Below, piece by piece: positions 1-52,043 of a DNA stretch of 52,043 nucleotides; the stretch's first letter is position 1, and each line of letters starts with the position of its first letter. Source of the stretch: Waterburya agarophytonicola KI4 (GTDB lineage Bacteria > Cyanobacteriota > Cyanobacteriia > Cyanobacteriales > Xenococcaceae); assembly GCF_020640915.1 (NCBI RefSeq), contig NZ_JADWDC010000031.1:1-52043 (forward strand), written 5' to 3'. The notes beneath the pieces were generated by a model. The model saw only the letters and a list, made by a program, of their open reading frames with translations. It ran no database searches and was not told the DNA's origin. Both the position numbers and the translations under genes were made by a program.

Positions 1-33
1 ATGACTGTTCTACAATCCTTTTGTCAATAGGGT

Positions 34-651
34 TTGAGATGCTCTTACCCTGGTATAGACACCCCCAGAACTCGTGATGATATACGTTTACCCGATTATT
101 TCAATCCGCCACCTGATACATCCATAAGACCGATTGATGAAGTGCGAGTAGAAGTAGAGCCAGTTTATCGTCTGTTAAATACCGATCTCAATCTTCAGTT
201 TTATACCACTTCAGAATTGGAGAAAGACACAGTTCGAGATTTGCCTCAATACGAACTAGAAGGAGTCTCATTTATCGCTCCCGCCGAACCTCCAGATAAT
301 ACTGTGGAAGACGAATTAACGGGCATCACCGCAGCTAGCAATATTGACCCAGTTTATCGTTTATACAACTCGAATACAGGAGTTCATCTTTACACAATTT
401 CTGAAGTTGAAAAAGATTCGGTTGTGGAAAATTTGCCTAATTACACTCTTGAAGGTATCGAATACTATGGCTATACAACTCAAATAGAGGGAACAGTACC
501 TTTATATCGTTTTTATAATCAAAGTCTTGACGCTCATTTTTATACTCCTTCGGTTGCGGAGAGAGATGAATATATCGATTCTCCTGATTTTAGATTAGAA
601 GGAAATGATGGAGGCATTGCTTTTTATGTTCTACCCGCATCTGAAATTTAA
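34..651 (+). CDS. DUF5648-type repeat protein, possibly 5'-truncated
   Basis: The product has three tandem modules of about 45 residues, each with the pattern P-[VL]-Y-R-[LF]-x-N, then [FH]-[FL]-Y-T, then E-x-[DE]. They start near residues 43, 106 and 158. This is the DUF5648 repeat, usually found in secreted or surface proteins of unknown function. No ATG start is available: the frame opens at a TTG (34), with a GTG alternative at 142. A TAG at 28-30 lies in the same frame, and the nine codons before it are open to the window edge. No signal peptide is visible, although repeat proteins of this type usually have one. The gene may therefore be the 3' part of a longer gene broken by a stop codon. 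The repeat assignment is fairly secure. The start and intactness are not. Confidence 0.6.
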   Translation: MRCSYPGIDTPRTRDDIRLPDYFNPPPDTSIRPIDEVRVEVEPVYRLLNTDLNLQFYTTSELEKDTVRDLPQYELEGVSFIAPAEPPDNTVEDELTGITAASNIDPVYRLYNSNTGVHLYTISEVEKDSVVENLPNYTLEGIEYYGYTTQIEGTVPLYRFYNQSLDAHFYTPSVAERDEYIDSPDFRLEGNDGGIAFYVLPASEI

Positions 652-763
652 AAAATGTCTTGGAGTAATTCGCCTTTCATGAGTATTGTTTTAGCAAATT
701 TTTGCTAAAATTTGCTGCCAAGTTATGTTGAGATAGACAGTATGATAATTGCTACTCAATATA

Positions 764-1327
764 ATGAATACTCCCGGTCATTACATTCTCAATCTAGCTC
801 TATTAGGAAAGACGATCGCGCCAAAAAATAATATTGCGATCGCTTTGGGTGCGATTTTACCCGACATCCCTATATTTATTTTTTATTTTGTAGCCAAGTT
901 TATTTATAAAATGCCCGAAGGTAAAATATGGTCGGAAGGTTATTACGAACCTTTTTGGCAAAATACGATCGCTTTATTTCACTCTATTCCCTTGGCGATA
1001 ATTGGCGCAATAATTTTTTACTATCTAGATTGGAAACCCGCGATGTTTTTGTGTATCAGCATGGTGTGTCATTCTTTATTAGACTTACCCGTACATAATG
1101 ATGACGCCCATCGCCACTTCTATCCCTTTAGCAACTATCGTTTTATTAGCCCTTTTTCCTATTGGGATACTAGGCACTATGGTAAATATGTCGCATTTGT
1201 TGAAATGGCTTTAGTATTAGGAGTCAACCCAATTGCGATTGGTTTGCTCAATTCACCTTGGACAAAAGGAATTGTCATCGCGATCGATTTATTTTATATT
1301 CTCGGTTACTCTCGTTTCTATCTCTAA
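764..1327 (+). CDS. Multi-pass membrane protein with conserved His/Asp motifs (YdjM/DUF457-like)
   Basis: The product has 187 residues and about four or five hydrophobic segments. The start is the ATG at 764 (MNTPGHYILN); an in-frame TTG 15 bases upstream is less likely. Visible polar motifs are PGH at residues 4-6, LPD near 35, and CHSLLDLPVH with nearby D and H residues around 112-125. This arrangement, an early H, a GAILPD motif and a later H-S-L-L-D motif within membrane helices, resembles the YdjM/DUF457 family of putative membrane metal-dependent hydrolases. The substrate is unknown. The family link rests on motif layout only. The next gene, ispE, starts 78 bases downstream on the same strand and may or may not share a transcript. 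Confidence 0.65.
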   Translation: MNTPGHYILNLALLGKTIAPKNNIAIALGAILPDIPIFIFYFVAKFIYKMPEGKIWSEGYYEPFWQNTIALFHSIPLAIIGAIIFYYLDWKPAMFLCISMVCHSLLDLPVHNDDAHRHFYPFSNYRFISPFSYWDTRHYGKYVAFVEMALVLGVNPIAIGLLNSPWTKGIVIAIDLFYILGYSRFYL

Positions 1328-1405
1328 AAAGAGGGGATAAATGTTAAATGTTTAATGTTCAATGAAGGGTATAGTAATTCAGGTGGCTAAATTCTCAAAT
1401 GTAAT

Positions 1406-2356
1406 ATGCAGTCTTATTCCCTACTCGCACCAGCAAAAATAAATCTTCTCTTAGAAATAATTGGCGATCGCCCTGATGGATTTCATGAGCTAGTAATGGT
1501 TCTTCAAAGTGTGGAATTAGCGGATAGAATTGATATTCAAGCTAGCGATACTCAAGAGATTTATCTGAAGTGCGATCATCCTGAAGTACCAGAAGATGAA
1601 ACTAATTTAGCCTATCGCGCTGCTAAATTAATGTTCGATACTTTTCCCGAAGTCCACGCCAATTATGGCGGGGTTACGATTAAAATTAAGAAAAATATTC
1701 CTGTAGCTGCAGGTTTGGCTGGGGGATCGGGCAATGCTGCTGCGGTATTAGTGGGAATCAATTTGATCTGGAAATTGGGTTTAACTCAACCAGAATTACA
1801 AGACTTGGCAGCAAAACTGGGTTCGGATATTCCTTTCTGTGTTTCTGGAGGAACGGCGATCGCGACAGGAAGGGGTGAAAAACTAGCCAGTCTGAAAAAT
1901 TTAACTGATATGTGGGTGGTTTTGGCGAAATACGACAATATTAGCGTCTCTACTCCTTGGGCATATCAAACTTATCGCCAGGAATATAACGATTCTTATA
2001 TTTCCGATGCGGAAGGAGTCAAATCTCGCACTGCTAAAGTACATTCTAGCCCTTTATTAAAAGCGATCGCCCATAAAGATAGTGCAGAAATTGGTAAACA
2101 AATCTATAACGATTTAGAAAAAGTCGTTTTACCTCAATATCCTCAGGTAGCAGCATTAAAAGCAGCTTTCGCAGCCCAAGACATATTAGGTACAATGATG
2201 TCAGGCTCGGGACCAACAGTATTTGCTCTGTGCGAATCAGAGTCAAAAGCGATCGCCTCAGAGCAACAAGTTAGAAGTCAGATTAGGGATCCTCACCTCA
2301 AGTTCTGGATAACCAAGTTAAGCAGCAAAGGCATTCAAGTATTATCTTCCAACTAA
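1406..2356 (+). CDS. ispE: 4-diphosphocytidyl-2-C-methyl-D-erythritol kinase
   Basis: IspE phosphorylates the 2-hydroxyl of CDP-methylerythritol with ATP, the fourth step of the MEP isoprenoid pathway in the cytoplasm. That pathway supplies carotenoids, the phytyl chain and quinone tails. The 316-residue product has the usual family length. It opens with the family N-terminus (APAKINLLLEI) and carries the GHMP-kinase glycine-rich ATP loop PVAAGLAGGSGNAAA near residues 94-108. The C-terminal GHMP motif MMSGSGPTVFAL lies near 264-275. The start is the ATG at 1406. larB follows after 26 bases on the same strand, so the two are probably cotranscribed. Confidence 0.95.
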   Translation: MQSYSLLAPAKINLLLEIIGDRPDGFHELVMVLQSVELADRIDIQASDTQEIYLKCDHPEVPEDETNLAYRAAKLMFDTFPEVHANYGGVTIKIKKNIPVAAGLAGGSGNAAAVLVGINLIWKLGLTQPELQDLAAKLGSDIPFCVSGGTAIATGRGEKLASLKNLTDMWVVLAKYDNISVSTPWAYQTYRQEYNDSYISDAEGVKSRTAKVHSSPLLKAIAHKDSAEIGKQIYNDLEKVVLPQYPQVAALKAAFAAQDILGTMMSGSGPTVFALCESESKAIASEQQVRSQIRDPHLKFWITKLSSKGIQVLSSN

Positions 2357-2382
2357 TATTAATGACCAACGTTCCATAGCTC

Positions 2383-3147
2383 ATGACAGATTCATTAAAA
2401 AAACTTCTCCAGGCGATCGCTGATGGCGAAATAAGCCCCGAAATAGCCTTAGACAAACTAAAAGATCTACCCTTTGAAACCCTGGAAGAATTCGCCAAAA
2501 TAGACCGTCATCGGCAGTTGAGAACGGGCTTTCCCGAAGTGATTTGGGGTGCGGATAAAACCCCCGAACAAATTACTAAGATTATCAATCTGATGAGACA
2601 GGACGATGGAGTAGTCATGGCTACTCGTATTGAAGCTGAGGTATATCAGCAACTAAAGCAAACAATTCCCGATCTGATGTATTATCCTACTGCTCGTATC
2701 TGCGCCTTGTCTGCCCCCAAAACCCCTAGTCAAATAGGGAAAATTTCTATTCTGACTGCTGGCACTGCCGATATTCCCGTGGCAGAGGAAGCAGCTGTCA
2801 CGGGGGAACTTTGTGGTTTTGCCGTAACTCGTCTCTGGGATGTGGGGGTAGCAGGAATTCATCGTCTATTGAGCAATCGCGATGTTGTTTACAATGCAGA
2901 TGTCTTGATTGTTGTTGCAGGAATGGAAGGAGCATTACCCAGCGTCGTTGCAGGGATGGCAGACTGTCCCGTTATTGCTGTACCTACCAGTGTGGGATAC
3001 GGTGCAAGCTTTAGCGGTGTCGCACCACTTTTGACTATGCTCAACTCCTGTGCTGCTGGTATTGGCGTAGTAAATATAGATAATGGCTTTGGTGCAGCTA
3101 TCCTTGCAGGACAAATTTTACGTACTGCAAAAAAGATTTCCAGATAA
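2383..3147 (+). CDS. larB: LarB, nickel-pincer cofactor biosynthesis carboxylase/hydrolase
   Basis: LarB carboxylates the pyridinium ring of nicotinic acid adenine dinucleotide and hydrolyses it. This is the first step in making the nickel-pincer nucleotide cofactor of lactate racemase-type enzymes. The 254-residue product has the usual length. It has a helical N-terminal part with RTGFPEVIWG near residue 47 and a PurE-like C-terminal domain. Conserved C-terminal stretches include TAGTADIPVAEEA near 126, GMEGALPSVVAGM near 185 and GVVNIDNGFGAA near 228. The family is sometimes annotated as AIR carboxylase because of the PurE fold, but the N-terminal domain points to LarB. No larC or larE lies in the window. 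The gene follows ispE by 26 bases and ends at a strong hairpin. Confidence 0.9.
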   Translation: MTDSLKKLLQAIADGEISPEIALDKLKDLPFETLEEFAKIDRHRQLRTGFPEVIWGADKTPEQITKIINLMRQDDGVVMATRIEAEVYQQLKQTIPDLMYYPTARICALSAPKTPSQIGKISILTAGTADIPVAEEAAVTGELCGFAVTRLWDVGVAGIHRLLSNRDVVYNADVLIVVAGMEGALPSVVAGMADCPVIAVPTSVGYGASFSGVAPLLTMLNSCAAGIGVVNIDNGFGAAILAGQILRTAKKISR

Positions 3148-3151
3148 AAAT

Positions 3152-3189
3152 AGAGAGAGGACGTACATATAGATGTAGGTCCTCTCTCT
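3152..3189. terminator. Bidirectional hairpin between larB and the GT4 gene
   Basis: Two 17-base arms (3152-3168 and 3173-3189) pair with one mismatch around a 4-base loop. The hairpin lies between two convergent genes: larB ends at 3147 and the minus-strand glycosyltransferase ends at 3212. The long, almost perfect stem in this position suits a terminator serving both strands. There is no long U-tract on either side. Confidence 0.75.
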
Positions 3190-3211
3190 GTTAGTCGTCC
3201 TAAAGTTGAAA

Positions 3212-4486
3212 TTATACTGCGGGTACGAGTAATCCCAATTCTTGGTATAAATTGCTTAATTCAGACAGATATTCTCCATCTAATTGACTAGCAACACCAT
3301 CCCAACTAAATTTATTTTCTACTCTTGTTCTGGCATTATCACCCAACTCTTCGCGCCATTGGGAATCAGATAAAATCGAATCAATTGCTAAAGCAAAATC
3401 TGTTTCTGATTGAGGAGCTACCAACAATCCAGTTTCTCCATCTGCTACAGAGAATTTTAACCCCCCTACTTTGGAGGCTACTACAGGAGTTCGAGAAGCC
3501 ATAGCTTCAATAGCTACCAAACCGAAGGGTTCATAGTAACTGGGAACGACGCATACATCAGCAGCAGCGTAATAGTATGCCAAATCTTCATGACGAACTT
3601 TGCCCGCAAATACAGTAATATCTTCAATGCCTAATTCTTTGACAATACTAGTAATACGTTCTTTTTCTAGACCATCTTTCTCACCAGGGGTATAACCCCC
3701 GATAATCATCAACTTGAGCTTTTCGTGGCGTTTTACCTCTTTTTGAGCGACTGCTCTGACTAAAGTTTCGATTCCTTTACGTTTGTCAAAACGTCCTGCA
3801 TACATCACCAGTTTCTCTTCTGGTTTGATGCCTATTTTGGCTCTACCTGCTATACGGTCAACACTACCGAAACAATCAATGTTTGTACCGCAAGGAATAA
3901 CTATAATATTTCCTTTTTTTGATACCAGCGATCGCATATGCTCTTTTTCTTGAGGAGATGTAGCAATAATAGTATCTGCCGTTTCTAAACATTGTCGTTC
4001 GATCCGCAAACGAGTCCTCGCAATTAAAGGAATTGCGTCTATGGAACTATATTTGACTGCCCCTAAGGAGTGATATGTATGCAAATGTCTGATAGCTTGA
4101 CGTTTTTTCAATTCCATGCCCACCCAGGCTGAAAGCCAGTAATTTGTATGGATTAGGGGGTAAATGGTTTTTTGCTCGTGCTGAAAATCTAAAAATGCTT
4201 GAAGGAATTCTGGTAAGTAATGAAATATTTTCTGTCTGGGAACAAATTTTTGAGGACCGGCTGTCAAACGAATTGTTCTACAGTTTTGACCGTGCTGAAC
4301 GATTTCCGCTTGCTCACCACTGCTGCGACGAGTAAACATATCTACCTGCCAACCTTGGCGAGCTAAGGCTTCTCCTACCTCTTTAACGTAGACATTCTGA
4401 CCGCCCGCTTCTTCTTGTCCAATGTCTATCGCAGGATCTCCATGAACGGAGATGAGAGCTACTTTTCCTCTACTTTTGAATAACAT
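3212..4486 (-). CDS. GT4-family glycosyltransferase (sucrose-phosphate-synthase-like)
   Basis: This is a 424-residue GT-B fold retaining glycosyltransferase of family GT4, which uses nucleotide sugars in the cytoplasm. Near residues 14-30 it has VHGDP followed by EEAGGQNVYVKEV, the acceptor-loop pattern typical of sucrose-phosphate-synthase-like and related GT4 enzymes. The donor-site signature PSYYEPFGLVAIEAMA lies near 312-327, with the two glutamates spaced E-x7-E. YAGRFDKRKG (about 226-235) starts the C-terminal Rossmann domain. It lacks the phosphatase tail of bifunctional SPS, so sucrose synthesis is not proven; glycolipid, exopolysaccharide or compatible-solute synthesis are alternatives. 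It is a single gene with its own upstream gap and is convergent with larB. Confidence 0.85.
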   Translation of the reverse strand: MLFKSRGKVALISVHGDPAIDIGQEEAGGQNVYVKEVGEALARQGWQVDMFTRRSSGEQAEIVQHGQNCRTIRLTAGPQKFVPRQKIFHYLPEFLQAFLDFQHEQKTIYPLIHTNYWLSAWVGMELKKRQAIRHLHTYHSLGAVKYSSIDAIPLIARTRLRIERQCLETADTIIATSPQEKEHMRSLVSKKGNIIVIPCGTNIDCFGSVDRIAGRAKIGIKPEEKLVMYAGRFDKRKGIETLVRAVAQKEVKRHEKLKLMIIGGYTPGEKDGLEKERITSIVKELGIEDITVFAGKVRHEDLAYYYAAADVCVVPSYYEPFGLVAIEAMASRTPVVASKVGGLKFSVADGETGLLVAPQSETDFALAIDSILSDSQWREELGDNARTRVENKFSWDGVASQLDGEYLSELSNLYQELGLLVPAV

Positions 4487-4811
4487 GACTGGTGCAGTAA
4501 TTCTTATTAATTAATCTATATGGTTTACCGAGATAAAGCCATTATATAAACGCACCTTTTAAAGTGCATCTTACCTCCGTTATAAGTCTAAGGTCAGAGT
4601 TTATTTGAGTAACTTAAGATTTGCTTAATGTTTATGAAATAATTATAAATATAATGCAGTTCCTATTTTTTGGTTTTCAATAAATATTTTATAACTATTG
4701 ATTCAATAGTAAAAAAAATTGTCATCAATTCTTTTTTAGTGCATAAGAGACTATTTTCAGTCGTATATAAATATAAAAAATATTTTTTTGTATGCTATAT
4801 TGTCGTAATTA
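4487..4811. other. AT-rich gap between dut and the GT4 gene
   Basis: These 325 bases hold no convincing gene. A hairpin with perfect 7-base arms lies at 4694-4700 and 4704-4710, flanked by A- and T-rich runs. A 4-base stem (GACT/AGTC) is near 4748-4761. Downstream of the dut stop on the minus strand there is an AT-rich palindrome (A6-TA-T6 type, near 4776-4790). The gap probably carries the end of the dut transcript and the promoter of the minus-strand glycosyltransferase. Confidence 0.35.
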
Positions 4812-5246
4812 CTATTGTGTTTTTCCTGTAGATCCGAAGCCATTAGAGCCTCTGGAAGTATCATTTAATTGCTCTACTACTGTTATATTGGCTTTAAAAA
4901 TTGGAGCGACAACCATTTGAGCAACTTTCATTCCTGAAAACACTTTGAAAGCTTTTTTTCCATGATTGATCAAAAGAACCCCAAGTTCTCCTCGGTATCC
5001 AGCGTCAATTGTTCCAGGAGAATTTAATACCGTAATTGAATGTTTTAATGCCAAACCACTACGAGGGCGTATTTGTGCTTCTGTATGGGGAGGTAGAGCG
5101 ATCGCAATTCCTGTTTTAATCAATTTTGTTTCTCCTGGGAGAATTTCTGTTTCGTCAATAGAAAAAAGATCTAGCCCCGCATCTCCTGGATGAGCATAGT
5201 AGGGAACAATTGCAGCTTGGTTGAGTTTGATAATTTCAATATTCAT
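4812..5246 (-). CDS. dut: dUTP diphosphatase (dUTPase)
   Basis: Dut hydrolyses dUTP to dUMP and pyrophosphate in the cytoplasm. This keeps uracil out of DNA and supplies dUMP for dTMP synthesis. The five trimeric-dUTPase motifs are all visible: DAGLDLFS (motif 1), PRSGLALK (motif 2), [13 protein letters not shown] (motif 3), the GMKVAQMV stretch (motif 4) and [11 protein letters not shown] (motif 5), the C-terminal lid. The start is set at 5246 (MNIEIIKLN), giving 144 residues, the family length. The longer frame from 5315 would run into the neighbouring secreted-protein gene and adds an unconserved tail. It is preceded on the same strand by the small secreted protein, 43 bases away. Confidence 0.95.
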
Positions 5247-5289
5247 AGTAATAAATGGGATGGGATCGATAAAATATTGGGAATAGCGA

Positions 5290-5700
5290 TTAATTTCGCG
5301 AGTCCAAATTATCAAAAGGCTTGGGATATAATTCCGCTTCAGAAATCACCCCAGACTCAGAATATATAGTCAAAGTAGTGGGGGTTTCAGGGTAAGTGCG
5401 GGGGTTGGTAATGGGAGAAGACAAAACGTAGGAATAATCTTTATTTTGCCAAACAGTCTGACAAACTCCGTTGCGACAGGTAATTTTTCCTCCAGTGAGA
5501 TAGATGCACTGGCACTGTCGATCGCATCCATAATAACTCAGGTTGCCCGTACCATTTCTACCAGTCCAAGATTGTTGATTACCTACGGACACAGTCAAGT
5601 CTTTGTTACTCAAAACTCCTGCATTGACGGGAGATATCCCCCATAGACAGAAAAATGCCAGACAAAGGCAGTATATCCAGTTTTTTTTAATTAGGTTCAT
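5290..5700 (-). CDS. Small secreted cysteine-containing protein, function unknown
   Basis: The family is not recognised. The 136-residue product begins with a classical signal peptide: positive MNLIKK, a hydrophobic core to about residue 24, and a likely cleavage site after VNA (SPVNA|GVL near 28). The mature part has four cysteines close together ([10 protein letters not shown] and the CRNGVC stretch, near residues 59-82), which suggests disulfides and an extracytoplasmic location. A hydrophobic or polar tail follows without further domains. It is likely a periplasmic or exported protein. It lies directly upstream of dut on the minus strand, but there is no functional reason for a shared role. 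Confidence 0.65.
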
Positions 5701-5747
5701 CTAAAAATTTTGCTCTAAATTTCTACTATTGCGCGATCGATAATTTG

Positions 5748-6143
5748 TTATTCTGGCAAATTGCTAAAAGCTTTTCTCACAAACTGCTGGGCTTTTGATT
5801 CCAGTAGTTGCCAATCTATTTCGCCGAAATCGTCTATCAACCGAGTATCTATCTCCACGGGATATGCCGTCTCGTCTTCGTAGCTAAAGATATGTTGAAT
5901 TGGCTCGTATTGTTGGAAACAAACTTTATAACACAATTCCCAAATATCAATTTCCACCTGGTAATTGGGACGACTCAAACAAAGATGATAGCCAGGAATG
6001 GGTGTAGTAACTTCCTTGTATGTTCCTTTCCAATTCGATGATTCTAATTCTTTGCGAATATTATCTACTACTCGTAGTAATGCGGGCTGCATTAATGCTT
6101 GGGCTTGTTCCCAAGCTAAAGGAGTTTTAAAAGTTGGTTTCAT
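5748..6143 (-). CDS. Conserved-looking hypothetical cytoplasmic protein
   Basis: The 131-residue soluble protein has no family that I can name. It starts MKPTFKTPLAWEQAQALMQPALLRVVDNIR, an amphipathic helical N-terminus. A strand-rich centre follows (PGYHLCLSRP, then VEIDIWELCYKVCFQ), and it ends in an acidic helical stretch with DDFGEIDWQLLESKAQQFV. There are no membrane segments or signal peptide. Base composition matches the neighbours. The start codon at 6143 overlaps, on the opposite strand, the ATG of a candidate 41-residue ORF (6142-6267). The function is unknown. Confidence 0.65.
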   Translation of the reverse strand: MKPTFKTPLAWEQAQALMQPALLRVVDNIRKELESSNWKGTYKEVTTPIPGYHLCLSRPNYQVEIDIWELCYKVCFQQYEPIQHIFSYEDETAYPVEIDTRLIDDFGEIDWQLLESKAQQFVRKAFSNLPE

Positions 6144-6267
6144 GATAATCCTCTACGCTAGATTTTATCAAAATACCACTCCCTGGCTCGATCGCTGGAA
6201 CAACCAAGGATCTATCTTGTTCCTTTTGACTTTAACTGGTACTCTGATGAGTGCTTTCGCAATTTAA
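6142..6267 (+). CDS. Candidate 41-residue single-span membrane protein
   Basis: ATG at 6142 opens a 41-codon frame. It has a polar aromatic half (YARFYQNTTPWLDRWNNQGS) followed by a C-terminal hydrophobic stretch (ILFLLTLTGTLMSAFAI), consistent with one membrane span. The ATG overlaps the ATG of the divergent minus-strand gene (CATG at 6141-6144), so both cannot have ordinary leaders. pyrB follows 32 bases downstream. Support is the coherent amphipathic-plus-membrane pattern only; no ribosome-binding site is evident. It could be chance. Confidence 0.35.
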   Translation: MIILYARFYQNTTPWLDRWNNQGSILFLLTLTGTLMSAFAI

Positions 6268-6299
6268 TTACTGCTGTTAACTAATTAATGTTAACTAAT

Positions 6300-7292
6300 A
6301 TGTCAACGAATACCTGGACGAGACGACACATTCTGTCGCTGATGGACTTTTCAGCGACAGAATATAATACGGTTTTGCAGACTGCTGCGGGATTTCAAAA
6401 AGTACTTTCAGGAAGAACTAAGAAAGTCCCTGCACTCCAGGGGAGGGTTGTGGCAAATATGTTTTTTGAACCTTCTACACGGACTCGTAGTAGCTTTGAA
6501 CTAGCAGCAAAACGACTTTCCGCAGATATTTTGAATTTTTCTCCTGGGAATTCATCCTTAACCAAAGGAGAAACTATTTTAGATACGGCAAAGACTTATT
6601 TGGCAATGGGTGCAGACATTATGGTGATTCGCCATAAGGAAGCAGGAGTCCCCCAGGCGATCGCAAATGAAATGGATCGTTTGAACTCTGGAGTCAGAAT
6701 TCTCAATGCAGGAGACGGTTTGCACCAACATCCCTCCCAAGCTTTATTGGATTTATTTACTCTGACTTCTTTACTAGATCGAGATAATCCTCGAATGGAA
6801 TTACTCCAGGGAAAGAAAATCGCGATCGTGGGGGATATTCTTCATTCTAGGGTAGCTCGTTCTAATATCTATAGTTTAACTACCGCAGGGGCAGAAGTTC
6901 ATTTAGCAGCACCACCAACTTTGCTACCTAAAGAATTTTTAAAACTGATAGATAAAGAAAATCAAGATAAATTGTTTGTTCATTGGGAATTAGATCCTGC
7001 TTTAGAAGGTGCAGATTTTGTGATGGCGTTGCGTTTGCAAAAAGAACGCATGACGGCTAATTTTATTCCTAGTTTGCGGGAATATCATAACCTATTTGGC
7101 ATTACTCGCGATCGCCTTAAAATTTGTCAATCTGATGTCAAGATAATGCACCCAGGACCTACAAATAGAGGGGTAGAGATTACTTCTGATTTAATGGACG
7201 ATCCAGATTTAAGTTTAATTTCTCAGCAGGTTACTAGCGGAGTCTCAACCCGCATGGCTTTGTTGTATTTAATTGGAATTAGCGATAGTTAA
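6300..7292 (+). CDS. pyrB: Aspartate carbamoyltransferase catalytic subunit
   Basis: PyrB condenses carbamoyl phosphate with aspartate to N-carbamoyl-aspartate, the committed step of pyrimidine synthesis, in the cytoplasm. The carbamoyl-phosphate site [18 protein letters not shown] lies near residues 57-74, and the HPxQ motif appears as [14 protein letters not shown] near 141-154. The aspartate-binding stretch is [10 protein letters not shown] near 244-253. The [11 protein letters not shown] motif is near the C-terminus. The start at 6300 ([14 protein letters not shown]) matches the usual family N-terminus; an in-frame ATG at 6288 would add four residues. No pyrI is adjacent. The gene ends before a HIP1-based hairpin and is convergent with the GH57 gene. 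Confidence 0.96.
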
Positions 7293-7384
7293 TTGTTGAT
7301 TGCCCAAATTAAACCTTCGGTATTACCAAGATGATATTTAGGCTACATGATTTTTAATAAATAGTTATTATAATCGCTAAAAAA

Positions 7385-7426
7385 GCGATCGCCTTTTCAA
7401 TTATCTTCAATCAAAAAAGCGATCGC
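7385..7426. terminator. HIP1-pair hairpin between convergent pyrB and GH57 genes
   Basis: Two GCGATCGC octamers (7385-7392 and 7419-7426) can pair as an 8-base stem. It is extended by TTTT/AAAA inside the loop. On the minus strand the stem is followed by a T6 run, the form of an intrinsic terminator for the GH57 gene. On the plus strand it would follow pyrB. Confidence 0.6.
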
Positions 7427-7446
7427 ACTTTACTAAGATTTAGTTA

Positions 7447-10032
7447 TTAATCCAACCAACTACTAACGTCGATCGCTAGAGTTTGACCTAGTTTTAGTAA
7501 GGGTTTAATTTGTCTAATATTCCAAGGACAACTATTACGTTCTGAACTGTTATGGGAAATAATACAGTCGGGTACAATACGCTGATGGAGACAGTTGAAA
7601 TATATTTCCTGGGGGCGATCTAAAGCCAAACCAAGATTTAGTTTTTCTCCCAAAGCGATCGCGGTTTCTAAAGTCGCCACATCTTCTTCTAAGGTACTGG
7701 GATCGCCATCATAAAGCAGTTGCCATAACAAACGGACAATTGTCTGTTCTAAAATTGCTTTTGCTTCGGGTATATTTAACCGAGAGTGGAGGTGTTGCGC
7801 TTCGGTGGCTACTGCGTTTAATTCTGCCAAACAACTATCTATTTCCAGAGGTTCTTCGATCGCCTTGGCTAAATTTTTGACCGTATCCGAACAACGATAA
7901 GACAGGGCTATTTCCGCAGCTACTTTTAATTCTTGAGGGACTGGTAATTCTTCTCGTTGAAAAGCTGCTAACATACTATAGTTTTCGCGGTATACCTGAG
8001 TATAAAGCTGGTCGAGATGTTTTTTGGTTTTAGCAGCGAGCAATCGAATAATACGGTGTCTTTCTTCGGCAAACAGATCTTGTAGATTAAAAGATTGACT
8101 GCCTACCATTCGACTGTTCATCGTTAAAATTACCCCAGCAATACTAGCCTGTTTGATATTGCCAAATAACTGCTGTTTTAATTCAGCATAAGCCAAACGA
8201 CCAGAAAAATTATCGATACAGCAGTGGAAATCCCAACCGCCTAAATGCAATACAGCAAAGACAATATGCTGACTTTCCCAGGTAATCTCAGAGGTTAATT
8301 TTATCTGTCCCACAGCCAGAGTCAGCGTACCCATCTGCTGTTTTTGATAATCTAACTGTTCGACTTGATAACAATAGACTTGCTCTTCGGGGAGATAGTT
8401 GGTGAATAAAGAACTTATGGCATAATGAGCCGCTACTTGCTGAAAACCGATTTGAGAAGGGGCGACTAACTGCTGATATACTTCCTTACCATCCCCAAAA
8501 ACTGCCACATTACTGGGAGCTTGGGCTAAACGGTCGATAAATTCTTGTTTGAGATGGATTCCTGCTATTTCTCCCGCCAATTCTAAGGCACGGGTAGCAT
8601 AGCGCAAAATTTGCACCCCTTCAGGACGGGATATTTCTTCAAAAAACCAGCCACAACTGGTATACATCAACAAAGTGTGACGCTGCATTTCCAACAGACG
8701 CAGGGCATCAATTTTTTCTTCTGAGGATAGCTCTTGCAGTTGATGGCGTTGTAGAAATTTCGTTATATTTTTAGTAGAGCGATCGCGCAATACTTGAATG
8801 TATTCGTTTCTTGCCAACCAGGGATCGCGGAAAAACTTGCTTCCTGTCTCTTGATAGACATCGATTAATTTATCTCGCAGCCAGTCTAAAGAATCTCGCA
8901 AAGGTCTGCGCCATTTCTGGTGCCAACCGCCACCACTGGCGCAACCACAATCATCCTGCCAGCGATCGACGCCGTGGGCGCAACTCCATGCGGTTACGGG
9001 CTTTAGCACAACTTCCCAAGTAGGAGGACAGATACTCAAGTAGTGAGCGTAGTTGGTAACTGTCCAGCCATTATCGGCAAATTGCTGGCTCAAAGCATAG
9101 GCAATACATTTTTCTGTCCCACCTTTATGATGTCCGAAAGTTTCGCCATCGGTAGCCACGTGGATTAACTGAGATTGGCGATTGTCCCCTCTAACGGCTT
9201 GTCCCAATCTAGCAGAGAAATTGTCCACTGATTCTAAGACATCATTAAATCCTAGATCCCGAGAAATGGGACCATCATAAAAGAAGATATCGATATAGCG
9301 ATCTTCCTCTATAAAACAGCGATAGGGACGGGTGGGATCGATCTGCGATCCGCCTACTCGATCCCATTTTCCTGCTTCTTTTTCTGCCGTAGCCATCTGA
9401 CGACATTTTTCTGCTTGGGAAGGGGCGAGAATGATAAATTTAATTTCTTCATCGATCAAGGCTTCTAGGGTAGAATAGTCAACTGCGGTTTCTGCCAACC
9501 ACATCCCTTCGGGATCTCGTCCAAAACGGTTGCGAAAATCTGCTTTTCCCCAACGGATTTGGGTGATTTTATCCCGTTGATTGGCTAGGGGCAGAATAAT
9601 ATGATTGTATACTTGGGCGATCGCATTGCCGTGTCCGTTTAATCTCGCGCTACTTTTGCGATCGGCTTCTAAGATACGCTGATACACTTCGGGATCGTGC
9701 TTTTCCAGCCATGACATTAAAGTCGCACCGATATTAAAACTTAAATATTCAAAGTTATTAACGATCCCGATTAATTCTTGGTTGTGATTGAGAATCCGAG
9801 CAAAGGCATTGGGACGATAACATTCATAATGAATGCGTTCATTCCAATCATGATATGGTTGCGCGCTGGGTTGCCTTTCAATCGTGTCTAAGTAGGGATT
9901 TTCTCTAGGGGGTTGATAAAAATGACCGTGGACTGTAATGTAAACTCCTTGGGCAGTTTTGAGGGGATCGCTGTGGGTTTGCGTCGTACTTTGGACTGCT
10001 TGATTAGCAACTTGCGGTGCAGTAGATACCAT
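7447..10032 (-). CDS. Glycoside hydrolase family 57 protein with DUF3536 domain
   Basis: The 861-residue soluble protein has an N-terminal GH57 catalytic barrel and a C-terminal DUF3536 region. The first GH57 motif appears as HGHFYQPPRE at residues 35-44. WLAETAVD at 178-185 carries the probable nucleophile Glu181, and DGETFGHH at 295-302 holds a further conserved acidic and histidine site. GH57 enzymes act on alpha-glucans (alpha-amylase, 4-alpha-glucanotransferase or branching types). This DUF3536 subgroup is common in cyanobacteria and its exact substrate is not settled; a glycogen or alpha-glucan role is inferred. Residues about 430-780 form the DUF3536 part, rich in helices. There is no signal peptide, so it should be cytoplasmic. 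It is a single gene, divergent from the GT-C-like gene. Confidence 0.9.
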   Translation of the reverse strand: MVSTAPQVANQAVQSTTQTHSDPLKTAQGVYITVHGHFYQPPRENPYLDTIERQPSAQPYHDWNERIHYECYRPNAFARILNHNQELIGIVNNFEYLSFNIGATLMSWLEKHDPEVYQRILEADRKSSARLNGHGNAIAQVYNHIILPLANQRDKITQIRWGKADFRNRFGRDPEGMWLAETAVDYSTLEALIDEEIKFIILAPSQAEKCRQMATAEKEAGKWDRVGGSQIDPTRPYRCFIEEDRYIDIFFYDGPISRDLGFNDVLESVDNFSARLGQAVRGDNRQSQLIHVATDGETFGHHKGGTEKCIAYALSQQFADNGWTVTNYAHYLSICPPTWEVVLKPVTAWSCAHGVDRWQDDCGCASGGGWHQKWRRPLRDSLDWLRDKLIDVYQETGSKFFRDPWLARNEYIQVLRDRSTKNITKFLQRHQLQELSSEEKIDALRLLEMQRHTLLMYTSCGWFFEEISRPEGVQILRYATRALELAGEIAGIHLKQEFIDRLAQAPSNVAVFGDGKEVYQQLVAPSQIGFQQVAAHYAISSLFTNYLPEEQVYCYQVEQLDYQKQQMGTLTLAVGQIKLTSEITWESQHIVFAVLHLGGWDFHCCIDNFSGRLAYAELKQQLFGNIKQASIAGVILTMNSRMVGSQSFNLQDLFAEERHRIIRLLAAKTKKHLDQLYTQVYRENYSMLAAFQREELPVPQELKVAAEIALSYRCSDTVKNLAKAIEEPLEIDSCLAELNAVATEAQHLHSRLNIPEAKAILEQTIVRLLWQLLYDGDPSTLEEDVATLETAIALGEKLNLGLALDRPQEIYFNCLHQRIVPDCIISHNSSERNSCPWNIRQIKPLLKLGQTLAIDVSSWLD

Positions 10033-10354
10033 AGAAGAATATGCTTTAAAGATTTAGTTTGGTTTAATAATTGAAAATCAAATAAATATAGGTGAGATTC
10101 CTGAAAAGTAAAAAGGAAAGCCAGGATATTACTTGAGTGCGGTTCAACTCGATCTGCGGAGTAGTTTGTGTCTTTTATTTAAACTTAGTTTGTTTCAAAA
10201 TTGTTGCTTTGTAAGATAAGTCAACAAACTTTTAGAAAAATTAAATATTAGCTATTTACGATCTTTGGGCGATCGCAGGGTAATAATTAGTATTTAGTAC
10301 TGGTATTTTTTTGATAGCTAAAAATTAACTAATAAATTGTAATCTTTAGCCATT
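10033..10354. promoter_or_regulatory. Divergent promoter region between the GH57 and GT-C genes
   Basis: These 322 AT-rich bases lie between two divergently transcribed genes and must hold both promoters. I see one HIP1 octamer (10270-10277), poly-T and poly-A runs, and no open frame worth naming. No NtcA-type GTA-N8-TAC site with correct spacing was found; the AGTATTTAGTACT sequence near 10291-10303 has the wrong spacing. Confidence 0.4.
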
Positions 10355-11854
10355 ATGGAAACTACCGATAAAAAAAATATTCAGCTTAAAAAAACTAGAT
10401 GGGGATTGGAATCTATCCTCAAAGCGATCGCTTTTTTGGTTACTCTGGGGATCTTGCTCAAAGGTTGGATCGATGTTGATGAGACTTATGATACTTGGGG
10501 CTATCACCTGCCCTTTGCAGCCAGAATTTGGGGGATTGTGCCAGGAGAGCAATTTATCCATATGGAGGAAAGATTTGACGGTTTTCCTCTCTTGGGCGAG
10601 TTTTTTCAGGGTTTTCTTTGGTTGATTACTCAAAGAGTCCAGAGTGCTAATCTGGTTGGATTTTTTAGCCTAGTATTGTATGGCTATTTTCTCAAAGCTT
10701 ATTTTAAAGTACCTTATTATCTTACGGCGATCGCGCTGCTAGGCGTCCCTTTAATTCAAGCCCACGCGGTTAACTGTTATGTGGACTTGTTGGGTAATAT
10801 TTTTCTTGCCATGTCAATTATGATGGCTTACGTTCTATTTAAAGAGCAAAAGTTACCAACGACAACAGATTTATTAGTAATATTCTTTTCTAGTTTTGGT
10901 GCATCTAATAGCAAGCCCCAATTAGAGCCTTTAGTATTTTTGGTATTGGGTTTTATTGTCTTGAGAATTGTTTGGTTGCACTGGCATTTTAAACAATCAA
11001 AAATATCTACCTGGTTATTAAAAGCTATACCGATTGGGATGCTTGCTTCTCTATTAATCTTTGCTACGCCAATTAAAAATATTGTTACTCACGGCAATCC
11101 TTTTTATCCTGTCAGAATCGAAATTGCAGGAAAAGTTCTCAACCACGCCTTGCCTCTGTACAGCGAAGCCCCTGGTTATTTAGCTAATGCACCGAAAGCT
11201 CAAAGGTGGCTTTATTCTATACTTGATGTTAATTCCGCCTATTGGAATCATGACTTATATAGTGCTGATATTGATCGCAACCGTATGGGGGGCTTTTTTG
11301 GTGCTTATGTAATATTTCAGGTTGTCTTATTAATTTATGCTATCGTTACTAACTCTAACCGCGATACCTATCGGGCAGGAATATTAGTTTTAATTATGTC
11401 CTTGTTTGCAGCCAACTTTCCCCAGTCTCATGAATTGCGCTATTTTATGTACTGGATGATTGTTTTAATTTCTCTGAATTTATATCTGGTCGCAAATTAT
11501 CAAAGCAGATTAATAAATCCCCGTTACTTAGGATTAATATCTTTAATTGCCCTAATTATTGTTGGGATCAAAACTGATTATATTTATCTTCAGCCCAGCT
11601 TTAACACTCTAGATAAATTTAAAGACAAAAAAATAGATCGCCTTGCCATGGCACAAATAAAACCATTAGAAAATATCTGTTTGCCCAATCGATATCCTTA
11701 TACTTTTGGTTACACCGCATGGTTTCATCCAGAGCAAGACTATACTTATCGCATTCGTTCGGCTTTTCGAGGAGTTTGTGCTAAGTCTGACAAAGTAATC
11801 GGTATCGTACCCTATGTGGAAAAAGAAGATAATCGATCGTCCAATAACAAGTAA
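10355..11854 (+). CDS. Multi-span membrane protein, GT-C-like glycosyltransferase fold
   Basis: The 499-residue product has roughly ten or eleven hydrophobic segments and a C-terminal soluble tail of about 85 residues. The first external loop after span 1 contains DVDETYDTWGYHLPFAARIWG (about 43-63; D, E and H residues followed by an aromatic run). This resembles the acidic first-loop motif of GT-C lipid-phosphosugar glycosyltransferases such as the PMT/ArnT group. The family assignment rests on topology and that motif, and the substrate is unknown. The tail includes PYTFGYTAWFHPEQDYTYR. There are no partner genes for polysaccharide assembly nearby. The start at 10355 is the only reasonable ATG. 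Confidence 0.6.
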   Translation: METTDKKNIQLKKTRWGLESILKAIAFLVTLGILLKGWIDVDETYDTWGYHLPFAARIWGIVPGEQFIHMEERFDGFPLLGEFFQGFLWLITQRVQSANLVGFFSLVLYGYFLKAYFKVPYYLTAIALLGVPLIQAHAVNCYVDLLGNIFLAMSIMMAYVLFKEQKLPTTTDLLVIFFSSFGASNSKPQLEPLVFLVLGFIVLRIVWLHWHFKQSKISTWLLKAIPIGMLASLLIFATPIKNIVTHGNPFYPVRIEIAGKVLNHALPLYSEAPGYLANAPKAQRWLYSILDVNSAYWNHDLYSADIDRNRMGGFFGAYVIFQVVLLIYAIVTNSNRDTYRAGILVLIMSLFAANFPQSHELRYFMYWMIVLISLNLYLVANYQSRLINPRYLGLISLIALIIVGIKTDYIYLQPSFNTLDKFKDKKIDRLAMAQIKPLENICLPNRYPYTFGYTAWFHPEQDYTYRIRSAFRGVCAKSDKVIGIVPYVEKEDNRSSNNK

Positions 11855-11918
11855 TTGCTCCAGGTTGAAGCAATTAAACCCTCTTGTAAATAGATCGAAT
11901 TTATCTATACTACATTAC

Positions 11919-12026
11919 CTATATTGCATTACTAGCGATCGCCATCAAAACGATTACACTAATACTAGTAAGAGCGAGAAGTATAGCTAATGGAATTGAT
12001 TGTCCTAAATTAGAAGAAACTTTCAT
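11919..12026 (-). CDS. Candidate 35-residue single-span membrane protein
   Basis: A 36-codon frame on the minus strand encodes MKVSSNLGQS followed by the hydrophobic run IPLAILLALTSISVIVLMAI and SNAI. It has the shape of the small one-helix subunits found in cyanobacterial photosynthetic complexes, but I cannot match it to a known Psb, Pet or Ndh peptide. An AGGA sequence lies 11 bases upstream of the ATG, a plausible ribosome-binding site. It sits alone in a 509-base gap. It lies downstream of the plus-strand GT-C gene and on the opposite strand. Confidence 0.5.
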   Translation of the reverse strand: MKVSSNLGQSIPLAILLALTSISVIVLMAIASNAI

Positions 12027-12363
12027 GACTTTTCATTTCCTAAATTAATTGATAACTTACAGTTAAAACCAAAAAATTTACTAGCTAATTTATAAGAAGT
12101 AATTGGGGATCGATTAATTAGATACCAAAAACAGCTTCCAATTGGTTTTGCCCTGTACAACAATACTATCTAAATAGTTGAAAAATAATTAAAAAAAGAA
12201 ACTTTAGTTTACATAGCTTTATGTGACTTAATATATCTTTGGTGTATTCTACTGGTTTTAATCAGTAAAAATTAAGAGCGAACGATGTTTTATCTTAAAG
12301 TTATTTCGAGATAATGAAAATATATAATTGAAATTGTTTCTTTTGGCTCAATCCTGATTTTCT
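12027..12363. promoter_or_regulatory. AT-rich upstream region of tex
   Basis: These 337 bases contain no supported gene. They should hold the tex promoter and, on the other strand, the promoter of the candidate 35-residue peptide. A small symmetric element (AAACTTTAGTTT, near 12200) and A-rich runs are present, but nothing recognisable as a regulator site. Confidence 0.3.
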
Positions 12364-14571
12364 ATGACTGACATTCCTAAGCTTATAGCTCAAGAATTCT
12401 CTTTGTCCCTGCATAATGTAAGTAATGCCTTGGATCTTTGGTTAGAGGGGGCGACAGTACCTTTTCTGGCTCGATATAGAAAAGAGCAAACAGGCTCTCT
12501 AGATGAAGTGCAGTTACGGGATATATTTGAACGATATACCTATCTAGATGAACTAGGAAAGCGTAAGGAGAAGATATTAAGTGAAATTGAGGCACAGGGT
12601 AAGTTAACTGACGAACTAAAGCAGAAGATAGTCAATTGTTTTAATAAAACAGAATTAGAAGACTTATATCTACCCTATAAACCCAAACGACGCACGAGAG
12701 CAATGATTGCCAAGGAAAAGGGATTAGAGTCTTTAGCTGTCTGGATCGAGGTTCATAATAAACCCCAGGTAGGAAATGTTGATTTGATTGCAGAAGCAAA
12801 GCGATATATTGATGGAGAAAAAGGAGCAGAGACAGCAGAACAGGCTTTAGCAGGAGCAGCAGACATTCTAGCAGAGCAGATAGCCGATGATGCTGAAATT
12901 AGAGCTTATTTACGGAAATATCTCTTCAAAAAAGGTTTCTTCGTCTCTAAAGTTAAGCAAGAGCATCCAGAAGGGAGTACCAAGTATGAAATGTATCGCG
13001 ATTATAGTTATGGGGTGAGTAAAATTCCTCCTCATAATGTATTGGCTTTGTATCGGGGGGAAAGCGAAGGTATTTTAACTGTCGATATTGCTTTTGAAGA
13101 GTCGGAAGTGATGACTTACCTGGAGCAAAAGGTTATTAATACCAAAGCGAGGGAATTAAAAGAATTTTATCAGGGAATGCTCAAAGATGCTTTCAATCGT
13201 TTGCTCAAGCCTTCTCTAATCAGGGATATTAGAAGCGATCGCAAAGACTATGCCGATCTTGAATCTATTCAAACCTTTGAAGCCAATTTACGCAACCTTT
13301 TATTAGCTTCTCCTGCGGGAATGAAACCCACTCTGGCGATCGATCCTGGCTTTCGTACTGGGTGCAAAGTAGCAGTACTATCGGATACGGGAAAATATCT
13401 CAAATATCAGGCGATCTTTCCTCATACGGGGGAAAGTAAAAGAAAGCAAGCAGAACAAATAGTCAAAGATTTTATTAGTCAATATAATATCCAATTAATT
13501 GCGATCGGTAACGGTACTGCTTCTAGGGAAACAGATCTATTTATCGGAGAAGTTTTAAAACAAATTGAGCCCACCCTCGACAGTCGCTACAACGGAGGGA
13601 ACCTCCGCAACGCGCTGTCTCCCAAACCAATTAAGGTAATTGTCAATGAATCTGGCGCATCTATTTATTCTGCAAGTAATGTTGCTCGTGAAGAATTTCC
13701 CGATCTCGACATTACACTGCGGGGAGCAATTAGTATTGGCAGAAGATTACAAGATCCTTTGGCTGAGTTAGTCAAAATAGATCCCAAATCTATTGGTGTA
13801 GGACAATATCAACACGACGTTAATCAAAAATTACTCAAACAAAAGCTAGAAGAAAGTGTCGAAAGTTGCGTCAATTATGTAGGTGTCGATCTTAATATGG
13901 CTTCCAAAGAATTGTTGACTTTTGTGTCGGGAATATCTGCAACAATTGCTAATAATATCGTGGCTTATCGCAACGAACAAGGAGCATTTAAAAATAGAAA
14001 AGAATTACTTAAGGTAGCAAAATTAGGTAAAAAAACTTACGAACAAGCAGCAGGATTTTTGCGGATTCGTAACGGTGAAAATCCTCTGGATAATACCGCA
14101 GTACATCCCGAAAGCTATCCAGTAATCAAACAAATAGCGAAAAGCCTTCAAGTATCCTTAGATAAAATTACCACTGTAGGAAACGAACTGAAAAACCTAG
14201 ATTTAAAACAATTTGTGACGGAGGATATAGGTTTACCTACCTTACAGGATGCGATCGCAGAATTAGAAAAACCAGGAAGAGATCCAAGAGAACAATTTCA
14301 ATATGCCACCTTCAAAGAGGGTGTTGCTGAAATCAGCGATTTAACCGAGGGAATGATTTTAGAGGGAGTCGTAACTAATGTAGTTAACTTTGGTGCTTTT
14401 GTCGATGTCGGAGTACATCAAGATGGTTTGGTTCATATATCTCAATTATGCGATCGCTTTGTATCCGATCCCAATAAAGTCGTCAAGGTGGGAGAAGTCG
14501 TCAAAGTTAGAGTTTTAGAAGTCAATCAGAAACTCAAACGCATCGGTTTGTCTATTAAACAAGCAGGTTAA
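12364..14571 (+). CDS. tex: Tex-family RNA-binding transcription accessory protein
   Basis: Tex proteins bind RNA and associate with transcription and translation machinery in the cytoplasm. The 735-residue product has the family order: an N-terminal helical Tex domain, a YqgF/RNase H-like domain (LAIDPGFRTGCKVAVLSD near 325-342, then GNGTASRETDLFI near 383-395), helix-hairpin-helix segments (FVSGISATIANNIVAYRN near 520-537), and a C-terminal S1 domain near 655-730 (EGVVTNVVNFGAFVDVGVHQDGLVH pattern). Between EVLKQ and KPIKVIVNES there are about 15 to 17 extra residues, encoded by a GC-rich palindrome listed separately. The insertion keeps the frame. The ATG at 12364 fits the family start. 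Confidence 0.93.
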   Translation: MTDIPKLIAQEFSLSLHNVSNALDLWLEGATVPFLARYRKEQTGSLDEVQLRDIFERYTYLDELGKRKEKILSEIEAQGKLTDELKQKIVNCFNKTELEDLYLPYKPKRRTRAMIAKEKGLESLAVWIEVHNKPQVGNVDLIAEAKRYIDGEKGAETAEQALAGAADILAEQIADDAEIRAYLRKYLFKKGFFVSKVKQEHPEGSTKYEMYRDYSYGVSKIPPHNVLALYRGESEGILTVDIAFEESEVMTYLEQKVINTKARELKEFYQGMLKDAFNRLLKPSLIRDIRSDRKDYADLESIQTFEANLRNLLLASPAGMKPTLAIDPGFRTGCKVAVLSDTGKYLKYQAIFPHTGESKRKQAEQIVKDFISQYNIQLIAIGNGTASRETDLFIGEVLKQIEPTLDSRYNGGNLRNALSPKPIKVIVNESGASIYSASNVAREEFPDLDITLRGAISIGRRLQDPLAELVKIDPKSIGVGQYQHDVNQKLLKQKLEESVESCVNYVGVDLNMASKELLTFVSGISATIANNIVAYRNEQGAFKNRKELLKVAKLGKKTYEQAAGFLRIRNGENPLDNTAVHPESYPVIKQIAKSLQVSLDKITTVGNELKNLDLKQFVTEDIGLPTLQDAIAELEKPGRDPREQFQYATFKEGVAEISDLTEGMILEGVVTNVVNFGAFVDVGVHQDGLVHISQLCDRFVSDPNKVVKVGEVVKVRVLEVNQKLKRIGLSIKQAG
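13579..13619. repeat. In-frame palindromic insertion inside tex
   Basis: This 41-base imperfect palindrome has GACAG/CTGTC ends and a perfect CGGAGG-gaa-CCTCCG core. It is more GC-rich than its surroundings. It encodes residues about 405-419 of Tex, in a loop that is short in other Tex proteins as I know them. It looks like a small interspersed palindromic repeat that inserted without breaking the frame. Confidence 0.6.
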
Positions 14572-14879
14572 TTGTTGTAGAATATCGATCTGCTGACATT
14601 AGACGTCTGACTTAGATCTTGCGCCTAGTCTGTAATTGATATCAATTTAGCTGATATCAAATTCTGGCGGTTAGAGCTGTTATTCAAGTAAAACCATTAC
14701 TCTATCAGGATTTTGCCTCATTATTTTTACTTTTTTCCTAAAGTTCAGAGATCTGATCATAAAAAACTTTTGCAAAAGTTCTAATATGCAATCGAACCGC
14801 ATAAGACACTCAAAGCAGATGCTTTGGGGTGTTTTGTCCCATTATATAATTGTTTACTATCAATACATCCAGTAACTAG
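14572..14879. promoter_or_regulatory. Gap with a perfect palindrome and a hairpin upstream of the TVP38 gene
   Basis: Three elements can be seen in these 308 bases. TTGATATCAA followed by a second GATATCAA lies near 14635-14662. AACTTTTGCAAAAGTT at 14765-14780 is a perfect 16-base palindrome. A hairpin has arms 14803-14816 and 14821-14835 and ends in TTTT. The hairpin has terminator form and could end the tex transcript or act as an attenuator for the downstream gene. The palindrome could be an operator. Neither is proven. Confidence 0.45.
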
Positions 14880-15587
14880 GTGTCTTTACCAAAAAAATTT
14901 AAGAATAGTTTTCTGCTTCTAACAATTATCTGCATTCTGGCTACAATTGGAGGTACTGTATTTGTTGTTGGTATCGATCGCCAGTATCTACAAAGCTGCC
15001 TGGAACCAATGGGTCTACTTGCCCCAATCATATATATTGCTCTTTATACTGTTTGCACTCTACTTATATTGCCTTCTACCCCACTAAATTTAACTGGAGG
15101 GGCGATATTCGGCGTTTGGAGGGGAACATTATGGACTACTATAGCAGCATTAACTGCGGCGATCGCTGCTTTTGGTTTTACTCGCACTATTGGTCGAGAA
15201 TTTATTACTCGAAAGCTCACAGGACAATGGGAAAACGTGGATGCAGAAATACGTCAGGGTGGCGTATTCTATGTGTTTGCTATTCGTTTACTGCCCATTA
15301 TTCCCTATGGTTTGGTTAATTTCACTGCTGGTTTGACTGCTATTAGATTTCAAGACTATTTTCTCGGCACTTTGTTGGGTACTTTACCAGGAGTATTACC
15401 CTTTGTGATGATGGGTGCTGGCATCAGTCAACTTTCTCAAGGTAATATTGTTCCGTTAATGTGCGCTTTTGCCCTCACGGGAATGGTTGTAGGTGGTGCA
15501 ACTTGGTATCGCCAAAGAAAAGCGAAAGGTAGTCATCGTCGAAACTCTCAACGGATCGTAAAACGCAAAAGCGATCGCTCCAAATAA
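14880..15587 (+). CDS. TVP38/TMEM64 (VTT-domain) membrane protein
   Basis: The 235-residue inner-membrane protein is of the TVP38/TMEM64 (SNARE-associated, DedA-related) family, whose members are linked to lipid scrambling or transport. The VTT-domain features are PSTPLNLTGGAIFG near residues 65-78 and the LPIIPYGLVNFTAG stretch near 138-151. About five membrane segments are visible, then a basic tail (RRNSQRIVKRKSDRSK). The start is a GTG at 14880. The reading frame ends inside a hairpin built from two HIP1 octamers, so the terminator stem overlaps the last codons. tpiA lies 160 bases downstream and probably has its own promoter. Confidence 0.87.
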   Translation: MSLPKKFKNSFLLLTIICILATIGGTVFVVGIDRQYLQSCLEPMGLLAPIIYIALYTVCTLLILPSTPLNLTGGAIFGVWRGTLWTTIAALTAAIAAFGFTRTIGREFITRKLTGQWENVDAEIRQGGVFYVFAIRLLPIIPYGLVNFTAGLTAIRFQDYFLGTLLGTLPGVLPFVMMGAGISQLSQGNIVPLMCAFALTGMVVGGATWYRQRKAKGSHRRNSQRIVKRKSDRSK

Positions 15588-15600
15588 AGCGATCGCTTTT
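15567..15600 (+). terminator. HIP1-pair intrinsic terminator overlapping the TVP38 stop
   Basis: Arms 15567-15579 and 15588-15600 pair perfectly over 13 bases (AAAAGCGATCGCT with AGCGATCGCTTTT). The loop is 8 bases and the run of T continues past the stem. The TAA stop (15585-15587) is in the loop, so the end of the coding region forms half of the terminator. Confidence 0.8.
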
Positions 15601-15747
15601 ATTTATTTTTAAAGTTTTTAGTTGTTAGTAACTTTCTCTGCTTCTGTAGAAATGAAACCATTGTGAATCATTTTTCATAATCTAGCCTTAATCCCCCACA
15701 AAGCCTTAAACTGAGGTTTGCAGATAATTTAAGATGTTGTTTAGATT

Positions 15748-16473
15748 GTGCGAAAAATAGTTATTGCTGGAAACTGGAAAATGCACAAAAACCAGGCTGA
15801 GTCCTTGGCTTTTGTGGAACAATTCAAATCAAAAATCGAAAATACCACCGAAGGTAGAGAAATTGTGTTGTGCGCGCCTTTTACTTCTTTAACCGTCATG
15901 TCGAAGAATCTACATGGGGGGAGAATAATGTTGGGAGCGCAAAATATTCATTGGGAGATAGAAGGAGCTTATACTGGCGAAATTTCTGGGGATATGCTCC
16001 AAGAAATTGGAGTGACTTACATAATTGTAGGTCACAGCGAACGTAGACAATACTTTGGAGAAACAAACGAAACAGTAAACTTGCGATTAAAAGCCGCCCA
16101 AAAATGTGGCTTCAAACCTATTCTTTGTGTTGGTGAAACCAAGCAACAAAGAGACGCAGGTGAGACAGAAAATATTATTATTGACCAATTAAAACAAGGT
16201 TTAATTGGGGTCGATCAAAATAATTTGATCGTTGCCTACGAGCCTATTTGGGCAATTGGTACGGGAGATACTTGCCAATCAACCGAAGCTAATCGAGTTA
16301 TTGGTGTTATCCGACAACAATTAGATAATAAAAATGTCTCAATTCAATATGGTGGCTCTGTTAAGCCTAGTAATGTTGATGAGATTATGAGTCAACCAGA
16401 AATTGATGGGGCTTTAGTTGGTGGAGCAAGTCTAGAGGCGACAAGCTTCGCACGAATTGTTAATTATCAATAA
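15748..16473 (+). CDS. tpiA: Triosephosphate isomerase
   Basis: TpiA interconverts dihydroxyacetone phosphate and glyceraldehyde 3-phosphate in glycolysis and the Calvin cycle. The 241-residue product carries the full catalytic set: Asn9 and Lys11 in GNWKMHK, His96 in VGHSERR and Glu165 in [11 protein letters not shown]. The phosphate-binding YGGSV and GALVGGASL stretches are near the C-terminus. The start is a GTG at 15748, giving the standard [15 protein letters not shown]-terminus; no ATG fits. It is a single gene. A large inverted repeat begins at its stop codon. Confidence 0.97.
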
Positions 16474-16613
16474 TTAATGACTTTGAGGCAATTAAGTAGT
16501 TCCACGCTCTTTTGCAATAAATTAAAATTAGAGTAATAAATATTAGAAAACTCTTTTGTTTCGAGTGGAGCTATTTATATTAACTGCCTCAGACTATTAA
16601 TTATCAATTTTTT
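16469..16613 (+). repeat. Long imperfect inverted repeat directly after tpiA
   Basis: A 5' arm (about 16469-16510) and a 3' arm (about 16563-16607) are imperfect reverse complements. Matching blocks are TGAGGCA (16484-16490) with TGCCTCA (16585-16591), the TTCCACGCTC and GAGTGGAGC segments, and AATAATTAAT with ATTAATTAT at the outer edge. A further AGAGT/ACTCT pair lies in the loop. A T6 run (16608-16613) follows the 3' arm, so the element could be an unusually large terminator, a structured RNA, or a decayed miniature inverted-repeat element. Confidence 0.55.
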
Positions 16614-17150
16614 GAGTGATAAATAACTTATTTAGTATCAAGTATATTTTGGTTTCGCTTCAGAATAAATACTTATTTATTAACTTGATATTTTATTGCT
16701 AACTATTTAATTAAATAGTTATTACTTAAGTAGTAAATCTCTTGATATTACTTAGAGATAGGATTTTTTACTATTATTAAATTTCGGTATTTTTGCTAAT
16801 AGTGTTATTTATTTTTTTTGTTAGTATAGGACAAAATTGAGCGTATAAATCGAGCGCACAAATGTCTCTAGAGACTTTCTTTTACTTTTTCAAGTACTGC
16901 TATCTCTTTCAAGAAGTCTTTTGAATGCTATGTTTTTAAGCTCAATTACCTACTTATATTTTATTCAAATAGCAATGCAGGATTAGATAAATTGTCAATA
17001 GCTTTCTATTTGATGGGAGTCAGAAAAATATGACCTGACAATCAGAAAAAGTTTATTACTTATATTGATTGAATTTCAGTATATGTGATTTTTATTGACA
17101 AAAATCAAGATCGATCTCGCTTTATTCTAATTAACCAATTTCGTATTACT
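16614..17150. other. Long AT-rich non-coding stretch upstream of the HTH gene
   Basis: No gene is supported in these 537 bases. A perfect 20-base palindrome (16701-16720, AACTATTTAA with its complement) is followed at once by a perfect 10-base palindrome (TACTTAAGTA, 16723-16732). The rest is AT-rich with T-runs near 16806-16820. The promoter of the HTH gene must lie at the right end. A non-coding RNA cannot be excluded. Confidence 0.35.
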
Positions 17151-17423
17151 ATGACCAGACCTAAAAAAGCTGAACATCAAAAAACCAATTCTCCTTTTAA
17201 AAGGTTGAGATTGAACGTTAAACTATCTCAAGAACAATTAGCTAGAGAAATTGGAGTAGCAGTATCCACCATTCGTAGATGGGAAAAAGGACAAGCAGAA
17301 CCCACCATGACGGTAGCGCAAATGAAAGAATTTTGCCGAGCAGTTAAGAAAAATTTTGAAGAGTTACCAAACTCTCTGCTACCACCTAATGGTTCTAACA
17401 GCGTTAGCAACGGTACATCATAG
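17151..17423 (+). CDS. Small XRE-type helix-turn-helix regulator
   Basis: The 90-residue product has a central XRE/Cro-type helix-turn-helix (KRLRLNVKLSQEQLAREIGV, then STIRRWEKGQAEPTM, residues about 18-55) and a short tail with no sensor domain. A role as a DNA-binding regulator is inferred from the fold. The target is unknown. The start is put at the ATG 17151 (MTRPKKAEH); the frame extends to a GTG at 17085 but those 22 residues look non-conserved. The family of stand-alone HTH proteins of this size is common in cyanobacteria. The gene is isolated by the long upstream gap and is convergent with trpA, 20 bases away. Confidence 0.8.
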   Translation: MTRPKKAEHQKTNSPFKRLRLNVKLSQEQLAREIGVAVSTIRRWEKGQAEPTMTVAQMKEFCRAVKKNFEELPNSLLPPNGSNSVSNGTS

Positions 17424-17443
17424 TTATAGTTATATGTAGTCAA

Positions 17444-18238
17444 TTATGATATTGCTTGTTTGAGAGAGGAACAAAATTCAGCGATCGCTTTCAATCCAGA
17501 TTCGGTCGTTCCATTTGCCAATCTTTCGACGATCGCACTACCGACGATCGCAGCATCAGCTCCCCAATCTTTCACTTGTTTTGCTTGTTCGGGACTAGAA
17601 ATACCAAAACCCACTCCAATGGGTTTATCGGTTGTGTTATGTAGATCTGCTAGCAGATCTTTTACATTTGCTGCCATCTGAGAGCGAACTCCCGTTACGC
17701 CAGTTACAGAAACCAAATAAATAAAGCCTTGAGATTGAGTTGCGATCGCCTTTATTCTCTCTGGAGAACTAGTGGGAGCAACTAGTAATGTTACCTCAAT
17801 ACCCATTTTTTGGGCGGGTTCTAGCAATATCTCAGCCTCTTCTAAAGGCAAATCTGGAACTACCAAACCACTTACTCCCGCATCTTTTACCTGTTGTAAA
17901 AAAGATTCGATTCCACGATAATAAATAGGATTGTAATAGGTAAATAATATAATCGGAACTTCTATTTTAGGAGCTACTTGCTTAACCACTGCCAACACAT
18001 CATCTAACTGAACGTTCTTAGCTAAAGCTCTAGTAGCTGCTGCTTGTATAGTTGGGCCATCAGCTAGAGGATCTGAATAAGGGACGCCTAGCTCGATCAT
18101 ATCCGCACCGTTTTGAGCCAAAACTTCCAAAGCTTTGGCGGTAGTCTCCAAATCTGGGTCGCCAGCAGTGATAAAAGGAATTAAAGCACATTGAGAATTT
18201 TCTTTTAATTGTTGAAAACGACGAGCAACAGATTTCAT
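17444..18238 (-). CDS. trpA: Tryptophan synthase alpha subunit
   Basis: TrpA cleaves indole-3-glycerol phosphate to indole and glyceraldehyde 3-phosphate, passing indole to TrpB. The 264-residue product has the catalytic Glu49 ([11 protein letters not shown]) and Asp60 (PLADGPTIQ), with the [11 protein letters not shown] motif near residues 21-31. Phosphate-site glycines lie in GVGFGIS and IVGSAIV near the C-terminus. It is the third gene of a minus-strand operon ndhL - DUF3007 - trpA, starting 36 bases after the DUF3007 stop. trpB is not in the window, so the trp genes are scattered as usual in cyanobacteria. Confidence 0.96.
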
Positions 18239-18274
18239 GAGGCGGAATTAACTTAAATGTTATGGTCTTAATTT

Positions 18275-18580
18275 CTACGATTCTTTTTCTTGCTCAATTT
18301 CTTGTTGTAATTGAGCTAACTCTTCAGGAGACATTTCTTCCAGACGTTTTTGCATGACAGCCTCTTCATAGTCTTTGAGTTGCTGATTATAGGTCATGTT
18401 TTTAGTACCTACTCGAAATAGATAAGTTAAAGACCAACCCACTAAACCAACAACTAAAAGAGCCTGAGTCCAAATTCCTGCTTTGATACCATCTAGTCCA
18501 AAAATCTGTAGTCCTAGATAAACTAATCCTGCTGCGATAAACACCCCAAGACCAATACCAAGTGCATCAATTCTGCGCAT
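18275..18580 (-). CDS. DUF3007 family membrane protein
   Basis: The 101-residue protein has two N-terminal membrane spans (GLGVFIAAGLVYLGLQIFGL, and ALLVVGLVGWSLTYLF near residues 40-55) and a charged, glutamate-rich C-terminal helix (KDYEEAVMQKRLEEMSPEEL). This matches the cyanobacterial and plastid DUF3007 family. Its place between ndhL and trpA, 9 bases after the ndhL stop, is a conserved arrangement in cyanobacteria as far as I recall and suggests a thylakoid location. A role in NDH-1 assembly is inferred from context and not shown. Confidence 0.85.
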   Translation of the reverse strand: MRRIDALGIGLGVFIAAGLVYLGLQIFGLDGIKAGIWTQALLVVGLVGWSLTYLFRVGTKNMTYNQQLKDYEEAVMQKRLEEMSPEELAQLQQEIEQEKES

Positions 18581-18589
18581 ATTGTTATT

Positions 18590-18820
18590 TCAAGCTTGTA
18601 AGTCACGACGTTTGGGACGGAAATTTAGGAAAGGACTAAGCAAAAGCATTCCAGGGAAGCTTAAGAAAACAAATAAATACATAATCAACCGTTCGATTGA
18701 ACTTGCAGAATACCAACGGTTTTTAAGATACAAATAGACTAAGGCTGGTAGCACCAAAAGATACGTGCCACTCAAAACCAGATATAACAAAGCAACTAAA
18801 TTAGTTTCTGTAAGTAGCAT
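18590..18820 (-). CDS. ndhL: NAD(P)H-quinone oxidoreductase subunit L
   Basis: NdhL is a small membrane subunit of the cyanobacterial NDH-1 complex, which drives cyclic electron flow, respiration and CO2 uptake at the thylakoid. The 76-residue product has two spans (LVALLYLVLSGTYLLVLPALVYLYL, written here as one continuous hydrophobic zone near residues 7-31, and LIMYLFVFLSFPGMLLLSPFL near 46-66). It ends with the basic motif NFRPKRRDLQA. The start is put at 18820 (MLLTETNLVALLY). An in-frame ATG at 18844 would add eight residues not typical of the family. It is first in the operon with DUF3007 and trpA. Confidence 0.92.
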   Translation of the reverse strand: MLLTETNLVALLYLVLSGTYLLVLPALVYLYLKNRWYSASSIERLIMYLFVFLSFPGMLLLSPFLNFRPKRRDLQA

Positions 18821-18930
18821 AATTGTTTTTAGCTGTAAAAACATTTCCGATATAGATATTTTAGCAGGGCAACTGTCAATACTTTCTCGTTTGGCATTTT
18901 AGTTTGAGTTCTTACCTAATTCAAAAAAAA

Positions 18931-18956
18931 GGATAGAGATTGTTGAGTCTCTATCC
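18931..18956 (-). terminator. Intrinsic terminator of clpC
   Basis: Perfect 9-base arms (18931-18939 and 18948-18956) enclose an 8-base loop. On the minus strand the stem is followed by a T8 run, so it is a textbook intrinsic terminator 38 bases after the clpC stop. Confidence 0.9.
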
Positions 18957-18993
18957 AATATTTCATTTGAGTCATTCAATTGTTCCTCGTCAA

Positions 18994-21465
18994 TTAAGAA
19001 GAAGGCAGAAGTTCTACCTTATCTTTTTGAGGAATAATCTTGACTTTTTTATCTTCGTCAATATCCACTGTGGCAGTATCTCCTTCCTGCAAACGCCCAG
19101 AAAGGATTTCTTCAGCTAGAACATCTTCCAAAAGACGCATAATGGCTCGACGTAGAGGACGCGCACCGTATGCGGGATTGAATCCTTCGTCTACCAATCG
19201 CTCTTTGAACTTTTCTGTTACTTCTAAAGTAATTTCTTTCTCAGTTAAGCGTTGGAATACTTCCTTGAGTAATAGTTCGCTGATTTCTTTCACTTCGTCT
19301 TTGTTTAGCTGACGGAAGACGATAATTTCATCGAGACGGTTGAGAAACTCTGGACGGAAGTAGCTTTTTAGTTCTTCGTTGACCAAAGAACGAATACGAT
19401 TGTATTTAGCTTCTGCCTGATCGTCGGCAAACTCAAAACCAAGTCCACCACCACCTTTTTCGATTACTTTTGAACCAATGTTAGAAGTCAAAATCAATAG
19501 GGTATTTTTAAAATCTACTGTTCTGCCTTTAGCATCGGTTAAGCGACCATCTTCAAGAATTTGCAATAGCATATTGAAGATATCGGGGTGTGCCTTTTCA
19601 ATCTCATCAAATAAGACGACTGTATAAGGACGACGGCGTACGGCTTCGGTTAGTTGACCGCCTTCGTTATAGCCAACATAGCCTGGAGGAGAACCAATCA
19701 GTTTAGAAACTGTATGGCGTTCCATATATTCAGACATATCGAGGCGAATCATCGCGTCTTCAGAACCAAAGAAGTAGGTTGCCAGAGCTTTAGTTAACTC
19801 AGTTTTACCCACACCTGTAGGACCAGAGAAAATAAAACTTGCTATCGGACGGTTCGGATTTTTCAAGCCGACTCTAGCCCGTCTAATGGCACGAGATGTA
19901 GCTTTAACCGCATCTTCTTGCCCAATAATGCGTTGATGAAGGGTATCCTCCATGTGCATTAATTTCTCAGATTCAGATTCGGTAATTTTGTTAACTGGTA
20001 CTCCAGTCCAAGATGCCACGATGTGAGCGATTTCTTCGGCATCAACAAAGGGAGACTCTTCGCCACCATCATCTTCATTCTTCTTGGTGGAAGCAATGTT
20101 GCGAATTTCTTCTTTGATTTCCATTTCACGATCGCGCAGTTCTCCTGCTTTGTCAAAGTCTTGCGACCTAACCGCATCGTCTTTTTGTTTCAATATTTCT
20201 CTTAACTCCTTATCCAACTCTTTAGCTGCTGGAGGAAGTTGAGAATTGATCAAACGAACGCGAGAACCAGCCTCATCGATAAGATCGATCGCCTTATCTG
20301 GTAAAAAGCGATCGCTAATATAGCGATCTGACAGCTTGGCTGCTGCTTCTAATGCTTCGTCTAATATTTTTAATTTATGGTGCTGTTCGTAACGTTCGCG
20401 CAAACCAAAGAGAATCTCAATAGTCTCATCTACAGATGGTTCGCCAACCTGTACGGGTTGGAAGCGACGTTCTAGGGCTGCATCTCGCTCGATATGTTTG
20501 CGATATTCATCCAGGGTAGTTGCACCAATACACTGCAATTCTCCCCTCGCCAAAGCTGGCTTAAGAATATTGGCTGCATCAATTGCTCCTTCTGCTGCAC
20601 CCGCACCGATTAGAGTATGTACTTCGTCAATTACTAGAATTACATTTCCAGCCTGACGAATTTCGTCCATAATCTTTTTGAGACGTTCTTCAAATTCCCC
20701 TCGATACTTAGTACCAGCTACTAATAAACCGATATCAAGAGTAACAACTCTTTTTTCTTCGAGAATGTCGGGAATATCCTTGTTTGCAATGCGTTGGGCC
20801 AAGCCTTCGGCGATCGCAGTTTTACCAACCCCAGGTTCGCCGATCAAGACGGGATTATTTTTAGTACGTCTACCAAGAATCTGAATTACACGCTCAATTT
20901 CTTTTTGTCTGCCTACAACAGGATCTAGTTTTCCTTCCCCTGCCATTTGAGTTAAATTTGAGCCAAATTCATCTAAAGTGGGAGTTTTGTTTCTACCCTG
21001 AGTGCCACTAGAACCAGCAGCAACTTCGGCAGTTTCTCCTAACATTCTAATTACTTGAGTGCGGACTTTGGACAGGTCTACGCCCAGGTTTTCGAGGACT
21101 CTAGCAGCAACTCCTTCTCCTTCTCTAATTAGCCCTAGAAGTAAGTGTTCTGTGCCAATATAGTTGTGACCTAACTGGCGTGCTTCTTCTAAAGATAATT
21201 CCAAAACCCTTTTGGCTCTTGGTGTAAAGGGAATTTCCACTGCCACAAAACCAGAACCGCGCCCGATGATTTTCTCAACTTCAATGCGAGCATCTTTAAG
21301 ATTGACTCCCATCGATTTAAGAACTTTGGCTGCGACTCCAGTCCCCTCTCCGATTAGACCTAAGAGGATTTGTTCAGTTCCTACGAAGTTATGACCCAGG
21401 CGGCGTGCTTCCTCCTGGGCTAACATAATTACTTTTATTGCCTTCTCTGTGAAGCGTTCAAACAT
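18994..21465 (-). CDS. clpC: ClpC, ATP-dependent Clp protease ATP-binding subunit
   Basis: ClpC is a hexameric AAA+ unfoldase that feeds substrates to ClpP/ClpR. The 823-residue product has two Clp-N repeats (residues 1-140), AAA-1 with Walker [14 protein letters not shown] near 208 and [10 protein letters not shown] after it, and a UVR motif ([15 protein letters not shown] near 435). AAA-2 carries Walker [14 protein letters not shown] near 550. The LGF tripeptide in the GGGGLGFEF loop is the ClpP docking motif. Length and domains match chloroplast and cyanobacterial ClpC. It is a single gene: a strong terminator lies downstream and the next upstream gene, rimI on the same strand, is 111 bases away. 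Confidence 0.97.
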
Positions 21466-21576
21466 GTCTTATACCATCCACCTGCTGCTTGCCCGTGTAT
21501 GGTGATTCTAGCACAGCCTATTGCTTTACTGACTCTGCTTATAGGGAGGGAAAATACGGTATTAAAATTAACAGTT

Positions 21577-22137
21577 TTAACTTTTGTGCCAATAGTAGTT
21601 ATTTTCACTTAAATCAGTCGCTAAACTTTGCTGCCATTGGATCAAAGCAGTCTTAAAATCAGGCTGTTGTAGTTTTTTCAGCCAAAGGATCGAGGCATCA
21701 TCCCCCGTCGATGAATAATATTTTCTTCTTTTTCCTACTACTTCAAAACCGAATTTTTTATATAGATTAATTGCTGAAAAATTATTGACATTGACTTCCA
21801 GAGTAGCCCATTCAAGTTTACGAGCGATCGCATTATTTAATAGAGATAGTAACAGGAGAGTGCCAAATCCTTGTTGGCGGTAATCGGGATGAATTGCCAG
21901 TAAAGTAATGTGAGCTTCTTCCACGATCGACCACAAGCAAGCCATTCCCACCATAATGCTATTAGATTTGGTTGAATTGCGATCGCTAAGATTTAAAACC
22001 AACAGGCTACTATTAGGGCTATCAATTTCTCTTAAATATCCTTCTGCCGTCCATAAGCCCCCGAGGCAAATGCGATCTAAAGCTACTATTTGGCTTACTT
22101 GAGACGGTCTTAAAAGTTGAGTTTCTAAAATCTTCAC
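21577..22137 (-). CDS. rimI: Ribosomal-protein-alanine N-acetyltransferase (GNAT)
   Basis: The 186-residue GNAT protein is RimI-like; RimI acetylates the N-terminal alanine of ribosomal protein S18 using acetyl-CoA. The acetyl-CoA-binding loop is seen as HPDYRQQGFGTLLLLSLL near residues 79-96, preceded by the strand AHITLLAI. The motif LEVNVNNFSAINLYKKFGFEVVG (about 113-135), followed by RRKYY, is typical of RimI. Substrate identity is inferred from these motifs, and other protein-N-acetyltransferases look similar. It lies upstream of clpC on the same strand and is divergent from lysA. Confidence 0.85.
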   Translation of the reverse strand: MKILETQLLRPSQVSQIVALDRICLGGLWTAEGYLREIDSPNSSLLVLNLSDRNSTKSNSIMVGMACLWSIVEEAHITLLAIHPDYRQQGFGTLLLLSLLNNAIARKLEWATLEVNVNNFSAINLYKKFGFEVVGKRRKYYSSTGDDASILWLKKLQQPDFKTALIQWQQSLATDLSENNYYWHKS

Positions 22138-22290
22138 GAAAACTAAAATCTACTTTTTTTGAGAGAATTACGAGTTAAAATTTTCACCCAATCTCATTGC
22201 TTTTACCTGTTTTTTGACATCTGCTAACTGTAGACTAGAGAATAGATAATTGCCAAACTTTACTCTGTTCGTTAAAAAAAGACAAAAATT

Positions 22291-23700
22291 ATGCTTTCGA
22301 CTGATCGCAGTTTACCAAATACTGGACATCGTTATGTTCCACAAGTCACAGATCTGAACCTTCCTCCTTCTCCCAATCAAGAGTTAATGCCTTTAACAGC
22401 TAAGGTCAACGAGAAAGATAGTCTAGAAATTGGTGGCTGCGATCTACAAGAATTGGTAGAAAAATATGGTTCGCCTTTATATATATTGGATGAATTTACT
22501 TTAAGAACCTCTTGTCAGCAATATCGCGATAGTTTTGCCGCTTATTATGGCGGAGAATCTCAGGTAATATACGCTTCCAAAGCCTGGAGTTGTATGGCTG
22601 TCTGTCGCATCATCGATAGCGAAGATATTGGTTTTGATGTAGTTTCTGGCGGAGAGTTACACACCACTCTAGAAGCAGGAGTAAGCCAAGACAAAATCTA
22701 CTTTCACGGCAATAACAAATCTGCTGCCGAACTAGAATTTGCTGTCGAAACTGGCTGCACCATCATGGTAGACAACTGGCTAGAACTAAAAACCTTGTCG
22801 CAAATCGCCTCAGACAAGAGCAAGCAGCCAGTTCCGATTATGATTCGCCTTACTCCTGGAATTGAATGTCATACCCATGAATATATTCGCACGGGGCATT
22901 TAGATAGTAAATTTGGTTTCGACCCCAATCAACTATCAGAAGTATTTACCTATTTATCCCAGCAAGCAAACATTAGCTGTATTGGTTTGCACGCTCACAT
23001 CGGTTCGCAAATCTTTGAACGCCAACCCCACAAAGATTTAGCAGGTGTATTAGTTGATTGGATGCGAAAAGCTCAAGGTTATGGTTTGCCCGTAACAACT
23101 CTTAATGTTGGTGGTGGATTGGGCATTAAATACGTTGAATCTGACGATCCTCCAAGTATTTCTGAATGGGTAAAGGCTGTTAGCACTTCTATCGAACAAG
23201 CCTGTAACGATGCTGGTTTACCCTTACCCAGATTAATTGCCGAACCTGGAAGATCTTTGATTGGTTCGGCTTGTGTCACGGCTTATATCGTAGGTAGCCG
23301 TAAGGAAATTCCCGACTTTAATACTTATATTGCAGTAGATGGGGGAATGTCTGACAATCCTCGTCCCATTACCTATCAATCAGTTTACCGTGCGGTGATT
23401 GCTAATCGAATGTCTAGCCCTCTCGAAGAAAAAGTCACGGTAGCAGGAAAACACTGCGAATCAGGGGATGTCGTAATCAAGAATGCTGAGTTACCCAAAA
23501 CCGAACCAGGAGATATTTTGGTAGTTTTGGATACGGGAGCATACAACTATAGTATGGCATCCAATTACAATCGCATTGGCAGACCTGCTGCGGTGGTAGT
23601 TTATCAAGGAGAAGCTAATTTAATCATCGAACGAGAAACCTATCACAATCTAATTGAGCGGGATCGTCTCCCTGAAAGACTGGTAAAACAAGAAAAGTAG
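22291..23700 (+). CDS. lysA: Diaminopimelate decarboxylase
   Basis: LysA decarboxylates meso-diaminopimelate to L-lysine using pyridoxal phosphate. The 469-residue fold-type III enzyme has its PLP lysine at Lys97 in VIYASKAW and the glycine-rich loop NVGGGLGIKY near residues 272-281. HAHIGSQIF (about 235-243), EPGRSLIG near 318-325, and GKHCESGDVV near 386-395, which holds the catalytic cysteine from the partner subunit, are also present. The N-terminal 40 residues before the domain are longer than in many LysA proteins but usual in cyanobacteria. It is followed by a hairpin and then cdaA on the same strand. Confidence 0.96.
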   Translation: MLSTDRSLPNTGHRYVPQVTDLNLPPSPNQELMPLTAKVNEKDSLEIGGCDLQELVEKYGSPLYILDEFTLRTSCQQYRDSFAAYYGGESQVIYASKAWSCMAVCRIIDSEDIGFDVVSGGELHTTLEAGVSQDKIYFHGNNKSAAELEFAVETGCTIMVDNWLELKTLSQIASDKSKQPVPIMIRLTPGIECHTHEYIRTGHLDSKFGFDPNQLSEVFTYLSQQANISCIGLHAHIGSQIFERQPHKDLAGVLVDWMRKAQGYGLPVTTLNVGGGLGIKYVESDDPPSISEWVKAVSTSIEQACNDAGLPLPRLIAEPGRSLIGSACVTAYIVGSRKEIPDFNTYIAVDGGMSDNPRPITYQSVYRAVIANRMSSPLEEKVTVAGKHCESGDVVIKNAELPKTEPGDILVVLDTGAYNYSMASNYNRIGRPAAVVVYQGEANLIIERETYHNLIERDRLPERLVKQEK

Positions 23701-23714
23701 ATTTAGTATAGAAG

Positions 23715-23740
23715 CCAGCATACTGTAAACAGTATGCTGG
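23715..23740 (+). terminator. Perfect hairpin between lysA and cdaA
   Basis: Arms 23715-23726 and 23729-23740 are perfect 12-base complements around AA (in practice a four-base loop). No U-tract follows on the plus strand. It may end or weaken lysA transcription or protect its 3' end. Confidence 0.6.
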
Positions 23741-23816
23741 TGTAAGTGTTGAAATATCTGTTAAAACCTTGAATTCGAGGTTGTCCCTAACCATTCCTAG
23801 CCGAGTAATTAAAATA

Positions 23817-24737
23817 ATGTCATTGTCGGGTGTTGTTCCTGACTTAGATCGGGTTCTTTCCTGGTTGCCAGATTTAGTCAATATAATCGATTTGGGCTTA
23901 GTACTAGCCCTCAGTTATGCCCTGCTGTTAATTATTGGCGAAGGGGAAAGGCGTAGCTTGTGGATGGTAAGAGGTTTTATTGTCCTGATGTTGGCAACAG
24001 TCGTTAGCGGGCAATTGGAACTAAAGCTGCTCAAATTTTTATTGGAAAAACTAGTTTTAGGTTCTGCTGTAGCAATGGCAGTAATCTTTCAATCTCAATT
24101 TCGTCGTTTTCTAGAACAGATTGGGCGAGGAGAAATACTGCCATTATTTCAGAGTTCGGGTAGACCTAGAACTCAACCAGACAGCGTTATAGATCGCATT
24201 GTAGAGGCAGTCAAAGAACTTTCTCAGAACCGTACGGGAGCTTTGGTACTAATGGAAACTACAGGATCTTTGGAAGAAGAAGATTTTGTTTCTCCAGGAG
24301 TAAGTCTCAACGCCGAGGTTTCTAAAGAACTTTTACAAACTATTTTCCAAACCAGCACTTTGTTACACGATGGTGCGGTTTTGATTGGTGGTTCGAGAAT
24401 ATTAGCAGCAGCGGTTATTCTTCCCCTTTCCGAACGTACTGCATCTCGTCAGTTAGGTACTCGTCACCGAGCTGCGATGGGAATTACTGAACGAATCGAA
24501 AAATGTTTGTGTATTGTTGTTTCTGAAGAAACTGGTTCGATTTCTTTAGCGGAAAAAGGAACGTTAAATAGACCCCTAACGAGTAGTAAACTGAAAGAGC
24601 TATTGCAAGATAGATTTACTCCGATAGTAGAGCGAGATGCAGCAGTGCGTCTGAGTCGTAAGATTGGTTTTCAAGGTAAAATTTTGCTAGAACGCCTGCT
24701 CAGTCTGCGACCATCAGATTTTCGTAAGAAAAATTAA
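23817..24737 (+). CDS. cdaA: CdaA-type diadenylate cyclase
   Basis: CdaA makes the second messenger c-di-AMP from two ATP at the membrane. c-di-AMP controls potassium and osmotic balance and, in cyanobacteria, dark survival. About three N-terminal membrane spans (residues about 20-90) lead into a DAC domain with both active-site motifs: LHDGAVLIGG near 182-191 and GTRHRAAMG near 215-223. The start is the ATG at 23817 (MSLSGVVPDL); the frame extends to a TTG at 23769 without family support. A partner cdaR is not adjacent. uppS follows after 46 bases, an arrangement I recall as common in cyanobacteria. Confidence 0.94.
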   Translation: MSLSGVVPDLDRVLSWLPDLVNIIDLGLVLALSYALLLIIGEGERRSLWMVRGFIVLMLATVVSGQLELKLLKFLLEKLVLGSAVAMAVIFQSQFRRFLEQIGRGEILPLFQSSGRPRTQPDSVIDRIVEAVKELSQNRTGALVLMETTGSLEEEDFVSPGVSLNAEVSKELLQTIFQTSTLLHDGAVLIGGSRILAAAVILPLSERTASRQLGTRHRAAMGITERIEKCLCIVVSEETGSISLAEKGTLNRPLTSSKLKELLQDRFTPIVERDAAVRLSRKIGFQGKILLERLLSLRPSDFRKKN

Positions 24738-24783
24738 ACTTAATTGTTTGACGATCGATTGTTCAATGTTAAATATTTAGAAA

Positions 24784-25536
24784 ATGAGCCTAGAGCCAGT
24801 TACTTTGTCACAACTTCCTGCGAATTTGAGCAGAAACCTTCTACCGCACCATGTAGCGGTGATTATGGATGGTAATGGTCGTTGGGCTAAAAATCAGGGA
24901 AAACCCCGTATCATCGGACATCAAAAGGGGGTAGATGCTCTAAAAGATTTGCTACGTTGTTGCAAAGATTGGGGGATTTCTGCCCTGACTGCTTATGCTT
25001 TTTCTACGGAAAATTGGGGCAGACCCCATACTGAAGTGCAGTTTTTGATGACTCTGTTTGAAAGAGTACTCAGACGAGAATTGCAAGAAATGAAACAGGA
25101 AAATGTAAAAATTCGCTTTGTAGGTAACTTACGAGATTTACCAGACTCTTTGCGCCAAGAAATCGATCGCTCGATGGAAGATACGAAAGATAATCAGGGT
25201 ATTCAATTTACCGTTGCTACTAACTATGGTGGTAGACAAGAGATTATTCAAGCCTGTCAAGCGATCGCAACTAAAATAGAACAAGGATACTTAAGTTCAT
25301 CGCAAATTAACGAAGAGTTATTCGAACAGCACTTATATACCCAAGGTATTCCCCATCCCGATCTTTTGATTCGTACTAGCGGAGAGATGCGAATTAGTAA
25401 TTTTTTGCTCTGGCAAATGGCTTACGCTGAAATTTACGTTACTTCTACATTGTGGCCAGATTTTGATCGCCTCGAATTTCATAAGGCTTTACAAGCTTAT
25501 CAGCAACGCGATCGCCGTTTTGGTAAGGTTAAGTAA
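24784..25536 (+). CDS. uppS: Isoprenyl transferase (undecaprenyl-diphosphate synthase family)
   Basis: This cis-prenyltransferase extends farnesyl diphosphate with isopentenyl diphosphate, giving the polyprenyl carrier lipid for peptidoglycan and surface polysaccharide. The 250-residue product has the DGNGRWA motif with catalytic Asp29, [11 protein letters not shown] near residues 75-85, and the C-terminal signature [20 protein letters not shown] (about 198-217) with the RxSxE metal and diphosphate site. [10 protein letters not shown] follows. Length is typical. Chain length (C55 or other) cannot be read from sequence. It follows cdaA on the same strand and is convergent with recN, 49 bases away. 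Confidence 0.95.
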
Positions 25537-25585
25537 TCTATTACTTTTCTTTTTCGACGATCGACTTGCTTGGGAAAAAGAGATC

Positions 25586-27340
25586 TTAAGAAGATGCACG
25601 ATATTTTGCTGCTTTAGCGAGTAAAGATTCGGCAAAGGCGATCGCATCATCAGCAGAATGTCCCCCCGTAATTTGGGCTAATTCTTCTACTCTAATTGTG
25701 TGTTCCCCAAGGGATTTTATTCTGACTACAGTACGAATATCAGGAATAGTCGAACTACCGTTTTGCTTTTTATCTGGAGATTTTTCTTCGATAATTGTTT
25801 TCTCTACTTTAAAATGTCCGTTAGCCATGGCAGCAATTAAGGGTTGGTGGGTAACGCACAATACTTGATGTTGTTTTCCGAGTTGATGGAGTTTTTCGGC
25901 GATCGCTTGAGCTACTTTCCCTGATACCCCCGCGTCTATTTCATCAAATATAAGAGTACTTGAGCTTTCTTCTGCACCCGTAAAACAGGATTTCAGTGCC
26001 AGTAGAAAACGGCTCATTTCACCCCCAGACGCAATTAAAGATAAAGGTTGAGCAGTTTCTCCTGCATTGGGACTAAAGTAAAATACTACTTTATCTGCAC
26101 CTTTTGCTGTCGGTTTAGATGATTCGAGGCGACATTCAAAAATCACTTTCTCCATCGCCAGAGGTTTTAATTCTTTAACTAATTGTTTTTCTAGTTTGGT
26201 TGCAGCTTTTTGTCTTAGCTGAGTCAGCTTTTGGCATTCTTGAATTAATTGTTTTTCTGCCAATTCATGTTCTTGTTGCAGTGCTGCGATCGATTGTTCG
26301 CCGTCAGTAATTTGCTTTAATTCTTGCTGTAACTGTTGGGAAAGGGCGATCGCATCGCTCAAATCTGGACCATATTTGCGACAAATTTCTTTTAATTGTT
26401 TAATTCTTGATTCAATTTCGCTCAAACGCTCTGGATCTGTTTCTAAACCATCGCTGTAGCTACTTATCTGTTGCCCCGCTTCTACTATTTGGGCTAATCC
26501 CGACTGTACCATTTCTAAAATGGGACTTAGTTCGGTATCGTACTCTGCCATTTCCATTAAGCAAGACTCTGCTTTACCCAAAAGATCTGCTGCTGCGGGT
26601 TCATCTCGATCGCCTTCATAAAGCATTTGATAGGCTTGATGACCCAATTGTTGCAGTTCGACTACGTGAGAAAGGCGATCGCGCTCTTGTTCTAATTCAT
26701 CTAGTTCGTCGGGATCGTTTAATTCTGCTTCGTTTAAGTCTTTCAGTCTAAATTCCAGCCAATCTTGACGCTGTAGTAGATCTTGCTCTGATTGAATTAT
26801 TTGTTCTAATTCTTTCTTTGCCTGGTTGGCAATTTCATAAACTTCTGTTACTTTCTTTGTCTGGTTGTTAATCAATTTTCCGCCGTAAGCATCTAATAAA
26901 TCTCGTTGCTTTTCAGAAATCAACAAGTTTACTGTTTGTCCTTGGGCGGTAATTTCCACCAATCGCGATCGCAAATCGTTCATTAATTGACGATTGACTA
27001 CTACGCCATTTACCCGACTGCGAGAGCGAAGACTAGTTTTGCCAATTACTATTTCTCGGCTACAAATTAAAGTATCCTCCTCAAAAGGATCGATTTCTTG
27101 GGAGCATAACCAATTACTCAAACCTGGGCTGACATTAAACGTAGCTTCAATAATAGTGCGATCGCTACCGCTACGAATCATGCGAACATTAGGCTTACCC
27201 CCTAGAACTATATCAATCGCATCGAGAATAATTGATTTCCCCGCCCCAGTTTCTCCAGTTAAAACGCTCAATCCATTTTCTAGATTAAGTTCCAAGGAGT
27301 CAACTAGGGCAAAATTATTAATTTTTAGATTAACAAGCAT
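25586..27340 (-). CDS. recN: DNA repair protein RecN
   Basis: RecN is an SMC-like ATPase that gathers DNA ends in double-strand break repair. The 584-residue product has an N-terminal ATPase half with Walker A GETGAGKS at residues 29-36, a long central coiled coil rich in Glu, Gln and Leu (about 150-370), and a C-terminal half with the ABC signature LIASGGEMSRFLLALK. Walker B TLIFDEIDAGVSG follows, then the H-loop LCVTHQPLIA. RecN architecture is complete. It is a single gene, convergent with uppS, and separated from the DUF3754 gene upstream on the same strand by about 150 bases. Confidence 0.95.
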   Translation of the reverse strand: MLVNLKINNFALVDSLELNLENGLSVLTGETGAGKSIILDAIDIVLGGKPNVRMIRSGSDRTIIEATFNVSPGLSNWLCSQEIDPFEEDTLICSREIVIGKTSLRSRSRVNGVVVNRQLMNDLRSRLVEITAQGQTVNLLISEKQRDLLDAYGGKLINNQTKKVTEVYEIANQAKKELEQIIQSEQDLLQRQDWLEFRLKDLNEAELNDPDELDELEQERDRLSHVVELQQLGHQAYQMLYEGDRDEPAAADLLGKAESCLMEMAEYDTELSPILEMVQSGLAQIVEAGQQISSYSDGLETDPERLSEIESRIKQLKEICRKYGPDLSDAIALSQQLQQELKQITDGEQSIAALQQEHELAEKQLIQECQKLTQLRQKAATKLEKQLVKELKPLAMEKVIFECRLESSKPTAKGADKVVFYFSPNAGETAQPLSLIASGGEMSRFLLALKSCFTGAEESSSTLIFDEIDAGVSGKVAQAIAEKLHQLGKQHQVLCVTHQPLIAAMANGHFKVEKTIIEEKSPDKKQNGSSTIPDIRTVVRIKSLGEHTIRVEELAQITGGHSADDAIAFAESLLAKAAKYRASS

Positions 27341-27487
27341 CTATAAAAATAAGTTAGCTTCAATCAAGAATAATAAATAAATAATCACTACCAGCAGTTT
27401 AGCTGAAGCGACATAAGATTATTAGTATTTTTTTATTAAGATCTTGCGATCGCCTTGAGTATTAAATATGAATTGCTAACTTCAATT

Positions 27488-28825
27488 TCAATATTGAAAA
27501 AGATTATCCCAAACATAGTCGATCGCCTGTTTTGCTTCGGTTAGGGGTAATACTTGACAGCGAAAATTTTTACAATCTCGTTGTAGAAGAGATACTTGCT
27601 TCGTGGTGTAGGTACTGTCTTCAATATGTTTTATTTCAGCTTTAATTTCTTCTAGATTTCCCAGTGGTTTCTCAATATCAAAGTCTATTTTAATATCGAA
27701 ATTATCTTCCATCCAGGCTTCAATGCGATCGTCTAGTTGAGATGGAGTCAAAGGTTTTTTACTAGTTAATAAATGATAATAAGCTAAAATTATTTCTTTA
27801 CATTCTTCTTCTTCTGCTGCATCAATAATATATTTAAAAACACCAGTATTATTGGCAATATTGCGATAGAAAAGAGTTTCGGTTACGCTTTTTTGAAATT
27901 TTATTTGTTTGTTTTTATAGTTAGTATATTGTTTAAAGGCAAAGCCCCCCATAGTAATAATCAAAGACATAATCGCAATAATTAAAGGAGCAATATTTCT
28001 CACATCTTCTTCCTTTACTTCTAACTCGGCAATAGGTTGATGTCCTAGAGTTAAATAGATAAATACACCCAGAACCAAAATCAATTGAGGAATAACTTTG
28101 AGAGTTAAAGGAATAGCTGCGCCCACCGCAGGAACTCCAAAAAGTATTCTATCTTTCCAATTCATACTCATTTTTACGTTGGGAAAAATAAATTCTAGAT
28201 CTAATTTTGATAAATTCTTATATAGATAAACATAAGTTTTACCTGGCTTAAAATTCAAAGATTCATTAGCTACTGGTTTATCTTTAAAATGTTTTTCTTC
28301 TTTAAATTTGATCAGCAATACCACACGACGATAAATATCTACTTTACGTTCTTCTGTCTTGAAATTCCATTTCTTAAAAGAAACAACATCCGATGAATCA
28401 CCACGGCAGTAGCAAATCATTCTATCAAAGTCATCAAAATCCACTTCTGTCTTAAGATCGAATACAGAACCTTCAAGCAAAGCTTTATTCAAAGTAATTT
28501 GAGATATAGGATAATAATTTGCTCGTTCCAAAATTGACGTAAAAGTATCGATCAAATCATTTTCTTGTTGCTTCATAGTTAGATCGAAATCTAAATTATT
28601 TATACCTAAACTGCGATCTATATCAGGATTAAATGGCACAAAATTTGCTTTTAACACTTCTAAAGAATGATGAAGCTTAAAATGATAGTAAGCTGCTAAA
28701 ATATTGCAAAAATCCCTAAAATTTTGTCGCTCGCTGACTGCAATTTTGCCATCTGCAATACATAATTCAATAATTTCTTGGCGACTGTAAGGGATAAATG
28801 CCTCTCGGTTTTGATACACTGCCAT
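27488..28825 (-). CDS. DUF3754 (TMEM143-like) membrane protein
   Basis: The 445-residue product matches the DUF3754/TMEM143 family. A long soluble N-terminal part contains DVVSFKKWNFKTEERKVDIYRR (about 144-165) and the LLIKFKEE and GKTYVYLYKNL strands. Two close membrane spans follow (VGAAIPLTLKVIPQLILVLGVFIYL zone, about 235-262, and IAPLIIAIMSLIITMGGFAF, about 278-297). The C-terminal domain has AEEEECKEIILAYYHLL and ends in a charged helical region. Function is unknown; the family is also found in mitochondria and plastids. It is a single gene, divergent from ribD. Confidence 0.8.
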   Translation of the reverse strand: MAVYQNREAFIPYSRQEIIELCIADGKIAVSERQNFRDFCNILAAYYHFKLHHSLEVLKANFVPFNPDIDRSLGINNLDFDLTMKQQENDLIDTFTSILERANYYPISQITLNKALLEGSVFDLKTEVDFDDFDRMICYCRGDSSDVVSFKKWNFKTEERKVDIYRRVVLLIKFKEEKHFKDKPVANESLNFKPGKTYVYLYKNLSKLDLEFIFPNVKMSMNWKDRILFGVPAVGAAIPLTLKVIPQLILVLGVFIYLTLGHQPIAELEVKEEDVRNIAPLIIAIMSLIITMGGFAFKQYTNYKNKQIKFQKSVTETLFYRNIANNTGVFKYIIDAAEEEECKEIILAYYHLLTSKKPLTPSQLDDRIEAWMEDNFDIKIDFDIEKPLGNLEEIKAEIKHIEDSTYTTKQVSLLQRDCKNFRCQVLPLTEAKQAIDYVWDNLFQY

Positions 28826-28873
28826 TAGATCGTTGCTAACTTTGGTTAATGAACTGATATTACTTTTACTCGT

Positions 28874-28908
28874 AGCTATCAGCTATTAGCTATTAGCTAT
28901 CAGCTATT
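28874..28908. repeat. Heptamer short tandem repeat upstream of ribD
   Basis: Five tandem copies of AGCTATY (AGCTATC, AGCTATT, AGCTATT, AGCTATC, AGCTATT) are followed by a partial copy. This is the form of the short tandemly repeated repetitive (STRR) heptamers known in cyanobacteria. It lies between divergent genes. Confidence 0.8.
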
Positions 28909-28964
28909 AGCCATTTATTAATGAGCGTCAAAAGAATAATATCAAGTATTGATGTTGATTAGCT

Positions 28965-30074
28965 ATGAAAGACGAACAGACAAAATCAGATTTTGATATT
29001 GAAATGATGCAGAGGTGTTTGGAGTTAGCCCAACGCGCAGCAGGGAAAACAACTTCCAACCCATTAGTAGGATCTGTAGTAGTCAAAAACGGCAAAATTA
29101 TCGGAGAAGGTTTTCATCCAGAAGCGGGACAACCCCACGCGGAGGTATTTGCCCTACGAGATGCAGGAGAAAACGCCCAAGGCGCAACAGTGTATGTCAA
29201 TCTCGAACCCTGCAATCATTATGGCAGAACACCACCCTGTTCGGAAGCTTTAATTAAAGCCAAGGTAGCCAAAGTTGTTACGGGAATGGTAGATCCCGAT
29301 CCTCGGGTTGCGGGAGGCGGAATTGAGAAGTTAAAAAAAGCAGGAATAGAAGTATTAGTGGGGGTAGAAGAACAAGCTTGTCGTCGAGTAAACGAAGCCT
29401 TTATTCATCGCATTACCAAAAAACAGCCTTTTGGTATTTTAAAATATGCTATGACATTGGATGGCAAAATTGCTGCTACGGGTGGACATAGTGCTTGGGT
29501 AACGGGGAAATCTTCGCGCAATTTAGTACACCAGTTAAGAAGTACTTGCGATGCGGTAATAATCGGCGGAAATACAGTACGCAAAGATAATCCTAACTTA
29601 ACCACTCATAATGTGACAGAACACAACCCCCTTAGGGTAGTTATGAGTCGCGGTTTAGATCTACCCAGAGAATGTAATCTATGGCATACAGATATTGCAC
29701 CAACTCTAATATTTACTGAAAATAATAGTAATGCTTTCCTTCAACAAGAACTGATCGACAAAGGAGTAGAAATTATTACCGTTGCTGCACTGACTCCCAA
29801 AATAGTCATGGAATATTTATATCAAAAAGAACTATCAAAAGTATTGTGGGAATGTGGCGGTACATTAGCAGCTAAAGCGATCGCCGATGGTACAATTCAA
29901 AAAGTAATGGCATTTATCGCCCCAAAAATCATCGGTGGAACATCCGCAGCATCCCCCGTGGGTAATTTGAATTTAACCAAGATGACAGATGCCCTGCAAT
30001 TAAAAGAAATTGAAGTAAAAGCGATCGCTTCTGATATTTTGATTGAAGGATATTTATCAATAGATAATCGGTAA
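28965..30074 (+). CDS. ribD: Bifunctional riboflavin biosynthesis deaminase/reductase
   Basis: RibD carries out two steps of riboflavin synthesis: deamination of the pyrimidine intermediate, then NADPH-dependent reduction of the ribose side chain. The N-terminal deaminase domain (residues 1-150) has the zinc motif HAEVFAL near 61-67 and the PCNHYGRTPPCSEAL stretch near 84-98 with both zinc cysteines. The C-terminal reductase domain starts with LKYAMTLDGKIAA near 157-169, and GGNTVRKDNPNLT near 203-215 belongs to it. The 369-residue length is that of the fused enzyme. No FMN riboswitch pattern is evident upstream. Confidence 0.95.
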   Translation: MKDEQTKSDFDIEMMQRCLELAQRAAGKTTSNPLVGSVVVKNGKIIGEGFHPEAGQPHAEVFALRDAGENAQGATVYVNLEPCNHYGRTPPCSEALIKAKVAKVVTGMVDPDPRVAGGGIEKLKKAGIEVLVGVEEQACRRVNEAFIHRITKKQPFGILKYAMTLDGKIAATGGHSAWVTGKSSRNLVHQLRSTCDAVIIGGNTVRKDNPNLTTHNVTEHNPLRVVMSRGLDLPRECNLWHTDIAPTLIFTENNSNAFLQQELIDKGVEIITVAALTPKIVMEYLYQKELSKVLWECGGTLAAKAIADGTIQKVMAFIAPKIIGGTSAASPVGNLNLTKMTDALQLKEIEVKAIASDILIEGYLSIDNR

Positions 30075-30411
30075 TTGATAATAAACAATTAATTACAATC
30101 AAAACTTTCAACTTGTGATAAGTTCCTCAATATTGGGAAACTTTTTATTTTATTTGCTCTCTCAAAATTCGAGTTAATAGTTAATAACTTAAAAATCAAA
30201 GTAATTTGCCCGATCTTTATTTCAGCTTCATTCAAAGATCGGTGTCTTCACTAATTTACACTCCTCAATTTTTCCAACTATATTGGGACAGTAATAGTAT
30301 AAATGGCGACAATTATAAGCAATTTCAAACTCTTTTTATTTGGCTTATCTGAATAACTCCCATAAATACTAAAAATATTTTTAGTTTTATATACAAAAAA
30401 CTTTGCTCAAT
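30075..30411. promoter_or_regulatory. Upstream region of the PilW-like gene, with a 9-bp hairpin
   Basis: These 337 bases carry no supported gene. A perfect hairpin has arms 30210-30218 and 30234-30242 (CCGATCTTT/AAAGATCGG) with a 15-base loop. It could end ribD transcription, although no U-tract follows. I looked for a CRP-type TGTGA-N6-TCACA site, since SYCRP1 controls minor-pilin genes in Synechocystis, and did not find one. Confidence 0.4.
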
Positions 30412-31911
30412 ATGAAAAATAAAGAGTTTCACAAACTTTTAAAAAAAAATAAATCTAATTCCAATTCTAATTCTGGTTTTACTTTAACCGAGCTACTTGT
30501 TGGCTTGTTTATGAGTATTTTTGTAGTTGGTGCATTAGGTTTTGGTCTAATGCAGCTATTAAGAACTACTAGAGTAGAAACTTCTAAAGTAGAAGTGAGG
30601 GGTGAAACTTCTCGTGCTTTAGATTTTATCTCCGATGAAGTTAGACGAGCAAGAACAATTGAGACAGATGATACCAATGCAGGTACGGGTTTTGATAGTA
30701 TTACTGGTGAGACTGTCGTTCTAGCATTAGATATTCCCGAAATAAGTGATGCTGCAAGTGCTGGTGTAACAGGAAGAGTTGTTTATTACCTTAAATCAAC
30801 TAATTTAGGCAACTGGCAAGGGCCTCAAGTACTATACAGATGGGGGCCTCCTCTTGACGCAAATGGAGATTATAATATTGCTGGTGCATGGCAAGAAGAA
30901 GCTTTAATCGATGGTATTGATGATACAAATATTGCAGCAGATCCTTGTGTTGGCGATACTCTAGTTCCAGCATTAGGAACAGCAAGTGGTTTTTATGCTT
31001 GTATTAATGGTGCCAATAATACAGCGCAACTGTATTTAACTGGAGAAACCAAAACGGCTGGTGGAACTGATACCTACACAGCAAACACTAAAGTAGTTGC
31101 AAGGGCAAGAACAGCTCCTGCGGGTACTACTAGCAGTTTCACTTCTTATACAATGAGCTATAAATCATTAGGTGCTGTATATAATTGCAATCCTGCTAAT
31201 AATACACTCTGGAGCATGAGAAGTGTTTTTGAGGTTGGTGGCGATGAAAAATCGTGGATTCACCAAGATGGCAGACAACCTCAACCGATTCAAATTGATA
31301 CATCCACTAGTAATTCTTTAAAGGTTACTACGATTCCCGTTAAACCAGTCGATTCAACAGGAAATCCTTTGACAGGAACACCTGGAGTTGATTATGACTG
31401 TATGAGTAGAGGAAGTGAAGCAGCAGATGGAACTGAGCCTTTGGCTGACTATGCTGATGCTACGCAATTTCCTAATTTCCATAGCGTCCCCTTTACTATA
31501 AGTTTTACGGGGCCTAATTATTGGAGATCTTTTAATGGCAACGAGCCTGGAGATAACGATCCTAGTGACGATCCAATTTGGGTGACTGATGATAATGGCA
31601 ATCAAACAATTTTAATGCTTAAAGAAGGTTCGATAATTCCTGCCAGTTTGACTGGATATGATTTTAACAATGACACCATAGAGGATCAAGATTCTTTAGG
31701 TAAATTCTTGGCTACAGCACCAAATAACTACGCAGTACCAGTAAACCCTTCCGATCTTTCTCAGGGCTATAGAGTCACTGGGCTTGAGCCAGACGAGCGC
31801 ATCATGGCTGTTGAGGTTGGTCATAATGCTAGTGGTGTCCCAGGATTTGATGTTCAAGATAGCGTGGTTATTCTCGCCAGCGATCTATTTGCTCAAGATC
31901 ATTCAAATTAA
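30412..31911 (+). CDS. PilW/GspJ-like prepilin-type protein
   Basis: The 499-residue product has a class III prepilin signal: a basic leader, then SG|FTLTELLVGLFMSIFVVGA, with the cleavage Gly at about residue 22 and Glu at +5 of the mature protein. The hydrophobic helix runs directly into a helical stem (SRALDFISDEVRRARTIE), a pattern of PilW/GspJ-type minor pseudopilins. The very large remaining domain (about residues 95-499) is rich in N, T, D and G, with two or three cysteine pairs, and I do not recognise it. It should be processed by PilD and built into a pilus or pseudopilus tip. The start is the ATG at 30412. It ends 1 base from the stop of a convergent pseudopilin gene. Confidence 0.8.
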   Translation: MKNKEFHKLLKKNKSNSNSNSGFTLTELLVGLFMSIFVVGALGFGLMQLLRTTRVETSKVEVRGETSRALDFISDEVRRARTIETDDTNAGTGFDSITGETVVLALDIPEISDAASAGVTGRVVYYLKSTNLGNWQGPQVLYRWGPPLDANGDYNIAGAWQEEALIDGIDDTNIAADPCVGDTLVPALGTASGFYACINGANNTAQLYLTGETKTAGGTDTYTANTKVVARARTAPAGTTSSFTSYTMSYKSLGAVYNCNPANNTLWSMRSVFEVGGDEKSWIHQDGRQPQPIQIDTSTSNSLKVTTIPVKPVDSTGNPLTGTPGVDYDCMSRGSEAADGTEPLADYADATQFPNFHSVPFTISFTGPNYWRSFNGNEPGDNDPSDDPIWVTDDNGNQTILMLKEGSIIPASLTGYDFNNDTIEDQDSLGKFLATAPNNYAVPVNPSDLSQGYRVTGLEPDERIMAVEVGHNASGVPGFDVQDSVVILASDLFAQDHSN

Positions 31912-31912
31912 A

Positions 31913-32425
31913 TCAATCAATTCTTTGACAATAGGTAGCAGATACAGAACCAGTATTGCTACCTGTATATGTTCCTATTCTAGTAATACCTGTACCAAGA
32001 GCTATTACAAAACATTTTTGCAGATCTGTATTTTCGCTCGATAATACGATAGTTCCCATTTTAGTAGTATTTCCTTTGTGGGAAAAAGAAATATTAGGTG
32101 TAGCACCAGGAATATTGGTTCTAATTTGTATTTCGTCTCTAATTTGGCGATTTTGTAATAAACAATTGTTAGGATTTCCTGTCAAAGTATTGGTATTAAC
32201 GCCAATATTAATTCGACAAGATATTCCTCTAAACATCGCTTGTCTTTGTGTTTCTTTGATACCACCCACAAGAGTTGATAAAGATTGATTAACTCGGTAA
32301 CGATTTAATAATCCCAAAACATTAGGGGTCGCTAAAGCAGCGATAATACCAATAATAACTGAAACGATCGCGAGTTCTACCAGAGTAAAACCGCGATCGC
32401 TTTTTTTTTGAGAGTTAGTAAACAT
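31913..32425 (-). CDS. FimT/GspH-like prepilin-type protein
   Basis: The 170-residue minor pseudopilin has an ideal prepilin signal: leader MFTNSQKKSDR, cleavage after Gly12, mature FTLVELAIVSVIIGIIAALA with Glu at +5. The stem LLNRYRVNQSLSTLVGGIKETQRQAMFRG and the following strand-rich C-domain (SCRINIGVN, then SFSHKGNTTKMGTIVLSS) are typical of GspH/FimT proteins. Conserved cysteines suggest a disulfide near the C-terminus. It is last in a minus-strand run of four pseudopilin genes, 52 bases after its upstream neighbour. Its stop lies 1 base from that of the convergent PilW-like gene. Confidence 0.85.
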   Translation of the reverse strand: MFTNSQKKSDRGFTLVELAIVSVIIGIIAALATPNVLGLLNRYRVNQSLSTLVGGIKETQRQAMFRGISCRINIGVNTNTLTGNPNNCLLQNRQIRDEIQIRTNIPGATPNISFSHKGNTTKMGTIVLSSENTDLQKCFVIALGTGITRIGTYTGSNTGSVSATYCQRID

Positions 32426-32477
32426 TGATAAATTTTAAGCTATGGGACAAAAAAGCTAGTTTTTAAGGGAGTTGGAG

Positions 32478-32948
32478 TTAATTTCTAGTTACACAGTTTC
32501 CGCCGTTCATGTCGCCAGTCCTCATGATTCCCAAACCAGTAGCCACTGTCAAACATCTATCTACGTTAGCATTATTATCTAAAGAAACTCTAACGGTAAT
32601 ACCATTACTGGTATTGCCTTTTCCAGAAAAAATAATAGTTTGATCTCCATTAGGAAGACTAACAGGAGCTTGAAAAACTCGATTTCTGATCAAACAAGTT
32701 CCTGAGACAGTTCTGGTAGCTGCAATGATATTTAAGGTACAACTTTGTCCATTTCTGATCGCTAGTTTTTGCGCTTCTTTAATTGCGCCTTCTATTTCGC
32801 CCAAGGCAGAATTAGCTTGATTGCGATTGAGCATACCCAAAACATTAGGAACAGCAAGGGCAGCAACTATACTTAAAATAGCTGTCACAGCAATCATTTC
32901 TATGAGGGTAAAGCCTCGATCTAGTTTACGGACATTGAAGGGCAGCAT
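32478..32948 (-). CDS. Second FimT/GspH-like prepilin-type protein
   Basis: This 156-residue paralogue of the next gene has leader MLPFNVRKLDR, cleavage after Gly12 and mature FTLIEMIAVTAILSIVAALA with Glu at +5. The stem contains NQANSALGEIEGAIKEAQKLAIRNG. The C-domain has TLNIIAATRTVSGTCLI, FSGKGNTSNGITVRVSL and the ending CLTVATGLGIMRTGDMNGGNC. The phrase SGKGNTSNG parallels SHKGNTTKMG in the neighbour, so the two arose by duplication. Its start overlaps the end of the PilV-like gene by 23 bases, indicating a common transcript. Confidence 0.85.
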   Translation of the reverse strand: MLPFNVRKLDRGFTLIEMIAVTAILSIVAALAVPNVLGMLNRNQANSALGEIEGAIKEAQKLAIRNGQSCTLNIIAATRTVSGTCLIRNRVFQAPVSLPNGDQTIIFSGKGNTSNGITVRVSLDNNANVDRCLTVATGLGIMRTGDMNGGNCVTRN

Positions 32949-33513
32949 CGGGTATTATCTCCACATAAGTTTCTGCAATAGGTTCGTCGGTAGCAGTCAG
33001 TGCTGCACCAACGCGATTTACATAAGCACCATTCCAATCCCAAACTTGATATCCAACCTTTAGGGTTCTATGGGGTGCAGCACTGTTATTTGCCGTGCCA
33101 CTGATATGAAAACGTTGCAAAGCTAGCTGTTTGCCATTTGTATCAAATGAGCCATCATCTTGGTCTATATTTTCCAACACATTCTTAGTTTGCACGCCTG
33201 CGGGAAGAGCAGCCCACAATGCTTGAGCAAAGCTATTGGCATATACTGTGGCATCGCAGGTTGGTGCTGCACCTGCTGCTCCTTCAACTAATGTACTGCC
33301 CAATTCATTAAGACGTTCGATGTCTTCTTGGATCAGCTGATTCGCTCTTTGCTTTTCTTGCGCCTGAACTTTGATTGCCATAGCACCTACCAAAAATTGT
33401 AGGGACAAAATGACAAATCCAGTCGCTGTCAATAAAGCGACTAGTACCTCTAGAGTCACAAACCCTTGTTCTGGTTTATTTGCGCTCGATTTTAGTTTAA
33501 ATAATTTTTTCAT
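32926..33513 (-). CDS. PilV/GspI-like prepilin-type protein
   Basis: The 195-residue product has a leader ending PEQG, with cleavage after Gly17. The mature start is FVTLEVLVALLTATGFVILSL (written to +21), with Glu at +5. The helix continues as QEKQRANQLIQEDIERLNEL, as in PilV/GspI-type minor pseudopilins that help start pilus assembly. The C-domain is about 110 residues, with VGYQVWDWNGAYVNRVG near its middle. It lies 6 bases after the PilX-like gene and overlaps the next FimT-like gene by 23 bases, so translational coupling is likely. Confidence 0.85.
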   Translation of the reverse strand: MKKLFKLKSSANKPEQGFVTLEVLVALLTATGFVILSLQFLVGAMAIKVQAQEKQRANQLIQEDIERLNELGSTLVEGAAGAAPTCDATVYANSFAQALWAALPAGVQTKNVLENIDQDDGSFDTNGKQLALQRFHISGTANNSAAPHRTLKVGYQVWDWNGAYVNRVGAALTATDEPIAETYVEIIPDAALQCP

Positions 33514-33519
33514 AGCAGT

Positions 33520-34941
33520 TTAGTTGAACTCTTCTGTTCTCCAATTAGATGGTCTTTCTGTGATAGGCTTAGGAGTTCTATTAGTGGTTGTGGTGTAGAA
33601 CTTGTAAGCTCTATCTGAAGCTGAAGAACTTATACTGCTGAGGTCTGGAGTGATATTGACAGTAGCACTATTATTAATAAAATCATTTACCCATACAGAG
33701 CCATTGATTGTTACAGTACCCGATCCGTTAATAGTTAGAGTGCTTTCGGGTGCATGAATAAAGGCATCAATAGTAACATCATTACCTCCCGTATTTATCG
33801 TAATGGCTTGACCATTATCAACATAAATTTCAAAATAATTAGAAGCGGCATTACTACCAATATTTATACCTCCCGCAGGAGCATTGATATTGAGAGTTCC
33901 GTCGATATACATTGTTACCCTGGCAATACCATCCGCCTTAACATCATTGTTAAATGTTTGACCGCCAAGATTGTAATAGTAGCGACAGTCTCGAATATCT
34001 GCACAGTCTACGCTTTGATTGAAATTAGCTCCTGCCCACGTTTCAGTATAAGGTAGCTCACTAGTCGAACCTACTATTTCACTTGCAGTATTGACTGTAG
34101 TGTTGACTTGACCTCCTGCACTAGTGATCGTGTCAATTATAGGTTGAATAGAAGGAATACCACGAGCATCACTGATAATAGGCAACCCCGTTGCGGTAGC
34201 TAAAGTTGCAAAATCTCCACATCCATCAGCTTCACTTCCAGATGTAGTGACGGCAGTATCTTGAATCACAATATTGCCATTGTTTACAGTTAAAGTACCC
34301 AAATCTGCGCTGGTTACTGTGTCGTCTCCAACCCACAAAGCAGGGGCAAGATTATCCATATCGCTAGTATTGATACGAATTGGTATATCCACAACTATCT
34401 GGGCATTTCCCTGCCCATCTGGAGTTGTTCCTCTAACTGTTAAAATACCAGTCGCAGGATTACCACTAACTGGATCGTTATTAGCAGCATCACTGGTTAC
34501 ATCAAAATTGGCAGCACCAACATAATCATAAGAAACTAACTGATAAGACCCTGGAATAAAAGTATCAGTTGTATCTCCATCATTATTTAGTTCTAAACCG
34601 TCTTCTGCTAGAGTAATATCATTAGATTGACCTTCAAAAAAGTTCGCAATATTACCTTCGCAAAGCTCACCTATCCCCGTCCATGCGGTTGAATCGTTTA
34701 TTGCTAAAATTCTATTTTTATCCAGTAATTCTCTATATCGAGTAACACCTATTTCGGCGATCGCCAGCGCATCAGAACGAGAATTCTGAGTCAAAGCATT
34801 TAATTTTTCTTCATTGGCACTTGTCAGATTTATCGTACCTAACAAAGTCATGACCAAACCCAAGCCAATTACTAATGGCAGGGTAAAACCTTCATCTCTA
34901 GCACGACGCTGCAATAGAACTCTATACAATAACAGTTTCAT
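33520..34941 (-). CDS. PilX/GspK-like prepilin-type protein with beta-repeat domain
   Basis: The 473-residue product has a leader MKLLLYRVLLQRRARDEG, cleavage after Gly18, and mature FTLPLVIGLGLVMTLLGTIN. Position +5 is Leu, not Glu. Lack of Glu5 is the mark of GspK/PilX-type subunits that sit at the very tip. The first domain (SRSDALAIAEIGVTRYRELLD) fits this group. A central and C-terminal region is rich in short N-, T- and I-rich strands (DGTLNINAPAGGINIGSN, then TLTINGSGTVTINGSVWVND), resembling a beta-helical or DUF7305-type domain. It is the first gene of the four-gene minus-strand operon. A relation to the hormogonium HpsA-type proteins is possible. Confidence 0.78.
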   Translation of the reverse strand: MKLLLYRVLLQRRARDEGFTLPLVIGLGLVMTLLGTINLTSANEEKLNALTQNSRSDALAIAEIGVTRYRELLDKNRILAINDSTAWTGIGELCEGNIANFFEGQSNDITLAEDGLELNNDGDTTDTFIPGSYQLVSYDYVGAANFDVTSDAANNDPVSGNPATGILTVRGTTPDGQGNAQIVVDIPIRINTSDMDNLAPALWVGDDTVTSADLGTLTVNNGNIVIQDTAVTTSGSEADGCGDFATLATATGLPIISDARGIPSIQPIIDTITSAGGQVNTTVNTASEIVGSTSELPYTETWAGANFNQSVDCADIRDCRYYYNLGGQTFNNDVKADGIARVTMYIDGTLNINAPAGGINIGSNAASNYFEIYVDNGQAITINTGGNDVTIDAFIHAPESTLTINGSGTVTINGSVWVNDFINNSATVNITPDLSSISSSASDRAYKFYTTTTNRTPKPITERPSNWRTEEFN

Positions 34942-35078
34942 ATAAAACTAAAACTTAGAAAAATATATTAACCAGGTAAAAAATACCTCGCCATAAGTAT
35001 TACTTAGAGTACCCAAAACAACTGCGATCGCGATCGTTGACAGTCAAAAAAAAAGACGAGATTATTATTAATAAAAAA

Positions 35079-35102
35079 GCGATCGCTTTGTAAGGCGATC
35101 GC
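35079..35102 (-). terminator. HIP1-pair terminator after the expansin gene
   Basis: Two GCGATCGC octamers (35079-35086, 35095-35102) pair around an 8-base loop. On the minus strand the stem is followed by a T6 run. It lies 34 bases after the expansin stop and should also isolate the pseudopilin operon promoter. Confidence 0.75.
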
Positions 35103-35135
35103 CAATATTGTCCAACTATAAATCTTTTCTTGGGA

Positions 35136-36173
35136 TTAAATTAGAGAAAATTGTTGCCCCGTAACAATATCAGCACTGCTACCGTTAGCAATATCAATAT
35201 CGTATAGAGTAACTTGTTGACCAAAGATATCCGTCACTAACAAATCTTGCGCTCCGTATATAGCACCATTTTCAATCGTAAAACGATTATCACTACCCCG
35301 TTTTAGAGGTACTGTACCCCCACCTTCGGTAAGTAAATCGATACTTTCAATAGGATAGCGATGATTGTTGAGTCTAACCGCCCCATACCAAGGATTTGAT
35401 TCAGGAATTCCTTCTGCTACAATTCCTTGACCGATAGTATAGCCGTAAGGGGTTTGAAAATCATCCCCAGGACCAATCAACTCATAATCAATATTGACTA
35501 CACCATCCACAGGATCGGCCACTCTAGCAAAAGCTTCCGCACTAAGATCTAAACCGTCTGCACGTTCGTATAACAAGTCTGATACCTGAACTACGATGGG
35601 TGCAGCACCTTCTCTTTGTCTTGGACCAGAGACTAATAGAAATGCACCGCTAGCTGACGAACCATTCCACTGGATGTTGTTAATCGCGGTAATTCCAGCC
35701 AAATTTCCATAAGGAATATCATAGCCAGAATTACCTCTACCACCAGTGGGATTAGCTGCATCATAAAAAGTGGCTCGTCCTTGATAGCTTTGACCCAACG
35801 ATAAATCAGAACCTATATTGGGATTAGAGAAACTATAAATGCTGTCATAGCTACTAGGACTGTCAAATGTAGATCCATCTATCTCAAAGTTCTGTGGAGT
35901 ATTATTACTGCCATTACTAACAAAGTTAATTGTAATGGTCTCTCCTGATTTGATTTCACGATTCCAAGATTCGTGTTTAATGGTATAGCTTCCATTATCA
36001 TTGCCGATAATTTGAGCGTCCCAGATACCAGTAATTTCATTAGCTAGATCGAATTCTAGATCCCAACTATCTAAGTTGCGATCGCCATTATTGGTAATAT
36101 ATATTTCTCCCTCAAAACCATTTCCCCAGTCTTTGACCGAGGAATAGTTTACGTTGATAGATTCATTCGGCAT
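35136..36173 (-). CDS. CBM2 - expansin (EXLX1-like) two-domain cell-wall protein
   Basis: Expansins loosen cellulose networks without hydrolysis. Residues about 1-100 form a CBM2-type beta-sandwich (VKDWGNGFEGEIYITNNGD, then SWNREIKSGETITINF; conserved W, G and N). A serine-rich linker follows. Residues about 129-230 are the double-psi barrel D1, with YQGRATFYD, then GGRGNSGY where expansins have GGNCGY, and the catalytic-region match VVQVSDLLYERADGLDLS, whose Asp corresponds to the essential Asp of EXLX1. Residues about 231-345 are domain D2 with NPWYGAVRLNNHRYPIESID. The usual D1 cysteines are missing. No signal peptide is present: the protein starts directly in the CBM, and a TAA lies three codons upstream in frame. 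The route out of the cell is unclear. Confidence 0.83.
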   Translation of the reverse strand: MPNESINVNYSSVKDWGNGFEGEIYITNNGDRNLDSWDLEFDLANEITGIWDAQIIGNDNGSYTIKHESWNREIKSGETITINFVSNGSNNTPQNFEIDGSTFDSPSSYDSIYSFSNPNIGSDLSLGQSYQGRATFYDAANPTGGRGNSGYDIPYGNLAGITAINNIQWNGSSASGAFLLVSGPRQREGAAPIVVQVSDLLYERADGLDLSAEAFARVADPVDGVVNIDYELIGPGDDFQTPYGYTIGQGIVAEGIPESNPWYGAVRLNNHRYPIESIDLLTEGGGTVPLKRGSDNRFTIENGAIYGAQDLLVTDIFGQQVTLYDIDIANGSSADIVTGQQFSLI

Positions 36174-36434
36174 TATTGATTAAAACTCCCAGAGAGAATT
36201 AGCCGATATACCTCTAAAAACTTAAGTAACGGCCAAGTAACTTCAAGTCTTTAGTAGCGGATCGAGTATTTCTTCGTATTTGTTTAACTTTTGACGAAAT
36301 TGATTTTATCAGAGATATGTAATTTTACGTAAACTTTCTCTTTAAAAAAATAGTTAAATCAAATGTAATAATAGGGAATTACTGAGATATTTGCCAGAAT
36401 AAAATTATTTTGCTGATTATGACTTGAGAATCTT
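36174..36434. promoter_or_regulatory. Gap between the orphan gene and the expansin gene
   Basis: Both flanking genes are on the minus strand. The gap must contain the expansin promoter. The sequence AAGTAAC occurs twice near 36223-36242, spaced 10 bases apart, and may be a direct-repeat operator. Nothing else stands out. Confidence 0.3.
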
Positions 36435-37124
36435 TTAATCGTTGATGGCATCTAATATTTCATCAGAAGTCGGATGATAGTTCGGCTCGGATAGTTGGAT
36501 ATTTTCTTTCCAAATATAATAAACTTGCTCCAATGTCCCATCGTGATGACTCCAAGAACCTGTATAGTCTTGGAAGTTTAGCTTTACTAACAACCATTCT
36601 TGTTGAAGAGAGTTTAATGGTTTGGTAGTAAAAATAAATCCTGCTTCATTTTCTTGATATTCATATAATTCCAAAGAATACAAAGAACCTTGCCAGCCAT
36701 ATTCTCCCGAAATAGTAGCTTCTATAGCAGCTTTTTCGGTATCGTTTTTAGGACTAAAAATAAAAGTTTCTTCAGGCTTAGTGCTATAAATCATGGGACA
36801 CCAACTAAACTTGTTGAGCATGAAGTCTGACAATTTTTTTAAAGCTTGTTTATCAGTAGTCATCAGCCATACTCGCTCTTCTAATTCATTACTAATTGTC
36901 CATTTAATTTGATTTTTAAATTTATATGCTACAGCAGCGAAAGCATTATCTTTAGCTAGTTGTCGGTCGACACCTACATAACCTTCATTTAATAGTTCAT
37001 CGATAGTTTTTTTGGAAGGACAGGGATTTTTATAAGAAAAATCATAATGCTTTGGTCTGGCATGCAGATAAGATTTAGTAACCATTTTGGTATGCTGTAG
37101 GTTAACTGACTGGTTATTGTGCAT
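36435..37124 (-). CDS. Hypothetical protein, no recognised family
   Basis: I do not recognise this protein. From the ATG at 37124 it has 229 residues and is soluble, with many aromatic residues and no membrane segment or signal peptide. Noticeable stretches are KTIDELLNEGYVGVDRQLAK (about 38-57), LEERVWLMTTDKQAL, SWCPMIYSTKPEETFIFSPKN and SWSHHDGTLEQVYYIWKEN near the C-terminus. The start is decided by GGAGG at 37137-37141 on the minus strand: it abuts the ATG at 37136 (too close) but is 12 bases from the ATG at 37124. Base composition is AT-rich like its surroundings. It is a single gene, upstream of the expansin on the same strand but 261 bases away. Confidence 0.55.
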   Translation of the reverse strand: MHNNQSVNLQHTKMVTKSYLHARPKHYDFSYKNPCPSKKTIDELLNEGYVGVDRQLAKDNAFAAVAYKFKNQIKWTISNELEERVWLMTTDKQALKKLSDFMLNKFSWCPMIYSTKPEETFIFSPKNDTEKAAIEATISGEYGWQGSLYSLELYEYQENEAGFIFTTKPLNSLQQEWLLVKLNFQDYTGSWSHHDGTLEQVYYIWKENIQLSEPNYHPTSDEILDAIND

Positions 37125-37141
37125 AAGTAATACCATCCTCC

Positions 37142-37456
37142 AAAGAATATATATTTATTGTTCCCAAAAAAATATTAAATGTACAACTATGAGTTGTAGG
37201 AGCTTAAAATACTTGTAAAGCCTGAATATTATCTTATTTATTGTTGAATATAAGATTAATATCAGGAGTCGATCTTAAAAAGTGATGATAGATAACTTTA
37301 TTCAAATGAAAAATAATTTATTTGATTTATTTGATTTATTTGATTTATTTTTTTAATTATTAAAGATTAATAATTCACTTAACCTTTAAAAAAACATCTC
37401 TTAGCGCACCCAGATATAGATACAATTAACCCTGTGTTATTAGTTTCTAGTTACTT
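37142..37456. promoter_or_regulatory. Divergent gap upstream of purL with 9-bp tandem repeat
   Basis: This roughly 315-base AT-rich region lies between divergent genes. A tandem repeat of TTATTTGAT (three full copies at 37318-37344 plus part of a fourth) sits about 110 bases before purL. No PurR-type site or riboswitch was recognised. Confidence 0.4.
37318..37350. repeat. 9-bp tandem repeat (TTATTTGAT x3.7)
   Basis: Three exact copies at 37318-37326, 37327-37335 and 37336-37344 are followed by TTATTT and a T-run. Because it is short and AT-rich it may vary in copy number by slippage and could affect the spacing of the purL promoter. Confidence 0.85.
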
Positions 37457-39778
37457 ATGTCTGAAATTGGGTCTACTCCTTTTAGTGCAGAAGAAATCGC
37501 AGCAGAAGGTATCAAACCAGAGGAATACCAGGAAATTGTCAATCGACTAGGTCGCCATCCCAATAAAGCAGAGTTGGGAATGTTTGGGGTGATGTGGTCA
37601 GAACATTGTTGTTATAAAAATTCTCGTCCCCTGTTAAGTCAGTTTCCCACAACAGGCGATCGCGTCTTAGTCGGTCCAGGAGAAAATGCGGGGGTAGTAG
37701 ATTTAGGCAATGGTCTACGACTTGCGTTTAAAATTGAATCTCACAACCATCCTTCAGCAGTCGAGCCTTTTCAGGGTGCAGCCACAGGAGTAGGAGGTAT
37801 TTTAAGAGATATCTTCACTATGGGAGCTCGTCCTATTGCTATTCTTAATTCTCTACGTTTTGGTAACTTGGAGGATGCTCGTACAAGACGCATCTTTCAA
37901 GGAGTGGTTGAGGGCATCAGTCATTATGGCAACTGTATCGGCGTACCGACAGTAGGGGGAGAAATATATTTTGATCGCGCATATACGGGTAATCCTTTAG
38001 TCAATGCCATGGCATTAGGATTGATGGAGACAGACGAAATCGTTAAGTCTGGTGCATCGGGAATTGGTAATCCTGTATTGTATGTTGGTTCTACTACTGG
38101 TAGAGACGGTATGGGTGGGGCTAGCTTTGCTAGTTCGGAATTAACCGATAATTCGATGGACGATCGCCCTGCGGTACAGGTGGGAGATCCTTTCTTGGAA
38201 AAGTCTTTAGTTGAGGCTTGCTTAGAAGCTTTTAAAACAGGAGCGGTAATAGCAGCGCAGGATATGGGCGCAGCAGGATTGACTTGTTCTACCTCTGAGA
38301 TGGCAGATAAAGGTGGCGTGGGTATTGAATTGGATTTGGATAAAATACCTGCCAGAGAAGCTGGGATGACTCCCTATGAGTATTTACTTTCAGAATCTCA
38401 AGAGAGAATGCTGTTTGTGGCAGATAAGGGTAGAGAACAAGAATTAATTGATATTTTTCATCGCTGGGGACTTCATGCGGTAGTTGCAGGTTCGGTAATA
38501 GAAGAGCCCGTAGTCAGAATTTTATTTGAAGGAAATATTGCAGCAGAAGTCACTGCAACAGCTTTGGCAGATGACACTCCTATTTATAAGAGAGAGTTAT
38601 TAAAAGAACCCCCCGCCTATGCCAAAGAAGCAGCTAAATGGACTCCCGATAGTTTACCTGGATGCGATTATCAGGGCATAGATGTCAAGGGAACATATAA
38701 AACCTGGAAGGAAATCTTGTTGCAACTTCTGGATACTCCTACCATCGCTTCTAAAAAATGGGTATACAGCCAATACGACCATCAAGTGCAAAACAATACT
38801 ATCTTGTTACCTGGTGGGGCTGATGCAGCGGTAATTAGGGTACGCCCGATCGATGCTAAACCAGAAGACTGTAACACTGGCGTTGCAGCCACTACCGATT
38901 GCAATCCCCGCTATGTATATTTAGATCCCTATGAAGGGGCAAAAGCAGCAGTAGCTGAAGCAGCGCGCAACCTAAGCTGCGTAGGGGCAGAACCGATCGC
39001 CGTAACAGACAATTTGAATTTTGGTAGCCCAGAAAAACCTGTAGGCTATTGGCAGCTAGCCAACGCCTGTTTGGGAGTGGCTGATGGTTGTCGCGAAATG
39101 TCTACTCCCGTCACTGGAGGAAATGTTTCTTTGTATAACGAAACTGTGGATTCTCAAGGAAACCCCCAACCTATTTATCCGACTCCCGTCATTGGTATGG
39201 TGGGTTTAGTCCCTGATATTAGTAAAATCTGCGGACAGTCTTGGACGAAGGAAGGAGATGTTATTTATTTATTGGGTAATGCGATCGCAACTCTAGGTGC
39301 ATCGGAATATTTAGCAGCAATTCACGACACAGTTGCAGGAAAACCCCCACAAGTTGATTTTGAATTAGAAAAAAGCGTCCAGGCAGTATGTCGTCACGGC
39401 ATAAGAGAAGGATGGATTAAGTCAGCACACGATCTAGCAGAAGGAGGATTATCCGTAGCCTTGGCCGAATCTTGTATCGGCAATAATTTGGGTGCTACAG
39501 TTAATATCCCCGTGGCGGATTCTCAACGTTTGGATGAGTTACTCTTTGGGGAGGTTGCGGGGCAAATTGTTGTCTCAGTCTCCACTGAAATGGTTGATAC
39601 TTGGGAAGCTTACCTTGAAAGTAATCTCAACAACTCCTGGCTGAAAATAGGCACGGTAGATAAATCTCAATCAGAACTCAATATTTTAACTAATGATAAT
39701 CTTTCATTAATTAATGTTAAGATTGAGGAATTAGTAACTACCTGGAGTCAGGCAATAGAGACAAGATTAATACTTTAG
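37457..39778 (+). CDS. purL: Phosphoribosylformylglycinamidine synthase subunit II
   Basis: PurL converts FGAR and ammonia to FGAM with ATP in purine synthesis, working with PurQ and PurS. The 773-residue product is the small (Bacillus-type) PurL. Motifs include [20 protein letters not shown] near 32-51 with the catalytic His, [21 protein letters not shown] near 90-110, and GGEIYFD near 165. The C-terminal half has [28 protein letters not shown] and the [11 protein letters not shown] motif. Start and length are standard. purF follows on the same strand after 208 bases with a hairpin in between. purQ and purS are elsewhere. Confidence 0.97.
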
Positions 39779-39830
39779 TTTTGTTAAATAAATCTAGTTA
39801 AATGCGATTGCTCTCAAAGCGATCGCCCCA

Positions 39831-39866
39831 TTAATCGCTTCGCGATCAATAAGCGAAGTGAATTAA
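39831..39866 (+). terminator. Hairpin after purL
   Basis: TTAATCGCTTCGC (39831-39843) pairs with GCGAAGTGAATTAA (39853-39866) with one bulge. The loop is 9 bases and AGTTTTTAG follows. This has terminator form and suggests purF uses its own promoter. Confidence 0.6.
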
Positions 39867-39986
39867 AGTTTTTAGTTAAGCATTTGACAGCAAATATCTA
39901 GCGCAAAAGTTTAGCCTAAAGGATGTTAAAGGTACTAACATCAATTTCCAATATTTATTACCCCAAGGTAGGAGCAAGCCAGTAGT

Positions 39987-41480
39987 ATGATGCCACAACA
40001 GCACCTCAATGATACCGAGGATTTTCTTATGAATAATCAACGTAGTGATAAACCAGAAGAAGCCTGTGGTGTTTTTGGGGTATATGCTCCAGAAAGGACA
40101 TTAGAGGTCGCTAAACTAACCTATTTTGGTCTTTATGCTCTCCAACATCGCGGGCAAGAATCGGCGGGGATTGCGACTTTAAAACAAGGTCGAGTCTACT
40201 GTCACAAAGATATGGGTTTGGTATCTCAGGTCTTTAATGAAGATATCTTGGAACAACTACCAGGAGAGATTGCGGTAGGTCATACTCGCTACTCTACCAC
40301 AGGCTCTAGTTTAAAAGAAAACGCCCAACCATTTATTACAGAGACAAGATTGGGTAAATTGGCGTTAGCCCATAATGGAAATTTGGTAAATGCAGTAGAG
40401 TTGAGAAAGCATTTAACTAGCAAAGAAACAGATTTTGTTACTACTACTGATTCGGAAATGATCGCTTTGACCATAGCCGATGAAGTCAATAGCGGTAAGG
40501 ACTGGATTGAAGGGGCGATAAGTGCGTTTAAATTATGCACGGGTGCTTATAGTTTGACTATTGCTACACCCGATGGATTGATGGGAGTCCGCGATCGCAA
40601 TGGTATTCGTCCTTTAGTAATTGGAGTGCTGCGAGGAGAGTCAGCAGATGGGGAAAGATATGTCTTATCTTCGGAAACCTGCGGTTTGGATATTATTGGG
40701 GCGGAATATGTCAGAGATGTTAATCCTGGGGAATTGGTTTGGATTACTGATTCGGGATTGATTTCGGTTGATTGGGCAGAAAAAGGGGAGAAAAAACTTT
40801 GTGTCTTTGAAATGATCTATTTTGCTCGTCCCGATAGCGTAATGCACGACGAAACTTTATATAGCTATCGCATACGTTTGGGCAGACAGTTGGCTAGAGA
40901 ATCTTTTGTGGATGCAGATTTGGTGATCGGCGTTCCTGATTCTGGTATTCCTGCTGCGATCGGATTTTCTCGCGAATCTGGTCTTGCTTATGGAGAAGGA
41001 TTGATTAAAAATCGTTATGTCGGTCGCACTTTTATCCAACCTACCCAGAGTATGCGAGAGGCTGGTATCCGCATGAAGTTAAATACTCTTAAAGATGCTT
41101 TGCAGGGTAAGAGAATCATTATTGTGGATGATTCGATCGTACGGGGAACAACTAGTAAGAAAATTGTGAAAACCCTCAGAGATGCTGGTGCAACTGAAGT
41201 GCATATGCGGATTTCTTCTCCTCCCGTAACCCATCCTTGTTTTTATGGCATCGATACAGACAATCAAGATCAGTTAATTGCTGCGACTAAATCTGTTAAG
41301 GAAATTGGAGAGAGAATTGGGGTAGATACCCTAGCTTATTTGACTTGGGAAGGTATGTTAGAAGCTACCCAAGAAGATACTAATCATTTTTGTTCGGCTT
41401 GCTTTACTGGTGACTATCCTGTTTCTATTCCTGAAGATGTGAAGCGATCTAAGTTGATTTTAGAAGAAACAAAGGTTTGA
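39987..41480 (+). CDS. purF: Amidophosphoribosyltransferase
   Basis: PurF makes phosphoribosylamine from PRPP and glutamine, the first step of purine synthesis. The 497-residue product has a 26-residue propeptide before the catalytic Cys27 (EEACGVFGVY). ALQHRGQESAG and GHTRYSTTGSS of the glutaminase domain follow. The PRPP motif IIIVDDSIVRGTTS is near residues 375-388. Cysteines in KLCVFEMIYF, THPCFYGID and HFCSACFTG are those that bind the 4Fe-4S cluster in Bacillus-type PurF. The start at 39987 gives the propeptide; an ATG at 39990 is equivalent. Its TGA is followed in the same frame by the N-terminal residues of the HD gene. Confidence 0.96.
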   Translation: MMPQQHLNDTEDFLMNNQRSDKPEEACGVFGVYAPERTLEVAKLTYFGLYALQHRGQESAGIATLKQGRVYCHKDMGLVSQVFNEDILEQLPGEIAVGHTRYSTTGSSLKENAQPFITETRLGKLALAHNGNLVNAVELRKHLTSKETDFVTTTDSEMIALTIADEVNSGKDWIEGAISAFKLCTGAYSLTIATPDGLMGVRDRNGIRPLVIGVLRGESADGERYVLSSETCGLDIIGAEYVRDVNPGELVWITDSGLISVDWAEKGEKKLCVFEMIYFARPDSVMHDETLYSYRIRLGRQLARESFVDADLVIGVPDSGIPAAIGFSRESGLAYGEGLIKNRYVGRTFIQPTQSMREAGIRMKLNTLKDALQGKRIIIVDDSIVRGTTSKKIVKTLRDAGATEVHMRISSPPVTHPCFYGIDTDNQDQLIAATKSVKEIGERIGVDTLAYLTWEGMLEATQEDTNHFCSACFTGDYPVSIPEDVKRSKLILEETKV

Positions 41481-42101
41481 AAATTAAAATTTGAGTGGAA
41501 TAGTTTATTAGCTGAACTACAAGTTAACGATCGCTTAGGATTGGCAGTTTTCGACGATTTAGTTAATGCTTATTGCAATCCTGCCAGACACTATCATAAT
41601 CTCGATCATATCGCTCAAATTTTAGAATTATTAGAGCAAATCAAAGATATTGCTGATCGCTTTGTTGTGTTGCAATTTTCTGCTTGGTTTCATGATTATA
41701 TTTATAATCCTCAAGGGAAAGACAATGAAGTCGCCAGTGCTATTTATGCAGAGCGAATTTTGCAGGAATTAAATCTCGATCTAGAAATTATTCAACCAGT
41801 CAAACAAATTATTATTAGTACTAAAAAACACGAACCATTATTGGATAGTGTTGATAATTTATTTTTTTTAGATGCTGACTTGTCTATTTTAGGAACATCC
41901 CCAGATAAATATTGGGCATATGCTCGTGCCATTAGACAAGAATATCAATATCTAAGCGATCGCGATTATTCTTTAGGTAGAAAAAAAGTGCTTAATAGTT
42001 TTCTAAAAAGAGCCAGAATTTATTACAGCGATCGCTTTTATCAACAGTTTGAACAACAGGCGAGAAAGAATTTAATAGCCGAAATTAAAGCAATAAATTA
42101 A
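41477..42101 (+). pseudogene. HD-superfamily phosphohydrolase (COG4339-like), start region frameshifted
   Basis: The open frame from TTG 41541 gives 186 residues with the HD pattern: HYHNLDHI near 17-24, SAWFHDYIYNP near 47-57, and a later D near 129 in FFLDADLS. This is the predicted metal-dependent HD phosphohydrolase family. The family N-terminal helix is also encoded upstream, in the same frame, as KFEWNSLLAELQVNDRLG, but no start codon precedes it; the frame runs straight back into the purF stop. A TTG at 41477 overlapping that stop (TTGA) would give M-K-I-K-F-E-W if one A of the A4 run at 41486-41489 were removed. So a 1-base insertion probably broke the normal start. A shortened protein from 41541 may still be made. 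Confidence 0.6.
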
Positions 42102-42123
42102 AACAATAACAAGATAAATATCA

Positions 42124-43350
42124 TCAATCCGATAAAGCTAAAACTTCCAATATGGCTTTAGGATTGAGCTTGTTTTTAAACCAAATCAAATGATTGGGTA
42201 AGTCGGTAAACTTAACTCCTGCTTTATCCAAATTTAGCCTTTCCGAGACAGCCAAAATAAGATTACCAGTATCGCCGTGACGCACTTGATAAAACTTTTT
42301 CTGCAAATATTGTGGTCGCCAATAACCGACAATTTCTAATAAAAATTCTCTGCCATCGGGATGTACTAAACGGAAATCGGGAATCATCACACTGCCAGGA
42401 AGGGGAATTAAATCTACTTCTCTTTCTAGTCGCCATTCGGTTTTAACTTTTGCCCAACTTTTAGCAAAAGAAGCTTCTAGCATACTGTCGTAAGGTTTAC
42501 CTGGGGGATAATGAGAAACCAAGTCACAGCGATCGCTGGTTAAACTAAACTTACCTGTTTTGATGTTGCCCGAATATGGATCGCGATTTTGTAGTTTTGC
42601 TTGCAAACTCCATTTGGTTACATGCAGCAAAGCAGGAAGCATTTTCGCCAGGGCTAAACCATAGCGAGTACTAGCTTTGAATAGACTTGCAGGACCATCC
42701 ATAGTTAAAGTGAAACCCGTATCCGCATCTCCTTCTATGTATGCCATTAATTGAAATAATTTGATATAGCGAAAGAGTAATTTATATTCCCCAGGATCGT
42801 TGCGATGGGCATTGATTACTACGTTGCTGGCACGATAAAAAATCCCTTGAACTTGAGATAAGTTATATCGATGCAGCAAAGATTCAGGGACGGGTGCTTC
42901 AAACTGAGTTAGGATACGATTTTCTTGCAAGTCTGCATATAATCCCGCTTCAATTTCTGCCCGAGACACGGGACGTTTTAATTCACCTTTGAGAGTATGG
43001 GTGATCGCTTCAATGGTTTGACTGCGCTGACTGGGTAAAGTAATTGTTTTAGCAGCTTCGGCAAACACTCTCTGTCTGAGGGTAGGAGGCTCAAGAGGGC
43101 TGATAATTTCAAAAGTAGAGAAACTATTGCGTAATATATGGGAAAGACCCCGTTTGACCCGATAATCGGGGCTATCTCCTTCCAAATCGAGGAGTTGCCG
43201 ATCCAATTCCCCTTGAGTTTTGCCCAAGCAATCTTGAAAACAATCAATGATCTCGGTAGCGATCGCCAGATTGCGGTTATCGATTCCTAACTTTTTCGGT
43301 ACAATTGTCTCGCCATTGCGCTTATATATAAGTAGATCGCTTTTTAACAT
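42124..43350 (-). CDS. DUF790 / Bax1-like nuclease
   Basis: The 408-residue product is a DUF790 protein, the family of archaeal Bax1, a nuclease partner of the XPB helicase. The N-terminal half is helical (ETIVPKKLGIDNRNLAIATE, then SPDYRVKRGLSHIL). The C-terminal half has a PD-(D/E)xK-like core: EASFAKSWAKVKTEWRLERE near 295-314, PDFRLVHPDGREFLLEIVGYW near 330-350, and QYLQKK after it. Asp331 and the Glu in LLEIVG are the likely metal ligands. A nuclease role is inferred from the family. No XPB-type helicase is adjacent here. It is divergent from the TPR gene, with only 27 bases between the start codons. Confidence 0.85.
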   Translation of the reverse strand: MLKSDLLIYKRNGETIVPKKLGIDNRNLAIATEIIDCFQDCLGKTQGELDRQLLDLEGDSPDYRVKRGLSHILRNSFSTFEIISPLEPPTLRQRVFAEAAKTITLPSQRSQTIEAITHTLKGELKRPVSRAEIEAGLYADLQENRILTQFEAPVPESLLHRYNLSQVQGIFYRASNVVINAHRNDPGEYKLLFRYIKLFQLMAYIEGDADTGFTLTMDGPASLFKASTRYGLALAKMLPALLHVTKWSLQAKLQNRDPYSGNIKTGKFSLTSDRCDLVSHYPPGKPYDSMLEASFAKSWAKVKTEWRLEREVDLIPLPGSVMIPDFRLVHPDGREFLLEIVGYWRPQYLQKKFYQVRHGDTGNLILAVSERLNLDKAGVKFTDLPNHLIWFKNKLNPKAILEVLALSD

Positions 43351-43377
43351 TACTAGTTTTATTTCTAACGCAGAAAA

Positions 43378-44229
43378 ATGTATCAGCCCTTAGAATGCCG
43401 TCCCGATAGCTATCAAGAATGGTACAACCAAGGTAATAAATTGCGGGCAGAAGGCTACTATCAAGAAGCTTTAATCAGCTACGAACGTGCCATAGATTAT
43501 AAACCCCGCGACTATTGGTCATGGTATCGCAAAGGGGTAGTATTAGAGGCACTAGGAGAATACACAGAAGCGATCGATAGTTATACTCAAGCCAACAAGA
43601 TTGAGCCCAATAACTATTGGTCTTGGTACGAACAGGGTTGTATTTACTTTACTGAATTAGCTCAATACGATCAGGCAATTGCTTGTTTTGTCCAAGCTCT
43701 AATTGCTCATCCTCAAGACTATTGGGCAATATATCGCACCGCAGAAGCTTGGCGTAGATTAGGTGGATACCAGGAGGCAATATCTCATTATAATCGCGCT
43801 CTGGAATTACGCCCCCAAGATTTTTGGTCTTTTTATCGTCGCGGAGAAGCCCAACAACAGTGGGGGAACTCTTCCTTAGCTTTACAAAGCTATAATTGCG
43901 CTTTAAATATTGAACCCAACGATTATTGGAGTTGGTATCAAAAGGGAACAGTTTTACAAGAATTAGGACAATTCGATCGCGCCATTGTTAGTTACGACTT
44001 TGCTTTAAATGAAAATTCAAGCTTCGATCTAGCTTGGTATCAAAAAGGTTGTTGCTATGCTGAATTGCATAATACTAATTGGGCAGTTATGAGTTTAGAG
44101 AAAGCGATCGATCTCGATCCTCAAAAATATTTAGAATTAGCAGCTAATGCACTTGTCTGGCAAGCATTTCGAGGGAAAACGGGTTTTCAATTATTATTAA
44201 CTAATAAAAGTCGCAAGTATCTTAATTAG
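43378..44229 (+). CDS. Tryptophan-rich tetratricopeptide-repeat protein
   Basis: The 283-residue protein is made almost entirely of seven TPR units (residues about 10-245) spaced 34-36 residues apart. The junction between units is unusual and repeated: P-x-D/N-Y/F-W-S-W/F-Y-x-[KRQ], as in KPRDYWSWYRKG, EPNNYWSWYEQG, RPQDFWSFYRRG and EPNDYWSWYQKG. TPR arrays bind protein partners. The conserved aromatic belt suggests a specialised groove. No signal peptide or membrane span is present. It shares a 27-base gap with the divergent DUF790 gene and ends 10 bases from the convergent FHA-EAL gene. Confidence 0.87.
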   Translation: MYQPLECRPDSYQEWYNQGNKLRAEGYYQEALISYERAIDYKPRDYWSWYRKGVVLEALGEYTEAIDSYTQANKIEPNNYWSWYEQGCIYFTELAQYDQAIACFVQALIAHPQDYWAIYRTAEAWRRLGGYQEAISHYNRALELRPQDFWSFYRRGEAQQQWGNSSLALQSYNCALNIEPNDYWSWYQKGTVLQELGQFDRAIVSYDFALNENSSFDLAWYQKGCCYAELHNTNWAVMSLEKAIDLDPQKYLELAANALVWQAFRGKTGFQLLLTNKSRKYLN

Positions 44230-44239
44230 CGATCGCCAA

Positions 44240-46813
44240 CTACTCATTATCTATATCTTCATCTGAGTTAGAAGATTCTTTGGCTAAGGCTTCTGCCATT
44301 TGTTCTATAGTTTCTGTATTGGAATTATTAAGTGGTAATAATTTGCTAGCTTCTGACGCTTCTAAAGGACGACCAAACCAAAAGCCTTGCATTTGTTTAC
44401 AGCCGAGATTGCTTAATAAATCTACTTGCTTTTGAGTTTCTACGCCTTCGGCTACTATTCTGAGATCGAAACCTTTTCCTAATTCGATTAAAGCAGTTGC
44501 GATCGCCAAATCTTCGGGACTATTAGTTAATTGTCCTACTACAGATCGGTCTATTTTCAGGGTGTTTAAAGGAAAATGCTTGAGATATTCCAACACAGAA
44601 AATCCCGCAGTAAAATCATCAATAGCAATGTAAACTCCCAGTTCTTTTAATTGCTGGAGCAAAGTTTTGCTAAGTTCTATATTTTCTAGCAAGCTAACAG
44701 CACTAATTTCTAGTTCTAGAAATTGAGGCTCTAAAGCTGTTTCTGCCAATATTTCGGCAATTTTTGCTACCAAATTAGTTTGTTTAAATTGGACTAAAGA
44801 TAAGCTTACTGTAATTCTTGATGGAGGTAATCCTTCTTTTTGCCAAGCTTTATTCTGGCTACAAGCTTGACGAATAGCCCATTCTCCAATGGGTATAATT
44901 AGCTTAGTTGTTTCGGCTGATTTGATAAAATTATTGGGAGGAACTAAACCAAATTCTGGATGCTGCCAGCGCAGCAGGGCTTCAATTGCTTCTGTTTTTC
45001 CAGTATCGAGGTTTATTTGTGGCTGATAATATAACTTGAATTCTTCTCTTTCTAAAGCTTGTTGTAACAACGCTTCTAATTCTAATGCGACTGAAGCTTG
45101 AGAATTCATAGATTCATTATAAAACTGATAACTCTTTTTGCTATTATACGCCCGTTCTAAAGCAGTATTAGCATTGGCTAATAATATATCTATGTTAGTA
45201 CCATCTTGAGGATAAATGGCGATGCCAATACTACCATTGAGAGTTACATTCGTTGCTCCCAGTTTAAAAGATTGTTCTACAGATTGCTTGATTCGACTGT
45301 TAATTTTAGCTACTTCTTCAATACCATTTATTTGAGGCATCAATAAAACATATCGATCATCTTTCCAGTGAACGACTGTATCTCCAGCACGTATACAAGA
45401 AGTTAATCTTTTACCTAAAGTTGACAATAGTTCTTGACTTTTTTGTGTTCCTAAATTGGCTCTAATATCGGGCAAAAAGTAAAGTTTACAGAACATTACT
45501 GCTAAAAGATTTTCGCTTCTTGTAGCATTGGATATTGCCGTAACCATTTGTTGCTTAAATATATTTTTTTCTGATGCAGTAGCGACTAATTCTTTCTGTT
45601 CGCCTTGAGTTGATTGCCTTTCTTCAATTGAGTTACTTATCAACAAGCAAATTGTTTCTTTTGCTTCAGAACTAACTAAATCAATTTTAATTTTAGTTTT
45701 GACTATTTCACCACTTTGATGGCGCAACAAACATTCTCCCCAAAAGCTGTTTTTTGCTGCAATTATTCCCTGTAATATAGCTGAAAACTGTTCCGAGGCA
45801 GAACATAACTCGTAAATATTCATCTGCAACATTTGCTCCCTAGAATATCCGAGTAATTCGCTACAGGCAGCATTGACTTCAATTATTTGCTTGGTAGCCG
45901 ATTCAACAATAATAATTGCTTCGGCGACATGCTGGCTTATTTTATTATAGAGATTCGTTTGATAGTGTAATTCTACTTCTAAAGCTTTTTGTTGACTAAT
46001 ATCAACTATATAATTTCTGATTACTTTATTGTCAGGTAAGTAATGAGCCGTTTGCCAAAAAGTTTTATCACCAATTATAACTTCTCGATTAATAATATTA
46101 TTTTGCCCTTGATGATATATAGAAATTAAATTTTCTAATAAAGGGTGACTTAGTTTTCGGTGATGTATGTCTTTAAAATGAATTATACCAGCGGAATTTA
46201 TATAAGTAATATTGCCATATAAGTCAATTTCAATAATTGGTTGGGGACTTAGCTCGGTTAAGGAAATTTGTCGAGAAGAATCTACTAATAAAGGTTTATT
46301 AGTGTTAATGCTACTATTCGTATTGCCATTAACGGAACTTACAGGAGGATTAACAACTGTATCTTTATTAACTAAAGCACTATTTGCTAAAGAAGTCTGG
46401 TAGTTATTACTATTATCAGCAGGTAAATCAACAGGTAGGTCTGACGTGATTTTATAAGTTGCTCGGGCATCTCCACTAAACTGAATAACATCTCCATCTT
46501 TCAATTCATGAACTAAAGTCTTCTTAGTATTAATATAAATTCCATTACGACTTCTGTTACCTTGTAAATCTCCATCTAAAACCCAATAAGAAAACTTATT
46601 AGTTTTGACATCTGTTCTTCTAAGAAGAGTAGCGTGATTTCGAGAAGTTTTTTGACAAGAAAGAACAATATCATTGCTAGAATGACGACCAATGGAATAA
46701 GTAGCAGCATCAAGATTAATTTCTCTATGGAAAGAAGGATCTTCAATGACTAATACGTGATGTATTCTATCTAGGCTATCCATTGTATTATTTTGAATAT
46801 ATTTTATGTTCAT
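44240..46813 (-). CDS. FHA-PAS-PAS-GGDEF-EAL protein with degenerate catalytic sites
   Basis: The 857-residue cytoplasmic signalling protein has an FHA domain (residues about 18-125; YSIGRHSSNDIVLS and SRNHATLL, binding-type Arg, Ser and His kept), two PAS domains (about 180-400), a GGDEF domain (about 420-570) and an EAL domain (about 585-835). The GGDEF loop reads HWKDDRYVLL near residue 483, so it cannot be a normal diguanylate cyclase. In the EAL domain EALLRW (about 609), AIDDF (731), LKIDRS and VAEGVET (788) remain. The metal ligands Asn and Glu are lost: VSLS replaces VNLS near 669, and LEISAVS replaces the LEITES pattern near 703. It is likely a c-di-GMP binding or protein-interaction effector fed by phosphothreonine recognition. 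The start could also be the ATG at 46783. Confidence 0.9.
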   Translation of the reverse strand: MNIKYIQNNTMDSLDRIHHVLVIEDPSFHREINLDAATYSIGRHSSNDIVLSCQKTSRNHATLLRRTDVKTNKFSYWVLDGDLQGNRSRNGIYINTKKTLVHELKDGDVIQFSGDARATYKITSDLPVDLPADNSNNYQTSLANSALVNKDTVVNPPVSSVNGNTNSSINTNKPLLVDSSRQISLTELSPQPIIEIDLYGNITYINSAGIIHFKDIHHRKLSHPLLENLISIYHQGQNNIINREVIIGDKTFWQTAHYLPDNKVIRNYIVDISQQKALEVELHYQTNLYNKISQHVAEAIIIVESATKQIIEVNAACSELLGYSREQMLQMNIYELCSASEQFSAILQGIIAAKNSFWGECLLRHQSGEIVKTKIKIDLVSSEAKETICLLISNSIEERQSTQGEQKELVATASEKNIFKQQMVTAISNATRSENLLAVMFCKLYFLPDIRANLGTQKSQELLSTLGKRLTSCIRAGDTVVHWKDDRYVLLMPQINGIEEVAKINSRIKQSVEQSFKLGATNVTLNGSIGIAIYPQDGTNIDILLANANTALERAYNSKKSYQFYNESMNSQASVALELEALLQQALEREEFKLYYQPQINLDTGKTEAIEALLRWQHPEFGLVPPNNFIKSAETTKLIIPIGEWAIRQACSQNKAWQKEGLPPSRITVSLSLVQFKQTNLVAKIAEILAETALEPQFLELEISAVSLLENIELSKTLLQQLKELGVYIAIDDFTAGFSVLEYLKHFPLNTLKIDRSVVGQLTNSPEDLAIATALIELGKGFDLRIVAEGVETQKQVDLLSNLGCKQMQGFWFGRPLEASEASKLLPLNNSNTETIEQMAEALAKESSNSDEDIDNE

Positions 46814-47158
46814 ATTGTTCTGAGCATCAGTTGAAACTGCTTTTAAAGCAAAAATGTAACTAAAAATATCACATAAAATCAGCTATTATTATAGATTTAA
46901 TTATGCCTTTGAATGCTGTGATCAACTGATATGTCAGATACTAAAAGTAAAAGAGTACCATTACAAAATGGTCAACAAAGTCAACATAATAGTTAAGCAT
47001 ATTGTTCCCGAAAGAGGGAATAAAATATCAACCAGAATTAAATTATTGGTTCTTTATTATCAGCCAATAATCAGCTAGGAGCAAATATTAGTAAATTTGC
47101 GGTTAGATAATCAGGCGATCGGGGAATAGGCTAGGATTGACGAATGGTAAATTAATCA
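46814..47158. promoter_or_regulatory. Divergent gap between the FHA-EAL gene and yifB
   Basis: These 345 bases hold the promoters of two divergent genes. A short hairpin TTCCC-gaaaga-GGGAA (47005-47020) is followed by TAAAA. A 21-codon frame (46931-46996) lies just before it, without a ribosome-binding site. Nothing else is supported. Confidence 0.35.
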
Positions 47159-48688
47159 ATGTTGGCAAGGGTGTGGAGCGCAGCGATCGCGGGTATTGAT
47201 GCCATCAAGGTAGGAGTAGAAGTAGATGTATCGGGGGGTCTACCAAAAATTATTGTTGTTGGATTACCCGATGTGGCAGTCCAAGAATCGCGAGAAAGAG
47301 TCAAAGCAGCCCTGAAAAATGCTGATTTTGCTTTTCCCGTCCGCAAAATTGTGATTAATCTCACTCCCGCAGATCTACGTAAGGAAGGACCTTGTTTCGA
47401 TCTACCTATTAGCGTCGGTATTTTAGCAGCTTCAGAGCAAGTAAATCCCCAATTATTGGGAGATTATTTATTTTATGGTGAGGTTTCTTTAGATGGGACA
47501 TTAAGACCTGTATCGGGAGTTTTACCTATTGCTGCTGCTGCCCATAAAATGGGTATTGCAGGGTTGATTGTACCTCTAGGTAATGGTCAAGAAGCAGCCG
47601 TTGTCAAAGACATCTCCGTATATGCCTTTGAAAATTTGGGACAAGTAGCAGATTTCCTCAACCAGCCCCATAAATATCAGCCTGTAACTGTTGAAGAACA
47701 ATTGATAGCAGAAGAATCTTTAGCACAATTTGCCAACTTAAAAGATGTAAAAGGACAAGTCCATGGCCGTAGAGCTTTGGAAATTGCAGCAGCAGGAGGG
47801 CATAATCTGATTTTTGTAGGACCCCCAGGTAGCGGTAAGACAATGTTGGCACAACGTCTTCCTGGTATCTTACCCCATCTTTCCTTTGAAGAAGCTTTAG
47901 AAGTTTCTCAAATTCATTCTGTAGCTGGTTTACTCAAAGATCGAGGTCGCCTAATTAAACAAAGACCTTTTCGCAGTCCCCACCATTCTGCTTCTGGTCC
48001 ATCATTAGTTGGGGGAGGTAGTTATCCTCGTCCTGGGGAAATATCTCTGGCTCATCAAGGTATTTTGTTTCTCGATGAATTGACGGAATTCAAACGCAAT
48101 GTACTGGAATACTTGCGCCAACCGTTAGAAGACGGTCGAGTAACAATTTCTCGTACCCGCCAATCAGTAGTTTTTCCTGCTCAGTTTACCTTAGTTGCCA
48201 GCACTAATCCTTGCCCTTGTGGTTATTTTGGCGACCCTATTCAAAATTGTACTTGTTCTCCTCGACAACGGGAAAATTACTGGGCTAAGTTATCGGGTCC
48301 TTTGATGGATAGAATAGATTTACAGGTGGCGGTTAATCGTCTCAAACCAGAGGAAATGACTGGGCAATCTACGGGAGAAGATTCAGAAAAAGTCAGGGAT
48401 AGAGTATTTGCTGCTCGTCAAATTGCCAAAAACCGATTTATTAAAGATTCTGAAGTTAGCTGTAATGCTCAAATGCGATCGCAACACTTACGAGAGTTTG
48501 GTATTTTGGACGATACCAGTCGCAATTTATTAGAAGCTGCAATACGGAAATTAGGTTTGTCTGCTAGGGCTATGGATCGGGTTTTGAAAGTATCTCGTAC
48601 CATTGCCGATCTCGCTGGCGATCGCGATTTACAAAGTCATCATTTAGCAGAAGCTATTCAATATCGCACGATTGATCGCATGCAGTAG
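47159..48688 (+). CDS. YifB/ComM-family Mg-chelatase-like AAA+ ATPase
   Basis: The 509-residue product has an N-terminal ChlI-like (Lon protease S5-fold) domain, residues about 1-190, with VGLPDVAVQESRERVKAAL near 34-52. The AAA+ module follows: Walker A GPPGSGKTMLAQR near 221-233, Walker B ILFLDELTEF near 301-310, and LVASTNPCPCGYFGDP near 350-365. A C-terminal Mg-chelatase domain ends it. In bacteria such as Vibrio and Haemophilus the family member ComM is a helicase that promotes branch migration during natural transformation. That role is possible here. The start is the ATG at 47159. Confidence 0.92.
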   Translation: MLARVWSAAIAGIDAIKVGVEVDVSGGLPKIIVVGLPDVAVQESRERVKAALKNADFAFPVRKIVINLTPADLRKEGPCFDLPISVGILAASEQVNPQLLGDYLFYGEVSLDGTLRPVSGVLPIAAAAHKMGIAGLIVPLGNGQEAAVVKDISVYAFENLGQVADFLNQPHKYQPVTVEEQLIAEESLAQFANLKDVKGQVHGRRALEIAAAGGHNLIFVGPPGSGKTMLAQRLPGILPHLSFEEALEVSQIHSVAGLLKDRGRLIKQRPFRSPHHSASGPSLVGGGSYPRPGEISLAHQGILFLDELTEFKRNVLEYLRQPLEDGRVTISRTRQSVVFPAQFTLVASTNPCPCGYFGDPIQNCTCSPRQRENYWAKLSGPLMDRIDLQVAVNRLKPEEMTGQSTGEDSEKVRDRVFAARQIAKNRFIKDSEVSCNAQMRSQHLREFGILDDTSRNLLEAAIRKLGLSARAMDRVLKVSRTIADLAGDRDLQSHHLAEAIQYRTIDRMQ

Positions 48689-48704
48689 TTAATAATTATT
48701 ACTT

Positions 48705-49154
48705 TCAGATCCACTCTTCATCTTCTTCATCGAAATCGCTTTCATCCGACTCACTTTGGCTATAAGCAGAAGATTCTGGTTTGGGGGTTATGATAACTCT
48801 CTCCCTATCTGATTCTTCTTCTTCAAACTCTTCTTCTTCAAACTCTTCATCATCCAAATCCCTTGCTTGCTGTCGATGGAAATCATTTGATGTTGATTTG
48901 TATTCAGGTTTGGGTAAAATATCTGCTGGCTTTTCCCCATCTATTTCTATCACAATCAAATCGTCAATATAAGCTAAGAAAAGATTTCCTTCCACATCAC
49001 AAACTGTAGCCGAACAAGATACCTCAGACTTTTGTTGATTTGAATTAAATAGTTCATTAATAAAACGAGAAGGATTAGTTTTATTTTCCTCTCCGTTTAT
49101 ACTTAATAAAATATATTGATTACCTGTTTTTCTATGTCTAACAATAGTGGTCAT
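48705..49154 (-). CDS. Acidic hypothetical protein with low-complexity tail
   Basis: The 149-residue protein is of unknown function. The N-terminal half (residues 1-80) is a compact, strand-rich module (IVRHRKTGNQYILLSINGE, then VCDVEGNLFLAYIDDLIVIEIDGEKPADIL). The C-terminal half is a very acidic disordered tail (DDEEFEEEEFEEEESDRE and SDESDFDEEDEEW). No signal peptide or membrane span is visible. It is convergent with yifB, 16 bases away, and lies downstream of txlA on the minus strand (33-base gap), so it may be cotranscribed with txlA. Confidence 0.7.
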   Translation of the reverse strand: MTTIVRHRKTGNQYILLSINGEENKTNPSRFINELFNSNQQKSEVSCSATVCDVEGNLFLAYIDDLIVIEIDGEKPADILPKPEYKSTSNDFHRQQARDLDDEEFEEEEFEEEESDRERVIITPKPESSAYSQSESDESDFDEEDEEWI

Positions 49155-49187
49155 ACTATTAAAACTTACTTATTACTTATTACTTAA

Positions 49188-49751
49188 TTATCCTCCATGA
49201 TTCCGAGGATCGGTATTAGTATCTTTTGTAACGGTTACTTGAGGTTCAAACTGAGATACTTGACCTGTTTTGTTAGCGTAAGGAATAGGATTTTTGGCAA
49301 TTAAAGCGTCAAGATCCATTTCCAAAATACCTTTGGGTTGTTCGCCAATAGATTCGGCGATCGCATTTCCTTTACTGTCCATAAAGACAAAGTGAGGAAT
49401 ACCATCCACACGGTAGCGCAACATTTCAGGCAACCATTTAGTATTATCAACGTTGAGCATGACAAAATTAACGCGATCGCCGTATGCTTGTTTGATCTCC
49501 CCCAGATCTCCTGCCATTGCCTGACAACTAGTACACCAGTCTGCATAAAACTCTGTGAGAGTTGGTTTTTCGTTAGCAAAAGCTACATCCAAAGAAGTCG
49601 ATTGCTTAAACTGAGATTCTAGAGACAGAGGATTATTTTCAGTTTTTAATCCCAAAAATAAAGCAATACTTAAGATAACTGCGGCGATCGCAACTACAAT
49701 ATTTCTAACAGAATTATTACTATTTGCTTCCAATTGTTTTTCAGTGTCCAT
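49188..49751 (-). CDS. txlA: Membrane-anchored thioredoxin, TxlA/HCF164 type
   Basis: The 187-residue protein is a thylakoid-type thioredoxin. An N-terminal anchor (IVVAIAAVILSIALFLGL, about 18-35) is followed by a thioredoxin fold. The active site is WCTSC in FYADWCTSCQAMAGD near residues 68-82, and the cis-proline stretch VDGIPHFVFMD is near 114-124. It resembles cyanobacterial TxlA and plant HCF164, which pass reducing equivalents across the thylakoid membrane for cytochrome b6f assembly and cyt c maturation. The C-terminal tail of about 30 residues is polar and less conserved. The start at 49751 is the only good ATG. Confidence 0.92.
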   Translation of the reverse strand: MDTEKQLEANSNNSVRNIVVAIAAVILSIALFLGLKTENNPLSLESQFKQSTSLDVAFANEKPTLTEFYADWCTSCQAMAGDLGEIKQAYGDRVNFVMLNVDNTKWLPEMLRYRVDGIPHFVFMDSKGNAIAESIGEQPKGILEMDLDALIAKNPIPYANKTGQVSQFEPQVTVTKDTNTDPRNHGG

Positions 49752-49886
49752 TGACTTTTCAGGTACTTTTTAATTAACTTACCAAAAAATTCATCTCTAA
49801 ACAGATCCTTAAGGAATTGCATATGTCACAATGATTAGCGTTAATCATGACTTGTAGTTAAGCAATTTATACTTAAGATATACAAA

Positions 49887-51905
49887 ATGGAACCGCTTTA
49901 TCAGTATGCTTGGCTAATTCCCGTACTGCCTCTTCTGGGGGCAATGTTGGTAGGAATTGGTTTAATTTCCGTAAACAAGGCAACTAACAATCTACGTCAG
50001 ATAGTTGCTGTATTTATTGTCTCCATCATTGGCGCAACAATGGTGATGTCTTATGCAATTTTGTGGAGTCAAATTCACGGACATGAAGTCGTCACTCGAA
50101 CTATTGAGTGGGCTTCGGCAGGAGATTTTCATCTTTCGATGGGTTACACTATCGATCATCTCAGTGCCTTGATGTTGGTTATTGTGACTACCGTAGCTTT
50201 CTTAGTGATGATTTACACCGATGGCTACATGGCACACGATCCTGGCTATGTCCGCTTTTATGCCTACTTGAGTATCTTTAGTTCTTCTATGTTGGGATTG
50301 GTAATTAGTCCTAACTTGGTGCAGATCTATATCTTTTGGGAATTGGTGGGGATGTGTTCCTATCTCCTAATTGGTTTTTGGTTTGATCGCCAACCCGCAG
50401 CAGATGCTTGTCAAAAAGCTTTTGTTACCAACCGAGTTGGTGACTTCGGCTTGTTATTAGGAATGCTTGGTCTTTATTGGGCAACTGGTAGCTTTGAGTT
50501 TGGCATTATGGGCGATCGCCTTGGAGAACTGGTTTCTACTGGTTCTATAAGTGCGTTTTTAGCCACCTTATTCGCCATTTTAGTATTTCTAGGACCAGCA
50601 GCTAAATCAGCTCAATTTCCCCTTCACGTATGGCTACCAGACGCGATGGAAGGGCCTACTCCCATCTCGGCATTAATTCACGCTGCAACTATGGTGGCTG
50701 CGGGGGTATTTTTGATTGCGCGGATGTATCCCGTATTCGAAAATGTACCTGTAGCAATGAATCTAATTGCTTGGACTGGGGCATTTACGGCTTTTCTCGG
50801 TGCGAGTATTGCCCTGACCCAAAATGACATTAAAAAGGGTTTGGCATATTCTACCGTTTCCCAACTGGGCTATATGGTTATGGCAATGGGTATTGGTTCT
50901 TATAGTGCGGGTTTATTTCACTTGATGACTCATGCTTTTTTCAAAGCCATGCTGTTCCTTTGTTCTGGTTCGGTAATTCACGGCATGGAAGAGGTTGTGG
51001 GACACAATCCGATAATTGCTCAAGATATGCGGTTGATGGGTGGTTTGAGAAAGTATATGCCTATCACCGCAGGTGCTTTCTTTGTTGGTAATTTAGCGAT
51101 TTGTGGGATTCCTCCTTTTGCAGGTTTTTGGTCGAAAGACGAAATCTTGGGACAAGCTATGACAGCCAATCCTGCCCTCTGGTTTATTGGTTGGGCTACG
51201 GCTGGTTTGACCGCATTTTATATGTTCCGTATGTACTTTATGACCTTTGAAGGGGAGTTTCGCGGAAATGATGCGGGGATCAAACAACAGCTAATGACTG
51301 AAGCTGGACTGGCTTTTGGCCCTGGTGCAATGGATGCTAAAGAGGGCGATAGTCACGGTCATAGTGAATATCCTCACGAATCTCCTTTAACTATGGCATT
51401 ACCTCTGGTTATTTTGGCGATACCTTCAATTGGAATTGGTTTACTCGGTCGTCCTTGGGAAAACTATTTTGAAGAGTTTATTCACGCCCCAGGAGAAATT
51501 ATTGCCGAACACGCTTTTGATTGGAATGAATTTCTAATTATGGCAGGATTGTCAGTTGCGATCGCCGTAACGGGAATTATCGTAGCACTGTTGATGTATC
51601 GTACCAAAACTATCGATCCCAGCAGTATTGCCAAAAAAGTTCCTACTCTCTATCGTTTCTCCCTTAATAAATGGTATCTCGACGATCTTTATAACAAAGT
51701 ATTTGTTATCGGAATGCGTCGTATTGCGAGACAGATTATGGAAGTTGACTATCGCGTTGTAGATGGTGCGGTTAACTTAACTGGTTTGGCAGCAGTACTT
51801 AGTGGTGAAGGGCTGAAATATCTAGAAAATGGTCGCGCGCAATTTTACGCTTTGATTGTTTTTGGTGCAGTCTTGGGATTTGTATTGTTGTTTAGTTTGG
51901 GCTAA
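49887..51905 (+). CDS. ndhF: NAD(P)H-quinone oxidoreductase subunit 5
   Basis: NdhF is a proton-pumping membrane subunit of NDH-1 in thylakoids, working in respiration and cyclic electron flow. The 672-residue product has about 15-16 spans. NuoL/NdhF family signatures include DGYMAHDPGYVRFYAYLSIF near 112-131, FWELVGMCSYLLIGFWFDRQ near 151-170, and the conserved helix PLHVWLPDAMEGPTPISALIH near 247-267 with catalytic His and Lys neighbours. It ends with the long amphipathic helix region. The length and lack of the CO2-uptake-type shortening fit the NDH-1L type (NdhF1). It is likely a single gene closed by a HIP1-pair terminator. Confidence 0.95.
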   Translation: MEPLYQYAWLIPVLPLLGAMLVGIGLISVNKATNNLRQIVAVFIVSIIGATMVMSYAILWSQIHGHEVVTRTIEWASAGDFHLSMGYTIDHLSALMLVIVTTVAFLVMIYTDGYMAHDPGYVRFYAYLSIFSSSMLGLVISPNLVQIYIFWELVGMCSYLLIGFWFDRQPAADACQKAFVTNRVGDFGLLLGMLGLYWATGSFEFGIMGDRLGELVSTGSISAFLATLFAILVFLGPAAKSAQFPLHVWLPDAMEGPTPISALIHAATMVAAGVFLIARMYPVFENVPVAMNLIAWTGAFTAFLGASIALTQNDIKKGLAYSTVSQLGYMVMAMGIGSYSAGLFHLMTHAFFKAMLFLCSGSVIHGMEEVVGHNPIIAQDMRLMGGLRKYMPITAGAFFVGNLAICGIPPFAGFWSKDEILGQAMTANPALWFIGWATAGLTAFYMFRMYFMTFEGEFRGNDAGIKQQLMTEAGLAFGPGAMDAKEGDSHGHSEYPHESPLTMALPLVILAIPSIGIGLLGRPWENYFEEFIHAPGEIIAEHAFDWNEFLIMAGLSVAIAVTGIIVALLMYRTKTIDPSSIAKKVPTLYRFSLNKWYLDDLYNKVFVIGMRRIARQIMEVDYRVVDGAVNLTGLAAVLSGEGLKYLENGRAQFYALIVFGAVLGFVLLFSLG

Positions 51906-51929
51906 ACATTAGTTAGTTATAGTTTTTGA

Positions 51930-51964
51930 AGCGATCGCTTGTTCTTGAAGGTCAGGCGATCGCT
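51930..51964 (+). terminator. HIP1-pair terminator after ndhF
   Basis: AGCGATCGC (51930-51938) pairs with GCGATCGCT (51956-51964), extended by TG/CA across one-base bulges. The stem is followed by a T-rich run (TTTTGCTTTTT). It lies 25 bases after the ndhF stop. Confidence 0.75.
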
Positions 51965-52043
51965 TTTTGCTTTTTAAAGTCATTATTCCCAGCAATTCTC
52001 ATTTTGAAAAAAAGAGGCGGAATTTTTGCGCCAGAAAAGAAAA
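51965..52043. other. Right-end non-coding stretch
   Basis: The last 79 bases hold no start codon with a useful open frame and no recognised element beyond the T-rich end of the ndhF terminator. Confidence 0.3.

Follow-up and report, generated by a model that had tools for sequence, protein, structure and literature searches.

In the parts of the literature cited here, microbial expansins figure chiefly as the tools of microbes that live with plants or degrade biomass (PMC11040781, PMC7729394, PMC5072189). The portion of PMC11040781 consulted names W125, W126, Y157 and K119 as binding residues that are conserved and deems D71, Y73 and D82 essential. The Y73A substitution renders EXLX1 inactive, and Clavibacter 4JJO carries a cysteine at position 73 (PMC5072189, cited in part), so that Y73 is not strictly defining for the EXLX1 family. 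All such positions follow EXLX1 numbering, which was checked.

Here we analyse an expansin gene of the cyanobacterium Waterburya agarophytonicola KI4, carried on a stretch of 52,043 nucleotides (contig NZ_JADWDC010000031.1) that we refer to as the window. Its product hints at a loosening of cellulose by pleurocapsa-type cyanobacteria, whether in their own envelope or on their surroundings. A literature search showed no paper on a cyanobacterial expansin among the matches listed, although novelty in print is not thereby established.

The CBM2-expansin gene and its product

The gene lies on the minus strand, which the initial annotation of this DNA did not specify, with its ATG at 36173-36171 and its stop codon at 35138-35136, giving a product of 345 amino acids. 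The features of the locus are as follows.

35136..36173, minus strand: CBM2-expansin gene, 345 aa, computed pI 4.05, no cysteine, no signal peptide
35871..36155, minus strand: CBM2 domain (residues 7-101), PF00553 5e-17
35148..35780, minus strand: expansin D1+D2 (residues 132-342), NF041144 104.6 bits, cut-off 100
35400..35429, minus strand: D2 insertion of 10 residues (249-258), in 18/18 clade members, 0/13 actinobacterial rows shown and not EXLX1
36180..36182, minus strand: in-frame TAA three codons 5' of the ATG, read from the sequence
36186..36190, minus strand: GGGAG, ribosome-binding-site-like, GGAG kept in 4/4 aligned rows
36194..36275, minus strand: conserved 5' leader hairpin, 27 model pairs, before four CBM2-expansin and three expansin-only genes
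35078..35103, minus strand: terminator-like hairpin 3' of the stop codon, built from GCGATCGC-type repeats, from a consensus scan only

The initial annotation had read the gene as a CBM2 followed by both expansin domains, and the profile searches that it suggested agree, the CBM2 and expansin models both scoring above cut-off. In the Pfam scan PF00553 (CBM2) matches residues 7-101 with 62.5 bits (E 5e-17, gathering cut-off 24), while NF041144, the NCBIfam EXLX1 expansin model, matches residues 132-342 with 104.6 bits against a curated cut-off of 100 and is covered from position 1 to 193 of 194, so that both D1 and D2 are present. The NCBI pipeline would probably name the protein an expansin EXLX1 family protein. 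Pfam is weak on D1, where PF03330 (DPBB_1) reaches 16.9 bits, below its cut-off of 28.8; the scan of the window protein lists nothing for D2, and a weak CBM49 match of 16.5 bits is also below its cut-off. Comparison with PDB chains by phmmer returned 9ms5 (8.5e-18), 7wvr (2.9e-10) and Bacillus EXLX1 (2bh0, 1.9e-9), the significant matches being the expansin chains 9ms5, 9ms4, 7wvr, 2bh0, 4jcw and 4js7 together with CBM2 proteins. A clade profile of 12 rows found 2bh0 at 1.2e-14 and the plant beta-expansin 2hcz at 2e-4. The stretches VSDLLYER and NHRYP, earlier singled out as EXLX1-like, align with TDLYPEG and NHKYP of EXLX1. Judged by homology, the window protein and its clade are expansins that differ from characterised expansins at three sites. 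The binding face of CBM2 domains carries surface tryptophans, and Trp16, Trp51 and Trp70 were counted in the window CBM2 by eye, in the sequence and not on a structure.

The N-terminus of the window protein, MPNESINVNYSSVKDW, passes straight into the CBM2. The TAA three codons upstream is in frame at 36180-36182, as had been noted, and excludes an upstream in-frame signal peptide; together with the lack of a hydrophobic N-terminus this upholds the earlier statement that a signal peptide is missing.

Distribution and phylogeny

The NF041144 cut-off is passed at 17 loci in 13 of the 27 genomes of the window's GTDB family, and these loci form, with one further locus in a MAG (L090), the coherent cyanobacterial clade of 18 members that is newly described here. 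Among 386 genomes drawn over the phylum only the window's own passes the cut-off, and 36 others give weaker NF041144 matches (E <= 0.001) that cover the model in part only and look to us like RlpA-type D1 domains; the control genome of B. subtilis was recovered in the searches of both phylum and family. At E <= 1e-15 the clade profile again finds the own genome alone in the phylum sample (386 genomes) and 15 of 388 genomes in a sample of the order, namely those 13 and two of another family (f15). The family is thus patchy and is not found in most cyanobacteria; presence in most of them was what the initial annotation had named as speaking against its reading. Another copy in the window's genome (G000:C29) is 66% identical and bears two CBM2 domains. 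At L063 7289-7555 (G007:C1:4743291-4743437) an 88-aa frame contains an isolated C-terminal fragment of an expansin, apparently the remnant of a second copy.

A scan of GTDB 220 with two patterns, in which 80 of 195 confirmed stretches were kept and other phyla may be missed, gave these named cyanobacterial members: an uncultured Pleurocapsa, Pleurocapsa sp. CCALA 161, Hyellaceae cyanobacterium CSU_1_1 (two loci), Xenococcus sp. MO_188.B8, Hyella patelloides LEGE 07179 and a MAG labelled Pseudanabaenales (56%). The other 73 of the 80 kept loci carry actinobacterial names, at 29-35% identity. The presence of a clade member, L090, in the MAG labelled Pseudanabaenales, and so named for another order, may reflect transfer or a mis-binned 8.1-kb contig.

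In a gene tree of bacterial expansins, as the initial annotation had proposed, the 18 members cohere on one side of a branch with support 100/99 against 25 actinobacterial rows; with 9ms5 added, the 18 members and two f15 proteins (L258, L259) share one side (97/91). The stem branch of the clade is long, at 1.56-1.84 changes per column. These trees hold 25 of the 73 actinobacterial loci, the other sources being two PDB fragments only and EXLX1 a long-branch row; Streptomyces matches served as comparators and Clavibacter plasmid matches were left out. The pattern fits a single acquisition by cyanobacteria and later remodelling within one family, with donors outside Actinomycetota hardly sampled. 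Like the initial annotation we infer horizontal transfer, which fits the distribution and the long stem, but neither donor nor direction is shown by them.

Key residues and selection

D71 and D82, which correspond to Asp199 and Asp209 of the window protein, are retained in each of the 18 clade members, so that a loss of the catalytic aspartate, which the initial annotation would have taken as a refutation, is not seen in the alignment. Position 73 is leucine in 17 members and methionine in one, never tyrosine; position 119 is T, S, R, E or Q, never lysine; and position 157 holds aspartate (16/18) or histidine (2/18) instead of tyrosine. The D2 aromatics are better preserved, with W/Y at position 125 in 17 of the 18 (Asn in L049) and Y/W at position 126 in every member, the pair being Trp262 and Tyr263 in the window protein. 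Ten extra residues stand ahead of position 122 throughout the clade, in none of the 13 actinobacterial rows shown and not in EXLX1. Because K119 and Y157 are absent, we file the protein as an expansin-domain variant and not as a proven functional expansin.

The dN/dS ratio is 0.077-0.133 in each of eight close pairs, and versions that consist of the expansin part without a CBM2 (L055, L057, L060) are under the same selection. Purifying selection of this kind marks a working protein and not a relic; the values in these eight pairs do not look like decay, and on them a reading as a pseudogene was rejected. The combination of D71 and D82 kept, Tyr73, Lys119 and Tyr157 lost and an insertion in D2, all under purifying selection, is new here; nature has in this way already set up an experiment that can tell which residues are needed for loosening.

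Domain architectures, GH9 fusions and a proposed mechanism

Within the clade a single CBM2 precedes the expansin part in the window protein, L048, L049, L050 and L058. Two CBM2 domains precede it in L047, L051, L052, L053, L054, L056 and L059, an assignment made by Pfam scan for L047 and by two PF00553 matches in the frame for the other six. The expansin part stands alone, in proteins of 243 aa, at L055, L057 and L060. Two members are fused to GH9 cellulases: L061 joins a nucleoside-hydrolase-like domain, GH9 and the expansin part, and L090 joins GH9, CBM2 and the expansin part. The two f15 proteins (L258, 3669-7550, 1294 aa; L259, 3755-7657, 1301 aa) run CBM2, two Calx-beta, expansin, two Calx-beta and GH9; they lack a signal peptide, and their canonical expansin scores 240-241 bits with NF041144, contains four cysteines and has K119- and Y157-like residues as read by eye. 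Such expansin fusions with GH9 cellulases are a new element here; a search of titles and abstracts showed no GH9-expansin chain among the matches listed, which is not proof of absence. GH9 matches occur in 23 of the 27 family genomes, two of them in the window's own, and among ten proteins scanned a leading CBM2 is found with GH5 (L197), PL14 (L203) and beta-helix domains (L200, L202). The CBM2-first order stressed in the initial annotation is real, but as an order it is not new, an N-terminal CBM2 being described for CmiEXLX2 of Clavibacter (PMC11040781, cited in part).

Cellulose is the likely target of the CBM2-expansin, as CBM2, D2 and the fused GH9 all point there, and the link to cellulose drawn earlier gains from the CBM2 and the GH9 fusions alike. 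We consider it probable that the protein is an exported, CBM2-anchored, non-lytic loosener of cellulose that works beside GH9 cellulases. The N-terminal CBM2 would anchor the protein on cellulose, the expansin part would sit on the glucan via Trp262 and Tyr263 of D2, and the D1 aspartate pair (Asp199 = D71, Asp209 = D82) would work to loosen chains and leave them uncut. The loosened chains could then be cut by GH9 cellulases, which are encoded at other places in the genome or, in some relatives, fused to the same expansin. Within this scheme the domains, the residues kept and lost, the selection, the fusions and the distribution are shown, whereas we infer non-Sec export, cellulose as the substrate and the loosening activity.

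The absence of Tyr73, Lys119 and Tyr157 in all 18 members is evidence against an active loosener and suits a former expansin that no longer loosens and now serves only for targeting or adhesion, as a second domain that binds glucan and holds cells or GH9 enzymes on cellulose. The conserved D2 insertion, the long stem (1.56-1.84 changes per column), the doubling of the CBM2 in one subgroup and the fusion to GH9 also speak for such a module. A pure binder would not need D71 and D82, however, which 18 of 18 members keep, and the expansin-only versions L055, L057 and L060 are under the same selection without any CBM2 beside them. We regard loss of the loosening function as unlikely.

A conserved 5' leader hairpin

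The DNA 5' of four CBM2-expansin genes (the window gene, L048, L049 and L050) is most conserved close to the gene and contains GTTACTTGGCCGTT. In each of the four it folds as a long hairpin, with modest z values of -1.0 to -2.1. A covariance model built from these leaders detected a further three (E 8e-8 to 6.5e-10), all of them immediately 5' of expansin-only genes. The hairpins are located as follows.

Before CBM2-expansin genes: window 36194-36275 (minus strand); L048 2582-2662; L049 10324-10405; L050 10525-10605
Before expansin-only genes: L055 9922-10000; L057 4163-4244; L060 10370-10450

In a search of 68 sources the model places the leader in these seven, always before an expansin gene, with additional reverse-strand matches at four of these places and one line at E 9.1; none was found before the copies with two CBM2 domains, L058, L061, L062, L090 or other enzymes. 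The leader ties the CBM2-expansin and expansin-only genes into one orthologous group, and its conservation before seven orthologues is a new observation.

In a structure-independent alignment pairing holds in 87.3% of cells, and both sides change in 12 cells, values that in either case none of 500 shuffles reached, whereas alignments slid out of register pair at 30-44%. The number of pairs with a both-sided change (40/500 shuffles as high) and the number of pair types (143/500) are less telling; the covariation rests on seven sequences, of which three break several pairs, and two of five measures are not clearly above shuffles. Several of its pairs are G-U, which favours a leader that would act as RNA over a DNA dyad, and it is possible that it serves as a gene-specific RNA regulator. 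No Rfam family matched up to E 1. A wider regulon was also considered and set aside, the core pattern (<= 3 mismatches) occurring once in the own genome and a backward control twice.

Signal peptides, cysteines and export

N-termini were assessed by an 11-residue hydrophobicity scan, which is not a trained predictor. The window protein scores -0.17. Of the 15 relatives whose ATG can be read, 14 score -0.13 to 0.95; the fifteenth, L061, reaches 2.18 within a stretch that belongs to its nucleoside-hydrolase motif, and its first 12 residues contain no K/R. From the ATG there is no cysteine in the window protein, the 15 relatives or L090, nor in the frame of L062, which is incomplete at its 5' end. 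Actinobacterial expansins score at least 2.2 in 73 of 73 cases, taken as the best of all possible starts, and their expansin part has six cysteines in 72 and four in one. The loss of the D1 cysteines proposed in the initial annotation therefore holds against the actinobacterial proteins, but it does not set the window protein apart from EXLX1, which also has none over residues 25-182.

The comparison was extended to 33 of the 52 GH9 matches of the family (L165-L176, L234, L262-L281), in which five CBM2 stretches served as phmmer queries to judge the presence of CBM2: 14 have a CBM2 (three left-cut, L167, L168 and L279, and one right-cut, L169), 18 have neither CBM2 nor expansin, and the 33rd is the L061 fusion. 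Thirteen of the 14 CBM2-bearing GH9s lack a hydrophobic N-terminus at the first ATG (-0.13 to 1.35) and have 0-1 cysteines, L264 having a signal-peptide-like start (1.83) and three cysteines. By comparison, 17 of the 18 GH9s with neither domain have hydrophobic N-termini (2.0-3.6) and 0-5 cysteines; in L272, which has no hydrophobic start, the first ATG lies 111 codons into the frame. Neither trait is strict, given L264 and the signal-bearing L262 and L263 with 0-1 cysteines. Scores of 1.55 or less were found for the CBM2-led GH5, PL14 and beta-helix proteins (L197, L203, L200, L202). The missing signal peptide is a feature of the CBM2-bearing set, a pattern that is likewise new here.

A similar make-up is seen in 13 RTX-bearing frames of the own genome (of 139 PF00353 matches), which have no signal peptide and six cysteines in 11,393 aa, against a baseline of 116 in 10,139 aa for 20 hand-picked window proteins. 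HlyB-type ABC exporters are encoded in the same genome, L235 scoring over and L236 under the TIGR01846 cut-off. Type I secretion was proposed because the RTX proteins share the signal-less, cysteine-poor make-up and such exporters are present, and the window protein fits these cargo traits. RTX repeats (PF00353) were not found in it, the Pfam scan listing CBM_2, DPBB_1 and CBM49 only. An HMM of RTX C-termini of the own genome, built from 10 of the 13 frames after L243, L246 and the 219-aa frame of L247 had been left out on inspection because their ends looked different, placed no expansin C-terminus above background among its best 60 lines; type I secretion via an RTX-like C-terminal signal was rejected since the expansin C-termini are not recognised, and it is kept only as a candidate route.

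A cytoplasmic protein with an unrelated role would account for the missing signal peptides of the window protein, of L090 and of all 15 relatives whose start can be read, as well as for the lack of an RTX-type C-terminus among the best 60 lines of the HMM. To our knowledge, however, CBM2, GH9 and expansin domains have no cytoplasmic substrate. The CBM2-bearing GH9s, moreover, share the signal-less, cysteine-poor make-up of the RTX proteins, and signal-less exoproteins are documented in cyanobacteria, HesF of Anabaena being a TolC-dependent example (PMC4390845, cited in part). A cytoplasmic role thus appears very improbable. The contrast within one family between signal-less CBM2-bearing GH9s and signal-bearing GH9s without CBM2 points to an unexplained export route.

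Genomic context and the likely substrate

A conserved operon or partner gene was sought at the 18 loci and rejected: neighbours in common were seen chiefly at the loci of close relatives, and no gene accompanies the expansin as a rule. The only recurring neighbour of the window expansin is a 473-aa gene, found again at L048 alone. A pilin-like gene cluster adjoins the expansin at 30403-34941 of the window, with N-methylation-type N-termini by eye, an N_methyl match of 16.2 bits, under cut-off, in 30403-31908 and DUF7305 in 33523-34941. The reading frame at 34-651 carries NLPNYTLEGIEYYG-type repeats that by eye resemble the C-terminus of the RTX-bearing L246 of the same genome.

Two GT2-PilZ proteins of the own genome have TIGR03030 (cellulose synthase) as their best model, at 459 and 441 bits, below the cut-off of 699. 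All 27 family genomes match this model at E <= 0.001 and none passes its cut-off; co-occurrence with the expansin was therefore discarded as a guide, and the cellulose-synthase-like matches do not point to the expansin because they are present with and without it. We nevertheless lean slightly towards the cell's own matrix over foreign cellulose as the substrate, since the own genome encodes the two cellulose-synthase-like proteins. The cyanobacterial sheath must open at baeocyte release. In Hyella the cells are enclosed by sheaths that are firm or multilayered (PMC7381351, cited in part). The sheath of Hyella disjuncta stained blue, the colour of acid mucopolysaccharide and not of cellulose (PMC8472315, cited in part). 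This argues against cellulose in the sheath of that strain and is the reason why the preference is only slight.

The protein may instead be a tool for foreign cellulose, aiding cellulases on the seaweed, plant litter or microalgae that host pleurocapsalean cyanobacteria, a reading that concerns the substrate and overlaps with that of an exported loosener. The CBM2-led GH9, GH5 and PL14 proteins of the family (ten proteins scanned) are consistent with it. So are the endoglucanase, beta-glucosidase and xylanase reported for Waterburya, a pleurocapsalean symbiont of seaweed (PMC8580901), and the use of other bacterial expansins on plants (PMC7729394; both sources cited in part). We hold use on foreign cellulose to be a real but tentative possibility.

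The most specific proposal that we would draw is a pleurocapsalean set of signal-less, cysteine-poor CBM2 proteins on an undescribed export route, including a remodelled expansin under control of the leader hairpin that would loosen the cellulose of the cell's own envelope at growth or baeocyte release. Taken in all its parts this is quite unlikely; if true, it would be an endogenous wall-loosening expansin in a bacterium. A selected and restricted clade in phototrophs that may make cellulose would allow the action of expansins on a bacterium's own matrix to be tested.

Comparison with known expansin systems

Neither an expansin preceded by a CBM2 nor a cysteine-free expansin stretch is new. 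CmiEXLX2 of Clavibacter (CBM2-D1-D2) shares with the window protein a CBM2 joined to a two-domain expansin (PMC11040781), and the CelA-type chain of the same genus carries GH5, CBM2 and expansin in one polypeptide, with the cellulase co-resident as in L061 and L090 (PMC7729394, PMC5072189; all three sources cited in part). The GH9-CBM2-expansin chain parallels this GH5-CBM2-expansin chain with a different cellulase. Compared with the Clavibacter CBM2-expansins as described in those excerpts, the cyanobacterial clade lacks a signal peptide and its fused cellulase is GH9 and not GH5. The EXLX proteins selected in PMC11040781 keep Y73, K119 and Y157 in the part of that study cited, whereas the cyanobacterial clade does not.

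EXLX1 (YoaJ) of Bacillus subtilis (2bh0) has in common with the window protein D1 and D2, D71 and D82, the aromatics at 125/126 and the lack of cysteine over residues 25-182; the window protein differs in having no Y73, K119 or Y157 and in its 10-residue D2 insertion and CBM2. The nearest named non-cyanobacterial relatives among the 80 of 195 kept loci are actinobacterial EXLX1-family proteins (Streptomyces, Lentzea and others; L092-L164), which, unlike the clade, have a signal-peptide-like N-terminus in 73 of 73 cases and 4-6 cysteines, with no D2 insertion in the 13 rows shown. The f15 proteins L258 and L259 resemble the clade in their leading CBM2, the missing signal peptide and their side of the tree (97/91), but depart from it in an NF041144 score of 240-241 bits, four cysteines and K119- and Y157-like residues by eye.
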